DNA of 64,000 nucleotides, taken from positions 28,552,175 to 28,616,174 of the forward strand of contig NC_058046.1 in NCBI RefSeq assembly GCF_020085105.1. The letters run 5' to 3'. Shown here in pieces: positions 1 to 64,000 of the stretch (its first letter is position 1; every line of letters begins with the position of its first letter). The notes beneath the pieces are model-generated. The model searched no databases, was not told where the DNA came from, and was given only the letters and a program-made list of their open reading frames with translations. The position numbers were made by a program, and so were the translations under genes. The stretch is from Siniperca chuatsi (Eukaryota > Chordata > Actinopteri > Centrarchiformes > Sinipercidae).

Positions 1-3000
1 AAGACAAATAAAACTCTGCTGAAACCCAAAGTTGTCCTCCATGATGTTTTTAATGTATGCCAGACTGAAAATTAGCTCTTCGTCAGAGCTGTTTTCCACA
101 GGCTCATGATTTGTCCATCCATTCCTTCAACCATTTTTTATACCCAAAAGCCAAGTCACATTCTTAGTAATAATAATTATTCTTAGTAACTAATTTAGAC
201 AACACCCCTTACACACACACAAAAAAAGAGTGAAAGCAAACTAATCTACATTAACAAATAATGTTAAAGACTTACAGAAATGCATAAACAACCTTTTGAA
301 GAAGTGACTGAATGTTCCTGCATGGTAGCCTAGTCATCCATTCCTGCATTAAATTCAATTTTACTACTGACAGCTTTTTTTCTGTGTATCAAAATGATTT
401 GGTTATAGTTCGATGAATAGTTCGATGGGTAAATATGAAGCTTCCACCAGCAGCTGGTTAGCTTAGCTAGCAGGGGGAAACAGCTAGCTTGGCTCTGTCC
501 ATAGCTAACAAAATCTGCCTGCCAGCAGCTCTAAAATTACAGGTTATATCATTTCGTACATTTTGGGTTTTTTGTTGTCTTACTGGGGGTTTTGTGCTGG
601 ACTATTTCTTTGCCAGGCGCAGTGACTTCCTGGAGTCTTGTTAAGCTAACCGGCTCCTAGCTTATTGTACAGCCATGAGAGTGGTATCAATCTTCTCATC
701 TAACTCTGACCAAGACAGCAAAACAGTGAATTTAACTCTATGTAGACTATAGAATATAGCATTTCTAATTATTCAGGAAGTACTTGTGGGATATACCTCA
801 ATTACCACTTGGTTTCTGGTTTGTTCCTCAGTTGTTCTTTGGTAATTACCTGGGATTTTCTGTGTCCCTTTATTGTAAAGTGTTGCCAATTATTTTACTG
901 GGGAAATGTCAGTGTATTGCAGAAAGTTAGCAACCCTTTCTCCTTGTTAGACATTTGAGCCAAGTTAGCCTCAGATGTTGTTATAAAATATTGACAACAT
1001 GTCTTGCAGCTTCTTCACTGATGCCAGTATACTGAGTTATACTGTGCTTGTCATTCTGACTGGCCATGTAGACATAATGTTACAATTATGCTGCAATGTC
1101 AGGAAATACAGTCTACTGCCTGTTGTTGAAGGTCTCCTTTCTGAAATTTCCCTCCATCACCACTGTATTGAAGTCATATTTTTTTTTTTTTACAGAAGAA
1201 CCAAATGATTTAAACATCTCAGCCAACCTGTTGTCATGCAGAATACTCCTTTTGTAACTGATGATAACTGGATTTTCGTGTTGTGGTTGAAATGAAATAG
1301 CAGCCAAAAGTCAGTCAGCAAGCAGTTAGTAAGTGAGTACTTCTACCATTGCTACAGTTATATGTAGGAGTATAGTGATGGACACACGCTGATTATTTAT
1401 CTGTGGTTCCAACCAAAATATTGGTGAGTTGAAAGGATCAAATTGCTGATGTAAATGTTTAGGTGGGGTTACATAGTAAACATAAGCAGATAAAAACGCC
1501 CTTTCAACTTTTGCAAGAGGATGATTTTTATGAATCAACCTTCTACTGTATATTGAAAAGTGATTTCTCTAACCTTCTCAGCCCTCCTGGAGTGAAATAA
1601 AGTTTCAACATAATCTCGTCACTGAAGGTATGATTACAGCCGTTGAATTGAATGGGCTTGGGCCCAGTTTTCTGTTTTCTGTGCTGTGAGCCAGTAATCT
1701 GTTTGCTGTCAAAAGATAAAAATACACAATACTCCTGGGAGGCTCAAAGCCATCATACTCCTTACTGTCAGTTCATCTATTGGCACACAAACGTTGATTA
1801 GAGATTAAATGCCTGCTGGAATGCAGCAGCAAGTCAGTCCATCCATTGTGCTACAGAAGAACAAAATCTTTTCAAATTTCTAAACCTGAAAAACAATGCT
1901 CAGTATGTTTTCAAATCATCATATGTAGCTGTGCTTTGAAAAGCACCGGAATGCTGTGGTCCCATTAAAACCACAAAGCCAAGGGCCCAGCCAAACAAAC
2001 AATCCAAGACGTCAGACCGTGTGGAACCAAAGGCCGGGGAGCCCAAAGAAATCAGTTACATATGCCATTTGCCTGTCATGTCTTGCATAATACAAAGTCA
2101 ACATTCATTACGTAAAGTAAATTAGCCCCGGCTGACTCTATTACATGCCTGTGTGCTTTAATGTAGGGAGAAGTGTTGATAAGTCTCAAAGAATATGCTG
2201 AACCCATGCTGGTTTTGACTGACTTGGAACTTGTGTAGGATTTTTCACACTATAATGTGTCCCCTAAATTATCTTTGCAACTGAAGTTAACCAGGAAAAC
2301 TCCAGCGCACTGTGAGAAGGGATTTGTTGGCAAATGTATACCCAAAGGCACATCTTAAATCAAAAGTAGACTTGATTCTTAATTAATCCAATAGAATACA
2401 GCAGCAGTGACAGCTCTGTGGTGCTTTGCCTCAGTAAAACTTAACAGCCACTAAAGTTTTTTCTGAGTAATGATTAATGCATCCAATTTCTGTGATCTGT
2501 ATTGAGCGTAGCATCATGGGTAATTAAATGATGGTCTAGAGAGCACTGACTGCTCTCATAAAATGACAAGGCCATAATTATCATGAAGCTTGGTTACCCT
2601 CTGACTCAAATACTAATTGTGTATCAATAACCTAGCGGAAGATGTCACAGAATTAAAACCCAAAACAACCCAAGCTTTACAAATAGCTCACAGCTACAAT
2701 ATTGCAGTCAATAACATCCAGTCCTCCTTTTAACTAAATTTTGAAGTAGACTTTTGCTATTCATACAATACATATGTATTCATTGAGCAGTTCCACAGGT
2801 CCATAAAGTGAGACATGTAAAAAACCCAACAAATGGAATTACCTGCTTCAAACACATTTACATTGTCAAAGATATAAATTGCCCAGTGTTAATCCATCAA
2901 ACTTATTATTCCCCTGCATAGTCTCTTGTGTCATGAAAAAGAAACAACCTGCCAGACTTGCAGGCATCTGTATTAAAAGGAGATTCACTCACTGAATACT

Positions 3001-3300
3001 GAACGCTGTATGTTCGCTTGTAACACCTCAGTGACCAAGAATATAGCTTGCTCCAGTAAATACAATAACAAAAGCATTGCGCTCTTAGAAGAAGAGGGAT
3101 GTGCTGTGAGGAACCGTTTATACGTTCTCATTGATTCATAAACAGGCATCATTTTCAAACCAGCAATACAGCGTCAAACACAGCACACAAATATACAGTA
3201 CAGAGACGCCTCCTCGGGGGACTGTGTGGCTGTCCACACAGTCAAAAAAACATAATATAGGAGGGGAATATTGATGTTCCCTTTACTACCATTTAAATCA
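1..3300. other. Gene-free flank downstream of prodh
   Basis: I see no coding exon here. Open frames are short, lack plausible splice context and resemble no protein I know. The only structured element I recognise is a degenerate interspersed repeat at about 414-735. The rest is AT-rich unique-looking DNA, so conserved non-coding elements cannot be excluded by eye. Confidence 0.6.
414..735 (+). repeat. Inverted-repeat MITE-like element, degenerate copy 1
   Basis: This is the same family as the copies at 30051, 41925 and 44471. It contains the family's internal block (gttagcttagctagcagg, then ggggaaacagctagct) and the right-end block with ctcatctaactctg. The left end, near aatagttcgatg, is eroded, so the terminal inverted repeat is incomplete. 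It is non-coding. The assignment rests on similarity between copies in this window and on recall of a common teleost repeat; the superfamily is unresolved. Confidence 0.7.
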
Positions 3301-3311
3301 AGCCTGTTATT

Positions 3312-3317
3312 TTTATT
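3312..3317 (-). terminator. prodh: Possible poly(A) signal of prodh
   Basis: AATAAA on the minus strand (plus strand tttatt) lies about 490 bp beyond the prodh stop codon. It is a reasonable 3' end, but the hexamer is common in AT-rich DNA and no transcript evidence is available. Confidence 0.35.
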
Positions 3318-3803
3318 ATTGTTGTCCCTCTACAAAATAAATAGGGTGATAAAAAGAGACGCCCGCACCGGTCTCGTTGACATTTTAGGGAGTCCTTTTG
3401 GAGCAGTAAAGATGCCCACTTGATGGATACCAGAGCTCTATAGACAATGGGAAGACAAAATGAGGGATGCTTATGGATGCAGAGGCGGATAAGGAAAAGA
3501 AATAGAGAGAACATGGGCAGTACACAGAAGAAAGGATGGGGGTGAATGTGGGTAACATCAACAAGGAATAGAATGGAGAAAAACAACAGTGGGAAGACAG
3601 AAAAAAAGAGTGACATGCCAAAACAGTCCATCAGCAAGAAAACTCCGGGACAGGGTAGAACAGGAGATGTACATCCAGGGAGAGCTGTACAGAGGGAGAG
3701 ACAGAACAGACAGCCACAGCAGCAGCCATCAACCAGGGAAGATTAAAAAAAAAAAAACTTGACACATTGACACACTCTCCTCTTTGTCTCTTCTTCTGTG
3801 TTT

Positions 3804-5234
3804 TCAGTACACCGGTCTGTAGAGAAGCTCCCCAGAGGCAAGTCTACGTTTCAGCTCCTGCCACAGCAGCTCCCTCTCCTTTTGGGCACCCTTCATGAAG
3901 CCTCGGTTCTCCTGGGCTCTCCGAGACAGGTAGGGCATCACCTCATTCACCGGGCCATAGGGGACGTACTTATAGACGGGGAAGCCTGCCTGGCCTGGGG
4001 TTGAAGTGGATGGGATGGGAGAAAACAAAAGAAAAAGGGGCTTTGTAGCATGATATGGATGAAGATGATAAATGTAGATAAATTAGAATATTTCTCTGTT
4101 TATGTACAAATATCATCAAAGGGCTTCTCATGAACACATTGTTACGATGTGATTTTTGATTGACTAGTTACAATTTCAGTTGTTACAATTTCAAGAGAAC
4201 ATGATTTCTACAGTGTGTTTTGGACAAACTCCAGAGAACACATCACAACTGGCCGTCATCTGGATTGGCTTCTCCTCAGTGAATGATTGCTACAATCCTT
4301 CTAATCATGCAGGTTTGCTGCATTTGCACAGACACCCTGCGTTTGCTGCATTTGAATTAGAAGAGTTGCTGTTTGTCTGCCAGTCAGGCTCACATACTGT
4401 GACTGCATTGCCACGGCTTACTCTTCCAATTCATTGAAATAAATGTCCTTTTAACTAATCCACAATTACTAGCAAAACATCAAAACATGATACAATAAAG
4501 TCATGAAAAGAGAACATCCGGAGCCACGGCATATCTGAAATAAAAATCATGAAAACTGAATATGGCACCTTTTTAAAAAAACAATGAGTGTACACTGAGT
4601 GATAGACAAATAATAAAGATCTCAACTCCAGTCTGCTTTATTTCATAAAACAACTTCTTTATTGTTTCGAAATTCAAAGACACAGCACTGACTGCTCTAT
4701 CCCTCTGGAAAACAGCAAAGAAACACGTGTGTGCCTGCTTACATCAATAACGGTCAAGACCGTTTCAACTTGAGCCTCACATTGACAGACAACTGCCTGC
4801 CGCCGCTGTGTCTGTCTTTGACTGACAAACAAAGTGGTAAGAGCCAGCAGCAGCCCTGTGTTAAGACAGCTTGTCAATACCGAGGTGTCTCAGTTCATAT
4901 GTCACGTTATGGGCTGCAGACTGACTTCTACATGTGCACTTCATGCAGCCCAAGTGGTCTGTGGGCTATGTGTAGCTGAAAGGTCTTAAGCTGAAAGTTA
5001 TAGGGGAGGGTGGCGAATAGAGATCCTGCAGAGGCTGAATTTAAACTGTCAAATCATCCTCATGTAGGGCGGGAAAGATCGGTGCCTACTCATTGCTGAT
5101 TGTGTGAGAGAGCGTGTTTGTGTGTGTTTTTCTCACCCAGTGGGAAACTGATCTGATCACACATGCCCAGTAGTTGACCGAAGTACACCTTGTTCTCTGT
5201 GGGTAAGAGACCCAGCTCATTCATTCTGAATGAG

Positions 5235-5276
<42 letters not shown>

Positions 5277-8200
5277 GCAAAAATAAGTTGGTTTATACAG
5301 ATGCAAAGCTGCATAAAAAAAATCAATCATGAGTGTGTTTTCAACAGCGTGTTTAGATAAAACTGTAGCCGTACCTCCTCAAGGTGTGTTTCACTGTGCC
5401 CTCGTTGTGGGAAGCCACCATTACGTTGGCATTTCTGTTGAGCGCAATCTCATCCAGCACATAGTCCAGACACCTTACACAAACACATAAGGAAGGCAAT
5501 TTAACTGTGCTATTGTCTTTGACATAATTGGGAACTTTTGTCTGTGAAGTGGGAATTACCACATTTGTTTTCTGCTAAACTATTCACTTTAAAATATTAA
5601 AATAATAATATGTAGTATATTGCATTGTGTGGCTTACACTGTTTCATAATTCATCCAAACAAATCTTCCTCATTAGTATGTAAGATTTACTGTGTGGTGC
5701 AGGACTACACAACTAAACAGTAAAACTGTCCCTAAACACTGAACATGTTTACCAGAAATCTGAACCAATCCATTCAGGGAGGACCTCTGCATTCTGCTTT
5801 CCTGCTGCTGTAGCTATGTTAATGTGCATGCACTTTACCACCATCTGCATACTTTAAATCCCAACTTTGTGTCTGTCCTATGTTGATGTTTACCTCAATA
5901 TCTAATAGAATGCTTAAGGATGGCCTTTCCTCCTTTTCTGCAAAACATATGGATCTCCGCAGGGTGATTTCTTTGAGCTTGCCTTAATCTAGGCAAGTCA
6001 GAAAATTGTTACAACACACCACCCCTGGAGCTGGATGGTATTCTGTAACCTGCACAAGGACAAGTCAACAGGGTGGAAGCTTGCTGACACAAGATGTTTG
6101 AAGAACCACTTCCCTCAAAATGAAATCCCCGTGCTGTCCATTGCAGCGGATTAGTGCCTAGAAGGTGGCCAGTTTAAATCTGTGAACCACGTGACAATTG
6201 GAGTGGCACAAGTAAATAAAAAACTGACTCTAAACTGTTCACTATCCAACAGCAAAAGGCTACAGTAATAGCGGACAGCTTCTCAGTGTGAATATGAAGA
6301 AATGAGAGCTTGGCTTGGCTAAAAAAGATCAAACTTTGCAGGTGCAGATTTGAACAGTCAACAGTTAATAAACAAACAAAAAAACCTTGGCTCTTACCTG
6401 TGGTACATTCTATTGGTAGACTCATAATCAGGGTTAATAGGGTCCTCATAACCAATCTCTTTGGCCCTCTCTCGCTCCTGATACATGTAGGCCCCACGCA
6501 CCAGCTTGGCAGCGAAATGCCAACCCTCACGTCGAGACAGTTCTACATCCATGGTTACATTGTCAAAGGCCTCCTGAAGAGCAAAAAAAGAGGATGATTC
6601 GCTCTTTAGCAAAGATCAAAGAAATCAAGTCCTTCAAGTTTAGATACAAAATGTGCAATAATTTAATTACTAGTGTTTACTTACTACTGTAGATCTAACT
6701 AGTCAACGATCACAGAGCCAAATGACAGATATATTATCTTTACATCATGTATCAGCCCACCTATTCTACCTGACCTAGCCTACATCACCTAGCTTAACCT
6801 ACCAGATGGCATAATTGGCTGCAAGCAAAAATGAAAGAAACTATGGAGACAAAGCCAGAGGGACAGACATTGGTACATCTCTGTATCACTTCCACAATCA
6901 GTAAAAATAGCATTTTGTTGACATCGCCATGGCTGTGTTTCCATAAAAATGATGAAATAAAAATTTAAAAAGCCACACATTTTGAGAACTTGCTCAAGAT
7001 TTCTGGTATTAGCAACGTCAGCAGCAAAGCAGTGCTGTATTATTACAGTCACTAACGGTGATACAGTGGGACCCACAGTAACCTATATAGTTATATTATA
7101 TCTGACAGGTAGTGTGTGTTATTTTTATTTCATAATACTGCATGTTTTAGGTGAAAATATGGTAAGTCTATGTACTTTTGATAAAATAATAAAAAGGAAG
7201 TTAATCACATGAATGAAACTGTACTGTGACTTAAACAGCTTCTCATTTGAAATGGTGTATCTAAAAGATATAAAATGAAAGCACCACAGTTCCCTCCAAC
7301 ATGATCCTCTTCTTGGCCATGTCGCTGTTTCAGTCTCTGAGTCAGCTGACTCATATAATCTCTTTACACGTTATAATTTGGAGTTACACGATTTGTCACA
7401 GCATGTTCTTTATCATAAGAACTATAAATGTTGTGTCTGCGTGCTTTGTGTGCGTATACATAATTTACACTTTTGATCTCACATCTGTGGTCTTTTTTGC
7501 CAATTGTGGCTTCTGACCTTGAGGTAGCATTGGTAGGTGTTGAAGATGACAGGCTTTTCCCTGTTGTAGATCCTCTGCATCTCTAATGTCAGTCTGCTGA
7601 TAGCCGGCTGCAAATACGTTTGCTCTGCATCCACCATCAAGCGAACACCATTCTCCATGGCATGCTGGAATAAAAATAGGTCTAATTTATTTTGTATAAT
7701 ATCACCTAACAGTGTTCATTATGTTATAGTTTGATTAAAAATAGTTGAACTGACAAAACTTTCTTTAAGTAAATGAATGGGATTACTCTTTTTCTCTACA
7801 CATACATTATGACTTTGAATACAAATAATACCCTCAATTTCTTATTGTGCTAATGCTTACAGTGGTTAACAGCCCTGCGGTGGCCATGGTCATATTAAAA
7901 TGGGAACTGTTGTATAATACAGCTTTTACACAATAGCTAGAAACACAGTTGTATGACTGAAAAATATTTATGCATATTAGTAAGTGTATGTGTACCGTAT
8001 AGGCATAAAAAACAATATAGATCATAAGGTGCTACACAAACAAAAATGCCACGGCAACCAAGAAAGCACAGCTTGCTCTGAATTATCACTACATTTATTT
8101 GTCAGGGATCATGTACCAAAACCATTAATCTCACGTAAAGAGAAGAGATGGATTGTACCAGATTTAGCTACCAGCTCATTTCCATCTGCGGTCAGATGTT

Positions 8201-11200
8201 TAACCAATAAATATGCCACCGTGTCGATAAACATGCCCCATTTGGTTCAACTATAAGTGCTTGCTCCTTGCAGATCAACAACAATGTAATTGCTACTAAG
8301 TGTGTGTATATTTGGGTACAGTGATCAGTCTTTGTAGTTTATGAGCGTTTACCTTGACTAAGACGTCCATGCGCTGTAACATCCTCTTCATTTGCTTCTC
8401 TTCCTCTATAGTGAACGTCTCCAGCAGAGGCTCCAGCTCACCTAGCTGGGCAAACAACCCAGGAGAGTGTGCACCACGAGATGCTAATGAACCAAATATC
8501 GCGCAGCATGACACCTATTAGTGCTTCTTACTTTATCCACCCTTAAGCAGTCTTTAGTTCAAGGTCAACAGATATGTTGAGGGTAACTTGCCCAGATTTT
8601 GTAGACATTCAATTAACCCAGGTCTTTCCTTAGCTCAGACCCAAATGATTCACACTTGAAATCTCAGTTATCCCAGTTTTAAAACAGAGACAGTTCACTT
8701 TAAATTTGGTCCGAATTGGGTGTAACCCTAAAATGACAAGATTGGGGGCTGATATAAGTAATAAATAGATGTGATGTTTCTAGAGCTGCAGCTGATACAT
8801 CACTGACCTCATTAGGTTCAAGGTGTGGTTATGGCAAAAGGACCTCAAATTAGGCAACTTAATTACAAAAAACTGAAAAACTAGACTGTATGGACAAAAC
8901 ATTTGACAGCAAGGAATCAATTAGTAAAATCATTTAAACTACATCCAATTTTGTTAAACTTTATATTTTAGTTACTGCCAGATTTTTCTGAAATGTCTGT
9001 GTCATGAATGTGTCACGAGCTTGTTCGCATAAGAGGGAACAAACACATTAACGCAGTAATACATGGTATTAGGTACAACTCCAATACATGACAGGTGCAG
9101 TGCATTTCACTGAATTGCTTACAATTCAAAATCTGTTCAACTCAGGTGCTGCTGCTGATGCTTAAAATCTCCTGCCTGCTGTAAATTCTATGCACATCAA
9201 ATTTGGAAAAGCAAATAGCATCTAAATTATTTTTTTCACTGAGTTTGGGTCTTGAATTATATTTAAAGATTCTAGGACATTCTTTTACCTGCATGTATTT
9301 ACAGTAAATTTCTCTCTCCTTTATTGTTTTATGCTACTGACCTCTACATTTGGGACAACCAGCAGGTCGGATATCTTTGTTCTGTCATCGATTAGGGTGT
9401 TCCAGTCGAGCATGTCAATGGTTCTGTCAAGGCAGAGGATAGAAAGGCACAGTGCTATGGCAACAGCATATTGGTGAGGCTAAACAATTACCAGTATCTT
9501 GGTCAATTTTATTTATTTCAGTCACTCTGAAACTAAGCATGTCCTTAAAGATGAACTTTGCAATAGTTGTAATATGAAATATAAAACCTTTTTTCATAAG
9601 ATGGTGTGACTTAAAAACTGAATTCCATCTTAATCCATCTGTGTTGTCATTGTATATTATGCAGCAAAATTTGAATTCTGAAAATACATTTCAGCAGTAA
9701 ATGTTTGCAAATCAGATCACTTATTACTTTTTAACAAATCATTTGTAAAACAAATACTGTAAATATACATACGTAATGCATTGTACAATACTGTTGATGT
9801 ACTGTAAAGTGAACTATGAAGATGCATAAATCAAGAAAAAAATATTATAAAATATGTATTTTGTTTTGCATGTTGAGAAAAAAGTTTTGTGATTTAATGA
9901 TGTGACTAAATGATATTAAATGTTTGCCAATTATTACCACTGCAAATTGCATTGCAATCCATTAGGACATAATTTGTTCTTTTCATCATACATTTTTCAT
10001 TGAATGGATTTTCCTTTAAATTGCCTTGAATATAATGATTTTTCCCCCGTTGTGCAACATGGACATTGTTTTACAGATATTTCCTGTTTATTTCAGTAGT
10101 CTGTTCATTCTTACCCTGAAGATTCCTCTTTCCTTCCAGTAAACCAGCCATAGAAGTCACCTTTTGCACCTAGTTTAGTCAGGAATTCCTAGATGGACAT
10201 AAAGATCTAAAGTACTGCAAGGCACATAGTGTAGCAATATCCTCGTATTGTGTATGAAATAGGAGTGCGAAGATGATCTATAACATTGGATGTAACGTTT
10301 GGTAGAAATTACATATGTACCACTATAATTAAAGTTCACCAGGAGAAAACAGAACAGGCAGACAAACTCCACCTGCAGTTGTTTCAGCTCCAGCCTCTGC
10401 TCTAAGGCCTCCACGCCATCTTTCCCCTGCTGTGATGCCAGGAAGGTGAAAAATCGCCGCCATTTCACCAGGACTTCTGAGAACTGGAGCTTAAAAAAAG
10501 CACAATGTCAGTCCGCCACACCCCTTCCGCAAGAGTATCAGCTAAATTAGTCCATTGACCTTTTAATAGCTCCTTAGTGCCTACCAGAAACTGAGGTCGT
10601 CCTAGAGCAGTCATTTTGATGGCAGAAAAACTATCCATTGAACTCCCACCTAGAGGTCGAACATTTTTAGTTTTAAAATCAATCAAATGATGTAAAGACA
10701 AATATTAACACGATGGTAAATGCATGCTTAAAGACTGTGCTGCGTATAATAAATGATAAGTGGATTACAGAACCGGATCACATGTCCATTGGTTGAGGGA
10801 TGACAATATTTGCAATATTCTGTAGAAAATATCAAGCCACAATGTGTCAAAACGGATATATTGTAAAGTTGTATTACTGATGTAGTTTCATTTCTATTTA
10901 CTTACCAGATGCTTTGATGCATTTGATGAAGGTCTCCATATGCTGGTCACATTTGGCCTCATCGGCGTAGAAATATGTGCCGGTTCCAGTCACTCCCCCG
11001 CGACTGTCCCCAAACTGTTTTTTTTCTCTGTGGTCCTTGCCTGGGGGAGAAAACAAATGTGCATGCCTATTACTTCTAATTACTTCATATGCTGTGTCCA
11101 CGAATAACAACAAAACAAGGCGGCTTACCTATGCTCTCTTTCTCTGCAGCGGATACACATGAGCTAAATTAGAAGAAATTCAAAAGGATAAAATAAGTTA

Positions 11201-14200
11201 ATTTGCCCCGTATTTGGGCAACATTAAAAATGCAAGTTTCATTAGAATGGCCGCAAATGTCTGGCATTTTTTAGTTCAATTTGGGAACTTGCACTCTTTC
11301 TTTGAACATTTCGGCCTTGTGACAATGGTATGCCAGAGGCTGACATTGTGTTTAGTGACCCTATACAGTATATGCTGAACTGACCTGCTGTCTGCCCGAC
11401 CCTCCAGAGAGGGCAGTTGTAGCGTCACACCACACTCGACCTATTCCCCCCTCATCACAGGGAACTGGGGAGCTCATGTAACCAAACAGATGACTGAGCA
11501 CTTCAGTCATCTGTTGGACATCAGGGGCATAAATAGGATTCAAAGGCAGGAAACTAAAGGGAGTAATCTTTTAACATGATATGCCATTTGGCGGACACTT
11601 TTATCGTAGAACTCTGGATTTAACTGCAATGGAATCCATTTGACACTGACTAAATAAAATGTGTGTAAGACAATACATTTCACTTGTTCAGTACCGTTTT
11701 CTTCATGTAAATTTTGTTTTAGGGCGGAAACGATTAGTCGATTAATCGATTAGTCAATTGACAGAAAATTAATGATGAACAATTTTGATAATCAAATAAT
11801 CGTTTATCAAAGAAAAATGCTTCTCAAAATGTGAGGATTTGCTCAGTTTTATATCATTGTAAATTTAATATTTGTGGGTTTTGGACCATTGGTTATATAA
11901 AACATTTTACTAGAAGATGTCAACTTGGGTTTTGGGAACTTGTGATGGCCATTTTTCACTGGTTCCTGACATTTTAGACTAAATGTTTAACAAATTAAGT
12001 GTAAAAATAATAGACAGATTTATCTAGAATGAAAATAATTGAACAGCTGGACTAAGTTACCCTGCTGTCAGCACTGGTCGAGTTGAGGTTTTAACTGTAC
12101 CATGATTTAAATTCTGTTTCAAATGCCTTCTGTGTTATACTGCCAAAAATTCAAATTGTTCTAGAAGCGGTGATTATTGGTAATCTTTTGGCATGAAAAG
12201 GGACATGTTAATAGAATGTGACTACTGGCACAATTTATTGGTTATTGGCAGCATTGTTACAAAAATGTCAGTACCGGACTTCAAAAGCCTGCATTAATCA
12301 AATCCTAACTGTAAAATCAGGCGTATATATTATAAGTTTAAATGGCCTAAGCAAGTTAAGCCTGGCATTGTAAGTATCATGCTCTCAACATCAAGCCAGG
12401 ACTTGCCTCTGTTCCTTATATCTTCTTTATGTTACAAGGAACTGACTAATGTTGTTGTTGCTATCCTGACAGATCACTGGAGTGCCTGTCAAACCCTGCT
12501 GTCTGAGATCAAGCTGGCGTTATGTGCCTTGTCTTCCTGCTTTACGGTTTGAAGGTGTATGTTCGCCAAACTAAAGCTTTGTAGGCTAAGGTTTGATACC
12601 TATTTTGATGTTTCCACGCAGGCATCCCCAAGACAAAGTATATCAAAGCAGTACAGTGATATCTTGTTACTAGTGATATGGTATAAAAAAAAAACATACA
12701 CTGAGTTCAAGTACAAGAAGGGTCAAAAAAATCATAGCAAAGGGCCTACTGAGAGCTTTATCACCTAACAGAATGTGATAACACAATAAAACAGTAATAG
12801 AGGGCATTCTGTCTGGCACAAGCTGACATTGCAGTCAGCTGTCACTCTGCGTCAACAAACGTAAAATACTAGAGTAGACACTTAAATATACTGACTAACA
12901 GCCTCGTTTATCTGACCTTTATAAACCTAGAGATGTTGTGTGTGATTAAAAAAAAAGAAAAAAGGTCAGTCTTTTTGGGCTGAGTATTATACTTATACTA
13001 AGTAAATCTGACAAATGCATGTCTTTTTCACTTCAATGAAATGGGCATCAAATAATATTCACTTTAGCAATTTCATTGACTGATTTGACTGTGAAGCAAT
13101 TCCTAAATTGGCCAAAAAGTCTCAATTTTATTTTGTACTACGAGATGTCCTAATTACTCATAATGCATGAAGCTACAACTTAAGTAACATTGCTACTGCG
13201 GCTGCCTAGAGAGACTGCTTGCATAAGGTTTGTACTGTCATCCAAGTTTACATCAGTTCACAGAACAAATACCCACTGCCTTGTGCTACCCATGTGACAG
13301 GATTCCTAACCAGTGAGCAATTCTCTCCAACCAGCCAATCCAGAACGAGGGGCCATGACTGAGCCAACAAATCAAATGTTGTAAGGAGTGTTTACTTCCT
13401 GAATCTGAGGCATATTAAATTAAGCCTATTTCTGGCATCAAACAAGAGGAAAATACTCTGCAAGGGAATGTACAGAACTCTGTCTATAGGTCAGTTTACA
13501 TCAAATAATTAAAACTGGACAAGACCTATGCACTTATATGGCCAATTTTGATCTTAATATAACTGAACTGATTTATAATGACATACTGACAATGTAGCCT
13601 CAAAAACATACTCAAAAACATCTTTTTTGTATGTAATATCTACTGAAATGTATGGTAACTTTCATACTCCATCTCTTTCTGCTTGGCCTCATCCTGGCTG
13701 ATGTCTTCCTCCACACTGTAGTCCAGGACAGAGCCGACGCCAAAGGCCTGGTTCTTTTGGATCAGCGGCCTGATGGCCATGTGGTCCTCACCAGCTACAA
13801 ACTGGCCATAAAATGTCATCTTCATAAACTGGTTGAAGGCTCTCTGGCCCAGGATCTTCTTACCTAGATCCATTATCTGAGCAGAAAGGAAGAGGACATT
13901 ATAACCAGCTTTTGATTTTTGACAGGTATATAATGTGCCTATAATTTATTCTACATGCCATTTAGCCTAGTTTATGTAATCATAATGTCCCAGAAAAGCC
14001 AGGCTGTGTCTAGGCAGGTTTTGAAGGCAACCGGTTTACCTGACAGACTATGAGAAAAAGACAGAAAGTAGCGACTTGATCTTTCATAAGCAAAGGAATT
14101 CAAATCACGTTCTTACCCCCAAGCTATAAACTACATATGGCATGTAAGAATAAAATAGAGGTAAAGGGTGAGACATTGCAGCTACACTGAAAATCAGAGT

Positions 14201-15229
14201 AATGCCATATTAGATTACTACTTCACATTTGGTGTAGCTACTTGCTTTCACAACCACAGCCAAGCTTTCCATTGATTCCATTGATTACATGAAGACGGGA
14301 TGGAGTGTGGAAATAAGAACCTGCAGTGCTGCAAGTTTAAAGCACTGTACCACCATGCATCACAACATGGGCTGAAAGAAACTGCCTTTTATGTATGGAA
14401 ATATATATATCCATTTATATATTGTGTACTAACATTACCAGATGAACCTGACGACCTGACGTCAGGCTGAGGTTAGGTAACAAGTACAGCAGAGAGGTTC
14501 ATTTGCATGCTTGGAAAAACAGGTTGTAATTTGAGCGGTTGGTGTGAGTCTGAATGCAACTTAAGGTACAGCTTATTATCAATACAACACATAAGTAGGC
14601 CTATGTATTAAGACAGGGTTAATAATGTGCCCACCGCTACACTGCATGTTACTCAGTGATAATAACTTTTAAGCCTGGAGACAAATTTTTTGGCGTCTCG
14701 TGCCTTTTGCACTCACACCTGTTTTTGTTTTGATGACACTCCTTTTTCCCGCCTATACGGCCACGATAAAGTCTCCTGAACAACTATAATCACATTAACA
14801 AACAGACTTAATGGTTAATGGCCGTGCTGCACGGTAAGCTAGCACCTCCATTACCTCTTTATTCTTATCAACCAGGAAGTCATAGGTGCAGAGTTTGAAA
14901 ACCACCAAACTTCTGAGCAGCTCTAATGAGTCTTTGCTCTTATACGCCTCCTGAGTCTGGTCAAAGTCTACGGAGATCTCATTAGCAGTGGCGGCGGCGG
15001 TGGTGTTGTCTCCCCCTCCTCTCCCCGGTTGTCCGGGACACTCCGACCGAGCCGAGTCATGTTGAGCGCCGCCGCGGCTGCTGACATCGTCTTGTTGCTC
15101 CGTCTGGTTCGCCGCCGACTTGTAGGTGGAGGTGACGATGGGCCGGAGTCTTCGGATGGAGAGTAACCGTTTAATGGGAATGTCCGCCCCTGCCCGTGTC
15201 AGGGCTGGCACGGCTTTGACATAAAACAT
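3804..15229 (-). CDS. prodh: Proline dehydrogenase 1, mitochondrial (14 coding exons)
   Basis: The enzyme oxidises L-proline to pyrroline-5-carboxylate with FAD, on the inner mitochondrial membrane. Exons, in order: 15229-14855, 13876-13660, exon 3 near 11163-11129 (frame problem, see its own entry), 11040-10906, 10649-10585, 10489-10373, 10188-10115, 9423-9342, 8445-8353, 7664-7518, 6573-6398, 5473-5375, 5225-5137, 3994-3804. All other junctions are GT-AG and keep phase. The product is about 624-631 residues (human about 600). The N-terminus is rich in Arg ([10 protein letters not shown]), fitting a mitochondrial import signal. Barrel motifs known from PutA/PRODH are present: [11 protein letters not shown] (substrate lysine), [32 protein letters not shown] and YLSRRAQEN, whose Arg pair and Glu bind the proline carboxylate and flank the active site. 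The start at 15229 precedes the import signal. Teleosts may carry paralogues; a or b is not resolved. Confidence 0.96.
5239..5274 (-). repeat. (CT)n microsatellite forming the pyrimidine tract of prodh intron 12
   Basis: On the plus strand this is an almost pure GA repeat. On the gene's strand it is CT, ending 13 bases before the exon 13 acceptor (cgctctcattcag at the exon edge, exon starting at 5225). It is the main pyrimidine-rich stretch before this acceptor, so repeat length may affect recognition of the exon that encodes the [10 protein letters not shown] active-site strand. Confidence 0.85.
11129..11163 (-). CDS. prodh: prodh coding exon 3, with a frame conflict
   Basis: Between exon 2 (ending in phase 1 at 13660) and exon 4 (entering in phase 1 at 11040), human PRODH has a segment like SCTSAAER. 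Here the minus strand reads [11 protein letters not shown] followed by a GTAAGC donor, so this is clearly the matching exon. Using the only upstream AG (ttctaatttag, exon from 11163) gives 35 nt, one short of keeping frame. Using the internal AG of gctgcag instead gives a 15-nt exon (11143-11129) that does keep frame and reads KKESI, but drops the conserved SCVSAAE part. One extra G at the acceptor would also fix it. Either an assembly indel or real use of the inner acceptor is possible. Confidence 0.7.
11485..11515. repeat. Perfect 13-bp inverted repeat in prodh intron 2
   Basis: Left arm AACAGATGACTGA, five-base spacer gcact, then its exact reverse complement. The stem is too short for a microRNA precursor. 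Function is unknown. Confidence 0.8.
11720..12000 (+). repeat. Interspersed repeat with ATCGATTA-rich end, copy 1
   Basis: The element opens with overlapping cgattaatcgattagtc and continues with an internal block (ttttggaccattgg, gggttttgggaacttgtg) shared with the copy at 26100-26390 in the same orientation. It is a common teleost non-autonomous repeat by recall. It has no coding capacity and lies in prodh intron 2. Confidence 0.7.
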
Positions 15230-15430
15230 CAGGCTGGAGGAGGTGGATGTCGGTGGAGCCGTGAAGTTACACCGACTGTCGGTAGCTGCGCACGACGCAG
15301 TGTTAACGGATGTGAAGCCAAACAGTCACAAATGCATCTCTCGGTTGGTGAAAAACCTGTGACGCAAGAGGTTTGCCTGTCACTCCCAAACTTTTTTCAC
15401 ACAGTTGCACACCCAGTTTTACTGTGAGAC
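14990..15430 (-). promoter_or_regulatory. prodh: CpG-rich 5' end of prodh
   Basis: GC and CpG density rise sharply over exon 1 and about 200 bp upstream (gcggcggcgg, gccgccgcgg, cgcacgacgcag) against an AT-rich background. This fits a CpG-type promoter. No TATA box stands out, and the transcription start cannot be placed by eye. Confidence 0.5.
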
Positions 15431-15870
15431 CATTCCCAGCTTCAGCAGTTTGCAGCGGTGGGTAATTAGTGTGTATTAGAAGAAGAGTTTGGTTCGTTGT
15501 TGTAATTTTAGCGTAGCTACATTTTAAAACAAGCCTTTACAGTCCTTTGCTCAGCTTCCATAGAATTGCTACAACAAGTGTACAGTGTATAAAGACTAAA
15601 GGTAGCCTACGCTAACATTTACGGAAAGAACGTTACTCAAGTAGGCTACAAATTTTACGTAAGCACTCATTTGTTTTTACTTTACTCAGTGAAGTTAAAG
15701 TATCGTTAGTATCTCTGCTCTATAGGCTATTTATTAAACAGTTTGTAGTTACCAGTTACTTTGCAGATTCAGATTACCATTTAAAAAAAATATGATGCAT
15801 TGCTATTGAGTTAATGACACAAGGTAGATTATATTAGCTCTACCTCGACCAGCTTCAACAGAAGAGATAC

Positions 15871-15934
<64 letters not shown>

Positions 15935-16075
15935 TGGGGATGATGGGAAATTGCAGTGTTACAGCAGTGAAGACACAACAGTCACAAAAGGCATAATTAA
16001 ATAATGAATAACATAGCTATGACAATAGAAAGTGGACTGAATATACACTTAACAACGTGCACAGTAATAACACTT
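15871..16075 (-). repeat. (GATA)16 tract plus adjoining interspersed-repeat tail, minus orientation
   Basis: Sixteen GATA units (15871-15934) are followed by tggggatgatgggaaattgc and further repeat-like DNA. Read on the minus strand this is a repeat body running into gcaatttccc and then (TATC)n, the same arrangement as the plus-strand copy at 52760-53149. It is probably a retroposon 3' tail whose terminal tetranucleotide has expanded. Confidence 0.6.
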
Positions 16076-16842
16076 TACATCAGTACAGAAGTATGTTCTA
16101 GTTAATCCAATAATATATTATTATATGATAATAAATATCACGCTGAAAGGGGTATTTTGTATGATGAGTAGGCTTATGCTTGTAAAGTAGGCTACATGTA
16201 ACCTACTTTTACTTGAGTAAAACTTGTGTCATGCATAACAATGCACATGAATTACACAAAAAACACAATCTGTATTTTATTTACCGTATGAATTACATTC
16301 ACAACATCAGAAAGTGTTATTCATTGTAACTCAGTAGTTGTCTAATGTTAAGCCATTTATGAAAGACCTGTCAAACAATTTGGGGTCATAGCGGTTTTCT
16401 GTTTTGAATTTTGGCAGTGGGTTATGTTGACATATGGATCATGGGTTATGCCAGCAGAATTAAATTACAAACATGTCATAACATTTTGTAGCCGGGTAAT
16501 GAATAACTTTTTGGACCTGCACTCCTTAAGACCCCTGAAGATCCAGCCCACGACTAGCCTGAGATGTGCTCTTGTGAGAAAACAAAGAGACCCCCAGGCA
16601 CATGCACTGTGCAACCATTAGTAGAGAAAGGCATTGGACTGGATGTTATAATGCATCTGATGTAATGCATTAGATGGAATGAAATAATAACATGGTAAAT
16701 CTCTTGGCTCCATCTTTCAGTGGTTCAGAGGCCTTGCACGTGCATTTTGCAGGAGGTGCCATATGCCAAAATCACTTCGTTTGTGTTAACAGATGGGGGA
16801 GCCATTGTCTAACATGTACTTATTAAACTGCTGCGCCCCCCA

Positions 16843-16890
16843 ACACACACACACACACACACACACAGGCACACACACACACACACACAG
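16843..16890. repeat. (CA)n compound microsatellite
   Basis: CA repeats are interrupted by single GG steps (caggcacac). This is simple sequence with no other role visible. Confidence 0.9.
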
Positions 16891-17141
16891 GCACACTATC
16901 CCTATCCATCAGTTAAAAACTACATTAAATCAGTGTTTTTAAGTAGGTTACTTTTCTACAATTTGTATCTACAAATCTGTAGATTTTTGTTTGATGGTTG
17001 GCAGAGTCCTGAAATATGCAAGTATTAATAATAATAATTATAACGACAGTGGTGGTTTCATTAAACAAAAGAGCAATGCTTTTTTCCTTTTTCGTCCACA
17101 TTAACTTTTTGTTTGTTAAAATAACAAATTAGGCCACACGA

Positions 17142-17143
<2 letters not shown>

Positions 17144-17192
<49 letters not shown>
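17144..17192. repeat. Uninterrupted run of 49 T
   Basis: A pure poly(T) tract lies about 670 bp upstream of the scarf2 start codon. It could be the poly(A) tail of a minus-strand retrocopy, but I see no matching body on its 5' side, or a collapsed or uncertain homopolymer in the assembly. Confidence 0.85.
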
Positions 17193-17197
<5 letters not shown>

Positions 17198-17847
17198 AGG
17201 CCATTAAAACTGATCCCGCTGCTCACAGGCCCATGTAAATTTGGTGGCGCACGCATGGCGCACAAAGCCAAAGATAGAGTAACAAATCAGGAATTTCCCT
17301 CCTGCCACTCCTGAGAGCGCTAGTGAGGACAAAAGTTACGGATTAAGCGCTTCTCCTCAGAGAGGAAAAAGCGAAAGGCAGCTAATTTTCCGTAATCTTT
17401 TGTCAGTTTGTCTTCTGTCGTTTCCAGACGCGTTGAGGACATTATGTTTGGAAAAAAGTTGTTTGTATTTCATTATGAGTCTGGACCCATCTGCGGTGCA
17501 CGATGGCCTCTTTTAGAAACTTTGATGGAATAAACGGCGCACTGCGGGAGAACAACGTTTTATCAAGAATACTGTGATTTTCAAGTTTTGGTTTTATGAC
17601 TTTTCCAGCTGTTCGGTTGGGATTGCTGTCTGTGGTCGCTTTTTCGCTGCTGAGTTTCTCGATGGCGTAGGCTAGGTGGTGGCAAGAGTTTTTAAATTAC
17701 CATTCTGGACAGGGATTTGATATTTACAATGCAGATGCATCTGGATTATGTGCCTAGAACAAATCGGAGTGTCTGAAATCCAGTGAAAACCCATTGTCAT
17801 CACTTTTGGAGAAAGGGAAATGCGGAGTGAAAACGGCGTCTAGAAGG

Positions 17848-17874
17848 ATGCTGCTGCTTGTACAATGGAAGTGA
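17848..17874 (+). promoter_or_regulatory. scarf2: Upstream ORF overlapping the scarf2 start codon
   Basis: An ATG at 17848 opens an eight-codon frame (MLLLVQWK) that ends at TGA 17872-17874, past the main ATG at 17865. Ribosomes using it would have to reinitiate backwards or miss the main start, so it would lower scarf2 translation if included in the mRNA. Confidence 0.55.
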
Positions 17875-20800
17875 AGAACTCTTTAGCTGTTGTTGCGGTG
17901 GTTTGTCTCTTCTTTTGCTCCGGTTTCAGCCAAGAACTCAACCCTAAAGGCAGGAATGTATGCAAAGCACATGGGTAAGCATCAGTGCAGAAGAAAACAG
18001 GATTTATTCCAGTGGTTGTGAATACAAATCAGCTTGTTTGTAAGTTTTCCTTGTGACATTTTGTGCCTCATTCTCCAAATGCGACTGTCTTCAAAATCGC
18101 CCAGACAGAGGTGAAATTATCGGGTTAATAATCGGGTTTTTAAACGGAGCAAAAGACATCAATAACTTGATAAAACTGACATTTTTTACAGTGTTGGCTT
18201 TATGCATGAATAGCGGTTCTCACTAAAGTGAAAAGGTCGCTGTTAACTGTATGAAATCAACCACTGACTTCATTCTCTAAACTTTTCTTTTACTTTTATA
18301 TCAAGAATTCTTATTAACACTGTTGTTTTCGATATATTATTTCACGGTGACCTCTTCCTTTTCTACATATAACGTGTTCCCAGTCCGCTGCGTAGCAGGA
18401 GGAGGAGTCCATTGAAGAAAGCAGCTATACAGATGTGTACATCTGGAACATGAGTGTTTTCATTGCTATGTAGGGGGCGCTCTAATTGCTCATTGACCTT
18501 CATAGCATTCGTGGCACCGTTTAATAACACATTGTGGTTGATAATGCACTTTTAGAAATTAAGTTTTGGAGAGTTTGGGAAGTTTATAAAATGTTTAAAG
18601 GAACATAGTTTTGTGACAGGTGATATTTCAGAATAAAGATCAATTATATGAAAAGTAATAGAATGATGTTATAGGAATCCACATATCCAGACGGCCCCCT
18701 TAAAAAAGTTAAGTTATCCAAAAAGCATTTCTTGATGACCTCTAGGATTATAGCCGAGCCTGTGGATGTCGGGTTAGTAGTGTAAAAGAAAAACATCCAA
18801 GTCCACAATTGCTGACTGCAGCATCCAAGCTTGTCGGGCTGATGTCTATGAATTTTGAAATTGTGGTAGGCAAGAAACAGCAAACGTAGTCCAGGGTTCA
18901 TTCTCCACTATGCTGTAAAATATGTATGATAAGAAATCATGTGCTTATAGTCTGTTGGAGTATATCTTGTTTCTTGTAACATAACTTGACCTCCTTTACA
19001 GACTTTGGGACAGATGAGCATGAAAACTAAAAAAAAAAAAAAAAAAAGCAACAATGACTCAGTGCCTTTTTCTATGCAGTCAAAATGAAATATATATAGT
19101 ACTGGCCTCCACTATCTACACGTTTGACATTTTGCCCTCCTTCCAGTATTCAGCATTCATTGCAGTGAATCTCCACTCACTTGTTTTTTCCCATTATGCC
19201 CATTATGTTTTTATTTTTTCTGACTTGAATGGGAGGCTTTCAGCACTGATGCAGAAAAATGTGTTTTTGAGTCATTGAAAGAGCAGCTGTTGAAGTCCTT
19301 GGCAAAGGTAGTTGGTACATTCTTTAGGTAATAATGAAAGGTAAACAGGACTGCAGCTATGATTCTAAACACCAAATTCATTTGACACAAAAGTGAATGC
19401 AATCTTTCTTCTTGAGTGCTGACATGGACTGGCTGTGTATTAAAAGGTCAGCAAGGGTCAGCTCCATACATGCTGACTGGATTTCGTCAAAACTGTAGCA
19501 GCACAGTTCCAAAAAGTTGAATCCAGTGCCGTATCATGTACATAAAATGGAAAAAGGCTTATTCAAAAATCATCTTCCTTCCAACAAGTGAAAGCATACA
19601 GAGATTAGACCTGTGATCCCTACCACGTGCCTCTTTTGGCAAGATAAAAAGCTGCGTTGCTCCCTGCTCATTGACTGAAAACAAACTGCCATCTACAAAC
19701 ACTGTAGGGGAAGCTGACGTGTTGCAGGGGCCCCACGGAGGTCACAGGCGTGGGAGGAAGAGGAGGTGCATCCGTCCTTTCCTAACAGGCCTAAAACTTG
19801 GCTGCAAAATATTGTCTCGGAATATTTACCGTCCGCCTTCAGTATTTCCCCAGAAGCTGGGGAAACCTAAAGAACCTGATAAACTACGCAGATTCAGGGG
19901 TTAAGGGCTATTGAGTGCATGTACTGTATACAGATGGGAATGACCCCTATTCAGATAATTATACAAGCACGTGCTAAGCATATGCGTCATGTACAATGCC
20001 CTGAATATGTTTGCAGAATTTGCCATCAGCCACATCAATAAGAACTGGGAGATCAAAGAGGAGTTGGGTGTGGATGCTGCCGCTTTGATGTGTTTGTTTC
20101 ACTGTATTTTAGGCAGGTTCTTCATCATTCCCCTCTCATTCCGAATCTCCCAACTTCTTTTCCAGATCATCAGGATTTGTTTGCTGCAGCGGATGGGGGC
20201 AGCTAGGGGATGAATGCCTGACACGTATGTACCATACAGGGTGCCAACATTTATCAGTACACGTCATATAGCTCATTGTGCAAGCCAGTTGAATAATGTG
20301 GCCTATTCTTGTTCACCCAAGCTCTCTGTGAAGGCAACTTCACCTGCAAGGAAAATGAGGTGTGTGTCAGGCCGAACGAATGTCGCTGTCGTCATGGATA
20401 CTTTGGAGCTAGCTGTGACACTAGTAAGATATTTATTTTACATTTTTTATCAGCATTTCGAAATTTTGTTTAAAGGTCAAATACCAATTTGTAGCTGTTA
20501 TTAAAAATATAAAACTACAGCATAAGTAGAATTTACTGCACTTGAGTTTTAGCGGCATGGCTCTAGGGATGGCAGTGGTCTGTCAGTTGGTCCACCACTT
20601 TGTTCCAGACTGAAATATCCCAACAACTATTGGATAGATTGCCATGGAATTTTGTACTGATATCCATGGAGCCCAGAGGATAAATCCTAATGACTTTGGT
20701 GATCCTGTGACTTTTTGTCTAGCACCACTAGCAGGTTGACATCTGTGGTTGTCTCGGCAACTACTGAATGGATTACCATAAAATTGGGTACACACAGGAT

Positions 20801-23800
20801 AAACTGTAAAAACTTTGGTGATCCCTTTACATCTAGTGCCATTATCAGGTCAACATTTGTATTTGAGATGGTGACCGTGGTAGACATTTTACCTTCAAAA
20901 CATCAGCATGTTAGCATTGCCATTGTGAGTATGTTAGCATGCTGCTTAGCTGTGCCTAAGTACGGCCTCACAGAGCCACTAGCATGGCTGTAGACTCTTA
21001 CTTTTGTTTAAGGATATTTGACAATTTCAGAAGAAGTTTTTCCATTTCCTGATTACTGATTGTCTTTTAACAGAGTGCCCTGCCCAGTTCTGGGGCCCTG
21101 ATTGCAAGGGGAAATGTAATTGTTACCCCAACGGCCAGTGCGATGACTTGACCGGTGAGTGTACCTGCAACCACAATCGTTGGGGACCTAACTGCGAGAA
21201 TCCTTGCTTATGCCAAAAGGGCAAGTGTGACCAAGAGACCGGCAAATGCACATGTCACCCCGGCGCCTGGGGTCCCCAGTGCAACAACAACTGCTACTGC
21301 AGCATCAACTCCGTCTGCGATTCTATGACAGGGCGATGCATGTGCAATCCCGGTTGGACGGGGAGGAACTGTGCAATCCAGTGTAGCTGTAACAATTCAC
21401 CATGCGACCAGTTCACGGGACGCTGCCAGTGCCGTGAGAGGCTGTGGGGCCCACGGTGTGAACGATACTGCCAGTGCGTCCACGGCAAGTGCAACCAGGC
21501 GGACGGCTCGTGTACCTGCACACCAGGGTACCGTGGGAAGTTCTGCAGGGAACCATGTCCTGCTGGGTTCTATGGTCAAAACTGCAGGAACAGGTGGGGG
21601 AAAAAACTTGGCAGAGAGCAAATATACCATTTCAAAACCACAGGAAACATGCAGTTTTACAGATGCCTAATGTTCAGTTCCCTTGTCTGATCCATATTAT
21701 AGTGCGGTTTTGTGGTTTTGATAGGAAATAAGATTTGATATATGCTGCAGCTGATAGCCCTTAAAATATCTGAACATGTTACTTAATGGAGCAATAACAA
21801 AGTGATATTTGGGAGTTGGTATTCACATTATCCCGTAATCATCAGCCAACATGTAAAAGCAATTCAGGTTAAGTGCTTTACCGTCCATCGACTGTGCCGT
21901 TCTCACACGATACAGTTGCTATAAACCAAAAAGAACACAGTTAGAGTTCAGTATTGTTTATCTTTTTATTTATTTAGAGCCACAATTTAGAGCATACGAA
22001 TAAAGATTCTTTTTATCATGTTTCAGACCCTTAAACAGTTTTAGACCTACTACATTTAGATGAGATGGAGGATTTTTTTGTGTAAACAAGATAAATTAGA
22101 ATTCTGTTTGCCTTGGCTGACCACAGGTGTGGGCACTGCAAGGGCCAGCAGCCCTGTAAGGTGACAGAGGGACGCTGCATCACCTGTGACAGAGGCTGGA
22201 ATGGGACACGGTGTGACCAGCTCTGCTCCAAAGGCTTTTTTGGCGAAAACTGCCAGGAAGTGTGTCCCACCTGCAAAGACGGTCACCACTGCGACCCCAT
22301 TCATGGCAAGTGCTCTCACTGTAACCCTGGCTGGATCGGGGACAGGTAAGAAAACACACACAGTACAACTTGTACAACAATGTGTAAAAGAAACATGCAA
22401 TGTTCATATTGTTCTGTCAGACCCTTTTCTACCCTCCCGTAGAGATTTATAATTTTCAAAGTTAGAAAACATAATGGCAATGCCTTTAACTAGTAGCTAC
22501 TCTAATACCATTTTCTGCCCTGTGATAATGTCTGACTCATACTGTTAAGCTTGAAAATTACTGTAATCATGGCATTCCTTTTGTGTATAATAGGTGCGAG
22601 GTGCGCTGCCCCAACGGCACATATGGCGAGAACTGCGAGAACAACTGCAGTCACTGTTTTAACGGCATCTGTCACGTTGTCACCGGAGAGTGCCTGTGTG
22701 ATCCGGGGTTTTATGGCACCTAGTAAGTCAGAAGACACCTCATAGCCCAAAAACTTATGTTTATGCTCTAGGCAGCTTTACAGTACACAGGGTTTCATAT
22801 TACTTTTGTCACACACTTATATATCTTGGGAATTGAATGAGCGAGCTTGTGTTTTGAGGCATATTTTTACAGATACTGATGAAGAACACTCTTGGAATAG
22901 AAAAATGAAATTCCGACAAACTTCCATCACAAGAAAAACTTTGGAACAAAGAACTGATCCCATTTATCCGTTTTCTCTCTTGCTGTGTCCTATTTTATGC
23001 ATCTGTCACTTGGAATGAACCTTAAACAGATGTTGTTTTTGTCTCTTCTCTGTACTCAAGCTGCAATATGACCTGTCAACCTGGCCAGTATGGAGTGAAC
23101 TGCAACCAAAGCTGCTCTTGCAATGACAAGAACTGTGATCCTGTGTCTGGTGCTTGCTATCTCCGTAAGAAAATCTCTTTTTTTTAAAGAGCAACCACAT
23201 GCTTTGTGGTTATGATGTTTTTAAATGGTTTTCTGTGAACAGCAGTAGTCAGAAACTAGTGTTTTTCTAAATAATGCACCTTTTCAGAGACAAAAAAACT
23301 GTTATTTCTTACTCGTACTACACATACAGAAAGAATTATAACCCTCTGAACTGTTTGTCCAAAGAGCCAGATGCCACTAGTGCTGCCTGTGTATTAAATG
23401 TCTAATAGTTGGCTGTACACACTGAGTACCAACAAACACATCTATTCAGGTTACTGTGTGTAGTGGGAGAGTTAGCATAGCGAGGCCTTGATAGCGTTTC
23501 CAGACCCAGACCGGTGTCCTTTTTATGGCTGTGTTTGTTGGCTATGTTCCTGTCCAGCCAGAGAGAGCGAGAGCGAGAGAGAGAGGAAGGAAGAAATAAA
23601 GAGGGGGGTGGAGAAAATATAAGAGAAAAAAGAAAACTTGGAAGGGAGACAGAGGGAGGCAGAGTAAAAAAGAGAAAAAAGCAGAATGCTTGGAAAGAGG
23701 AGATCACTGGAGGCAGGCAGGGAGATTATTATTGTATAGGGCGCAAAGATAGCAGGGATTTTGGCCAGTGGACATGATGGGCGATGGCAGGTTGGTCAGT

Positions 23801-26800
23801 GATATCATAAGACCTTTTCACTTACCCCCCCTCCTAACCCATTTTCCATTCTTTATCCAGCTGTGAGGACAGAGCAATGACAACATGTCACGCCCAGACT
23901 GCCCAACAATCAATCTCAGCATTATGTGACAATGTAAATACATGAGGGCCACCCCTTAACTGATGGTTTGCTTCTCTTCTGGTGTCATCTGTCATTGCAA
24001 TTGCCAAATGCCGTCCATACTTGCACAATACAGCACTTATTATCTTTGGGGTGTATCCCACACCTCAGAGGGAGGGGTGCTAATAAATCATTGATGAGTT
24101 ATGGTGAGGGGCATGTAGTAAAGAGGGGGTGAGGGGAGGGAGATGCTTGCAGGAAATCAGCAATGAAAGGGTAAGTGGTCCCATGTCTTAAGAGATAAGA
24201 GATAAGGGGAGATAAGATTAATAGTGAATTATTTGTAGTGAATTTCAGCCTGTTCATGCCAAGCAGCTATTACAAATGTTTAATGCAACACCATGCTCTA
24301 TCTTTATTATTACAAAGCTAACTAACACATTAATAAAGATTATATACAGTTAGCTAAACCCTCTTCTCAAGTCATTTGAATGTACTTGTACAGTAAATCA
24401 TAATAATTAGCTATATGCCAAGGTCTCTTGAGATAGTGATGACAGAGAGAGAGAGATTTGTCAAAACTGGGATTCAGTTTTGCTGCACCAATGTGGCACA
24501 CCCAGAATTCCCTGCATCTTGTCTTTCAGAGCCCAACCAGCGGATGGGTGTGATTGCGGCTGGAACCCTGGTCTCCTTTTTACTGATTGTCCTCCTCTCG
24601 CTGCTGTGCTGCTGCTGCCTCTGTCGACACAAAGACGACCACAAGTGAGTGACAGATAGGTGTCTTCACCTCTGTGGTCCATGATGGGGGCTCGAGTTCC
24701 TAGCAGGAGGCTTGCCCTGGTTATGAAAATATTTTCTTTTTACTCTCTCTCATAGGTACCAGGTTGTTAAATGAATAAATGCATATAAATTGTATTTTAA
24801 CTACTTTTATATATTGACATTACAGTGTGAGTAGCAATGTGAGCAGCCCCTGAGCCCTCAAAAGAGGCACGGGGCAAGGTTTAAAATGCCTCTTTTGAAT
24901 GATTCATTTGGATTTCCATGGCGTCATCCCTTTTCAATCCTAACCAAGACAACTCTACCAACAGCAAAAAAGCCAAGCGGATCCTGTGTGGACGATTCAG
25001 CCGAATCAGCACTAAACTTCCCCGTATTCCACTGAGGCGACAGAAACTGCCCAAAGTAGTCGGTAAGCCTCAAAACTCTTTCTCATATCCCACCGCAGTG
25101 CTGCCAGAAGCTGCTGTATTTTATGTAATCATTCTCTCTGGTGCTTGTACAACACAGTCTGCTAAAAGCTGCATCACGTTTAGCTTCATTAAATAGCCAA
25201 TGCATAATTAGCACAGGTCTGAATGTACTGTATTGATATTCAGATTTTGACATACGATGGAGGTGTCAGCGAATATGAAAACTGTGATATCGCTGGCTAT
25301 CAGTTCTTTTATATGTCTTCAGTTTAACACAGCAGAGACAATGACTGCAATGAATGGCAGTCAGAGTGAGCATTTTCCTTCAGTGTTACCTTAGTCTGCC
25401 TCTTAGAAGATGAATAGGGTTGAAAAGTGTATGGTGGCTGCCAGGCGAGTATGGGGTTTCATTTGAAAGGAATGCACTGGTTTTAGAGCCCCTTATTATT
25501 CTTGGCACTCTCAAATGCCATGTGTTCATATTATTACAACCCTAAACTGGGGCTTTTTTCTTCCCATTTTCTTTACTCGTTTCCATCGTCTTCTTCCCCA
25601 AGAAAATGTTTCTTGGGCTGGAGGAGGCCGTGTTATTAAAAGAAGGCCAGTGGTTGTCGGGGGGCCCGGGTGGTGCTGAGTGACGCGCTATCAAAGGCCG
25701 CACTGTTTGGGTGGACGCTGCAGCCCTGCTGCTCCATGCGGAGGTCTCGTGGTCTGTGACAGATCTGTCTCTGACCCCAGGCTTTTTTTATCGTAGACAG
25801 AGGAGATATGCTGATCTTTTGTGATCCACCACACACGGCTGTTTTTGTTCAGGGTTCATAAACAGTTGTAATGGTTTAAAAATACACACTTAATTATCTA
25901 AAATTCTTTAAAAATTATTATTCTTCATTGTTACAATATAGTTGCAAGCATTCACAAATGAAATATGAAATTGCCAATTGTAGCCTATATAGAGCCTATT
26001 TGTATTAATTGTGCAAATGTTTTTATTTACTAATTTAAGTAGGAGATTAATAATGTTTAGCTAACAACATTGACAGAATATAGGGATGACATTCACAGTA
26101 GTACTTAAGCAATTAGTCAATGAATCAATTAGTCCACTGACAGAAAGTTAATGTACAACAATGTTCATAATCGATTTATTATTAAAAGTCATTTATCAAG
26201 AAGAAAAAAAACATTCCCTAGTTCCAGCTTGTCAAATTTGCTGCGTTTGCCCGTTTTATGTCATTGTAAATTGAATCTTTGGACTGTTGGTCTGACAAAA
26301 CGAGCCATGGGTTTGGGCTCTGGGAACTTGTGATGGGAATCTTTCTCTCTTTCCTATATTACATTAATTGATTAAATGATTAAATTTTTTTTTCCAACCA
26401 ATCAAAGTGTTGCACGGCAGATTCCGAACTTTGCTTCAGCTTATGCATCATTAAGAAACAGTAAATTGATTCTTTAAAAGGGCTCTACGGAAGTGCTGTG
26501 GAAGGAGTTAAAACATGATGACCTGGTTTCTTTTCCATGTCTGAGCAGCATGTGCCTACTCAGTTATCCAGCTGATTATTTAAGCTAGAATCTGTCTCTG
26601 TTATGCCTCGGTCAAAATGCAATAGCGGGACAAAGTTGCCTTTGTCCTCACAGTGTGGGACATTAATATGCTTGTTTGTGGAGAGCTTGACCATGTGAAG
26701 CAATGTGACAGAGGAATAAAAATCAAGTCAAATGCCTTTTTAAACAAATAATCAATTATTACACATACATTTTTATATAAAGATACTGAGATGTGTTTGC

Positions 26801-29800
26801 ACTGCAAGCAAAGAAACACAAATCCATTTTTGGGCTGTTACAGTCAAGATTTCTACATTTTCAGACAACATGCACCAGTCAAATTTAAGAACAGACCTCA
26901 ATACCCAGTCAAACCTATTACAACTAGTATGTGTCTCTCTTGTCCTTCCTGGTGTGTCCTATCCAAATTGTTGCTACTCTGCTTTCTGTTGGGCTACCCA
27001 CAGAAGTGTGGTCTGCCAACATTTAGAAACTCAAACTCTGACTGGGGCTACGCAGTCCTGCACACACACATTCCAGAGGGGGCCCATTGGGGATGGAAAC
27101 AGGAAGTGGTCAAATTTACCCCAGCCCGTGTCAAAACTGTGATTTATCCACACCAGAGTCTGTGGCAACAGATGTGGCAAGACAAAATGAGAAAGGAACA
27201 GGGGGGGAAGTAGGGAAGGAAGACAACATTTACTGTACTCCTCTGTTAGCATAGTTAGCCTCAGAGAAATAGCCACACGAACACACTGTCACCTATTCGC
27301 CTCTTGGCAAAAGTAAGGCTGTTTGCTTGTAGTTTAGCATTCCATTCTAAGCATATTTACTCCACACCCTACACATACACGTCTGTCTGGCATTCCTTGC
27401 ATCCTCTGTGTCCAAATGCTTCCCCATGGGTGAGGGCTGAGAGCAGCGCCACCTGCTTTTTTCATCTTTATTTATCCTGGGAAAGTTGGCTGGGATTGCA
27501 AATGTGTTTGCAGCAATGCTCAACCTCACATTCATGCAGTTGTGAGCTGCCTAAAGAAAACTTTCCCACACCCTAAAGTTACTCTTCAAGTACATTAATT
27601 ACACTGAAACAAAGGGGAAAAGGGCTGCTTGAGTTTTAGTGAGAACCAACTTGCTTCTGCTACAGTTGTCTTACCCTTGGTTAATAGGCTCTGAGTTAGC
27701 CATGTTGGATGTCACTCAGTGTACTGTTTTGTTTTAGACTCTGCATGCAATGTTGTAACCCTGACACAGGCTATTTCAGGCTGAAACATATTGTTTCTTC
27801 TGATTATTGCTTGTAAGTAATATTCACACTCTATGCAGATGATTTCCACAGCTGGATCAGGCATTTGAACCAGCTACCTTCTTGTCCCAGCCAAGCTCTC
27901 TAGCCTTTAGACTACCTCTGCCTCAGGTCTGTTAATGCATCCCCCCACTGAGCAACTGTGGTGGTGGAGCTCTGCAGCTGGGATGTGTCAATAATGCCCT
28001 GTTGTGTGTTGGCCTCCATGTTGGGAGGGATCACAGTGGCGTCCAGTCTGCAGAACAATCTGCCCCACTAGACCCACAGTCTGGAGGGAGCAGCTTTTAA
28101 GGGCAGCAGTTGTTCATCACTACATACAAGTAATGTTGCAAAATGCCCATGTGTTAGCCTGTTGACTAACTTAACTGAAGTCTTTACATAGGTTAGCTGC
28201 TCTACATTCCTCAGTCACTTATCTGCCTGCTGCTGCAACAGTAAGGACCCTGCACAAGGGCAGAAGGGAAGACAGACCCTGTCTTATTCATTTATTTATT
28301 CCTTTCATTGAATTTGGATAAAATAGTTTTTTTGTCATCCACACCTCTGGAGAAATGTTTTGCTGGGTTCTGTATACAGTATATATTGTTATTAATCTAC
28401 ATCCACACAAAGCTGATTTCTTTTTTTACAGTTAATACAAAAAAGCAGTGCCATGTTAGGCTTTGGAGTTTCTGTAGCCACAATAGTCCAACATTAACTA
28501 CACCTGTAGAGAGAGCAGGTTGGCATTATTCTGGTAAACAGGATATCCTTAAATAATCACATAAATGCGTGCCCTTGGCTGAAACTCCCCTCTACATATA
28601 TATATATATATATCGAAATGCTTGTTATTCTTGGTCTTTTTTCCCCTTTTACACACATCTGTGTCTTCTTATTGTAGAAATGTTGCACCTGTGTTGACAT
28701 TATCCACCCTACGAGTAACACAAAGACATTAGACTCCCAAACTCAAACACGTAGTTCAGAGGTTTAGGTGACTTGTTTTGGATAAATGTAAGAAAATCTT
28801 TTTTAAGGAACAATGTTTTTAGATCATTGTAGCAATAAATATTGAAGTAATGAGTCTTATTTCTTAGCATGCCAGCAATAATTTTAAACACATCTTCTAT
28901 CTGAGCTTGTAGCTTACAATTAAAATCTATAATTTGGAAAACTGAATACAAGTCAGCAGCCTCAAGGAAAAAACAAATCAGGGTCCTTGAAAATTGCTTT
29001 GTACAAACATGTCAGTACACAACAAATTTCTGTGGCACACACACACACCATCTATGACCTACTTCTGATTTGACCATGACTAAATCTGGTTGTTGTTTGA
29101 GAAAATGTTGAAAGCAGTTGAAAGCAAGAAAGGCACAACAGAAAGTCACATGGTGTGAGGCAGATGGATGGACACGGGAAGCAAGAGAATAAACATCAGG
29201 CTGGTTTATGATGAAAAATAAACCAGACAAGTTTAGTTTACACTTTATGATGAGAGGAGCCGCTAAACGGAAAAAGTGCATGCATATCAGACACTAACAA
29301 GGGGAGATGCAGTGAGAATTTAAACAAAGCTGACTGACATAGGCTTTTCATACCCTGATATTACAGATGAAGTACAAAGTAAATGTAGTTTTTCATCTGA
29401 TAGTTCTTCTACAAGTCACCAAGTCTGCAAAAATCCAGCCATAGATCTCTTTAAGTAGCTCATCTTTTTAGTTATAGTCAAACAACAACAGCTAAGGAGC
29501 TAGGATTTGTTCTTGGCCAGGGTCCTGGTACAGTTAGGGGATTTCTTCCACGGAGGGTTTATCTGAGGTCTAAACAAATGGATGGACCCATGTGTCATCA
29601 AGTATGTCAACATGAGCATCTGATGTGGTCGGTCATGTCGAGTTAACGCCCAGTACAGTTTAGCCCAAAACTGCGCCGTTCACGCCAGATGGGAAGTATC
29701 CCTCAGAAACCACAGCTGTCCTGAGACTGAAGGGTCAGCAGAATGCTGCAGTGTCTGAAGGGGAGGAAGGAAGAGGAAGATTGAGAGAGAGAGAGAGAGA

Positions 29801-32800
29801 GGCAGACTGTGAGAGAGAAACATGACTCGAACCACATACTGTTGAGGGAGAGGATTCAGTGAAACTTGACCAAAGAACCCATTTGTGGCTCATTTTGCTC
29901 AACACCTAAATACTAGAAAAGACCAGAAGAAGAGATGGCTTGACAGTAACATTGCAACAGTGGATCAATACGTAATTAGTATATCAGATATTATACTGTA
30001 CATTGCTGTTGTAATGACAGATTCTCAATTATTACAGCTCAATGAATTTTAAAGGAATAGTTCACATTTTGGGAAATACGCATATTGTGTACAGGCTGGC
30101 AGGTGAACAGACTAACTGTTTCTCCTTGTTTCTCCTTGTTTATGCTAAGCTAGGTTAAGCATGTCCTTATTAGCTTCGTAATTAATGAGACTGGTATCGA
30201 TCTTCTCATCTCACTCTCAAAAAAATACGTATATTTCCCGAAATGCTGAACCATCCCTTTAAAGAAAATTATATATTTTTTAAGGGTTTTTTTCTTATCA
30301 TTTCATTGAATTTACTCACTTACTATACTTTAGCATCTCGTTGATTGAGAAAATAGCAATAGATAATAGTTCACATACTCCTCAATCATTTATTCATTCA
30401 GAAATTAATTAATAATTTAGTAAATTAATATCTACACCTTAGTAGCTTTATATGGTAATCTTTTAAAGTGTGTAATGTCTTGGTTCCCCTTACAACAACA
30501 CAGGTAGTTTTGGTCAACAAGGAGCGGCTGACCCACCAAAAACAATGCTGGTAGTCTTGGGGTTGATTGAGAATTTCTGTCTGTTTCTGTCTATGCTGTT
30601 TCTTGTATGCCTTTTAACCTGCTAGGAATAAAACTCACTTTAGCTTTTAACATCAAAATCTAAAAATACTAAACAACTTATTCATAAAAATATCTTTGTT
30701 CGCTTTCCATAATGTTGGAGCCTTTGTTAACTCACATGCAAAACCAATAAAACAAAGTTTTTCCGTAGACACACTTAAACCAACACTTTCTACAACTCTT
30801 CAGCCGTTGCGAGAGTGAGTGAGAACAGACTGTTGTTCTTGTAACACGGTACAGTACCCTCTGGCTGACCTTTTGGCTTCTGCGTTTGTTTTCTGTTCTC
30901 AGTAGCCCACCACGACCCAGAGAACACCTTCAACTGCAGCTTCATCGAGCCCCCCTCGGTGGCCGAGCAGCCCTCCCCCTCCTCCTGGTCGTCCCAGGAG
31001 TCTTTCTCTTCCTTTGAGAGCGGAGACGAGGGACCAGTTTACTGTGTTCCCCATGAAGGTGAGTCATCGTAAGAATAAATAAACAGTTTAGTTATCTGGA
31101 ATGACGCACATAAATCCATAATTTGTCTTTGGCATGTAGGAGCCTTGTCTCACACACACACACACACACACGCTGATAGACTTGATAGAAGTGGGTGCAG
31201 TGACTCACCCACTTCTGTAAATCTCATTAGGGAGATAGTTTCTTTATCATATGCCATCTAGGTCCAGGTTTTGCTTCAAGAACAAGTAAAGTATAAACAG
31301 GAAATGGAATGGTCAAGTCAGCACATGGCACAAATCCAAACAGTGACTAACTCCTTGAAGTTTGGTTGAAAACACCCATTCCATCAGTTTCTATTCTGGA
31401 AGTGGCAGTGCAAGTCAGATTTTGTTGTGGGAGATTTTTTTCTGTGTTGTATGATTGATGGATTTTTAGTGCTTTCTCAGTAGTTTGGTTTAGTTCTCAT
31501 TCTCTCTATGAATGGTTCAAGGGCTTTGAAACAATTGATTTTGAGTAAAAAGCCTTGGGCACAAAATGATTACTGTAAACATCACAAAAGGGTTTTGAAT
31601 TAGAGTTGTAACGATAAGATCTGTTGCGTTGGAGCCACTCCAGTCTCAAGTATTTGTATACAAATTAGCAAATGAAGTGGTACAGATATCAGTCATTAAA
31701 TAACATGTGCATTAGTGCTTTTCTGGTGGGAAGAAAAAAATACAAACAAATTCGCCTCAAAGGACTTTGCAATCTGTATAGCATACGACACCCTCTATCC
31801 TTGGACCTTTGATTTAAAGGAGAAAAAACACCACAAAACACTATACTTTTTTTATTGATATACAGCTCTCTCATACAGCATCCACAGTGGCCACAAGTGG
31901 TAATTACAGGATAATGGTATGCTAAAACATAGTGTAATAGTAGCACAAGTACTGTAGAGAATCACCAAGTTGGCGAACGGACTGATATCAGTGACACAAG
32001 CAATATCCATTGTATCGGAAGTTGAAACCTTAGCAAACATTAGCTACTATAAGATAGTGGTCATACCAGACCAAGTAAGGCTGTGTTAGCAAAACCCCGA
32101 AGTGTATTGATTTAAGTTCATTTTATTGCTTATGAATCCAACTTTACATTTGTAAGAGGAAGAATGTGTTACATCTGTCATAAGTTACATAATCTCACTT
32201 TAATTGATACTGTGTATGGATATTTATATTTTCTGATCTGTAATATTTGCTTTATATTTGTTTAAAAAAGTACTTTAATTTTGAACATTGGATAGATAAT
32301 CCTTGACTAATACCATATTCCAATGATCCACAGAATCTGTGAACGAAAGCAAAGAGAAGCACAGCCCTAGCCCAGCAACAGAGAGGCCAGAAGCTGTCCA
32401 TAATGAGGAGGATGCAGGGGAGTACACCTCCCTGAAAGACACCAGTGTCACGAAACCAGAAGGCAGCGAGCAGCCCCTACTCAAATCCTCTGACAGTGAA
32501 GGTTCCACCAGTGGCTCTGAGTCCACCACTGCGGCCCTCTACGCCCGCATTGCACGCCTCTCCAAGCAGTCCAAGGAGGACGATGGCAGCGGCAAGGATG
32601 GGGATGGCACTCCTACACCAGAGGCTAAGCGCAATGGAAAGCCACCACCTTCACCTGGCAAGCCCAAACCTCGCCCACCAGACCCATCCACTAAGCCCAA
32701 AGTATCTTGGATACATGGAAATACTACAGGGTCTCCCCAGCCAGAGCAGCAGGGGCAGGGGGGAATGAAGGCACTTGCAGTGCCAAAGGAGAAAAAGAGG

Positions 32801-33571
32801 AGCTCCAGCGATGTCTCAGCCAAGAGCGAGGAGCGTCAGAAAATGAAGGAGAAGAGCCGTGAGCAACAGAAGAAACAAGAGGGAAAGGAGGCAGACGTCA
32901 ATTGCTCCCCCAGCAAACACAAACCTCTGCGAGGTAAGAAGTCTGGGGATGACCACAGCAGTCCCAGTCACATGGAGCACATCAATGGTGTGGTTCAGAA
33001 TGCCCTCAAGAAGATAAGTAACTTCCACAGTTCCTCATCTGAGAAGAAGAGTGCTGACAGTCCAAAGGAGACCCCCAAGGAGCCACCCAAGAGCCCCAAG
33101 GTTATCCACCCTCATATGAACTCTGAGGCTGCCACGCTCCTGGCTGCTCAGCTCAAGGAGAAAACCCAAAGCATCAACAGGAACGAGGGGACAGGTCTGA
33201 TGAAGACCAATGGTCTCTCCACACCCAAGGGAAACAGGGAGAAACCAACACCTCCACAGAAAGCCAAGAGGACCCCTTCCAGTGGATTGAACCAGCAGGG
33301 CTCCACCAAGCCCCTGCTGCCCACCTCGAGCAGCCTCCAGAAGTTGGTGACACCTGTCACCACCGACCTCGGGACCCCTGAAGCCAAGAGCCCGGAGAAG
33401 CAGGACTTGAACGGCTCAAGGGCAGGGGACCCAGCGTTGGATCCTACACCAAAGAAGACTCCCATAAAAAAGCCACCCAGGAAGAAAGGCAAGGAGGGTA
33501 CTTTGGATACAGCGGAAAATAAAATACCCCAGCAAAAGACAGCCATTATGCCACCACAGGTAGTGAAATAA
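17865..33571 (+). CDS. scarf2: Scavenger receptor class F member 2 (11 coding exons)
   Basis: This is a single-pass cell-surface protein with tandem EGF-like repeats, homologous to human SCARF2 (SREC-II). Exons: 17865-17974, 20166-20224, 20322-20423, 21074-21593, 22127-22345, 22594-22722, 23061-23164, 24530-24644, 24965-25062, 30903-31058, 32334-33571. All are GT-AG, all phases agree, and the product is 949 residues. Residues 1-23 form a signal peptide ending near GFSQ. Repeated C-x-C EGF modules run to about residue 410, followed by a membrane segment at about 421-443 (GVIAAGTLVSFLLIVLLSLL) and a basic juxtamembrane block (CGRFSRISTKLPRIPLRRQK) shared with human. The tail is Ser/Pro/Lys-rich, with the conserved DPSTKPKVSWIHGN and KKTPIKKPPRKK. 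Exon 2 is only 59 nt and encodes VCCSGWGQLGDECLT; it is easily missed. The exon 9 acceptor (ctctaccaacag) is weak, and a rival exon lies just upstream at 24756. Confidence 0.95.
20554..20998 (+). repeat. Teleost interspersed repeat with internal duplication, copy 1
   Basis: It lies in scarf2 intron 3. A module resembling aactattggatagattgcc followed by actttggtgatcc occurs twice about 130 bp apart, and the right end is rich in cagcatgttagcattg-type words and agcatggctgtagact. The copy at 36985-37500 has the same order and orientation. It is non-coding, a common fish repeat by recall; the class is unresolved. Confidence 0.75.
24756..24774 (+). CDS. scarf2: Candidate alternative last coding exon of scarf2
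   Basis: The acceptor tactctctctcatag is stronger than that of exon 9. Joined to exon 8 in the correct phase it completes Lys, then reads YQVVK and stops at 24772-24774. An ATAAAT hexamer follows at once. The result would be a receptor of about 458 residues with the whole EGF ectodomain and membrane segment but almost no cytoplasmic tail. It could be an alternative 3' exon, a nonsense-decay cassette, or chance. No transcript evidence is available. Confidence 0.35.
26100..26390 (+). repeat. Interspersed repeat with ATCGATTA-rich end, copy 2
   Basis: This is the second copy of the family at 11720-12000, same orientation, in scarf2 intron 9. It shares tcattgtaaattgaat, ttggactgttggtctgac and gggctctgggaacttgtgat, and ends in attgattaaatgattaaat. 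Confidence 0.7.
27843..27930 (-). repeat. tRNA-derived SINE head fragment
   Basis: On the minus strand a tRNA-like segment reads gcagaggtagtctaaagg (A-box-like) and later ggttcaaatgcc (B-box-like), with the spacing of a tRNA-headed SINE. It resembles a common teleost SINE by recall. It is not a functional tRNA: the arms do not fold cleanly and the body is missing. It lies in scarf2 intron 9. Confidence 0.5.
30051..30263 (+). repeat. Inverted-repeat MITE-like element, short copy 2
   Basis: The left end aaaggaatagttcacatttt and the right end (aaatgctgaaccatcccttt) are near reverse complements. The middle is reduced to about 150 bp. It lies in scarf2 intron 9 and is non-coding. Confidence 0.8.
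31150..31171. repeat. (CA)n microsatellite in scarf2 intron 10
   Basis: A pure CA tract about 90 bp downstream of the exon 10 donor. Confidence 0.9.
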
Positions 33572-36160
33572 GTGTTTTTAAAGACAAATGGCCAAAGTTT
33601 CTGATGGATTTCAAAGAGACTAAAATGGATTTGTTGGAAAGTGAACCACATAGTTTTTCAATCAAGGAATTTTAACATTTTTCTGTGTGAGTATGCTGTG
33701 ACTCCAGGACCAGTCAAGAGTGAGAAAGGCTTTTAAATCAAGGGCGCAGTTGAATCGTATTGGTGAGTTGTATTATAATGACCTCTATACACCATTGTAT
33801 TTCATTTCAAGAATCCTTTTTTGTGTAACAACTATGTATCAATCTCACACCACAACCTGTGGCTAAGCTGGACAGTGAGAACAGTGGTGCACAGACATAA
33901 TCCATAGTTCATTCATCTCTATTCATCCTCTGCAGTATGTCCACCACTATATTTATATATGGATTGCTTTTGAGGTTGCATAACTGTAATTTGCTATGCA
34001 GGTATCGGAAAAATAGCTAGTTTTATGTACGCTCTCCACAGGTACTAAACGTACTGAAAATAACAAAGAAAATTAGATCCTCTGAGGATTGCAAGCTATT
34101 TTTAATGTTTTGTTTTTTTCTAATTTCTAAGGACCAAAATGCACAAATACAGTTCTACCTTAAGTCACCCTAAATTAGATATGATCCTCATTCTTGATGT
34201 CAAGACTATTCTTTGCGGATGAGGGTCTGCTTAATTATTGTCAATTAAGAGAAAGACTGTTCACATTTTCAGTGTGATTTGTTGGAGAACTTTGTCTTTA
34301 GCAGAGAAAGCACCTTTTTATTTTCCTCCTATCTTGCTACTAGAGCAAGTTTCACATTATTAGGAATGCTTCTCTTTAATCAACTAAATTCGACACCCTA
34401 AAGTACACAAGTTGGTTTTAAGGCTCTCTCAGTACAGAAATGTTACATTTTTGGATTTAAAGTCTTAGCTCTCTTTTGTCCAACTCTGTCAGACACGGTT
34501 TGTTGAAACCCAAACAAGCTCTTTGATCTTTCTGCAAAAAGGGCTGTTTTAAACCTCTTTCATGCTTCTGCTAACACCAAATCACCAGAATGTGCTCTTA
34601 CTGTACGTTTTATTCAGTCAGCTAAACCACTAAACCAAAAGTGAAATCCCAAGCTATCCCATGTCCTCACTTTATGTCATGCTTATAATCACTTTAAACT
34701 CAATTACTTTCTTTATAATACAGCAACATCTGCAGTTTCCCTATTCTGTATTTAAGAAAACATACTGCAAGACAATATCCTCCATGTAAATCAGATGCAA
34801 TAGATAGTTTTGTTAAAGTAATGGGTATTAGTAGCATTCTTTCCAGATCAGACTACAGAAGGAGACTGCCATGTGTCTTTATTTGCTCTTACAGTGTTGT
34901 CGAGAAACTAGGTCAATATTGCCATTTTGAGCTCTTCTCATTTCACATGAATTTGTTTATGCCATCGGGGTATTGTGTGGAAAACAAATCGTCAAAGATG
35001 TTTTGTCCCTTAAGGATCATATTATCTTAAGATAATAGATTCATGCTGAAGTAATATGGTGCTTTAATTTCATTGTTTTAGGGTAAGACTGTAAGGCTAA
35101 ATGGTACCGTGCCTCGAGTGTTAAAATGTGCCTCAACTGTGGATCAGTTTATGCAAAAGAAACTATGTTTGCGTAATGTTGTTGCCAACTTTTATTTCAA
35201 GTGTCGAGCCTAAAATAAGTAAACCAAAAAAGGTGGTGGGGTGGGATACTTAAACTGGACTAATTCAGTTTGTCAAGAGGAAAAAACGTTTTATTTCAGT
35301 TGTTGGTGGATAGCTTTTTTGAAAGTAGCACTCAAAACATGAGCTATGTACAATGGATGATAGGTATGTATGCGGCAGGTTAACGTGCCATTGGCATTTT
35401 TTGGGCTGAATAATATTTTACATTCACAGCTAATTTGAAAAACTGTCCTGGTTTTATGTGTTTTTGTCAAGGTACAACACATTTCTTTGGTTATTTTTTC
35501 AACAGTTTCTACTTGTATACATTGTGTACTTTTTATTATCTTTGTAAGCTGTGCTTATATGACCTTTTTAGTTCTTCGGTTTTCCTTGGTGTCAACGAAC
35601 TGGCTTTCATGTTGTATTTGCTTTTTTTTTTGGTATGTTGCTTATTTTTGGCTCTGAAGCAAATCTACAGTATGATTATTTTCCTCCTGTAAAGTTTACA
35701 TTGGCTTTGTAATTGTTCTCTGTTGATGTTATTGTTTGTGTAACACTTAACTGCATGACGCAGAGTGTAATTATATGGCATTAATAGCTGCACAGGAAAT
35801 CTGTAACCTTCTTGTTCCCTCTGGTTGTTATTATTGCCTCCCATAAAAAAATAACTCATACAGAAAGGATTGTACAATACTACTATGATACCACTGTTGA
35901 AACAATTGCATATACTTAAAACCATAACATTGTGTAATTATGAAGTGGCAATTTTTATCTGACTGGCCCGTGCCTGTTTTTATAGGCTTACAGTGCATTT
36001 TTGTAAAGAAGGGCCTGAAAAGCTGCAACAACGTTACCAACTGTAAGGTATATTTTGTCTTTTGTGGTTAGTTTTTAGCAACTTTGATTTGCATTTGTGT
36101 ATGGTAATTAAATTGGTGTTTCCTCATTTACTTCTTTGGAATAAAAAAGCAATACATGTA
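33572..36160 (+). other. scarf2: Probable scarf2 3' UTR
   Basis: AT-rich, non-coding DNA follows the stop codon without any repeat I recognise. The first well-placed AATAAA I see in it is at 36140-36145. Open frames here are short and unlike known proteins. The extent is inferred from the signal only. Confidence 0.5.
36140..36145 (+). terminator. scarf2: Possible scarf2 poly(A) signal
   Basis: AATAAA within tttggaataaaaaagc, about 2.57 kb after the scarf2 stop. Earlier variant hexamers may be used as well. Confidence 0.4.
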
Positions 36161-36984
36161 GCTCTAGTCAAACCAGAACTTAAAAATCGGTCCTCATTTA
36201 ATCGATTTACAACGACACTCATCATATACCAATTCACTAAGACCCCATTCGTTCTCATGGGGACATGACCTCTCCTTGGCATCTTCTCCCAGTGTCTTAT
36301 TCCAGAGTACAATCTACTAGAACAACAATAAGGTCAAAGGGGATGTATTGGGTAATACACGACATATATCTCTTATTGTATTCTTCAAACAGATTCAGTT
36401 GAATGCTCATTGATATCTGACCCTTTCCTGTGACTCTGGGCTACTGTGAGTCCTCCAAAGTCGTTCAGTCACAGCAGCTCATCAAAGTGCCCGAGGGAAC
36501 CAGGGAACTGTTCATTTGGCTCCTTCAGGATGGGGGGACAAGAGCTCCTTTCATGCGGGAAAAACAGTGGAAACTCTGTGCTAAGGAGTTAATCATGCGC
36601 TGCATATGTGTCCTCTTTTGGCAGGGAGGAGAGGGATATAGCAGGGCTGGGCCACAAGGCAATGAAGGAGGATGAATGGATGGATATAAGGATGGATGGA
36701 TAGGTCATGTGATGGGTAATTGGAACCAGAAGGTGAAGTGGCTTTGTTTTGGATTCTACACTTTTGACATGGTGTGCTACTTACTATGTACATGTGTGTA
36801 ATTCATGCAAAACTGTTTTCCAGGGCAACAGAACTTGTCAGGTACTTACTTATTTTGTCTTGTCTTGATGTTGGCAACAAATAGATGTTGATCTATGATC
36901 TATTGATTTATAGCATTTATACCATTCTGAAAAGATAAAAACTATTGAAAGGTTAGCTCAGCATGGACTGCCTTTCCTTGTTTT

Positions 36985-37500
36985 TTCTGTTGAACAACTG
37001 TTGGATGGATTTGGATGGACATTCATGCTTCCAGACAATGTATCCTTATGACTTTTGTGATCCCCTGACATTTCCTCTTGGGCCACCTTGAAGTTGATAT
37101 ATGTAGTTTTGAGTGAAATGTCTCAACAACTATTGAATGGATTGCCATGAAATTTGGTTTAGACATCCATGGTCCCCCTCAGGCTGAATTTTAATAACTT
37201 TGTTGATCCCTTAACTTTTTATCTAGTGCCATCATCAGGTAAAAACTTGAATTTGTCCAATACTTTGGTTTATGACCAAATACCTGCAGAACTAATGACA
37301 TTCCCATCTGTATTTCCTTGTTTAGTGCTAATTAGAAAATGTTACCATACTAACACTAAGATGGTAAAGATTATGCTTGCTAAACATCAGTATTTTAATA
37401 TTGTCTTTGTGAGCATGTTGTTAGCATGCTAATGTTAGCGTTTAGCTCAAATAACCACTGTGTACAGTCTCACAGATGGGCTAAACTGGCTGTGGACTTA
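36985..37500 (+). repeat. Teleost interspersed repeat with internal duplication, copy 2
   Basis: Same family and orientation as 20554-20998. The module ttgaatggattgccatgaaa, then actttgttgatcccttaac, is followed by a right end rich in gttagcatgctaatgttagc and ending near ggctgtggacttag. Confidence 0.75.
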
Positions 37501-40500
37501 GTCTTGTTTGGTTTTAGTCTTAATAGGTCACAACTTAATCTGGTTTAGGTCTTTCCTTTTTTGGCTCTGTTTTGGACCTGGTCTTAAGTCTGATTCAGCT
37601 ACCACAGCCTTGATGTCTCCAAATCAATCTTCATTTTAACTTCCTTTAAAGACTGTCCGCCAAACCCCATACCGGAATCTCTACACTTTCCCCCCTAAAT
37701 CATCCCAATTTTCATGTGACAATGGCTTGAAGTCTGATTCATTGCTAGGATGGAGAGGAATGTTGACACAACTGCCTCCATCTGCCCATCTTCAACTCGC
37801 AAATGGAGAAGATTCTCAGCTGAGCATACCAACACATGTTCTCTGGTTTGTCATCCTTGACATGTTGTGGGAAAGTCACAGCTTGGAAATGTGCATTGCG
37901 TGTCATCACTGTGCAGCATTTCAGGATAAACTGTGTTGACTGAGCATGTGTACAACCTGTGAGGGATTTCTGTGCCTGCTGCTTTTGAATGGATATATAA
38001 ATTGGAGGGGCCTGTGTATGGAACTTGGCCTTTCCATATCCCCTCTGCAGTTAGCTAAGAGTAATATTTTGCTGGTTTTATTGACTTGGTATTGAAGGTT
38101 GACATAAATTCGCTTTGGCGCTGCAACACAAAAGAACACAAAAGAGCGACTATACAGGATAACGCAAAGCTTGGTCAAAAAGTCAGGGTTAGGAGTGTGG
38201 GAAGGGGGTTCAATGACATGTCGCTGCTAGTCTAAACATGACTTGGAGCTGGGGAGCCCTCAGTGTGCCAAGACTATAGAAACAGCGAGGCATTAAAACT
38301 CAGGCCCTATGAGTCAGCCAAAAGCCCTGGACTCAGAAAACCTATTCCAGTCCCTGTGTTTCCATGGCAACGGGAACAGATTGGAACCACATCTGGTAGC
38401 CATTTCAGTCCCTGCAAGGAGAAGAAGAAAGAAATTTATGAGTGAGGGGGAAAAAGACAAATATTTTCTGCAATGCAAAGCAGAAAGAAAGTGGAGTCGA
38501 GTTACACTTGAAAGCGGTTGAAAATATTAATTCTACCATGGACTCAGTCAAGAGCAGTTTTTCGGTGCCCATGTAAATTCAGGATAATGGATTAAGCTTT
38601 ACTCCATTTAAGTTGAAATCTTGTAAAAAAACATTCAGTGGAAAGCAACTTCTATTAGCATACATGCATAGATATGCGCAAGAAACAAATGAGGCAAGAT
38701 TTCCATGTGGTCATATAAAGCAATTTTCTGTGCAAATCCCCTTATTTGTTCTGAAACCTATTGTTGAAATGCTTGCAGTGTCCATGAGCTTAAGTTATTT
38801 CTCAAAAAACTCCATGTAAGAGTCTGAGGTTTTGATGTTTACAATTGAAAAGTAGCTTTTTGTTTTAGTGCTCAAACCGATTGTTTGACTGTCTGACATA
38901 AATGTGTGTCTGTTGCAGCATTATTTCCTAAAATCATTTCCCCGGCTGATTCATTGCATCAGACACGGCCAGAGGAGATTTGAAAATGCTGTTTTCGTCT
39001 ATTATCCCTGTCGACGCGCTGTCTGCGAGAAACGCTGTCTAATTGCAGTCCTCCTTACACGTTAAATGTTGTTTCTCAGCCCTGTGGAAATGCAGTAACT
39101 ATGAAATGACATTTACTGGAAATGAAGCTGGTGCTTTTCTTGAGCCAAAACCACTGAGAACTGAGGTCAGCGCGCAACCAGAATGGGGAGGAGAAACAGG
39201 GCCAGCATCAAAATGTGTGTTTATAGATTTCCAGTGACATCTACTCACTAACTCTGCGATTTAAGACGGCCATTATAATAGACCCGAAACTCCCTTGCAG
39301 TGGCACTGAATGAAAAAAGGCCGCTCTTAATGCACAAATTAAGAGCAACCACACAACAAGTCGACCTCCCAAATAGATCCTCAGACAAGCTGGTGAAGCG
39401 CAGAAACTAGATGAAAAGAACGGAAACTGTCTCAGTTTGAGATGGATAAACTTATCAGTATTGGGCTTGAAGTCAATGTACGACACTGAAAACTGTTAGG
39501 GTGCAGTGTTAGGAAATAAAGCTTCTGGAAGACAGACACACACACACACACACACACAGTTTTCATCTTGACTAGTTCTGTAAATGTGGAAATACAAATG
39601 AATTTGAATAGCCAGAAATGTAATTACCTATAGTTTCTCTCTCTATCCTGATGGAGATTTGTCTTTCTTTTTTTCTTTTCTTCCACATGGAGGGGTGTGC
39701 AAACAGTTGTCTGGGACTGCAAATTGCCCTAGATTTTTCCCCCTTTGTCAGCATAATTCTATGGAACGAGTGTATCAGGGGAGAAGATTTGGATGGCTAA
39801 TAGAAAGCAGAACAGTCAGATGTCCTTTCTTTCTTCTTCCTCTTTCTTTTAAACCCTCTCTCCTTCTCTCATGTTCTTCTCTGCAGCCTATTTCCCTTCT
39901 CCCTCATTCACTCCTTATTCTCTCTCCTCCTCCCCCTATCCTTTATTCCCTCACACACCCATCCATCCGCTATCTGCGCAGTAAAGTGGGACTTCAGACT
40001 TCATAATGTGGCTTGAGGTTTCAGCTTTCACATAATTCCACAGGCTGACTCAAAGTTTTTTGTTTCCTTTCTGCTTCTCACTCACTCCAACCTGGAGCAG
40101 CAGAGACAGAGAGAGAAAGCTGCTGCCTTATTCCAGATATCGGGATGGAAAATGATCACAAGACCGAATGTGTCTGCCCAAACCCAAGGAAAATAAGCAG
40201 ATGGCTTATGTTTTTATGCACTGAACCCCAACTGTCCCGACAATCAGTCCTGTCTGCGACCGACGAACTGTAGCTTACAACAGCTTTGTTGTTTGAGACG
40301 CAAACTTTCACTACAAATTTTTGCCAAAACCAGTCACAGAAACACATGTTGATGAATGAGTTACTCGCCTTTACCCTGCAGGAACATTTCCCTGTTTTTC
40401 AAACCTTATCAGATTTTGCTTTATCACGTCTTTGTGACTCAGAGGTCAGGTCATGATTATTCACACCTGTCTTATCCACGGCCTATTTGGTTAGACACGC

Positions 40501-41924
40501 TTTAATAACAGCTTAAAAAAGACAGAGAAGTTGCTTTTACTTGCATATGGATGCCAGGATTTATTTACTGTATGTGGTTGCAGTGCTCTGGCATGTGAAG
40601 GGAAGTGTTTGCTGTAAATTTACCGTCACTGTGGCTGTGTGCTGGTGTGTACGCGACCCTCACAGCCCCGTTCTACTTCACAGAACAACACTGGAGCCAT
40701 TATGGGGAGCCATGTGTTTCTGATTACCCAGGCGCAGATTAGTGGGAGGGGAGCAGCGGTTGCTGTCTGCTTGCCCCTCGGCTCCTCTGATGTGGCCAGC
40801 AACTGGACATCCATCAGTGCAAATCCCTCCGCCGCCCTCGCCTTCTTCCCACCTCTGCTCCAAACCTTCACATCCGCCTTGATGTCACTACCAGACCTAT
40901 CTATCACCTTAACCTGTTCCCCATTTATATATGAAAACACTAGAATCTTTGTCAGTGAAATTATTCCTACTTGACCTACATATCATGCCAACAGCACCAA
41001 GCTGTCACTGCTGTATTCTTAAAAATGTGCTCTCGTCGCTAAATCATAAGCACTGTTGCGGCTGTGGCGTGTGACCACAGAAGACAAGACTTTGTGTTTG
41101 TTGCTGCTTCAGAAATGCGATACTTATTTGACCTCCACAGGAAGGCCCCCCCTCTAGGGAGATTAGACATCAGGGACAGCTACAGAACAGCATCCCAGAG
41201 AGTGTGAGGAATCAATGATTTACTCAAGGACACTTGCGCCTGAAGGGACACTCAACCAGTGGTCAACAGGCCACCCAAAAAAGCGACGTCATTGTCCTAT
41301 TATCATCAAAACTTACTTACAAATATACTTGATTACATCCCAAAAATCAGAAATGATCATCAATGAAGTTTGACAGAGAATTTGTCAATCAGGCACTGTT
41401 GCTTGTAATTTGAAGTCTTCCCATTTGCATTTTATGTGAATGGAGTTTCAGTCTCTGTAGGTCTTTTTTGGTCTTTTCAGAAGCGGTCATGATCATTGCT
41501 AATGCCAGTTTTCCATCATCCTTTCTAATGAGCCAGATGGTTTTAAAAACAACAATGTAAAAGCTTTAAACTTTCAGCCAAGTAGATGCAAATTGTATCA
41601 AAATACTTTCTTCATGAAAAGTATCCTGAAACCTATATAGGAGCACTCACGTGTCAAGTACCCTGATCTGTCCTGAAAGTAACAAAACAAGAAATAAGGG
41701 AGTGAAAGACAAGCAAAAACTGCTTCCGAAGAGAAGAGACGAGATCAATGATCTTGGTGAAAGTAGAGCCACCATAGTGTTATTTCAATCAACAGTAGAA
41801 AGTAGTCTATCACTCAGACAAATATATCACAATCACTGTTTTAGGTATGATTATTGAGATAGTGAGTTCACTACTGTACAGAGTAGTGGAAGAAGTATTC
41901 AGATCTTTTAATTCTGATCGGTCT

Positions 41925-42207
41925 GATTTTGGAACATTTTTGGAAATACGCTTATTCACTTTGTTGCTGAGGGTTAGATGAGAAAATGAATACCACACTC
42001 ATATCCATTAACTATCAAGCTGGAGCCAGCAGCCGGTTAGATTAGCCTATAGACTGGAAACGGGGAAACATCTAGCCTGGCTCTCAGCGAGGGTAAAATC
42101 TGCCTATCATATCATGACTTCCTATTCCTGTTCATATCAATCTCCTCATCTAACTCTCGGCAAGAAAGCAAATAAGTGTATTTCCCAAAATGTTGGACTA
42201 TTCCTGT
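41925..42207 (+). repeat. Inverted-repeat MITE-like element, copy 3
   Basis: The left end tggaaatacgcttattcact runs on to gagggttagatgag. The right end ctcatctaactctcggcaag runs on to aagtgtatttcccaaaatg. Each is close to the reverse complement of the other over roughly 60 bp. It is the best-preserved compact copy. Confidence 0.85.
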
Positions 42208-43048
42208 AAGTTCAAAAGTTTGCAGTATCCTGCAAAATGTATTGAAAGTATCTAAAATAAGTACTCATTATTGTTGTAGCTGGTCGAGATGGAGCTAATT
42301 TTAACTGTAGAAGAGATGTCAAATTCTCTAGCACATACTGCACCACAGCTGACTAAAGAGGCTGTAATCCTGTAAAAAAAAAAAGCAGCCGCCTTCTCTC
42401 ACCTTCACCATCAACACGACAAAAACACTGCAAACAAGGTCACTGGCAGCAAACCATCCTCATCATCCATGCATGTACAACACAAATCCTCTGCCAAGGC
42501 CAGCAGGGTCTCACAGCCTTCTGCGGCCTCCCTGTTTGGGGAAAATTGGAGCCACTTATTTTAGGTCGTAGGTTCAAGCCAAACGCAAGCTAAATCAAAC
42601 TCAGTGACATTCTCGTTTACTCCATGAGCTGTAAATTTGCTTACAGTTACTGTCACGCATAGACATCTCACTCCACTCCCCTGTTTTATACCGCTTAATT
42701 TACTGATTATTTTTTATTCAACCTATAAGTTATCGCTTTTTTCAAGTCACGGCCAAGAAAGCAGCTTCATGACGATCAATTATCAGATTAGCAATATTTA
42801 GAACTTTGACGTGATGTCATTTTATTTATTGTGCTGGAAAAACAAATTTTCCAAGTAGAGGAAATAATGTTTTGCGCCTTGAACATGAACCTCCACACTC
42901 ATTAGCATTGTATTCTCATTGAGTGAAACCCTCCACATGGCCTTCACCACAGTCAACACTGCCTCTCTGCTTTATGAGCAGACTGGAGCACAGCAGGCAG
43001 ACAGGCAGCAGGCTTCCCCCCAGTTGCCCCACGACTCCAGACAGATAA

Positions 43049-43085
43049 GCACACACACAAACACACACACACACACACACACACA
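43049..43085. repeat. (CA)n microsatellite
   Basis: CA repeat with one AAAC interruption. No other role is visible. Confidence 0.9.
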
Positions 43086-44470
43086 GATAACTGTTTACGC
43101 TCATATTTTTATTCATCTCCCTTGGTCATCTTTAAACATACAAATATATGTCCATACTAAAGCACAGAGAAAGAGACACTAGCCAAATAATTCTCACAAA
43201 TGACTGTGCACATCATAAGAGAGCAGACACACACTCTAATGTCCCTCTGGCTGGTGGGCAGCATCCGGTGCTTTGGAGAAACAGGAAGTGTGTGTGTCTT
43301 CATAACAAGCTCTCCGAGGGAGGCAGGATTACAGTGAGGTGTTTTAGCTTTTGATCTTTTGCCAGCTGCAAGTGTTGCAATTTGCAAACTTCCCCTGGAA
43401 AAAGTTGCTCGGTACGAGTTTGTAGATGTTTTCATCATCTACTTCTCAGTGGTTATAAATGACTGCAGTTTCCCCTTTGTCAGCAGATTACTAATAGCAA
43501 CATCGCCTTTTTGGCTTGCACCACGTGATGTAAGCAGAAACATGCTGATTGTGAACACATATGGTATACATCCACACATATAGACTGAGGAGTCAGCCGC
43601 AGCAAGACCACCCCACCCCCACTCCTCATTGTGTTTTCTCCCCTCTCTCGTCAACTCTTTCTTTCTTTAAATCAACTATTTAAGTTCTTTCAGGCCGAAC
43701 ATACATTGTGAGAAACACGACTGGAACTTTATAAACACAAAGATGCAAAAACTCCAGCAAGAGAAGTGCACAGGCCCCCGGATTTATGATGGCTGCCAGG
43801 GGGAGGAAACCCTGTTAAAAGGGGGACTGTTTTACTGCCATTTGACACACAATCTCAAACATTACATGCAGAGCGCAGGACTCTGAGCTGCAGAGCTCTG
43901 TGTCTGGAAAAGATAGAGACAGAGAGATGGTTTTGCTTCAGCATTCCAGGCAAGAATGGTTTATTTTTGTTGGAAACATAATTGTCTGTGGCTAGGATTT
44001 GGAAGTACATTTTACCCGCCAAACTGCCAGAAAGTGTAAATGTGGGTGTTACTGCCCTCTTGTGGCGACCTAATGTATTTGCTTTTTCACGACACAGATG
44101 AGTTGAGTAAACTTGGAGATCAGAGACGTTTTCCTTTTTCAGGGTGTTAACACAGTGCAAATGTGCTGTGCTGTCGTGAGGTCTGATTTCACACACAATC
44201 GAATTAAACACTACTTCTCATGCAACTACAACACAGTGAGACAGAAAGAAAGAAAAAGAAAGGAAAGAAAGAAATGCACTGGAGGTTTGCCATGTTGTGT
44301 TACTGTATCTGTTGCTGATGTTTTGGTCTGCAAAACTACTTTAAGATATAAAGAATACAATGGTGAAAGATTAACAAACGTGTCTTAAGACAAACTTTTT
44401 TGACAAGAACCCAAACAATGCAAGACAGGGGGATACTATTGAATTAAGTTCTGCATACAGAATTTAGAGT

Positions 44471-45170
44471 TAAAGGAATAGTTTGATATTCTGGGAAATA
44501 TGCTTATTTGCTTTCTTGCCGAGTGCTACCGCTCTCATGTCCGTGTGTTAAGTAACTGGAGCTAAGCTTTGCATAGACTGGAAGCAGAGGGATTTTTAGC
44601 ATACACCTACTAACACTTCCAAAGCTCACCAAGTGATCACCAAGTCTGAAAATGAATACCTCGGATTTCTAGTTGGTGGAGAGCAAAACAGAGCGAAAAT
44701 TAGAGTGAATGTTGGACTTACCAGAAGTTATCGCAGCTTTAACATGAATCTTATTTGTTTAATCAGTAGTGTAACTATTTCTTGATAAACTAAAGTTTGT
44801 CCATCCACCCAGCATTTCTCTGCAGCGTGTTCTGCTGGTTGCCTGGTTCATGTTCACAACAAGTCACAGTGCCCGGTTTGCCAAGAAATAGTTACAGCAT
44901 GTAACTCCCCGTAACAATGGTCTTTTCTTCCATTGCTGTCTGTGTATGAATTAAACAAACAAGATGCGGCATGTTAAATTGTGAGCTTTAGAGGTATGTT
45001 AAGCATATTTTTTAACTTTGGACGGAGCAGGGCTAGTTGTGTCCCCCTGCTTCCAATTTGTATGTTAAGCTAATGGCCTTCATGGAAATGAGAGTAGTAT
45101 TAATCTTCTTATCTAACTCTTGAAGAGAAAACTAATAAGCGTTTCTCCAAAAATGTTGAACAGTTCCTTC
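44471..45170 (+). repeat. Inverted-repeat MITE-like element, long copy 4
   Basis: The ends taaaggaatagtttgatatt and aaatgttgaacagttccttc are inverted. The similarity extends inward past a ctggaagcagagg block (44578-44590) matched by its inverse ccccctgcttccaa (45043-45056), so each arm is about 130 bp. The centre is about 440 bp of unrelated DNA with no long open frame. It is a non-autonomous DNA element or a fold-back structure. Confidence 0.85.
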
Positions 45171-46052
45171 GTTTAAATAAACAACACAGTTTCAGAAGAC
45201 GTCCATGAGAGTGGCAGTTTTTGGTGCTTTGCCGTTACAAAAATTGGTTAAAGACTTATTGATGTTTATTTACAACAATTAAGAAGTCTGATGTTGAGAA
45301 AATTGTTGTTCTACATTTGAGAATGACATTTTCCTAAAAGAATCCTAAACTGCTCATGAAGTGACTGATGTTGCCTTCACCACTAATCAATAACAAATCT
45401 ATGAGTTTAAGTTGGAGAAGGCAGCAATGTTCTCCTAATATGGATCCCCTGAGATTTAAAATACCTTTCTTTTTAGTACACAAGTCAAATGAGTTTCTCA
45501 ATATTTATTTTTAAGAAAAGGGACAAATAAGGACAAGTGCAAGTCCTTCCTTTCTTTTCCTCTTCTTCTGTCCAAATCCAGTTAGCTAAAATTTGCTTTT
45601 CAGCAGTTATGAGTGTGGTTAGCTCTCAGTGGCCATCAACCACCTGCAAGGTAACTGTATGGGAAAAAGTGATAAGAGCACAGATGTTCTGTGGTCTCTG
45701 TGGACCCCCAATGACATCTGATGTGGAAGAAACTATAAACTCTAAAGCCAGGGGCCTCTGCATGGCCTTTGAAAAATCAAAAACAGCCTAATAACCAAGA
45801 CTACAGCAACATAAGTATATGTATGTAGACCAGTTGACTAACCGGTGACCTCTCAGATTATAAAGAATTTTTGATTAAAAAAAACCCAACAAGAAACAGT
45901 AAGAAAAATCTAACACAGGAGGACACTGCTCCCCTATAGGAAAGTGTCATGGTCTTGTCCACCCTGCGAAACTGTCCAAATGGATTAGAGGGTTACATAT
46001 TGTTGGTAATAGCTCAGGCAAAAGCACTCAAAGACATTAGGTTGTGATAAAA

Positions 46053-48026
46053 ATGTGGGCCTTCTTGGTGCTCACTCTTGCCCTCGCTGTTAGGGCATCA
46101 GACACTAACAACGACACAGTGATGGAAGAAAAGCTTGTTATAGCCAGAGGTAAACTGATGGTGAGTACAGATAGAAGTCCGCACACACGGATACCATAAT
46201 GACTCCGGATCTCTTGTCATGACCATAAAATGTGCAGGATTGTGTGATATCGGCGCAGAGAACAAGAAAACTTTAAAGGTCTGAAATTAAATAAACACAT
46301 GAAAAGAGGACAGGGGACACAGTATTAGCATTCAACAAGCAAATGGGGAAATGAGTAAGATGAGGGATAAGCCATGTGCTGTCATGTCAGTATGTATTCT
46401 TCTGAGACAGGAAACCTATTTCTGGCACCTTTGATCACACAATGAACAAAGCGTGCACGATGCTATTTGTCATGCTGTCTGTTGTCCCTGCAGGCCCCCA
46501 GTGTCGTCGGATGAGGCATAAAGAAAATGCCGGAGCTCCATCATTTTCTCATGGAGCGCTTAGCTTTATAGTATCCTTGTGCTCTTCTGTTCCTCAGGCT
46601 TTTTGGTAAGACCTGACTTTTCCCAAAAAATACCACAGATTTTCTCATGACCTCTTTCATAAACAAAACAATGTTCCTAGCAAGTTGCCAAGCCCAGTGC
46701 CAGCTCTGTGAGCTTTCCAGAACTCTGCTCTTCCAAGTTGAAATCATGTTGAGTGAGGCTAAAAATAGCAAAACAGATGGATGTGCTTTATTCTTCACTG
46801 CCTACCTGTTGTTTCCCTTGATCCATTCCTTCCTGTGTAGCCACAACTTGGAATATGATTCATCGGAGGAGAAGAATCCACGTCTGATATTCTATAACGA
46901 AAAGGACGAGGTTGTAAAGGTGAGATGTGAGTTCAGGGATCTTTTACTCATCCGCCTTGTGATGGGGCTTATCTAGGGAGAGCCAGAATGTCAAGACAGA
47001 TTCATGAAGGGAAGTTTTAAGACTGCTGCATCTGATTTCAGATCCTCTGTCAGACACCAAGTCAAGACAGAGTGTGTTTGAACGAGCGAGACAGTTACAA
47101 AAAAGACACAAAAAAAACAGATGGCAAGAAAGAGGGAGAGTAAGAAAGAATATAAATTAGGGTTTCTGACAGTTGAACAATATTTTTTGTACTTAAACAG
47201 GATAGTTGGTATGAATGCTGATATGAATTAGAACATTTTTATGCCTTGAAATTACAACTGTTCAGTGTTTCCCACAGACTTTTATTTTTGGAAAAAGCTC
47301 CTGAACCTGCATTTAGGCCAGCATGGGACAATAAAACTCTCCACTAAAACCAGTACTAATGAATTTCTTTAGCGTTAGCCTCTTCAAAATGTACAAGGGC
47401 TCAAAGAGCCACTGCTCTGATTTGAAAGTAAACTGCTCACATGCTTTACTGCTTTCTTGAGGTTTTCACCGTTTATTTGACCTTATAAAGCTTAAGTAGG
47501 AGTTTTTCTTTTGTTACATTCAGAGTCTAATGTTTGTTGTTTTCATTCATTGCTTCATAATGTAGGAGCCCTTTGAGACTGTAATTTGACTTTGAATGAA
47601 GAATTGTTTCAGAGACTAAATTATTGAACAAATAAATGAATACAAATGTGTAGGAGGAACCTCTATATCAGCCAGTGACTGAACAAGTTTTAATAAAAAT
47701 CCAATTTTGGTAAACCAAATTAACGTTTCAACTAACGTGAATCAGAAGACACTGTATGTCTGAAAACACATACTTCTCTGCACACATCTAATTTACACTG
47801 CATCACTGCTTTAAGCCTTTAACCATGTGTCCAAATGCATGTGTGTCTGTACTTGTGTGTGTTTTCCTGCCCGACACGTCAGACTGTTCCCGTGAAGAAA
47901 ATGAAGGCAGACGAGATCAGCAGCCTGTTAGACTCACTTGGTTTCTTCAAGAGGTCCCAAAAAGGGGAAGAGGTGCCAGAGGAGTTCCAGCATTTCCCCC
48001 TGCGCGCCCCCAGGGATGAGCTGTGA
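46053..48026 (+). CDS. selenoe: Fish 15 kDa selenoprotein Fep15 (4 coding exons, Sec encoded by TGA)
   Basis: An ER-lumen, thioredoxin-fold protein of the Sep15/SELENOM family; Fep15 is known only from fish. Exons: 46053-46160, 46494-46570, 46841-46919, 47883-48026. All are GT-AG and phases agree, giving 135 residues. The signal peptide is MWAFLVLTLALAVRA. Exon 2 reads SVVG, then in-frame TGA at 46512-46514 (residue 43, selenocysteine), then GIKKMPELHHF. Exons 2-3 join as RLALYHNLEYD, matching FYHNL of SELENOM. Exon 4 carries ADEISSLLDSLGF, like EINALVQELGF of SELENOM, and ends in RDEL, an ER-retrieval signal. The Sep15 and SELENOM proteins pair Sec with a nearby Cys (CxU, CxxU); here no Cys is present, the reported hallmark of Fep15. 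A standard gene caller would stop at the TGA or skip exon 2. The exact function is unknown. Confidence 0.93.
46512..46514 (+). other. selenoe: Selenocysteine codon (TGA) of selenoe
   Basis: The TGA is inside a well-defined exon, and the frame continues past it through three more junctions to a family-typical C-terminus. With a SECIS element in the 3' UTR it should be recoded as Sec. Confidence 0.92.
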
Positions 48027-48055
48027 CGACACCTTGTGGCCAAACTCTGCTGCTG

Positions 48056-48139
48056 CACCCCAGCCACATTAATGATGAGTGGGGCCCAAAGGCGAAAACG
48101 ATAAGCCAGACACCATTCTGAGGACTTGCTGGCCGGGTG
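48056..48139 (+). promoter_or_regulatory. selenoe: SECIS element in the selenoe 3' UTR
   Basis: It starts 30 nt after the stop. The lower helix is CACC/CCAGC (48056-48064) with GCTGG and GGTG (48128-48139). The core quartet is ATGAT at 48072-48076 against TGAG at 48119-48122. The next helix pairs GAGTGG (48077-48082) with CCATTC (48113-48118) and continues less perfectly. The conserved unpaired AAA is at 48088-48090, 11 nt after the quartet. A small apical stem GGC/GCC (48091-48093 with 48105-48107) makes it look like a form II SECIS. It should recruit SBP2 and the Sec-specific elongation factor. Confidence 0.88.
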
Positions 48140-48217
48140 TGGTGTGCAGTGTGTTAGTCATTGCTGTGTCACTCTGTTTAATTTTGCTGAATTTAAATGA
48201 AAAGGCTATAACACCAC

Positions 48218-48223
48218 AATAAA
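48218..48223 (+). terminator. selenoe: selenoe poly(A) signal
   Basis: AATAAA lies 192 nt after the stop and about 80 nt after the SECIS, well placed for a short selenoprotein 3' UTR. Confidence 0.7.
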
Positions 48224-48762
48224 TGATTGAGTGGGTCAATGAGTTTAATGTGTCACCTGCAGTGGTCTATATGAAAGCAGCACAGAGTATGTGCACACAC
48301 CGAAAACAGAAACTTGAACGAGTTTTATCTGTATGGGAGAACAATTCTGTTTGTGTGTAAAATTAGGGAAGATTTCCTTTTTTTTTATCAACATGCATGT
48401 TCTGGTTTTCATTTTGGTCCCTATTCTGCTGGCCCTATTTTTTCCCTATTTTATCTTTGCAGAGCTTAAATAACTGTTAAATTCTCTAATTAGATAAACA
48501 AACTGAGCATCATAAATGGCCAGTAACTTCCTAACAAACTGGCATGCCGCTGTCTCAGCCTTAATCCTCAGCCCGCCCCCTTCACTATAATCTGATTAGC
48601 AGTGGTGTCTGCCAGCATGCGTCTGTGTGTGTCCATTTGTATCTGTGCCTTCGTGCATTTGTGTCCTTGTGTGATTTAATACAACAAAGGATTAGTAGCA
48701 GCAGACACAGGGACACAAACGCAGTTTTGGACTGTTACACTTCCTGACTCCTTGGCTTGGTC

Positions 48763-48911
48763 ATGGTCCCCAGCTCTACCCACAATGCCTGTGTTTTACT
48801 CACCTGTTCCAGAGAACCTGCAGATGGGTCTGGCCTATATGGGAGGCTCTGTATTCACCAACAACAGGACAGCAGACAGCGACTTCACCAGGGAGCAGGA
48901 GGACACCTCTG
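48763..48911 (+). promoter_or_regulatory. tmem17: Upstream ATG and overlapping frame at the tmem17 start
   Basis: An ATG at 48763 with G at +4 opens a frame shifted from the tmem17 frame. It covers the rest of exon 1 and stops a few codons into exon 2 (GGT CAA TGA). The chosen tmem17 ATG at 48785 is in a plainer context, so leaky scanning may set tmem17 levels, or the mRNA may start downstream of 48763. Confidence 0.4.
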
Positions 48912-50910
48912 GTTGGTTACTGGTTCCACAGACTGTTTACAAGTACAGTGTAGTTTACTGCTGTATAATGGAAGATACCATTTTAGAATATATTATAATA
49001 TAGTATAGTGATAACATACATGGGAAATATGTGATTATGTGTATCTGAAACCAATTCTGATATCATATAACTAATTGTGAGGGGTAGACAAACACTACAC
49101 TACACAAAAACCCCTTTAATGCCGCTTTAAAAAGTCACATGACAAAGTTCGGATTTCCTGACCTCATCTATAGCTGCTTACTGGCACTGAACCGATGATC
49201 AACGTTTGCGGTGCAGGTAACTGTGATTGTGTAAACCTATTTTTGCTCTATATTTTTACGGTGTCTGCAATATACAGACAAGGCGTACCCCTGACATCTA
49301 AATTGTGGGATGTTGTATTCCATGCAACTGTCTGCGATGATGAGTGTTGTGCAAATAAAACATTATTTTTGATTGTGAGTGTGTTCATAATAGTGATTTA
49401 AAGATGTAATGAATACGAGTGTTTATATACTGTGCTCTTGTTATTTGTATTGCAGCGGTCAATGAGTTGGTTTCTCACCTTCCCCTGCAGATGCTACTGT
49501 ACTTCAACATGTTTTATTTTCCCTGTTGGTGGTTTTCTGCTGTTTTCATGTTGGAAGTAAAGGTTAGTTGGTGATCTGCATTTTCACAGACTAGATCCTT
49601 CATGTTTTTATTTGTTCTCAGTTTGGTTCATATTGTTTCCTTTTAGTTCCAGTCTGCTCTGGGTTCACACTGATGTATTATTAAACAGGAACCAGGCATT
49701 GTAAAAATGAACTCACAAGGATTGATAGGTAGCTCATTCATTGGACAGTTTTGATGATCTGTCATGCTGCATCATTAGTGTCAAATGGACAAACATAGAA
49801 CAATCAAAAGGTTTATGCTGGTGACTGAGAGCAATTCATGCTGTATTCCACTTATTAAATCCACTATGCGTCAAATTGGAATACTTTTGACTTTGGCGCC
49901 ATCTAGTGATAGCAGCTAAAATGGCAACCCCCTCAGATCTAACCTGGAAATGAATGGAGTGAAAGCAACACATACAGTAAACTGCACCACTTTTTACTGG
50001 GATTACCCAGTAAAGCCAAATTTATGCCATCAGAATAATTTGAAAGATCTTATAATCACATCATACTTTTATCTGTGGTTTTTAGGCATGTTTGGCCACT
50101 AAACAGCACACTGTCCTGTCCTGTGAGCTGCAAGTTAAAAGGTGTTTTCATACCTTCCTGACATACTAACATCCCAGCTCTGCTTCATTTCCAGTTCTGT
50201 TATCTTCCCGGGTACTACCAGGCTCTGCTCATAACCGGGATGATCCTCCTCACAGTAATTGAAGTGATCCGACTTTATCTGGGCTACATTGGCAACCTTA
50301 AAGAAAAGGTAATTCAAACCAACATCCTCTTTGAAGCCCAACGCAGAGCTCTTTTATGAACCCATCTCCTGAATAACACAGCGGAGGAAGTGGCTGCTTA
50401 AGTATTCTGGCTGCGTGTGTAAACAATCAGCTCTTGGCTACAACTGTCTATTGAGTTTGTGTGTGTGTGTGTGTGTCTGTGCGCGCTTTCATGTGGATAC
50501 AACTGAAGCACTTGATGCCTGACTGCTCTATCTTTGCATCGCCTCCATCCACCAACCCAAGTTCTCCCTCCCTTCCATCCTGTCATCAGATGCCAGAGTT
50601 GGCAGCCTTCTGGCTCCTGTCTTTCATGTTCCAGCTGCCAGTGCTGCTGTTCTTCCTGACCGATGAAGGAATTATCATCCTGCCTTTCGAGAGAGCTGTC
50701 CACTCCCTCTACCTCCTCTTCCTGCTAGCCCAGATCCTGGCCTCCTTCCTGGCACTCAGGACCATGACCCGAAAGCTCACACTGCTCTTCCATCTGCGTC
50801 AGTTTGGCAAGGTGGAGAGCTTCCGCCACGCAGGGATGAGTCCTGTCTACGGGCTGCCCTACCACCGCAGCGTGCTGCCCATGTCACCCACCCGAGATAT
50901 GTACCATTAA
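48785..50910 (+). CDS. tmem17: Transmembrane protein 17, ciliary transition zone (4 coding exons)
   Basis: A four-pass membrane protein of the MKS/tectonic module at the base of cilia, needed for the ciliary diffusion barrier and Hedgehog signalling. Exons: 48785-48911, 49456-49562, 50195-50308, 50590-50910. All are GT-AG, phases agree, and the product is 222 residues (human 198). It matches human TMEM17 through LPLQMLLYFNMFYFP (human LALQMSLYFNTYYFP), IRLYLGYIGNLKEK and PELAAFWLLSFMFQLP. Predicted membrane segments lie near residues 54-77, 86-108, 121-140 and 153-171. The N-terminus is poorly conserved and carries an NRT glycosylation-like site. The ATG at 48785 is the first in frame after the splice-free upstream region. 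The C-terminal tail after the fourth segment differs from human. Fish have tmem17 paralogues; which one this is was not resolved. A GT microsatellite lies in intron 3. Confidence 0.94.
50458..50477. repeat. (GT)n microsatellite in tmem17 intron 3
   Basis: Short pure GT repeat about 110 bp before the exon 4 acceptor. Confidence 0.85.
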
Positions 50911-52759
50911 AGTAAAAACCAATTTTCACTTAGCCTTACAGTTTTAGATATTTACGATTTGGAATGTGAATTCTAGTTTACAGTACTTTTGTTTACTTAC
51001 TGGTCCTAAAACTGCATTGTGTGCTTTAAGTTTCCCAGAATGCCTCTCAACAACTGGCAGAGAATGAATGTGAGTTTGTTACTTGTGAGCATTTAAATAC
51101 AGCTGTCCAACCATTTCGTAAAAACTGAGTTGTGTCGTTCTTTATGTATTATGACTGCATTGCATTCTGGTCTTTTGAGGCCAGTTAGTGTAGAAATGTA
51201 TGTGTACCATATCTTCCTGTATGACTTCAGACAACTAGTGTAAAATGACAACACTGCCAAATCCTGACATTTGCTGTTGATGTTTTAAAAAGACGAAAAA
51301 CATCCTTTTAGTCCCACTCTAAATGTCAAAACCTGATGCCACGTCAGCCAAACTGTCATGGAGTGACATGACTTTACAGGGTTTACAGGTAATACGCCAT
51401 CAAGCAACAAAATAGGCTCAGAAACACAAGGCAGTACATTGCCAGTAGCTGCTTTTATCAAACAGTGTTAAAGGGTTTAATTTTTTTCTCTTCTTTAATG
51501 ATAATGGATGATGGAGGCTGGAGTGTTGGTAGAACAGAATTGTTATTGCAGAGGTAGATTCAATTTTTTGCTCATGAGACAAGATTAGAGTTCCCCGGGT
51601 ATAAAGCAACCTGTTCTTTTGTTTCTGGAAGGAACAATGTGAGACTTACATTAAACGTTTCCAGTTTATCTTTAAGTCGTTCCTACAGTATATGATATTG
51701 CCATTACTGTTTCATAAGTGGGGTGCAGGAATCACATTTCTTAAGGCTTGTGAAGTGAAAGAGTTTAAACCCAACAGCAGCAGAATTGTGTTAAATATTT
51801 ATGACCACACAGTGGCAGTCAGTGACCAAAAGAGGGACGGGGAGTATTTGACAGTGCTGCAAAGTCCAATGAGAACAGATTATCATGCAGCACATGTCTT
51901 GGTCAGGAAAAACCTTTTGGCAGCAGAATAAAGGTTAGGCATGTCCACACTTGAATATGATGTATTATTTGATAATCTATTACTCCACATTGTGTCTACA
52001 TGGAAATCGATTTCATATTTTGTTGTCTACACTTATTTTCCCCTCTGTTTGGATACAAGATGTAGCCACTATAGATGTGACACTTGTTTTACAACAAGCT
52101 TTCAGCCAGTATTTGGTGCTCTATTATTTCTTTGCTGTTGAGAAATTATTTTGAATGAACAACCTGGTTATGTGAGAGAGACAGTTTCTGTGATACAACA
52201 TGCTTATTCTGCTCTACTTCACATTCAGGGAAGACCAAGCTGCAGTGGCTGCTGCACTGTTCATGGAGAGCAGAAAATGGAAAAAAAATGTAGAAGTGGA
52301 TGCTCAAAAGATACCCTACGTGAGGTCACATACTGCTGCAAGGAAGATGTGGAAAATCTATCTATTTACTTTTGTAAATACTTTTTGTACTTTTGTATGT
52401 ATCTATCTATTGGTTGTCCTTAGAGGTAAAACCTAAAGGCTGAAAGGGTTGAAACAAGTTTACCTTGACTTAATAAGCAAAGTGGTGCCAAACACACGGA
52501 GGGTCTTACATGAACCCTTTAACCTCAATTAAAAATGCTGCACATGTCTTGAATTTTACCTGTGTGACCTTGTAGAGTGGAAGAAACTGCCACCAGTACT
52601 GATGATGAAGCAGCTTGGTTTGATGCTTCGAGCACAAAGATAGAATGAAAGAAAGCAATGGAGACAAAGAGCAGTTTACGCAATGTTTTTTTAATGTTAG
52701 GTACTGTATCTGGTACATATCAGGCAAGTACAGCAGCAACATATTATGCCACATATGGA

Positions 52760-53078
52760 AGTTTAGTTAGTTTGTTAGTAATCTTTATTGAGGTCTTACT
52801 GGCCTCGCTAACTAGACTTTATAATTACATTTTTGGTAACTTCTGGCACAGGGTTACATCGTGCAATATAACTTTTAACTTAAGTATAATTACATTCATT
52901 TTGCACACCTTACTGCAATTTGCACACTTATATATATGCATGTGCTTAAAGGGCATACTTTTTTACTTTTATGTTAGTACTTGTATTTAACATTTTTTTT
53001 GCACTATTCTTTGTACCTTGAGGTTCGTTCACATACTGCTGCTGTGATGTGTGAATTTCTCCCCGGGGAGAAATAAAG

Positions 53079-53148
<70 letters not shown>

Positions 53149-53149
53149 C
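52760..53149 (+). repeat. Retroposon-like tail ending in (TATC)n
   Basis: An AT-rich segment with repeated ttgcac words leads into gtgaatttctccccgggg, then agaaataaagta, then about 17 units of TATC (53079-53149). This ending is a frequent 3' terminus of a fish non-LTR element by recall; the exact family is not certain. The copy at 15871-16075 has the opposite orientation. Confidence 0.6.
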
Positions 53150-56100
53150 ACATCTCATATATATATATATAGTTCAACTGGGAATTTCATTTAGGACTTA
53201 TACAGCAAGAACCTGCCAAAGCAGTGAGCCCTCCACCATTTTAAAGTCCTGTATGTATCTGCGACTAAACATATCAAATGTGAAGAGTAGACTGGGGGGG
53301 GTGATCCGTGTCATTTGCTATTCTGAGTGCTATGCATGTAGTTATCATAAATAGTATTTTTGATATATTGTTCAGGTTTTTCTGATAGATGAGAGATGTG
53401 AAGTTGTGATAAGTTAATTTGGCAGGAAATAAGGCACAAGTTTAATGTCTGATCATTTCAATTGTGTCAGGCCCTATCATTTTTTTCTCCTCTTTGAGGT
53501 TTCTTCCTTAGTTAATCTCCTGATTTTGTTCACCTGCCTGCACAGCTGCACCTTGTCACTCATTAGCTCTTCCCAGTTTATATATAGAGGATGGTTTTCA
53601 GTTGCTGTTTTTCAGATTGTTTGTCTGTACCTGATTATTACTGTTTCCTGTGGCACTTGTCATGTGTAGATACCCTAACACTAATAATCACCATCATAAA
53701 ACAACCAAGTATTTACTGGGATTGGCTGAATGTTCACAGTGCAGATCTTGCTGACGTTTGGCTACTCCATCACTGAGAAAAAGTTTCAAAATTATCATTA
53801 CCACATTAACTCTGAGACCTAAAATCAAACTAGACCATCACTGTGTAGGAGCTGATTCTAACGTCTATTTAAATCGGATCACAAGAAAAACAATCGCATT
53901 ACTTTACACTCCATAAAATTTGATTCACAGCACATAACAGGAAGAGTACCAAGTGACTGTTTGGCTTTTTGACTAGGTTTTTCAGTGTAATCGGAGCTTA
54001 AGCTGTCTCATAATGCCAGATGTTCAGACGAAAAGTGAAGTGCTCATAGAAAAATGAGTTTCAACATGTTTATCTTCTTCAGTAAAGCCAAAGAGAAAAC
54101 AAACCCATGCAGACAGACAGACACTGAGAATTCTGAGAAACACTGCTAAAGCTGCAGGCATCGTGTAGAGCTATGATCGTCTCAACCTTGTTCTTATTTG
54201 TTGATGGTAATTATACCAAGGAGTCACAATGAATCTTATTGTCATGTATTGATTTGTTGAAAATGGTACAAAGAGCATCTTTCAATATTTTTTCTCTTCT
54301 CCAACTAATAATCTTTATTGTCAACACAAATATAGTGATCAAAATAGATAACAGTCCTGTAGTCCTATCTTTCTCAGAGTGACACTGGTCTGACGTGTTT
54401 TGTATTCTAGCATTGTTTTCACGCTCCCCGCTCTCCAGAGAGTACTGTACGTTCATCACGATGCTTTGACCCATTCAGCTTCTCTTGTATCCGGTTTTAA
54501 TAAGTATGAACTCTATTAGGTGCTGGTGAGGAAGAAGATTAACGAGCTGGTGGTGAAATAAGGACACATCTGAAGCAGCTCCTCACACCTTTCGCTTCAT
54601 CAAATTGCCTTTCTTTGGTGAATAATGGCCTCGGATAATCTGGGGACATAATGTTCTCTAGCTCACTAAACATTGTTTCCCTCATGCTTTTTTAGCTTCC
54701 TTTGAAAATGTGCTCCTGCAAGTTCTGATCAAGTTTACTTCTTCGCATCCTTTCCACAATACAGCAGCGTAGCACATCGTCAGCTGGGCTTCGGTGAGTC
54801 ACCTTAATTATGATTGGGTGCAGCTCAGAGGTAATCACAGAATGTGACTGACGAGGCTGTGCTGAGCACTGGCGGGACGCAACATCCAAGACATCACAGC
54901 GACATCCTCATCCCTTATTTCAGTAATCCCTCGTGGTGGTGGTGAGCTCGCCGGCCCCTGCCAAGACACCTGCAAATGTTGCCATCCTCCTAATCCCAGG
55001 TGGTTAAACAATGAGTTTTAACCCTCACACACTTGTTGTTGTTCAGCTTCATTCATGTGATGACAAGTTGCTAAAACACACCATGATTATTGTTTAAAGG
55101 TTTAATAAAACAATTTCTCACTTAAAGAATAAGGCTGGCAATAGTCAACATTTTCCTTAGCAACAAATTCCATGAAAAGACCAAAACCAACTATGAATTG
55201 ATCCTACTAACAAGTATTGCCTATATAGCCAAAGCCTGTAATCATTTATTTCTCTGTGCCAAAGACCACCTTTGTTATCCAAAAACTTTTAAACACATCA
55301 ATGAGCCACTGGATGACTCGTTCCTTCATTATGATGAACATGGGCACTGTAGTTTATTGAGTCAATCCCACATACACAGTCATGCTGCTGTGAACACTCG
55401 CTAGCGTATCAAATTCGCAGCTGGAAATAATCCCCCAAAAATGCAGTATTTACTCCTGTTTGAGTAACATTTGCTAAAAGCTACAGTTGCCAGCTGTTTT
55501 AGGAAATTATTTTGCCTATTAAAAAATTTTAACAATATATTTTGTTGTTTAAAGATTTGCGTCCTAAGTAGCAAGTAATGGGCTTGAGGCTGAGTGCCAA
55601 AGGCAGGTTAGGGAAGTCTTGAGAGAAACACATTGTTTGTATTGATCTTTTCATGGATTTTGTAGACAATAACGAAATACAGAATATCACCACACTTTTA
55701 CCTTGTGGTATCAAGCCATGTAGACCGAACTTTGCTTATATTTGGCCAGGTTATAAGGTGTGTGTGTGTGTATGTGTATGTATGTATGTATACATACCAT
55801 TGGGAACTACTTACTATCAAGCAAATGGTCTCCATGGACCCGTTTTTAGCTAGGTCTTTCATTGCTGTAAGCACCACAGTTATTTTTCAATTCACCTTTA
55901 TTATATTAGCGTAGAAATATCAGAGACAGATACCTCAAAACCTGGGAAAGTAAAAATATCTGCTTCTGTACCTTTTTTTGTTTGTTTGTGTGTTGCTTTT
56001 TTAGATTTCTTTAATGATTCTTTAATCCACTCTTGTTGTTCATTTTGTTTTGTTTTTTGTATTGGGTAGGACCTTGCCAAACCTATTGCCAGAATAATGC

Positions 56101-58444
56101 AAAACCCAAAATTACATTCGTTCCATTTCCCATTTAATGTATGCTTTTAAACTTCTCAGAAAGGAAGGAAGATATGGTTATAGCAAATAAACCATGATCA
56201 AAGTACAGTTCGGATATGGTTAACATTAAACACTTGGTTGAGCTTAGGAAAAGATCATGATTACATTTAATAAAAACATGAATGTTAATTGCAGGTCTGT
56301 GACAGTAGGCAAAATCTAGTTGGGATTGGACATTAATCATGAGGTGAAGAATCATCCAATATGGACCTAATTCCTATTGATACGGGGGGGGGAACCAAAC
56401 CTTCAAATATCTGAATCTGCTAAGCTATTAAAGAAACTCATTAAACCAGTAATACATCCACAACTGACCCACCTCTGTAGGCCCCTGCTATTCCTCCATA
56501 ACTTGTTTCCATTAGCAACTGAAGGAAAATACCGTGAGCCTCAGTTGTGCAGGCGTGCAGGGAGTGTCAAGCTGCGAGCCTACCGCTAAATCCTCTGGGA
56601 CATCGTTCATATATCCCCCCAGATATGGCTGATAGAATAGGACCTGGCATCTGCAAAGAAATAGCAATATGATAGTTGACGGGAACACATGTATGGTTCC
56701 ATTATTTGACGCTATTCCTATGACCCAACTGCTTCCCCACTCAGAATGAGCGGAAGTGCCTTTTAAGGGGACAGAATACATATTGCCCAATTACTGACTC
56801 TAAATGATATTGGGCCATGAAATTCAAATCTCATTCCTTAGCCACTTATATTGTCTCCACCTTTACAGCCAGCAGGCACCGCAGAAAATGTGACATCATA
56901 CTGGCAGGCAGGGAATATTGAAACTCAGACTGAAATTGGTGGCTGGATATTTTCAATTTGGGTCTGATTACCTGGGTGAAGGGGAATGGCAGGGCAATTC
57001 ACTTCTCCCAGTGGTTTAAATGGCCACTCACCAATACAGTACAGATGAATATTTTATCAGGAGCGACAGTATTAAATCTGGAGAGCTTGATGACACAGGA
57101 GAATGTACTGCCTTCAGAGCAAACCACATAAAAGCTGTTATATTGAATTTATGGTTTTTTAGGTTTTTTTTTTTGCAATAATTTGAGACGGTTTTGAATA
57201 GAGCCATTTGCATGTTACCTGAATTTGCTTTTTGCATGAAAGGGAGGTTTATTTCATTCTGGGAGCTGGGTTTCTAATCTTTTGAAAAGCTCAGGCTGGG
57301 TTTGCTACTGTCGTGTATATGAAGGAAATGGAAAAGTACAGTAGACTCCATCTCTAATGCACACTTGTTATTTACTGTCCACATTTTTACCTAAAGCTCT
57401 GACTGAATTCTGAAGCAATGTTTTTACACAATGATGGCAAAAGGCCAGTTACTGCCTTACATCTTTATTAAAATGACAATAGTTTGTTTTGCTGCCCCCA
57501 GAATTCTGTGACCTGTAGTATTAATCCTCATATGCTGTTACCACCAGTACAGGTGTCAAGGATTAGCCTACATTTTCAAATAACATCCAGTTAAGTCACT
57601 ATTTGCCTAAACTAAATTCTGGTATTGGTTATGGTCATTGGCAGCAAAATATGCCTAGAAATATGTGACCAATTGCATTTCATCCACAAGAAACCTGGGC
57701 TTTAGTCCCTTTTGGCTTCCTTAGTTAGTCATAAAATTATATCAGACTAGCCAGGTTGGTAAACGCAAAGATGTTGTGGTAAATGTACTCACATTACATG
57801 ATTTCTAGACACTGTTACAAAATGTTCTCAGTTATCTCTGCTGCAGTTAACTTCAGCCTTCATTCAGAGTCACCAGTGTGTCATATCACAGCTTTAAAGT
57901 CATTGGTGGCTTCTTTTGCTAAGACCACTGATTTAATTTGTAGACATGTCAATAATTCAAGGTTTGTGAGACAACAACCACTCTGACCCACAGTGTGTTT
58001 AGTTCAACCTATAAACTAACAGCTGACAAAAACATCAGGTATGAATTACAGTTCAGTCTTGAGTCTTCAGTCTTCAGAGGCTTGACTATAGTTAGTAGGC
58101 AATTTGAGGGAGGATGCCATCCACTTTGTTAGCAAAATAATCAAAATCCATCCCCCTTGTTAACCTGATAAAGATGCTTTGTCTCGTAGTGGCGCTTCAC
58201 ATTGCCGCTTTTAATAAATCGCCATGGTCTCAGAACATATGAGACATACTGGTTTTGAACTGCCTGTGGAAAGATTGAACATGTAAGAGTCTGTCCATTC
58301 TTAAAAGCTCTGTCGCTGTCTACTCTTCTCTTTTTAGTGCACACCATGTGAAATTATTTCTCAGATTCGTGTGTGTGTGCGTGTGTGTGTTTCATGTTCT
58401 TATATCCTGGTGGGGACTACCCCCAGTCTCTTTCTCATGGTGGA

Positions 58445-58945
58445 GTCATGAACACTGACCTTAACTGAGGCAAGTGAGGCCTGCAGTTCTTTGGATGTTG
58501 TTGTGGGGAGTCTGAATGGCTGAAGAAGAACAAAATGAAGACTTTGGAGTGGCCTAGTCAAAGTCCTGACCTGAATCCTATTGAGATGCTGTGGCATGCT
58601 CGAAAACCCTCCAATGTGGCTGAATTACAACAATTCTGCAAAGATGAGTGGGCCAAAATTCTTCCACAGCGCTGTAAAAGACTTGATTGCAGTTGTTGCT
58701 GCTAAGGGTGGCCCAACCAGTTATTAGGTTTAGGGGGCAATCACTATTTCACACAGGGCCATGTAGGTTTGGATTTTGTTTTCCCTCAAGAACAACCTTC
58801 ATTTAAAAACTGCATTTTGTGTTTACTTGTGTTATCTATGACTAATATTTAAATTTGTTTGATGATCTGAAACATTTAAGTGTGACAAACATGCAAAAAA
58901 ATAAGAAATCAGGAAGGCGGCAAACACTTTTGCACACCACTGTAT
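58445..58945 (+). mobile_element. Tc1-like DNA transposon, 5'-truncated fossil
   Basis: The segment 58511-58705 still reads as the C-terminal end of a Tc1-type transposase: a region with [11 protein letters not shown], holding the last acidic residue of the DD34E catalytic set, then [12 protein letters not shown], then a stop at 58703. Non-coding 3' DNA follows, ending in a terminal-inverted-repeat-like gcaaacacttttgcacacca (58920-58939) and cactgta at a TA. The 5' half, including the DNA-binding domain and first catalytic residues, is absent. By comparison with remembered intact copies, two short in-frame stretches also seem lost. It cannot be active. Confidence 0.85.
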
Positions 58946-60089
58946 ATATAAATATTTGTGGCATCTGCTATTAATCTACGATATGGACAACTTGTTTGAG
59001 GTCAGAAATATTTTTTTTTTCATCTCATTGTGAATTTAAGTTCTCACACCTTACAATTATATTGCATATTCTGTATAAAGTTTGAATTCTTCAATTAAAT
59101 CTCCTGCCATTTGTGGCTTTTGATTAATGCTTGCTTTGTGCTCGAAAGAAATTTTGATGATATGACTATGATTATAAATAATGAAGGCTCATTTGGACTC
59201 TTCACAGCAGAGCAGCAGAGTTCCACTTCCAAGCTGGGATGAAGCAGTCGCAGGCCCGCCAGGCGTTTGATTCAGGCAGGACTCTGATATCCGTTTGAGG
59301 TGTGTTCTGACAAAAGTATTAAAGCTTTTGGTCTGTGAGTTTCAATGAGGATAAGAGGAGTTACGCTAATTGATCGATGTGATGCGAGCATGTGGTGTGT
59401 GTGCAAATACACAAACATTACAACTACTTTTGGAATAATAATAATAAATTATTCAGGAAAAGTATGACTTATTACCTGTAACTCTCTACATGTTCTCTCA
59501 TGTGAACTCTATTTTCTGCATGTTCTGGTTTGTTTGTATTTTTGTCCTGGGCAGCAACAGCAGAAGCCACTGTGCTTCTGAGAATTCTCCACAGGTGCTT
59601 ATGGGAAAACATGTTTTAACTGTGATAGTTAAGACGGATGATCGAGCTGCCTCCAAGCTGACGAACAGTTGAGGGAAAACATGGCGGAGAGTGATGCCAG
59701 GCTTTTGAAAGAAAACTAATAACTGCTTTCCAGCCTGACAATTCTTCATGTGAAGCCCAGCACATCAAGGAGATAAAAAGCGGAAAGTATTTGACAATCA
59801 AGATATAGAGATTAAAAATGTATGATCCGAAAAGGGCACAACTTCTATCTCATAGAGCCACATTAGTCTTCTCATTTTTCACAAAATGTTTATTCAGGCT
59901 GTATAGTTTCCAAAGTAATGGTTTGTTTATATTTTCTTACTCAGTCTGAACTACTACGAAAATGTCGAAGAAAAATGATGTAGGCTATTGATATTCACTG
60001 GCTATTAACCTCTTTAAAGGCTCCAGTTAATGCACCCAAGCCATCTCATGCATATTCTTAATGCTCTGCTTAGTATTTTCTGCCCACAG

Positions 60090-60247
60090 GCCACTGGTAG
60101 ACTCCTGGGGAGAGAGCAGCTTCAATTCAATTAAAACTGGAAGTTCGGTGACTCCTGATCCAATCAAGCTCTTGGCTCCGGTCCATGACCATGACGTGAA
60201 TTATAATGCCACTGAAGACAGAAACATGATACACTGGAATCTGGCAG
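60090..60247 (+). CDS. Candidate exon of an unrecognised gene
   Basis: A 158-nt segment is bounded by a strong acceptor (gtattttctgcccacag) and a strong donor (ctggcag|gtgagg), with one open frame across it (begins PLVDSWGESSFNS, ends MIHWNLA). The other plus frame tested hits stops. It enters in phase 2 and leaves in phase 1, which fits the segment at 63635-63774. I do not recognise the protein, no upstream exon was found, and chance is a real alternative. Confidence 0.25.
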
Positions 60248-60693
60248 GTGAGGCTGTGATGGAAGTTTATAGCATTGAGATGAATTAAAAAACAGTGAGA
60301 CCAAGAATATGTCTAAGTCATTGCAGCATGATGGCCAGATGTCTAGAGACTGCAATGATGATGTTTCAGTTTGAATGCTAGCAGGAAAGGTTGGGGAGGA
60401 AAATTCCGCCAATGCTGCACTGTGTACTGCACTGCTCTGTCAGGCTGATGGAGAAAAGAACCGCAACATTAACTGATGGCAAAAAGAAAAATGGGGCACA
60501 GATATGAAATAGAAATGTAAACAGAAAAGCAAAAAAAAAAAGAAAAGGCACAACAATGAAATAATAACATTGTCGGACTCACGATGGACAGGTTTTATTT
60601 TTTTAAGTATCAAAATCGATGCAGCAGAACCAGAGATCATTTCATATTTCACACATTCTTTCTTATCAAAACCTGGCACCTACATTTTTATTT

Positions 60694-60698
<5 letters not shown>

Positions 60699-60730
<32 letters not shown>
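60699..60730. repeat. (AT)n microsatellite
   Basis: Pure AT dinucleotide tract of about 32 bases. Confidence 0.9.
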
Positions 60731-60734
<4 letters not shown>

Positions 60735-63634
60735 AAAACTAGTGGTGTTGTGCAATAACCACTGCAAATTTTGAATTGTATCTGTAGTCACTCTGTAATC
60801 CTTCAGTGCGTCCTGCAGCACACAGCCGCTGAGCCTCTGAGTCTGCAATCGAAGGACTGGGTTGATGGCCACAGGCAGGCAGCGGGTCACGTCTCTAAGT
60901 GTTGAGATCCAGGCTCCCTACATTTAAGGCATTACAAACTGCTTATAAAATGGATTAACCGTGGCCTTTCGCTTGCTGTGACCTTAAGTTTTCAATTAAG
61001 AGCTTTGTAAAGGTGAAATGATTAGGCATTTTCCCAACTAGATCTCATTAGGTACAAGAGAACCTTTCAGCCGTTTGTGTGAATGGATACAGTACCTCAT
61101 GCACAAGCACTGTTGCTAGGGTTTACAACAACTTTCGATAAAATCACAACTTTAACAGGCAAGCTTGTGTGACAGCAACCCTAATATGAAAACAAATCTA
61201 CCATTTTAGCCTGCTCACTGAATGTGTAATGAATATAATGAATGAAGTGAATGAATACACAAATCAACATCCAGGTACTTAAACTCTTTTTGTGTAGTTT
61301 ATATACATATTTCCAGTTTGTTAAAGCCCTTCTCAAGGTACACCACACAGGTGTTTTTCCTTATTTGGGCTGATAAGACCTCTTCTCAGGACTGTGTGGA
61401 CATGTACAGGCTGTTCTTGATTGGCATTTTCCCTTACTCTCCTGTGAATGTGTTGCACCTGTTAGGGTAGGACAGCTCACTCTTTCAGTGCTTTTTTGGA
61501 ACCCAGAAATGTTCACACACAATGCTTGAAATACTATTTGTGAGGTGTTAATTTTCTTTTGCCAGGATGGTTTTCTTTCGTAGTTTCCCCCCCCAATGTT
61601 TTCTTGCTTCTTCACTGAATGTCTTCCAAATTCCATTAAAATGTTGAAGCTAAAAACTAGTACAAAGACTTTACAACGTCAGCCAAAAATATTTCCCAAC
61701 TGCAGCCAAAGTATGGTACAAACGTGGTCCAGAACTGAGCACAAATTTGGATGTGTCAAATCTATAGAGGAATACAGACAAAACACTGCCCTTTAGCATC
61801 ACTATGCAGGATTTTAGCTCATTCAGTTAAATACTTTGAACTTTCACAATTTAAAAGTCAACAAAATTTCACCTTCCTGCTGAATCAGGTTAATAAAATA
61901 CAAAGACACACAATTCAATAACATTTGCTTATACCCATAAGCATAGATTGAAGACTGCCAAGACTACCAAACATTTACAGGAAATATGTATTTCTATCAG
62001 TAGAAAGGAAAATAAGCAATCAGAACTTTGTGGTATTTCAACAGAATATTCTATTAACAAAGAGGCTTGTTCATCAACTTAAAGAGACAAGAAATGTGTT
62101 AATTGGACTTCATGTAGCTCCTCTTGCCTCCTGACCTCTGAGCAACCACACTCAGAAGGGTGGGTAAAACTACACTCCCTGCTGTTTGAAAGAGCAGCAC
62201 TGCAACGGTAGATTGTGCGCAGGGTTTTTGTTGTTTTGTTAAATCTTTTACTCACTTCATAGCTATATAGAAATATGTAGTTTGGTGACCTCATGTGCTT
62301 CCAGCGGAGCTCCAACCAACTCAAACCTAAGCGTAGGTCTGAGCAGCTAAAATAACTAACTCCTGTGTTGCTGTCCAGAGCCATTAAATTATGTTGTTTT
62401 TCCTAAATTGCAAAATGTCTCAAATTTCTCAAATCTCAGTAACATAGCCAGATAGGACATTTGTGATCCAATTGCAAAGCCTTCATTGAAGCTCTGCCAC
62501 ATTATAGCTGAAAAACAAAAAAAAACAAAAAAACACCAAACATCATGTCAAAAAAGAACACACGCAAAATGAAGGAAAACATAAATAAATAAACAATGAA
62601 AAGATAAAATGAAACTTGAAATTTCTGGCAGCTGCAGCTGGCCCGACATCAGCAGCAAGCGCTCAGTCTGCTCCCATCAAGTCCAGCACTGATGGCATCA
62701 AATAGGTCCCCAGATCCTCAATCACATGAGCAAACTTGGCGTGACCTAGGGGTCGACTTGAATGACATCTCTGCTTGGCAGGAAATATAACATTGTTTGA
62801 TTTCCTGGAAGTCTGATGAATACTCTTCATCTCCTGAGCAACATGCTGGACGGGGCACAGGGAGGGAGGGAGTGGCAGCCTGATTTCTTGGTGATTTCTA
62901 AGTGGAAAGTTTTCGTATTTCTTGGGAGGACAGCCTCCTTGTGTTTCATTGTGTGGAGCAAATGTCCTAAAAATGACAGTCACATGAGGAAAAGCCTGTA
63001 GTTTGGGGCCGCTTTGTTTGGTTGTCACTTTGACCAAGTCAGCTGAGGGTTATTTCTGGTCTAAGATTATGTTTGGGGTTGAGGTTAGGATTTAAGATTT
63101 ACATCAGTTTTTTTCAAGATTTTCAGTTAACATTAGAGTTGTAATAAGACAGTGAATTAACGGTAGAGTTAATTTTAAGAGTCTAGAGAAGCTTGAACAT
63201 TGTTTCACCTGTGTGTTTGAGATGAACCTTCACAAACATTAAGGGTTGCATGTTTAATTAGTGTTCAGCTCAGCATCTGACTGATCTCTTTTCTGGTATT
63301 TCCCTCCAGCCTCTTCCCTCTTCCCTTCTCCCCTCTCGTCTCTGTACGTTCATGAAGCAGATTCATAAAGTTTAAACATTTTGAACTCTCCCCTCTATTT
63401 GCGCCACCCCAGACTAATTTGAATTTAATCGCGCCTTTCCATTGAATTTGTATGCAATCACGTCGCCTTGACAATTCACCTAGTGTTCTATCTGAACACA
63501 CAGTTAGAGTGTGTGCAGAGGTATTAAACATCTGCTTTGATTTATACTTGACCCTGACTGAAGACATTTAGTTTTGACCAAACATTTGGATTTATTGGGA
63601 GAAAAAAAACTTGTCTCTCTTTCCCTCTCCACAG

Positions 63635-63774
63635 GGTCAGTCAGGATTAGTTGGCTGATCAACAAAGCATGTCTTTTTCAGCATTGTGCTAAACCACTGC
63701 TGCATTTTGTGCTCAACCCCACAGACGGAGTTTTTGGAAGAATTGTCTCATCTTTCTTTCCAACTTTTGGCTGA
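63635..63774 (+). CDS. Candidate last exon of the same unrecognised gene
   Basis: A very good acceptor (tctctctttccctctccacag) is followed by an open frame reading SVRISWLINKACLFQ to GRIVSSFFPTFG and a stop at 63772-63774. Its entry phase matches the exit phase of 60090-60247. I recognise no domain. The composition is not strongly coding-like, so confidence is low. Confidence 0.2.
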
Positions 63775-64000
63775 TACAAGAACAGTTTTGTGACTAAGAG
63801 GCTGAGAGACAAAGTTTGGTGTAACAATATGATACATTTATTTGAGGGAGGTTGAGCAATGGCCACTGTACATTACGATTTGTGGTACAAATACACACAA
63901 AGCTTTGTGTTTTTAGTATAGAGAAAGTAAAGGGGATCGATTTTTACAGAGATGTGTAATCATTTGTGGCCCATAATAACTTGGGTCAATGCAATTGATC

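What the first reader, a model, noticed from the sequence alone, without database searches (positions are those of the whole stretch)
46053..48026. Fish-only selenoprotein with one selenocysteine and no cysteine at all
Read with Sec at residue 43, the 135-residue product contains no cysteine anywhere, signal peptide included. Other Sep15/SELENOM proteins pair Sec with a close Cys; here the selenol has no internal partner, so the usual intramolecular redox cycle cannot work. It must form mixed selenenylsulfide bonds with a partner or glutathione in the ER, dimerise through Sec, or act by non-redox binding. The absence of any other thiol goes beyond the known lack of the partner Cys.
Basis: partly seen in the sequence, partly recalled or inferred. 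Interest (0 to 1): 0.75.

Follow-up and report, generated by a model that had tools for sequence, protein, structure and literature searches.

The report
Fish selenoprotein Fep15 (SELENOE), Cys-free
This is the known fish selenoprotein Fep15, whose single reactive selenium-containing amino acid has no cysteine partner; relatives mostly share that lack and it follows from kinship with selenoprotein M, so it is largely expected rather than a new anomaly.

Summary
In detail: four exons at 46053-48026 encode 135 residues ending in RDEL, with one in-frame TGA (residue 43) and no Cys; a weak SECIS match follows. It is the Fep15/SELENOE gene. "Fish-only" is outdated: a Cys form is reported in frog. 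"Beyond the known lack of the partner" is not supported: SELENOM of the same genome has, outside its signal peptide, one Cys, the CGGU partner, so losing that one gives zero. Fep15 resembles SELENOM more than SELENOF: two of its three introns match exactly, one of them U12-type, and the first lies within two codons. In 22 frog species the residue aligned with Sec is Cys and other Cys lie only in the signal-peptide region, which favours chemistry between molecules through one conserved nucleophile. Six catfish rows carry an extra Cys, so Cys-freeness is common, not universal. New detail: an N-glycosylation sequon near the mature N-terminus in 43 of 48 Fep15 rows and 0 of 54 SELENOM rows. The mechanism is untested.

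The parts
46053..46160 (+). Exon 1: signal-peptide region, NDT sequon at residue 20, most of strand 1
   Evidence: sequon; strand by analogy with the model of P0001
46161..46493 (+). Intron 1, GT-AG, phase 0
46494..46570 (+). Exon 2: APSVVGUGIKKMPELHHFLMERLALY, with the in-frame TGA
   Evidence: conserved in frogs with C for U
46512..46514 (+). TGA codon 43 read as selenocysteine
   Evidence: position
46571..46840 (+). Intron 2, U12-type: GTATCCTT at the 5' end, TCCCTTGAT branch-like site near the 3' end, phase 2
   Evidence: same site, phase and 5' motif in SELENOM of the same genome
46841..46919 (+). Exon 3: HNLEYDSSEEKNPRLIFYNEKDEVVK
46920..47882 (+). Intron 3, GT-AG, phase 0
47883..48026 (+). 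Exon 4: C-terminal part ending in RDEL (ER retention, by established motif) and the true stop TGA
   Evidence: one DNA match in the genome
48063..48133 (+). SECIS-like element with ATGA, AAA and CTGA motifs, 3' UTR
   Evidence: Rfam RF00031, 20.8 bits, below gathering score 35
48218..48223 (+). AATAAA polyadenylation signal

Best explanation
The gene is the Fep15/SELENOE orthologue of this fish: a relative of SELENOM that keeps the SELENOM fold and the Sec at the start of a helix after strand 1 but lacks the CXXU partner Cys, leaving a Cys-free chain. Shown: gene anatomy, the lone TGA/Sec codon, the RDEL ending, introns shared with SELENOM, the predicted fold of a close relative, and conservation of one lone chalcogen residue (Cys in frogs). 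Inferred: in the ER lumen the selenolate reacts with a peroxide or disulfide, forms a mixed Se-S bond, and is released by an outside thiol (glutathione, or a PDI-family or client protein), as in glutathione peroxidase or monothiol glutaredoxin chemistry, not by an internal partner.
Against: No biochemical data on Fep15 were seen; the discovery paper is not held. The thiol that resolves the intermediate is unknown. Six catfish rows have a Cys aligned with residue 101, so an internal partner may exist in that lineage. Most structural neighbours after SELENOM and Sep15 are complex I and mitoribosomal subunits, so this fold can serve without redox chemistry. The site rows were picked by the motif APSxxGxxIK, so a relative with a changed flank would have been missed, and C in a database row could stand for Sec.
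Confidence: 0.5

Rival explanations
1. Fep15 works as a dimer linked through Sec (diselenide), like SELENOK; the lone Sec is a reversible inter-subunit lock.
For: SELENOK is a lone-Sec protein (its lack of Cys is recalled) with a published intermolecular diselenide; the reference title and a remark that SELENOK forms dimers were seen in PMC5789314 (passages).
Against: SELENOK is unrelated in fold (recalled); no dimer was modelled or measured here. Frog lone-Cys forms could dimerise too but give no direct support.
Confidence: 0.12
2. Fep15 is mainly a non-redox binder or adaptor in ER glycoprotein handling; the selenol is secondary.
For: C-terminal tail strongly conserved, N-terminal sequon in 43 of 48 rows, many complex I and mitoribosomal subunits among fold neighbours.
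Against: Sec is costly to make (general knowledge), and 24 of the 25 rows with a readable site show Cys, the other W, which I read as TGA.
Confidence: 0.2
3. The selenol forms acyl or other covalent non-redox intermediates (selenoester), as proposed for SELENOK with DHHC6.
For: The proposal exists for another lone-Sec ER protein (PMC5789314 passages).
Against: No acyltransferase partner or supporting feature was seen here; [quoted passage not shown]
Confidence: 0.05
4. The gene model misses an alternative exon that supplies a Cys near the Sec.
For: No transcript of this species was available.
Against: Frog proteins and Metynnis read continuously across the exon 1-exon 2 junction, and a fish contig reads from exon 1 through a short intron into exon 2 (P0074).
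Confidence: 0.03

Closest known systems
Fep15 / SELENOE (fish 15 kDa selenoprotein)
   Same: Same gene: 77% identity to a full-length fish relative over 90% of the query, and up to 94% to 88-residue fish records covering 65% of it; lone Sec codon, ER-type ends, SECIS-like element.
   Different: Nothing of substance was found; this is the orthologue in one more fish.
SELENOM (selenoprotein M)
   Different: SELENOM has CGGU with a partner Cys, one more intron, a longer C-terminal tail, and no N-terminal sequon (0 of 54 rows).
SELENOF / Sep15
   Same: Same Pfam domain; papers place Fep15 with or nearest to it (passages).
   Different: 12 of 65 residues identical for the window protein (16 of 54 for Xenopus Fep15), no intron at the LY-HN site in the exons read, a different contig, C13; its Cys-rich UGGT-binding domain (passage) is absent here.
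SELENOK
   Same: A lone Sec without Cys (recalled).
   Different: Membrane protein of the ER (passage) with an unrelated fold and Sec near the C-terminus (recalled).

Membership tests
Fep15 / SELENOE | Sep15_SelM domain over its curated cut-off | tested here: met
   PF08806 51.9 bits, cut-off 26
Fep15 / SELENOE | In-frame TGA with downstream SECIS | tested here: inconclusive
   TGA at codon 43 is clear; SECIS_1 at 20.8 bits, below gathering 35
Fep15 / SELENOE | Sec without the partner Cys of the CXXU/CXU motif | tested here: met
   SVVGU, 0 Cys
Fep15 / SELENOE | ER targeting and retention | tested here: inconclusive
   RDEL end and hydrophobic N-terminus seen in sequence; no signal-peptide predictor was run, localisation not testable here
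SELENOM | CXXU motif with partner Cys | tested here: not met
   Val at the partner position; so a relative, not a SELENOM
SELENOM | Gene structure, fold and sequence of the SELENOM branch | tested here: met
   intron 1 matches only within two codons; no rooted tree
SELENOF / Sep15 | CXU motif with partner Cys | tested here: not met
   VGU
SELENOF / Sep15 | N-terminal Cys-rich UGGT-binding domain | tested here: not met
   0 Cys in 135 residues
Thiol-disulfide oxidoreductases with internal CXXC or CXXU cycle | Two redox residues in one chain | tested here: not met
Monothiol-type (one chalcogen) oxidoreductases | Catalysis with an external resolving thiol | not testable with these tools
   needs purified Sec-containing protein

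The most novel reading that the evidence does not exclude
SELENOE is not a Sep15 derivative but a linked duplicate of SELENOM that lost the only Cys of the mature chain and gained an N-terminal N-glycan, becoming an obligate one-chalcogen ER protein that must trap partner thiols or glutathione; frogs kept the same one-residue chemistry with Cys. Selection against a second thiol would then be part of its function.
Probability: 0.25. Interest if true: 0.5.

Novelty: already known. Interest (0 to 1): 0.32.

Why it matters
None of the passages read reports a tested biochemical function for Fep15. A chain with exactly one chalcogen residue removes the usual ambiguity about internal partners: any Sec-dependent adduct must be with another molecule, so trapping experiments read out partners directly. 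Frog lone-Cys forms give a natural Sec-versus-Cys comparison. Placing it next to SELENOM rather than SELENOF changes which functions should be tested first.

Tried and rejected
Rejected: a Cys in an alternative exon (no support, see rivals); statistical significance of zero Cys in one chain (about 5-7%); a U12 claim from motif count alone (4 RTATCCTT in the window, 4.16 expected), so that claim rests on the exact splice position and its twin in SELENOM. Minimum-energy folding of the SECIS was uninformative (z -0.29). The Rfam gathering-score scan of the window found nothing. A rooted tree was not built: only one SELENOF sequence was in hand. The search for 'minor spliceosome' with 'selenoprotein M' listed three papers, none on this by title; the search by 'selenoe' with word_start caught unrelated chemistry and was repeated as a whole word. 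Idea not pursued: in some fish the bases before the TGA read C-G in another frame (out-of-frame translations), as in SELENOM's TGT GGT GGA TGA, so a local frameshift may have erased the partner Cys; speculative.

Results against the SELENOM placement: SELENOM and SELENOF are as alike by percentage (26 of 74) as Fep15 and SELENOM (33 of 94), and Xenopus Fep15 against SELENOF gives 16 of 54 (z 5.1). In the phmmer alignment with mouse SELENOM the two-residue gap falls before the exon boundary; placing it after the boundary makes intron 1 coincide, by eye. In 3 of 13 species with long contigs, Fep15 and SELENOM lie on contigs of different length.

Caveats on database rows: none of 251 fetched proteins carries the letter U, and one pig SELENOM row shows C at the Sec site (P0216), so a C could in some rows stand for Sec. 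Frog Cys is backed by PMC3316567 (by contrast PMC3473315 calls Fep15 lost in tetrapods and restricted to fishes); Metynnis and Hymenochirus are 'hypothetical protein' records, probably automatic, where U would not be expected (inference). Metynnis DNA was not seen. Many fish records start after the TGA (88 residues), so the Sec site itself was not read there. Row P0074 shows W at the site; I take it as TGA read as Trp (inference); its three Cys lie upstream of the Fep15 start. The lists were capped at 120 of 127 and 120 of 322. SELENOF was named from its CGU motif and sequence by recall; SELENOM by its match to 2a2p (E 5.6e-46).

Full report
What is there. Four exons on the + strand (46053-46160, 46494-46570, 46841-46919, 47883-48026) splice to a 135-residue protein with TGA at codon 43, no Cys and a C-terminal RDEL. 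The 3' UTR holds a SECIS-like element at 48063-48133 with the ATGA, AAA and CTGA motifs in place; its Rfam score, 20.8 bits, is below the curators' threshold of 35, but a low-threshold search over the last exon and 3' flank of SELENOM of the same genome listed no SECIS at all. Primers for bluefin tuna selenoe mRNA (PMC9854485, passages) match at 47949-47968 and 48106-48125, 19 of 20 bases each, with the same 177-base product. The window lies on contig C5 of a 719-Mb assembly; a six-frame search found the four Fep15 exons once, plus one exon of SELENOM.

Identity. Pfam Sep15_SelM, E 7.8e-14. The homologue search returned 98 proteins, among them many fish records of 88 residues that start after the TGA, and full-length frog records; a profile search listed 120 of 127 and added frogs. 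This is Fep15, now SELENOE. PMC3316567 (passages) reports Fep15 in elephant shark and a Cys homologue in frog, so 'fish-only' holds for the Sec form only; PMC3473315 (passages) still calls it restricted to fishes. From recall, the abstract of Novoselov 2006 says that Fep15, unlike other family members, has only Sec at the active site; that paper is not held.

Is the lack of Cys more than the lack of the partner? No. SELENOM in the same genome, spliced from L007, has two Cys: one in the signal-peptide region and one in TCGGU. In 112 of 114 scorable SELENOM rows (120 fetched of 322 hits, 6 without the motif) no Cys follows the YHN motif. Losing one residue therefore gives a Cys-free mature chain. 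Of 130 Fep15 rows, 59 could be scored from HN to DEL: 53 have no Cys, five with one Cys are all catfish (EIC, aligned with residue 101) and one with two (P0041) looks like intron read-through; 71 were not scorable. A sixth catfish row with the same Cys, Silurus meridionalis P0068, is among the unscored. So the property is common but not absolute.

The lone chalcogen is conserved. Twenty-five rows show the exon-2 motif APSxxGxxIK: 23 frog rows (22 species; two rows are isoforms of one species) and Metynnis have Cys at the site, and one fish contig has W, which I read as TGA. No row has Cys at the partner position. Other Cys in the frog and Metynnis rows all precede the ARG motif, in the signal-peptide region (cleavage was not predicted by a tool). 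Frogs thus run the same site with one sulfur and no internal partner.

A new detail. An N-X-S/T sequon lies in the 24 residues before the (I/V/L)A(R/K)G motif in 43 of 48 Fep15 rows with exon 1 (the window's included), against 28% in shuffled segments, and in 0 of 54 SELENOM rows; 10 of the 48 also have a sequon later in the chain. Rows are related and some repeat one species or exon, so the count is not a probability. It predicts an N-glycan near the mature N-terminus. I made no search for whether this is in print.

Mechanism. With one selenol and no thiol, any Se-S bond must be with another molecule. The predicted fold places the site at the start of a helix after strand 1 (model of P0001, mean pLDDT 76.6), as in SELENOM (passage), which is reported to show glutathione peroxidase activity in vitro (PMC10668967 passages). 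I therefore favour a one-chalcogen cycle resolved by glutathione or a protein thiol; this step is inference. SELENOK shows that a lone Sec can also form an intermolecular diselenide (reference title).

Mended on checking: the earlier wording that all three introns coincide exactly was too strong; two do, the first within two codons.

Noticed in passing
window 46571-46840; L007 4475-4592: U12-type intron at the same codon and phase (LY-HN) in Fep15 and SELENOM of the same genome, absent from the SELENOF exons read.
   Followed up: yes
window 46110-46118 (residues 20-22): N-glycosylation sequon near the mature N-terminus, with a sequon in the same segment in 43 of 48 Fep15 rows and 0 of 54 SELENOM rows.
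   Followed up: yes
P0001 (Metynnis hypsauchen): A fish Fep15 record with Cys at the Sec site, while Serrasalmus rhombeus has an 88-residue record that starts after the site: possible Sec-to-Cys change within fish; DNA not seen.
   Followed up: partly
P0027, P0030, P0040, P0045, P0055, P0068: Catfish Fep15 records share an added Cys (EIC) aligned with residue 101.
   Followed up: partly
window 48785-50907: Downstream, the reading frame at 50455-50907 matches Pfam Transmemb_17; an Albula record fuses Fep15 exon 4 to a sequence resembling the one encoded at 48785, so the neighbourhood may be old.
   Followed up: partly
window 21022-21687: Upstream reading frame with EGF-laminin repeats, resembling a scavenger receptor of the SCARF type (recalled).
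   Followed up: no
Fep15 and SELENOM sit on contigs of identical length in 10 of 18 species listed with both; 3 differ with long contigs, 5 uninformative.
   Followed up: partly
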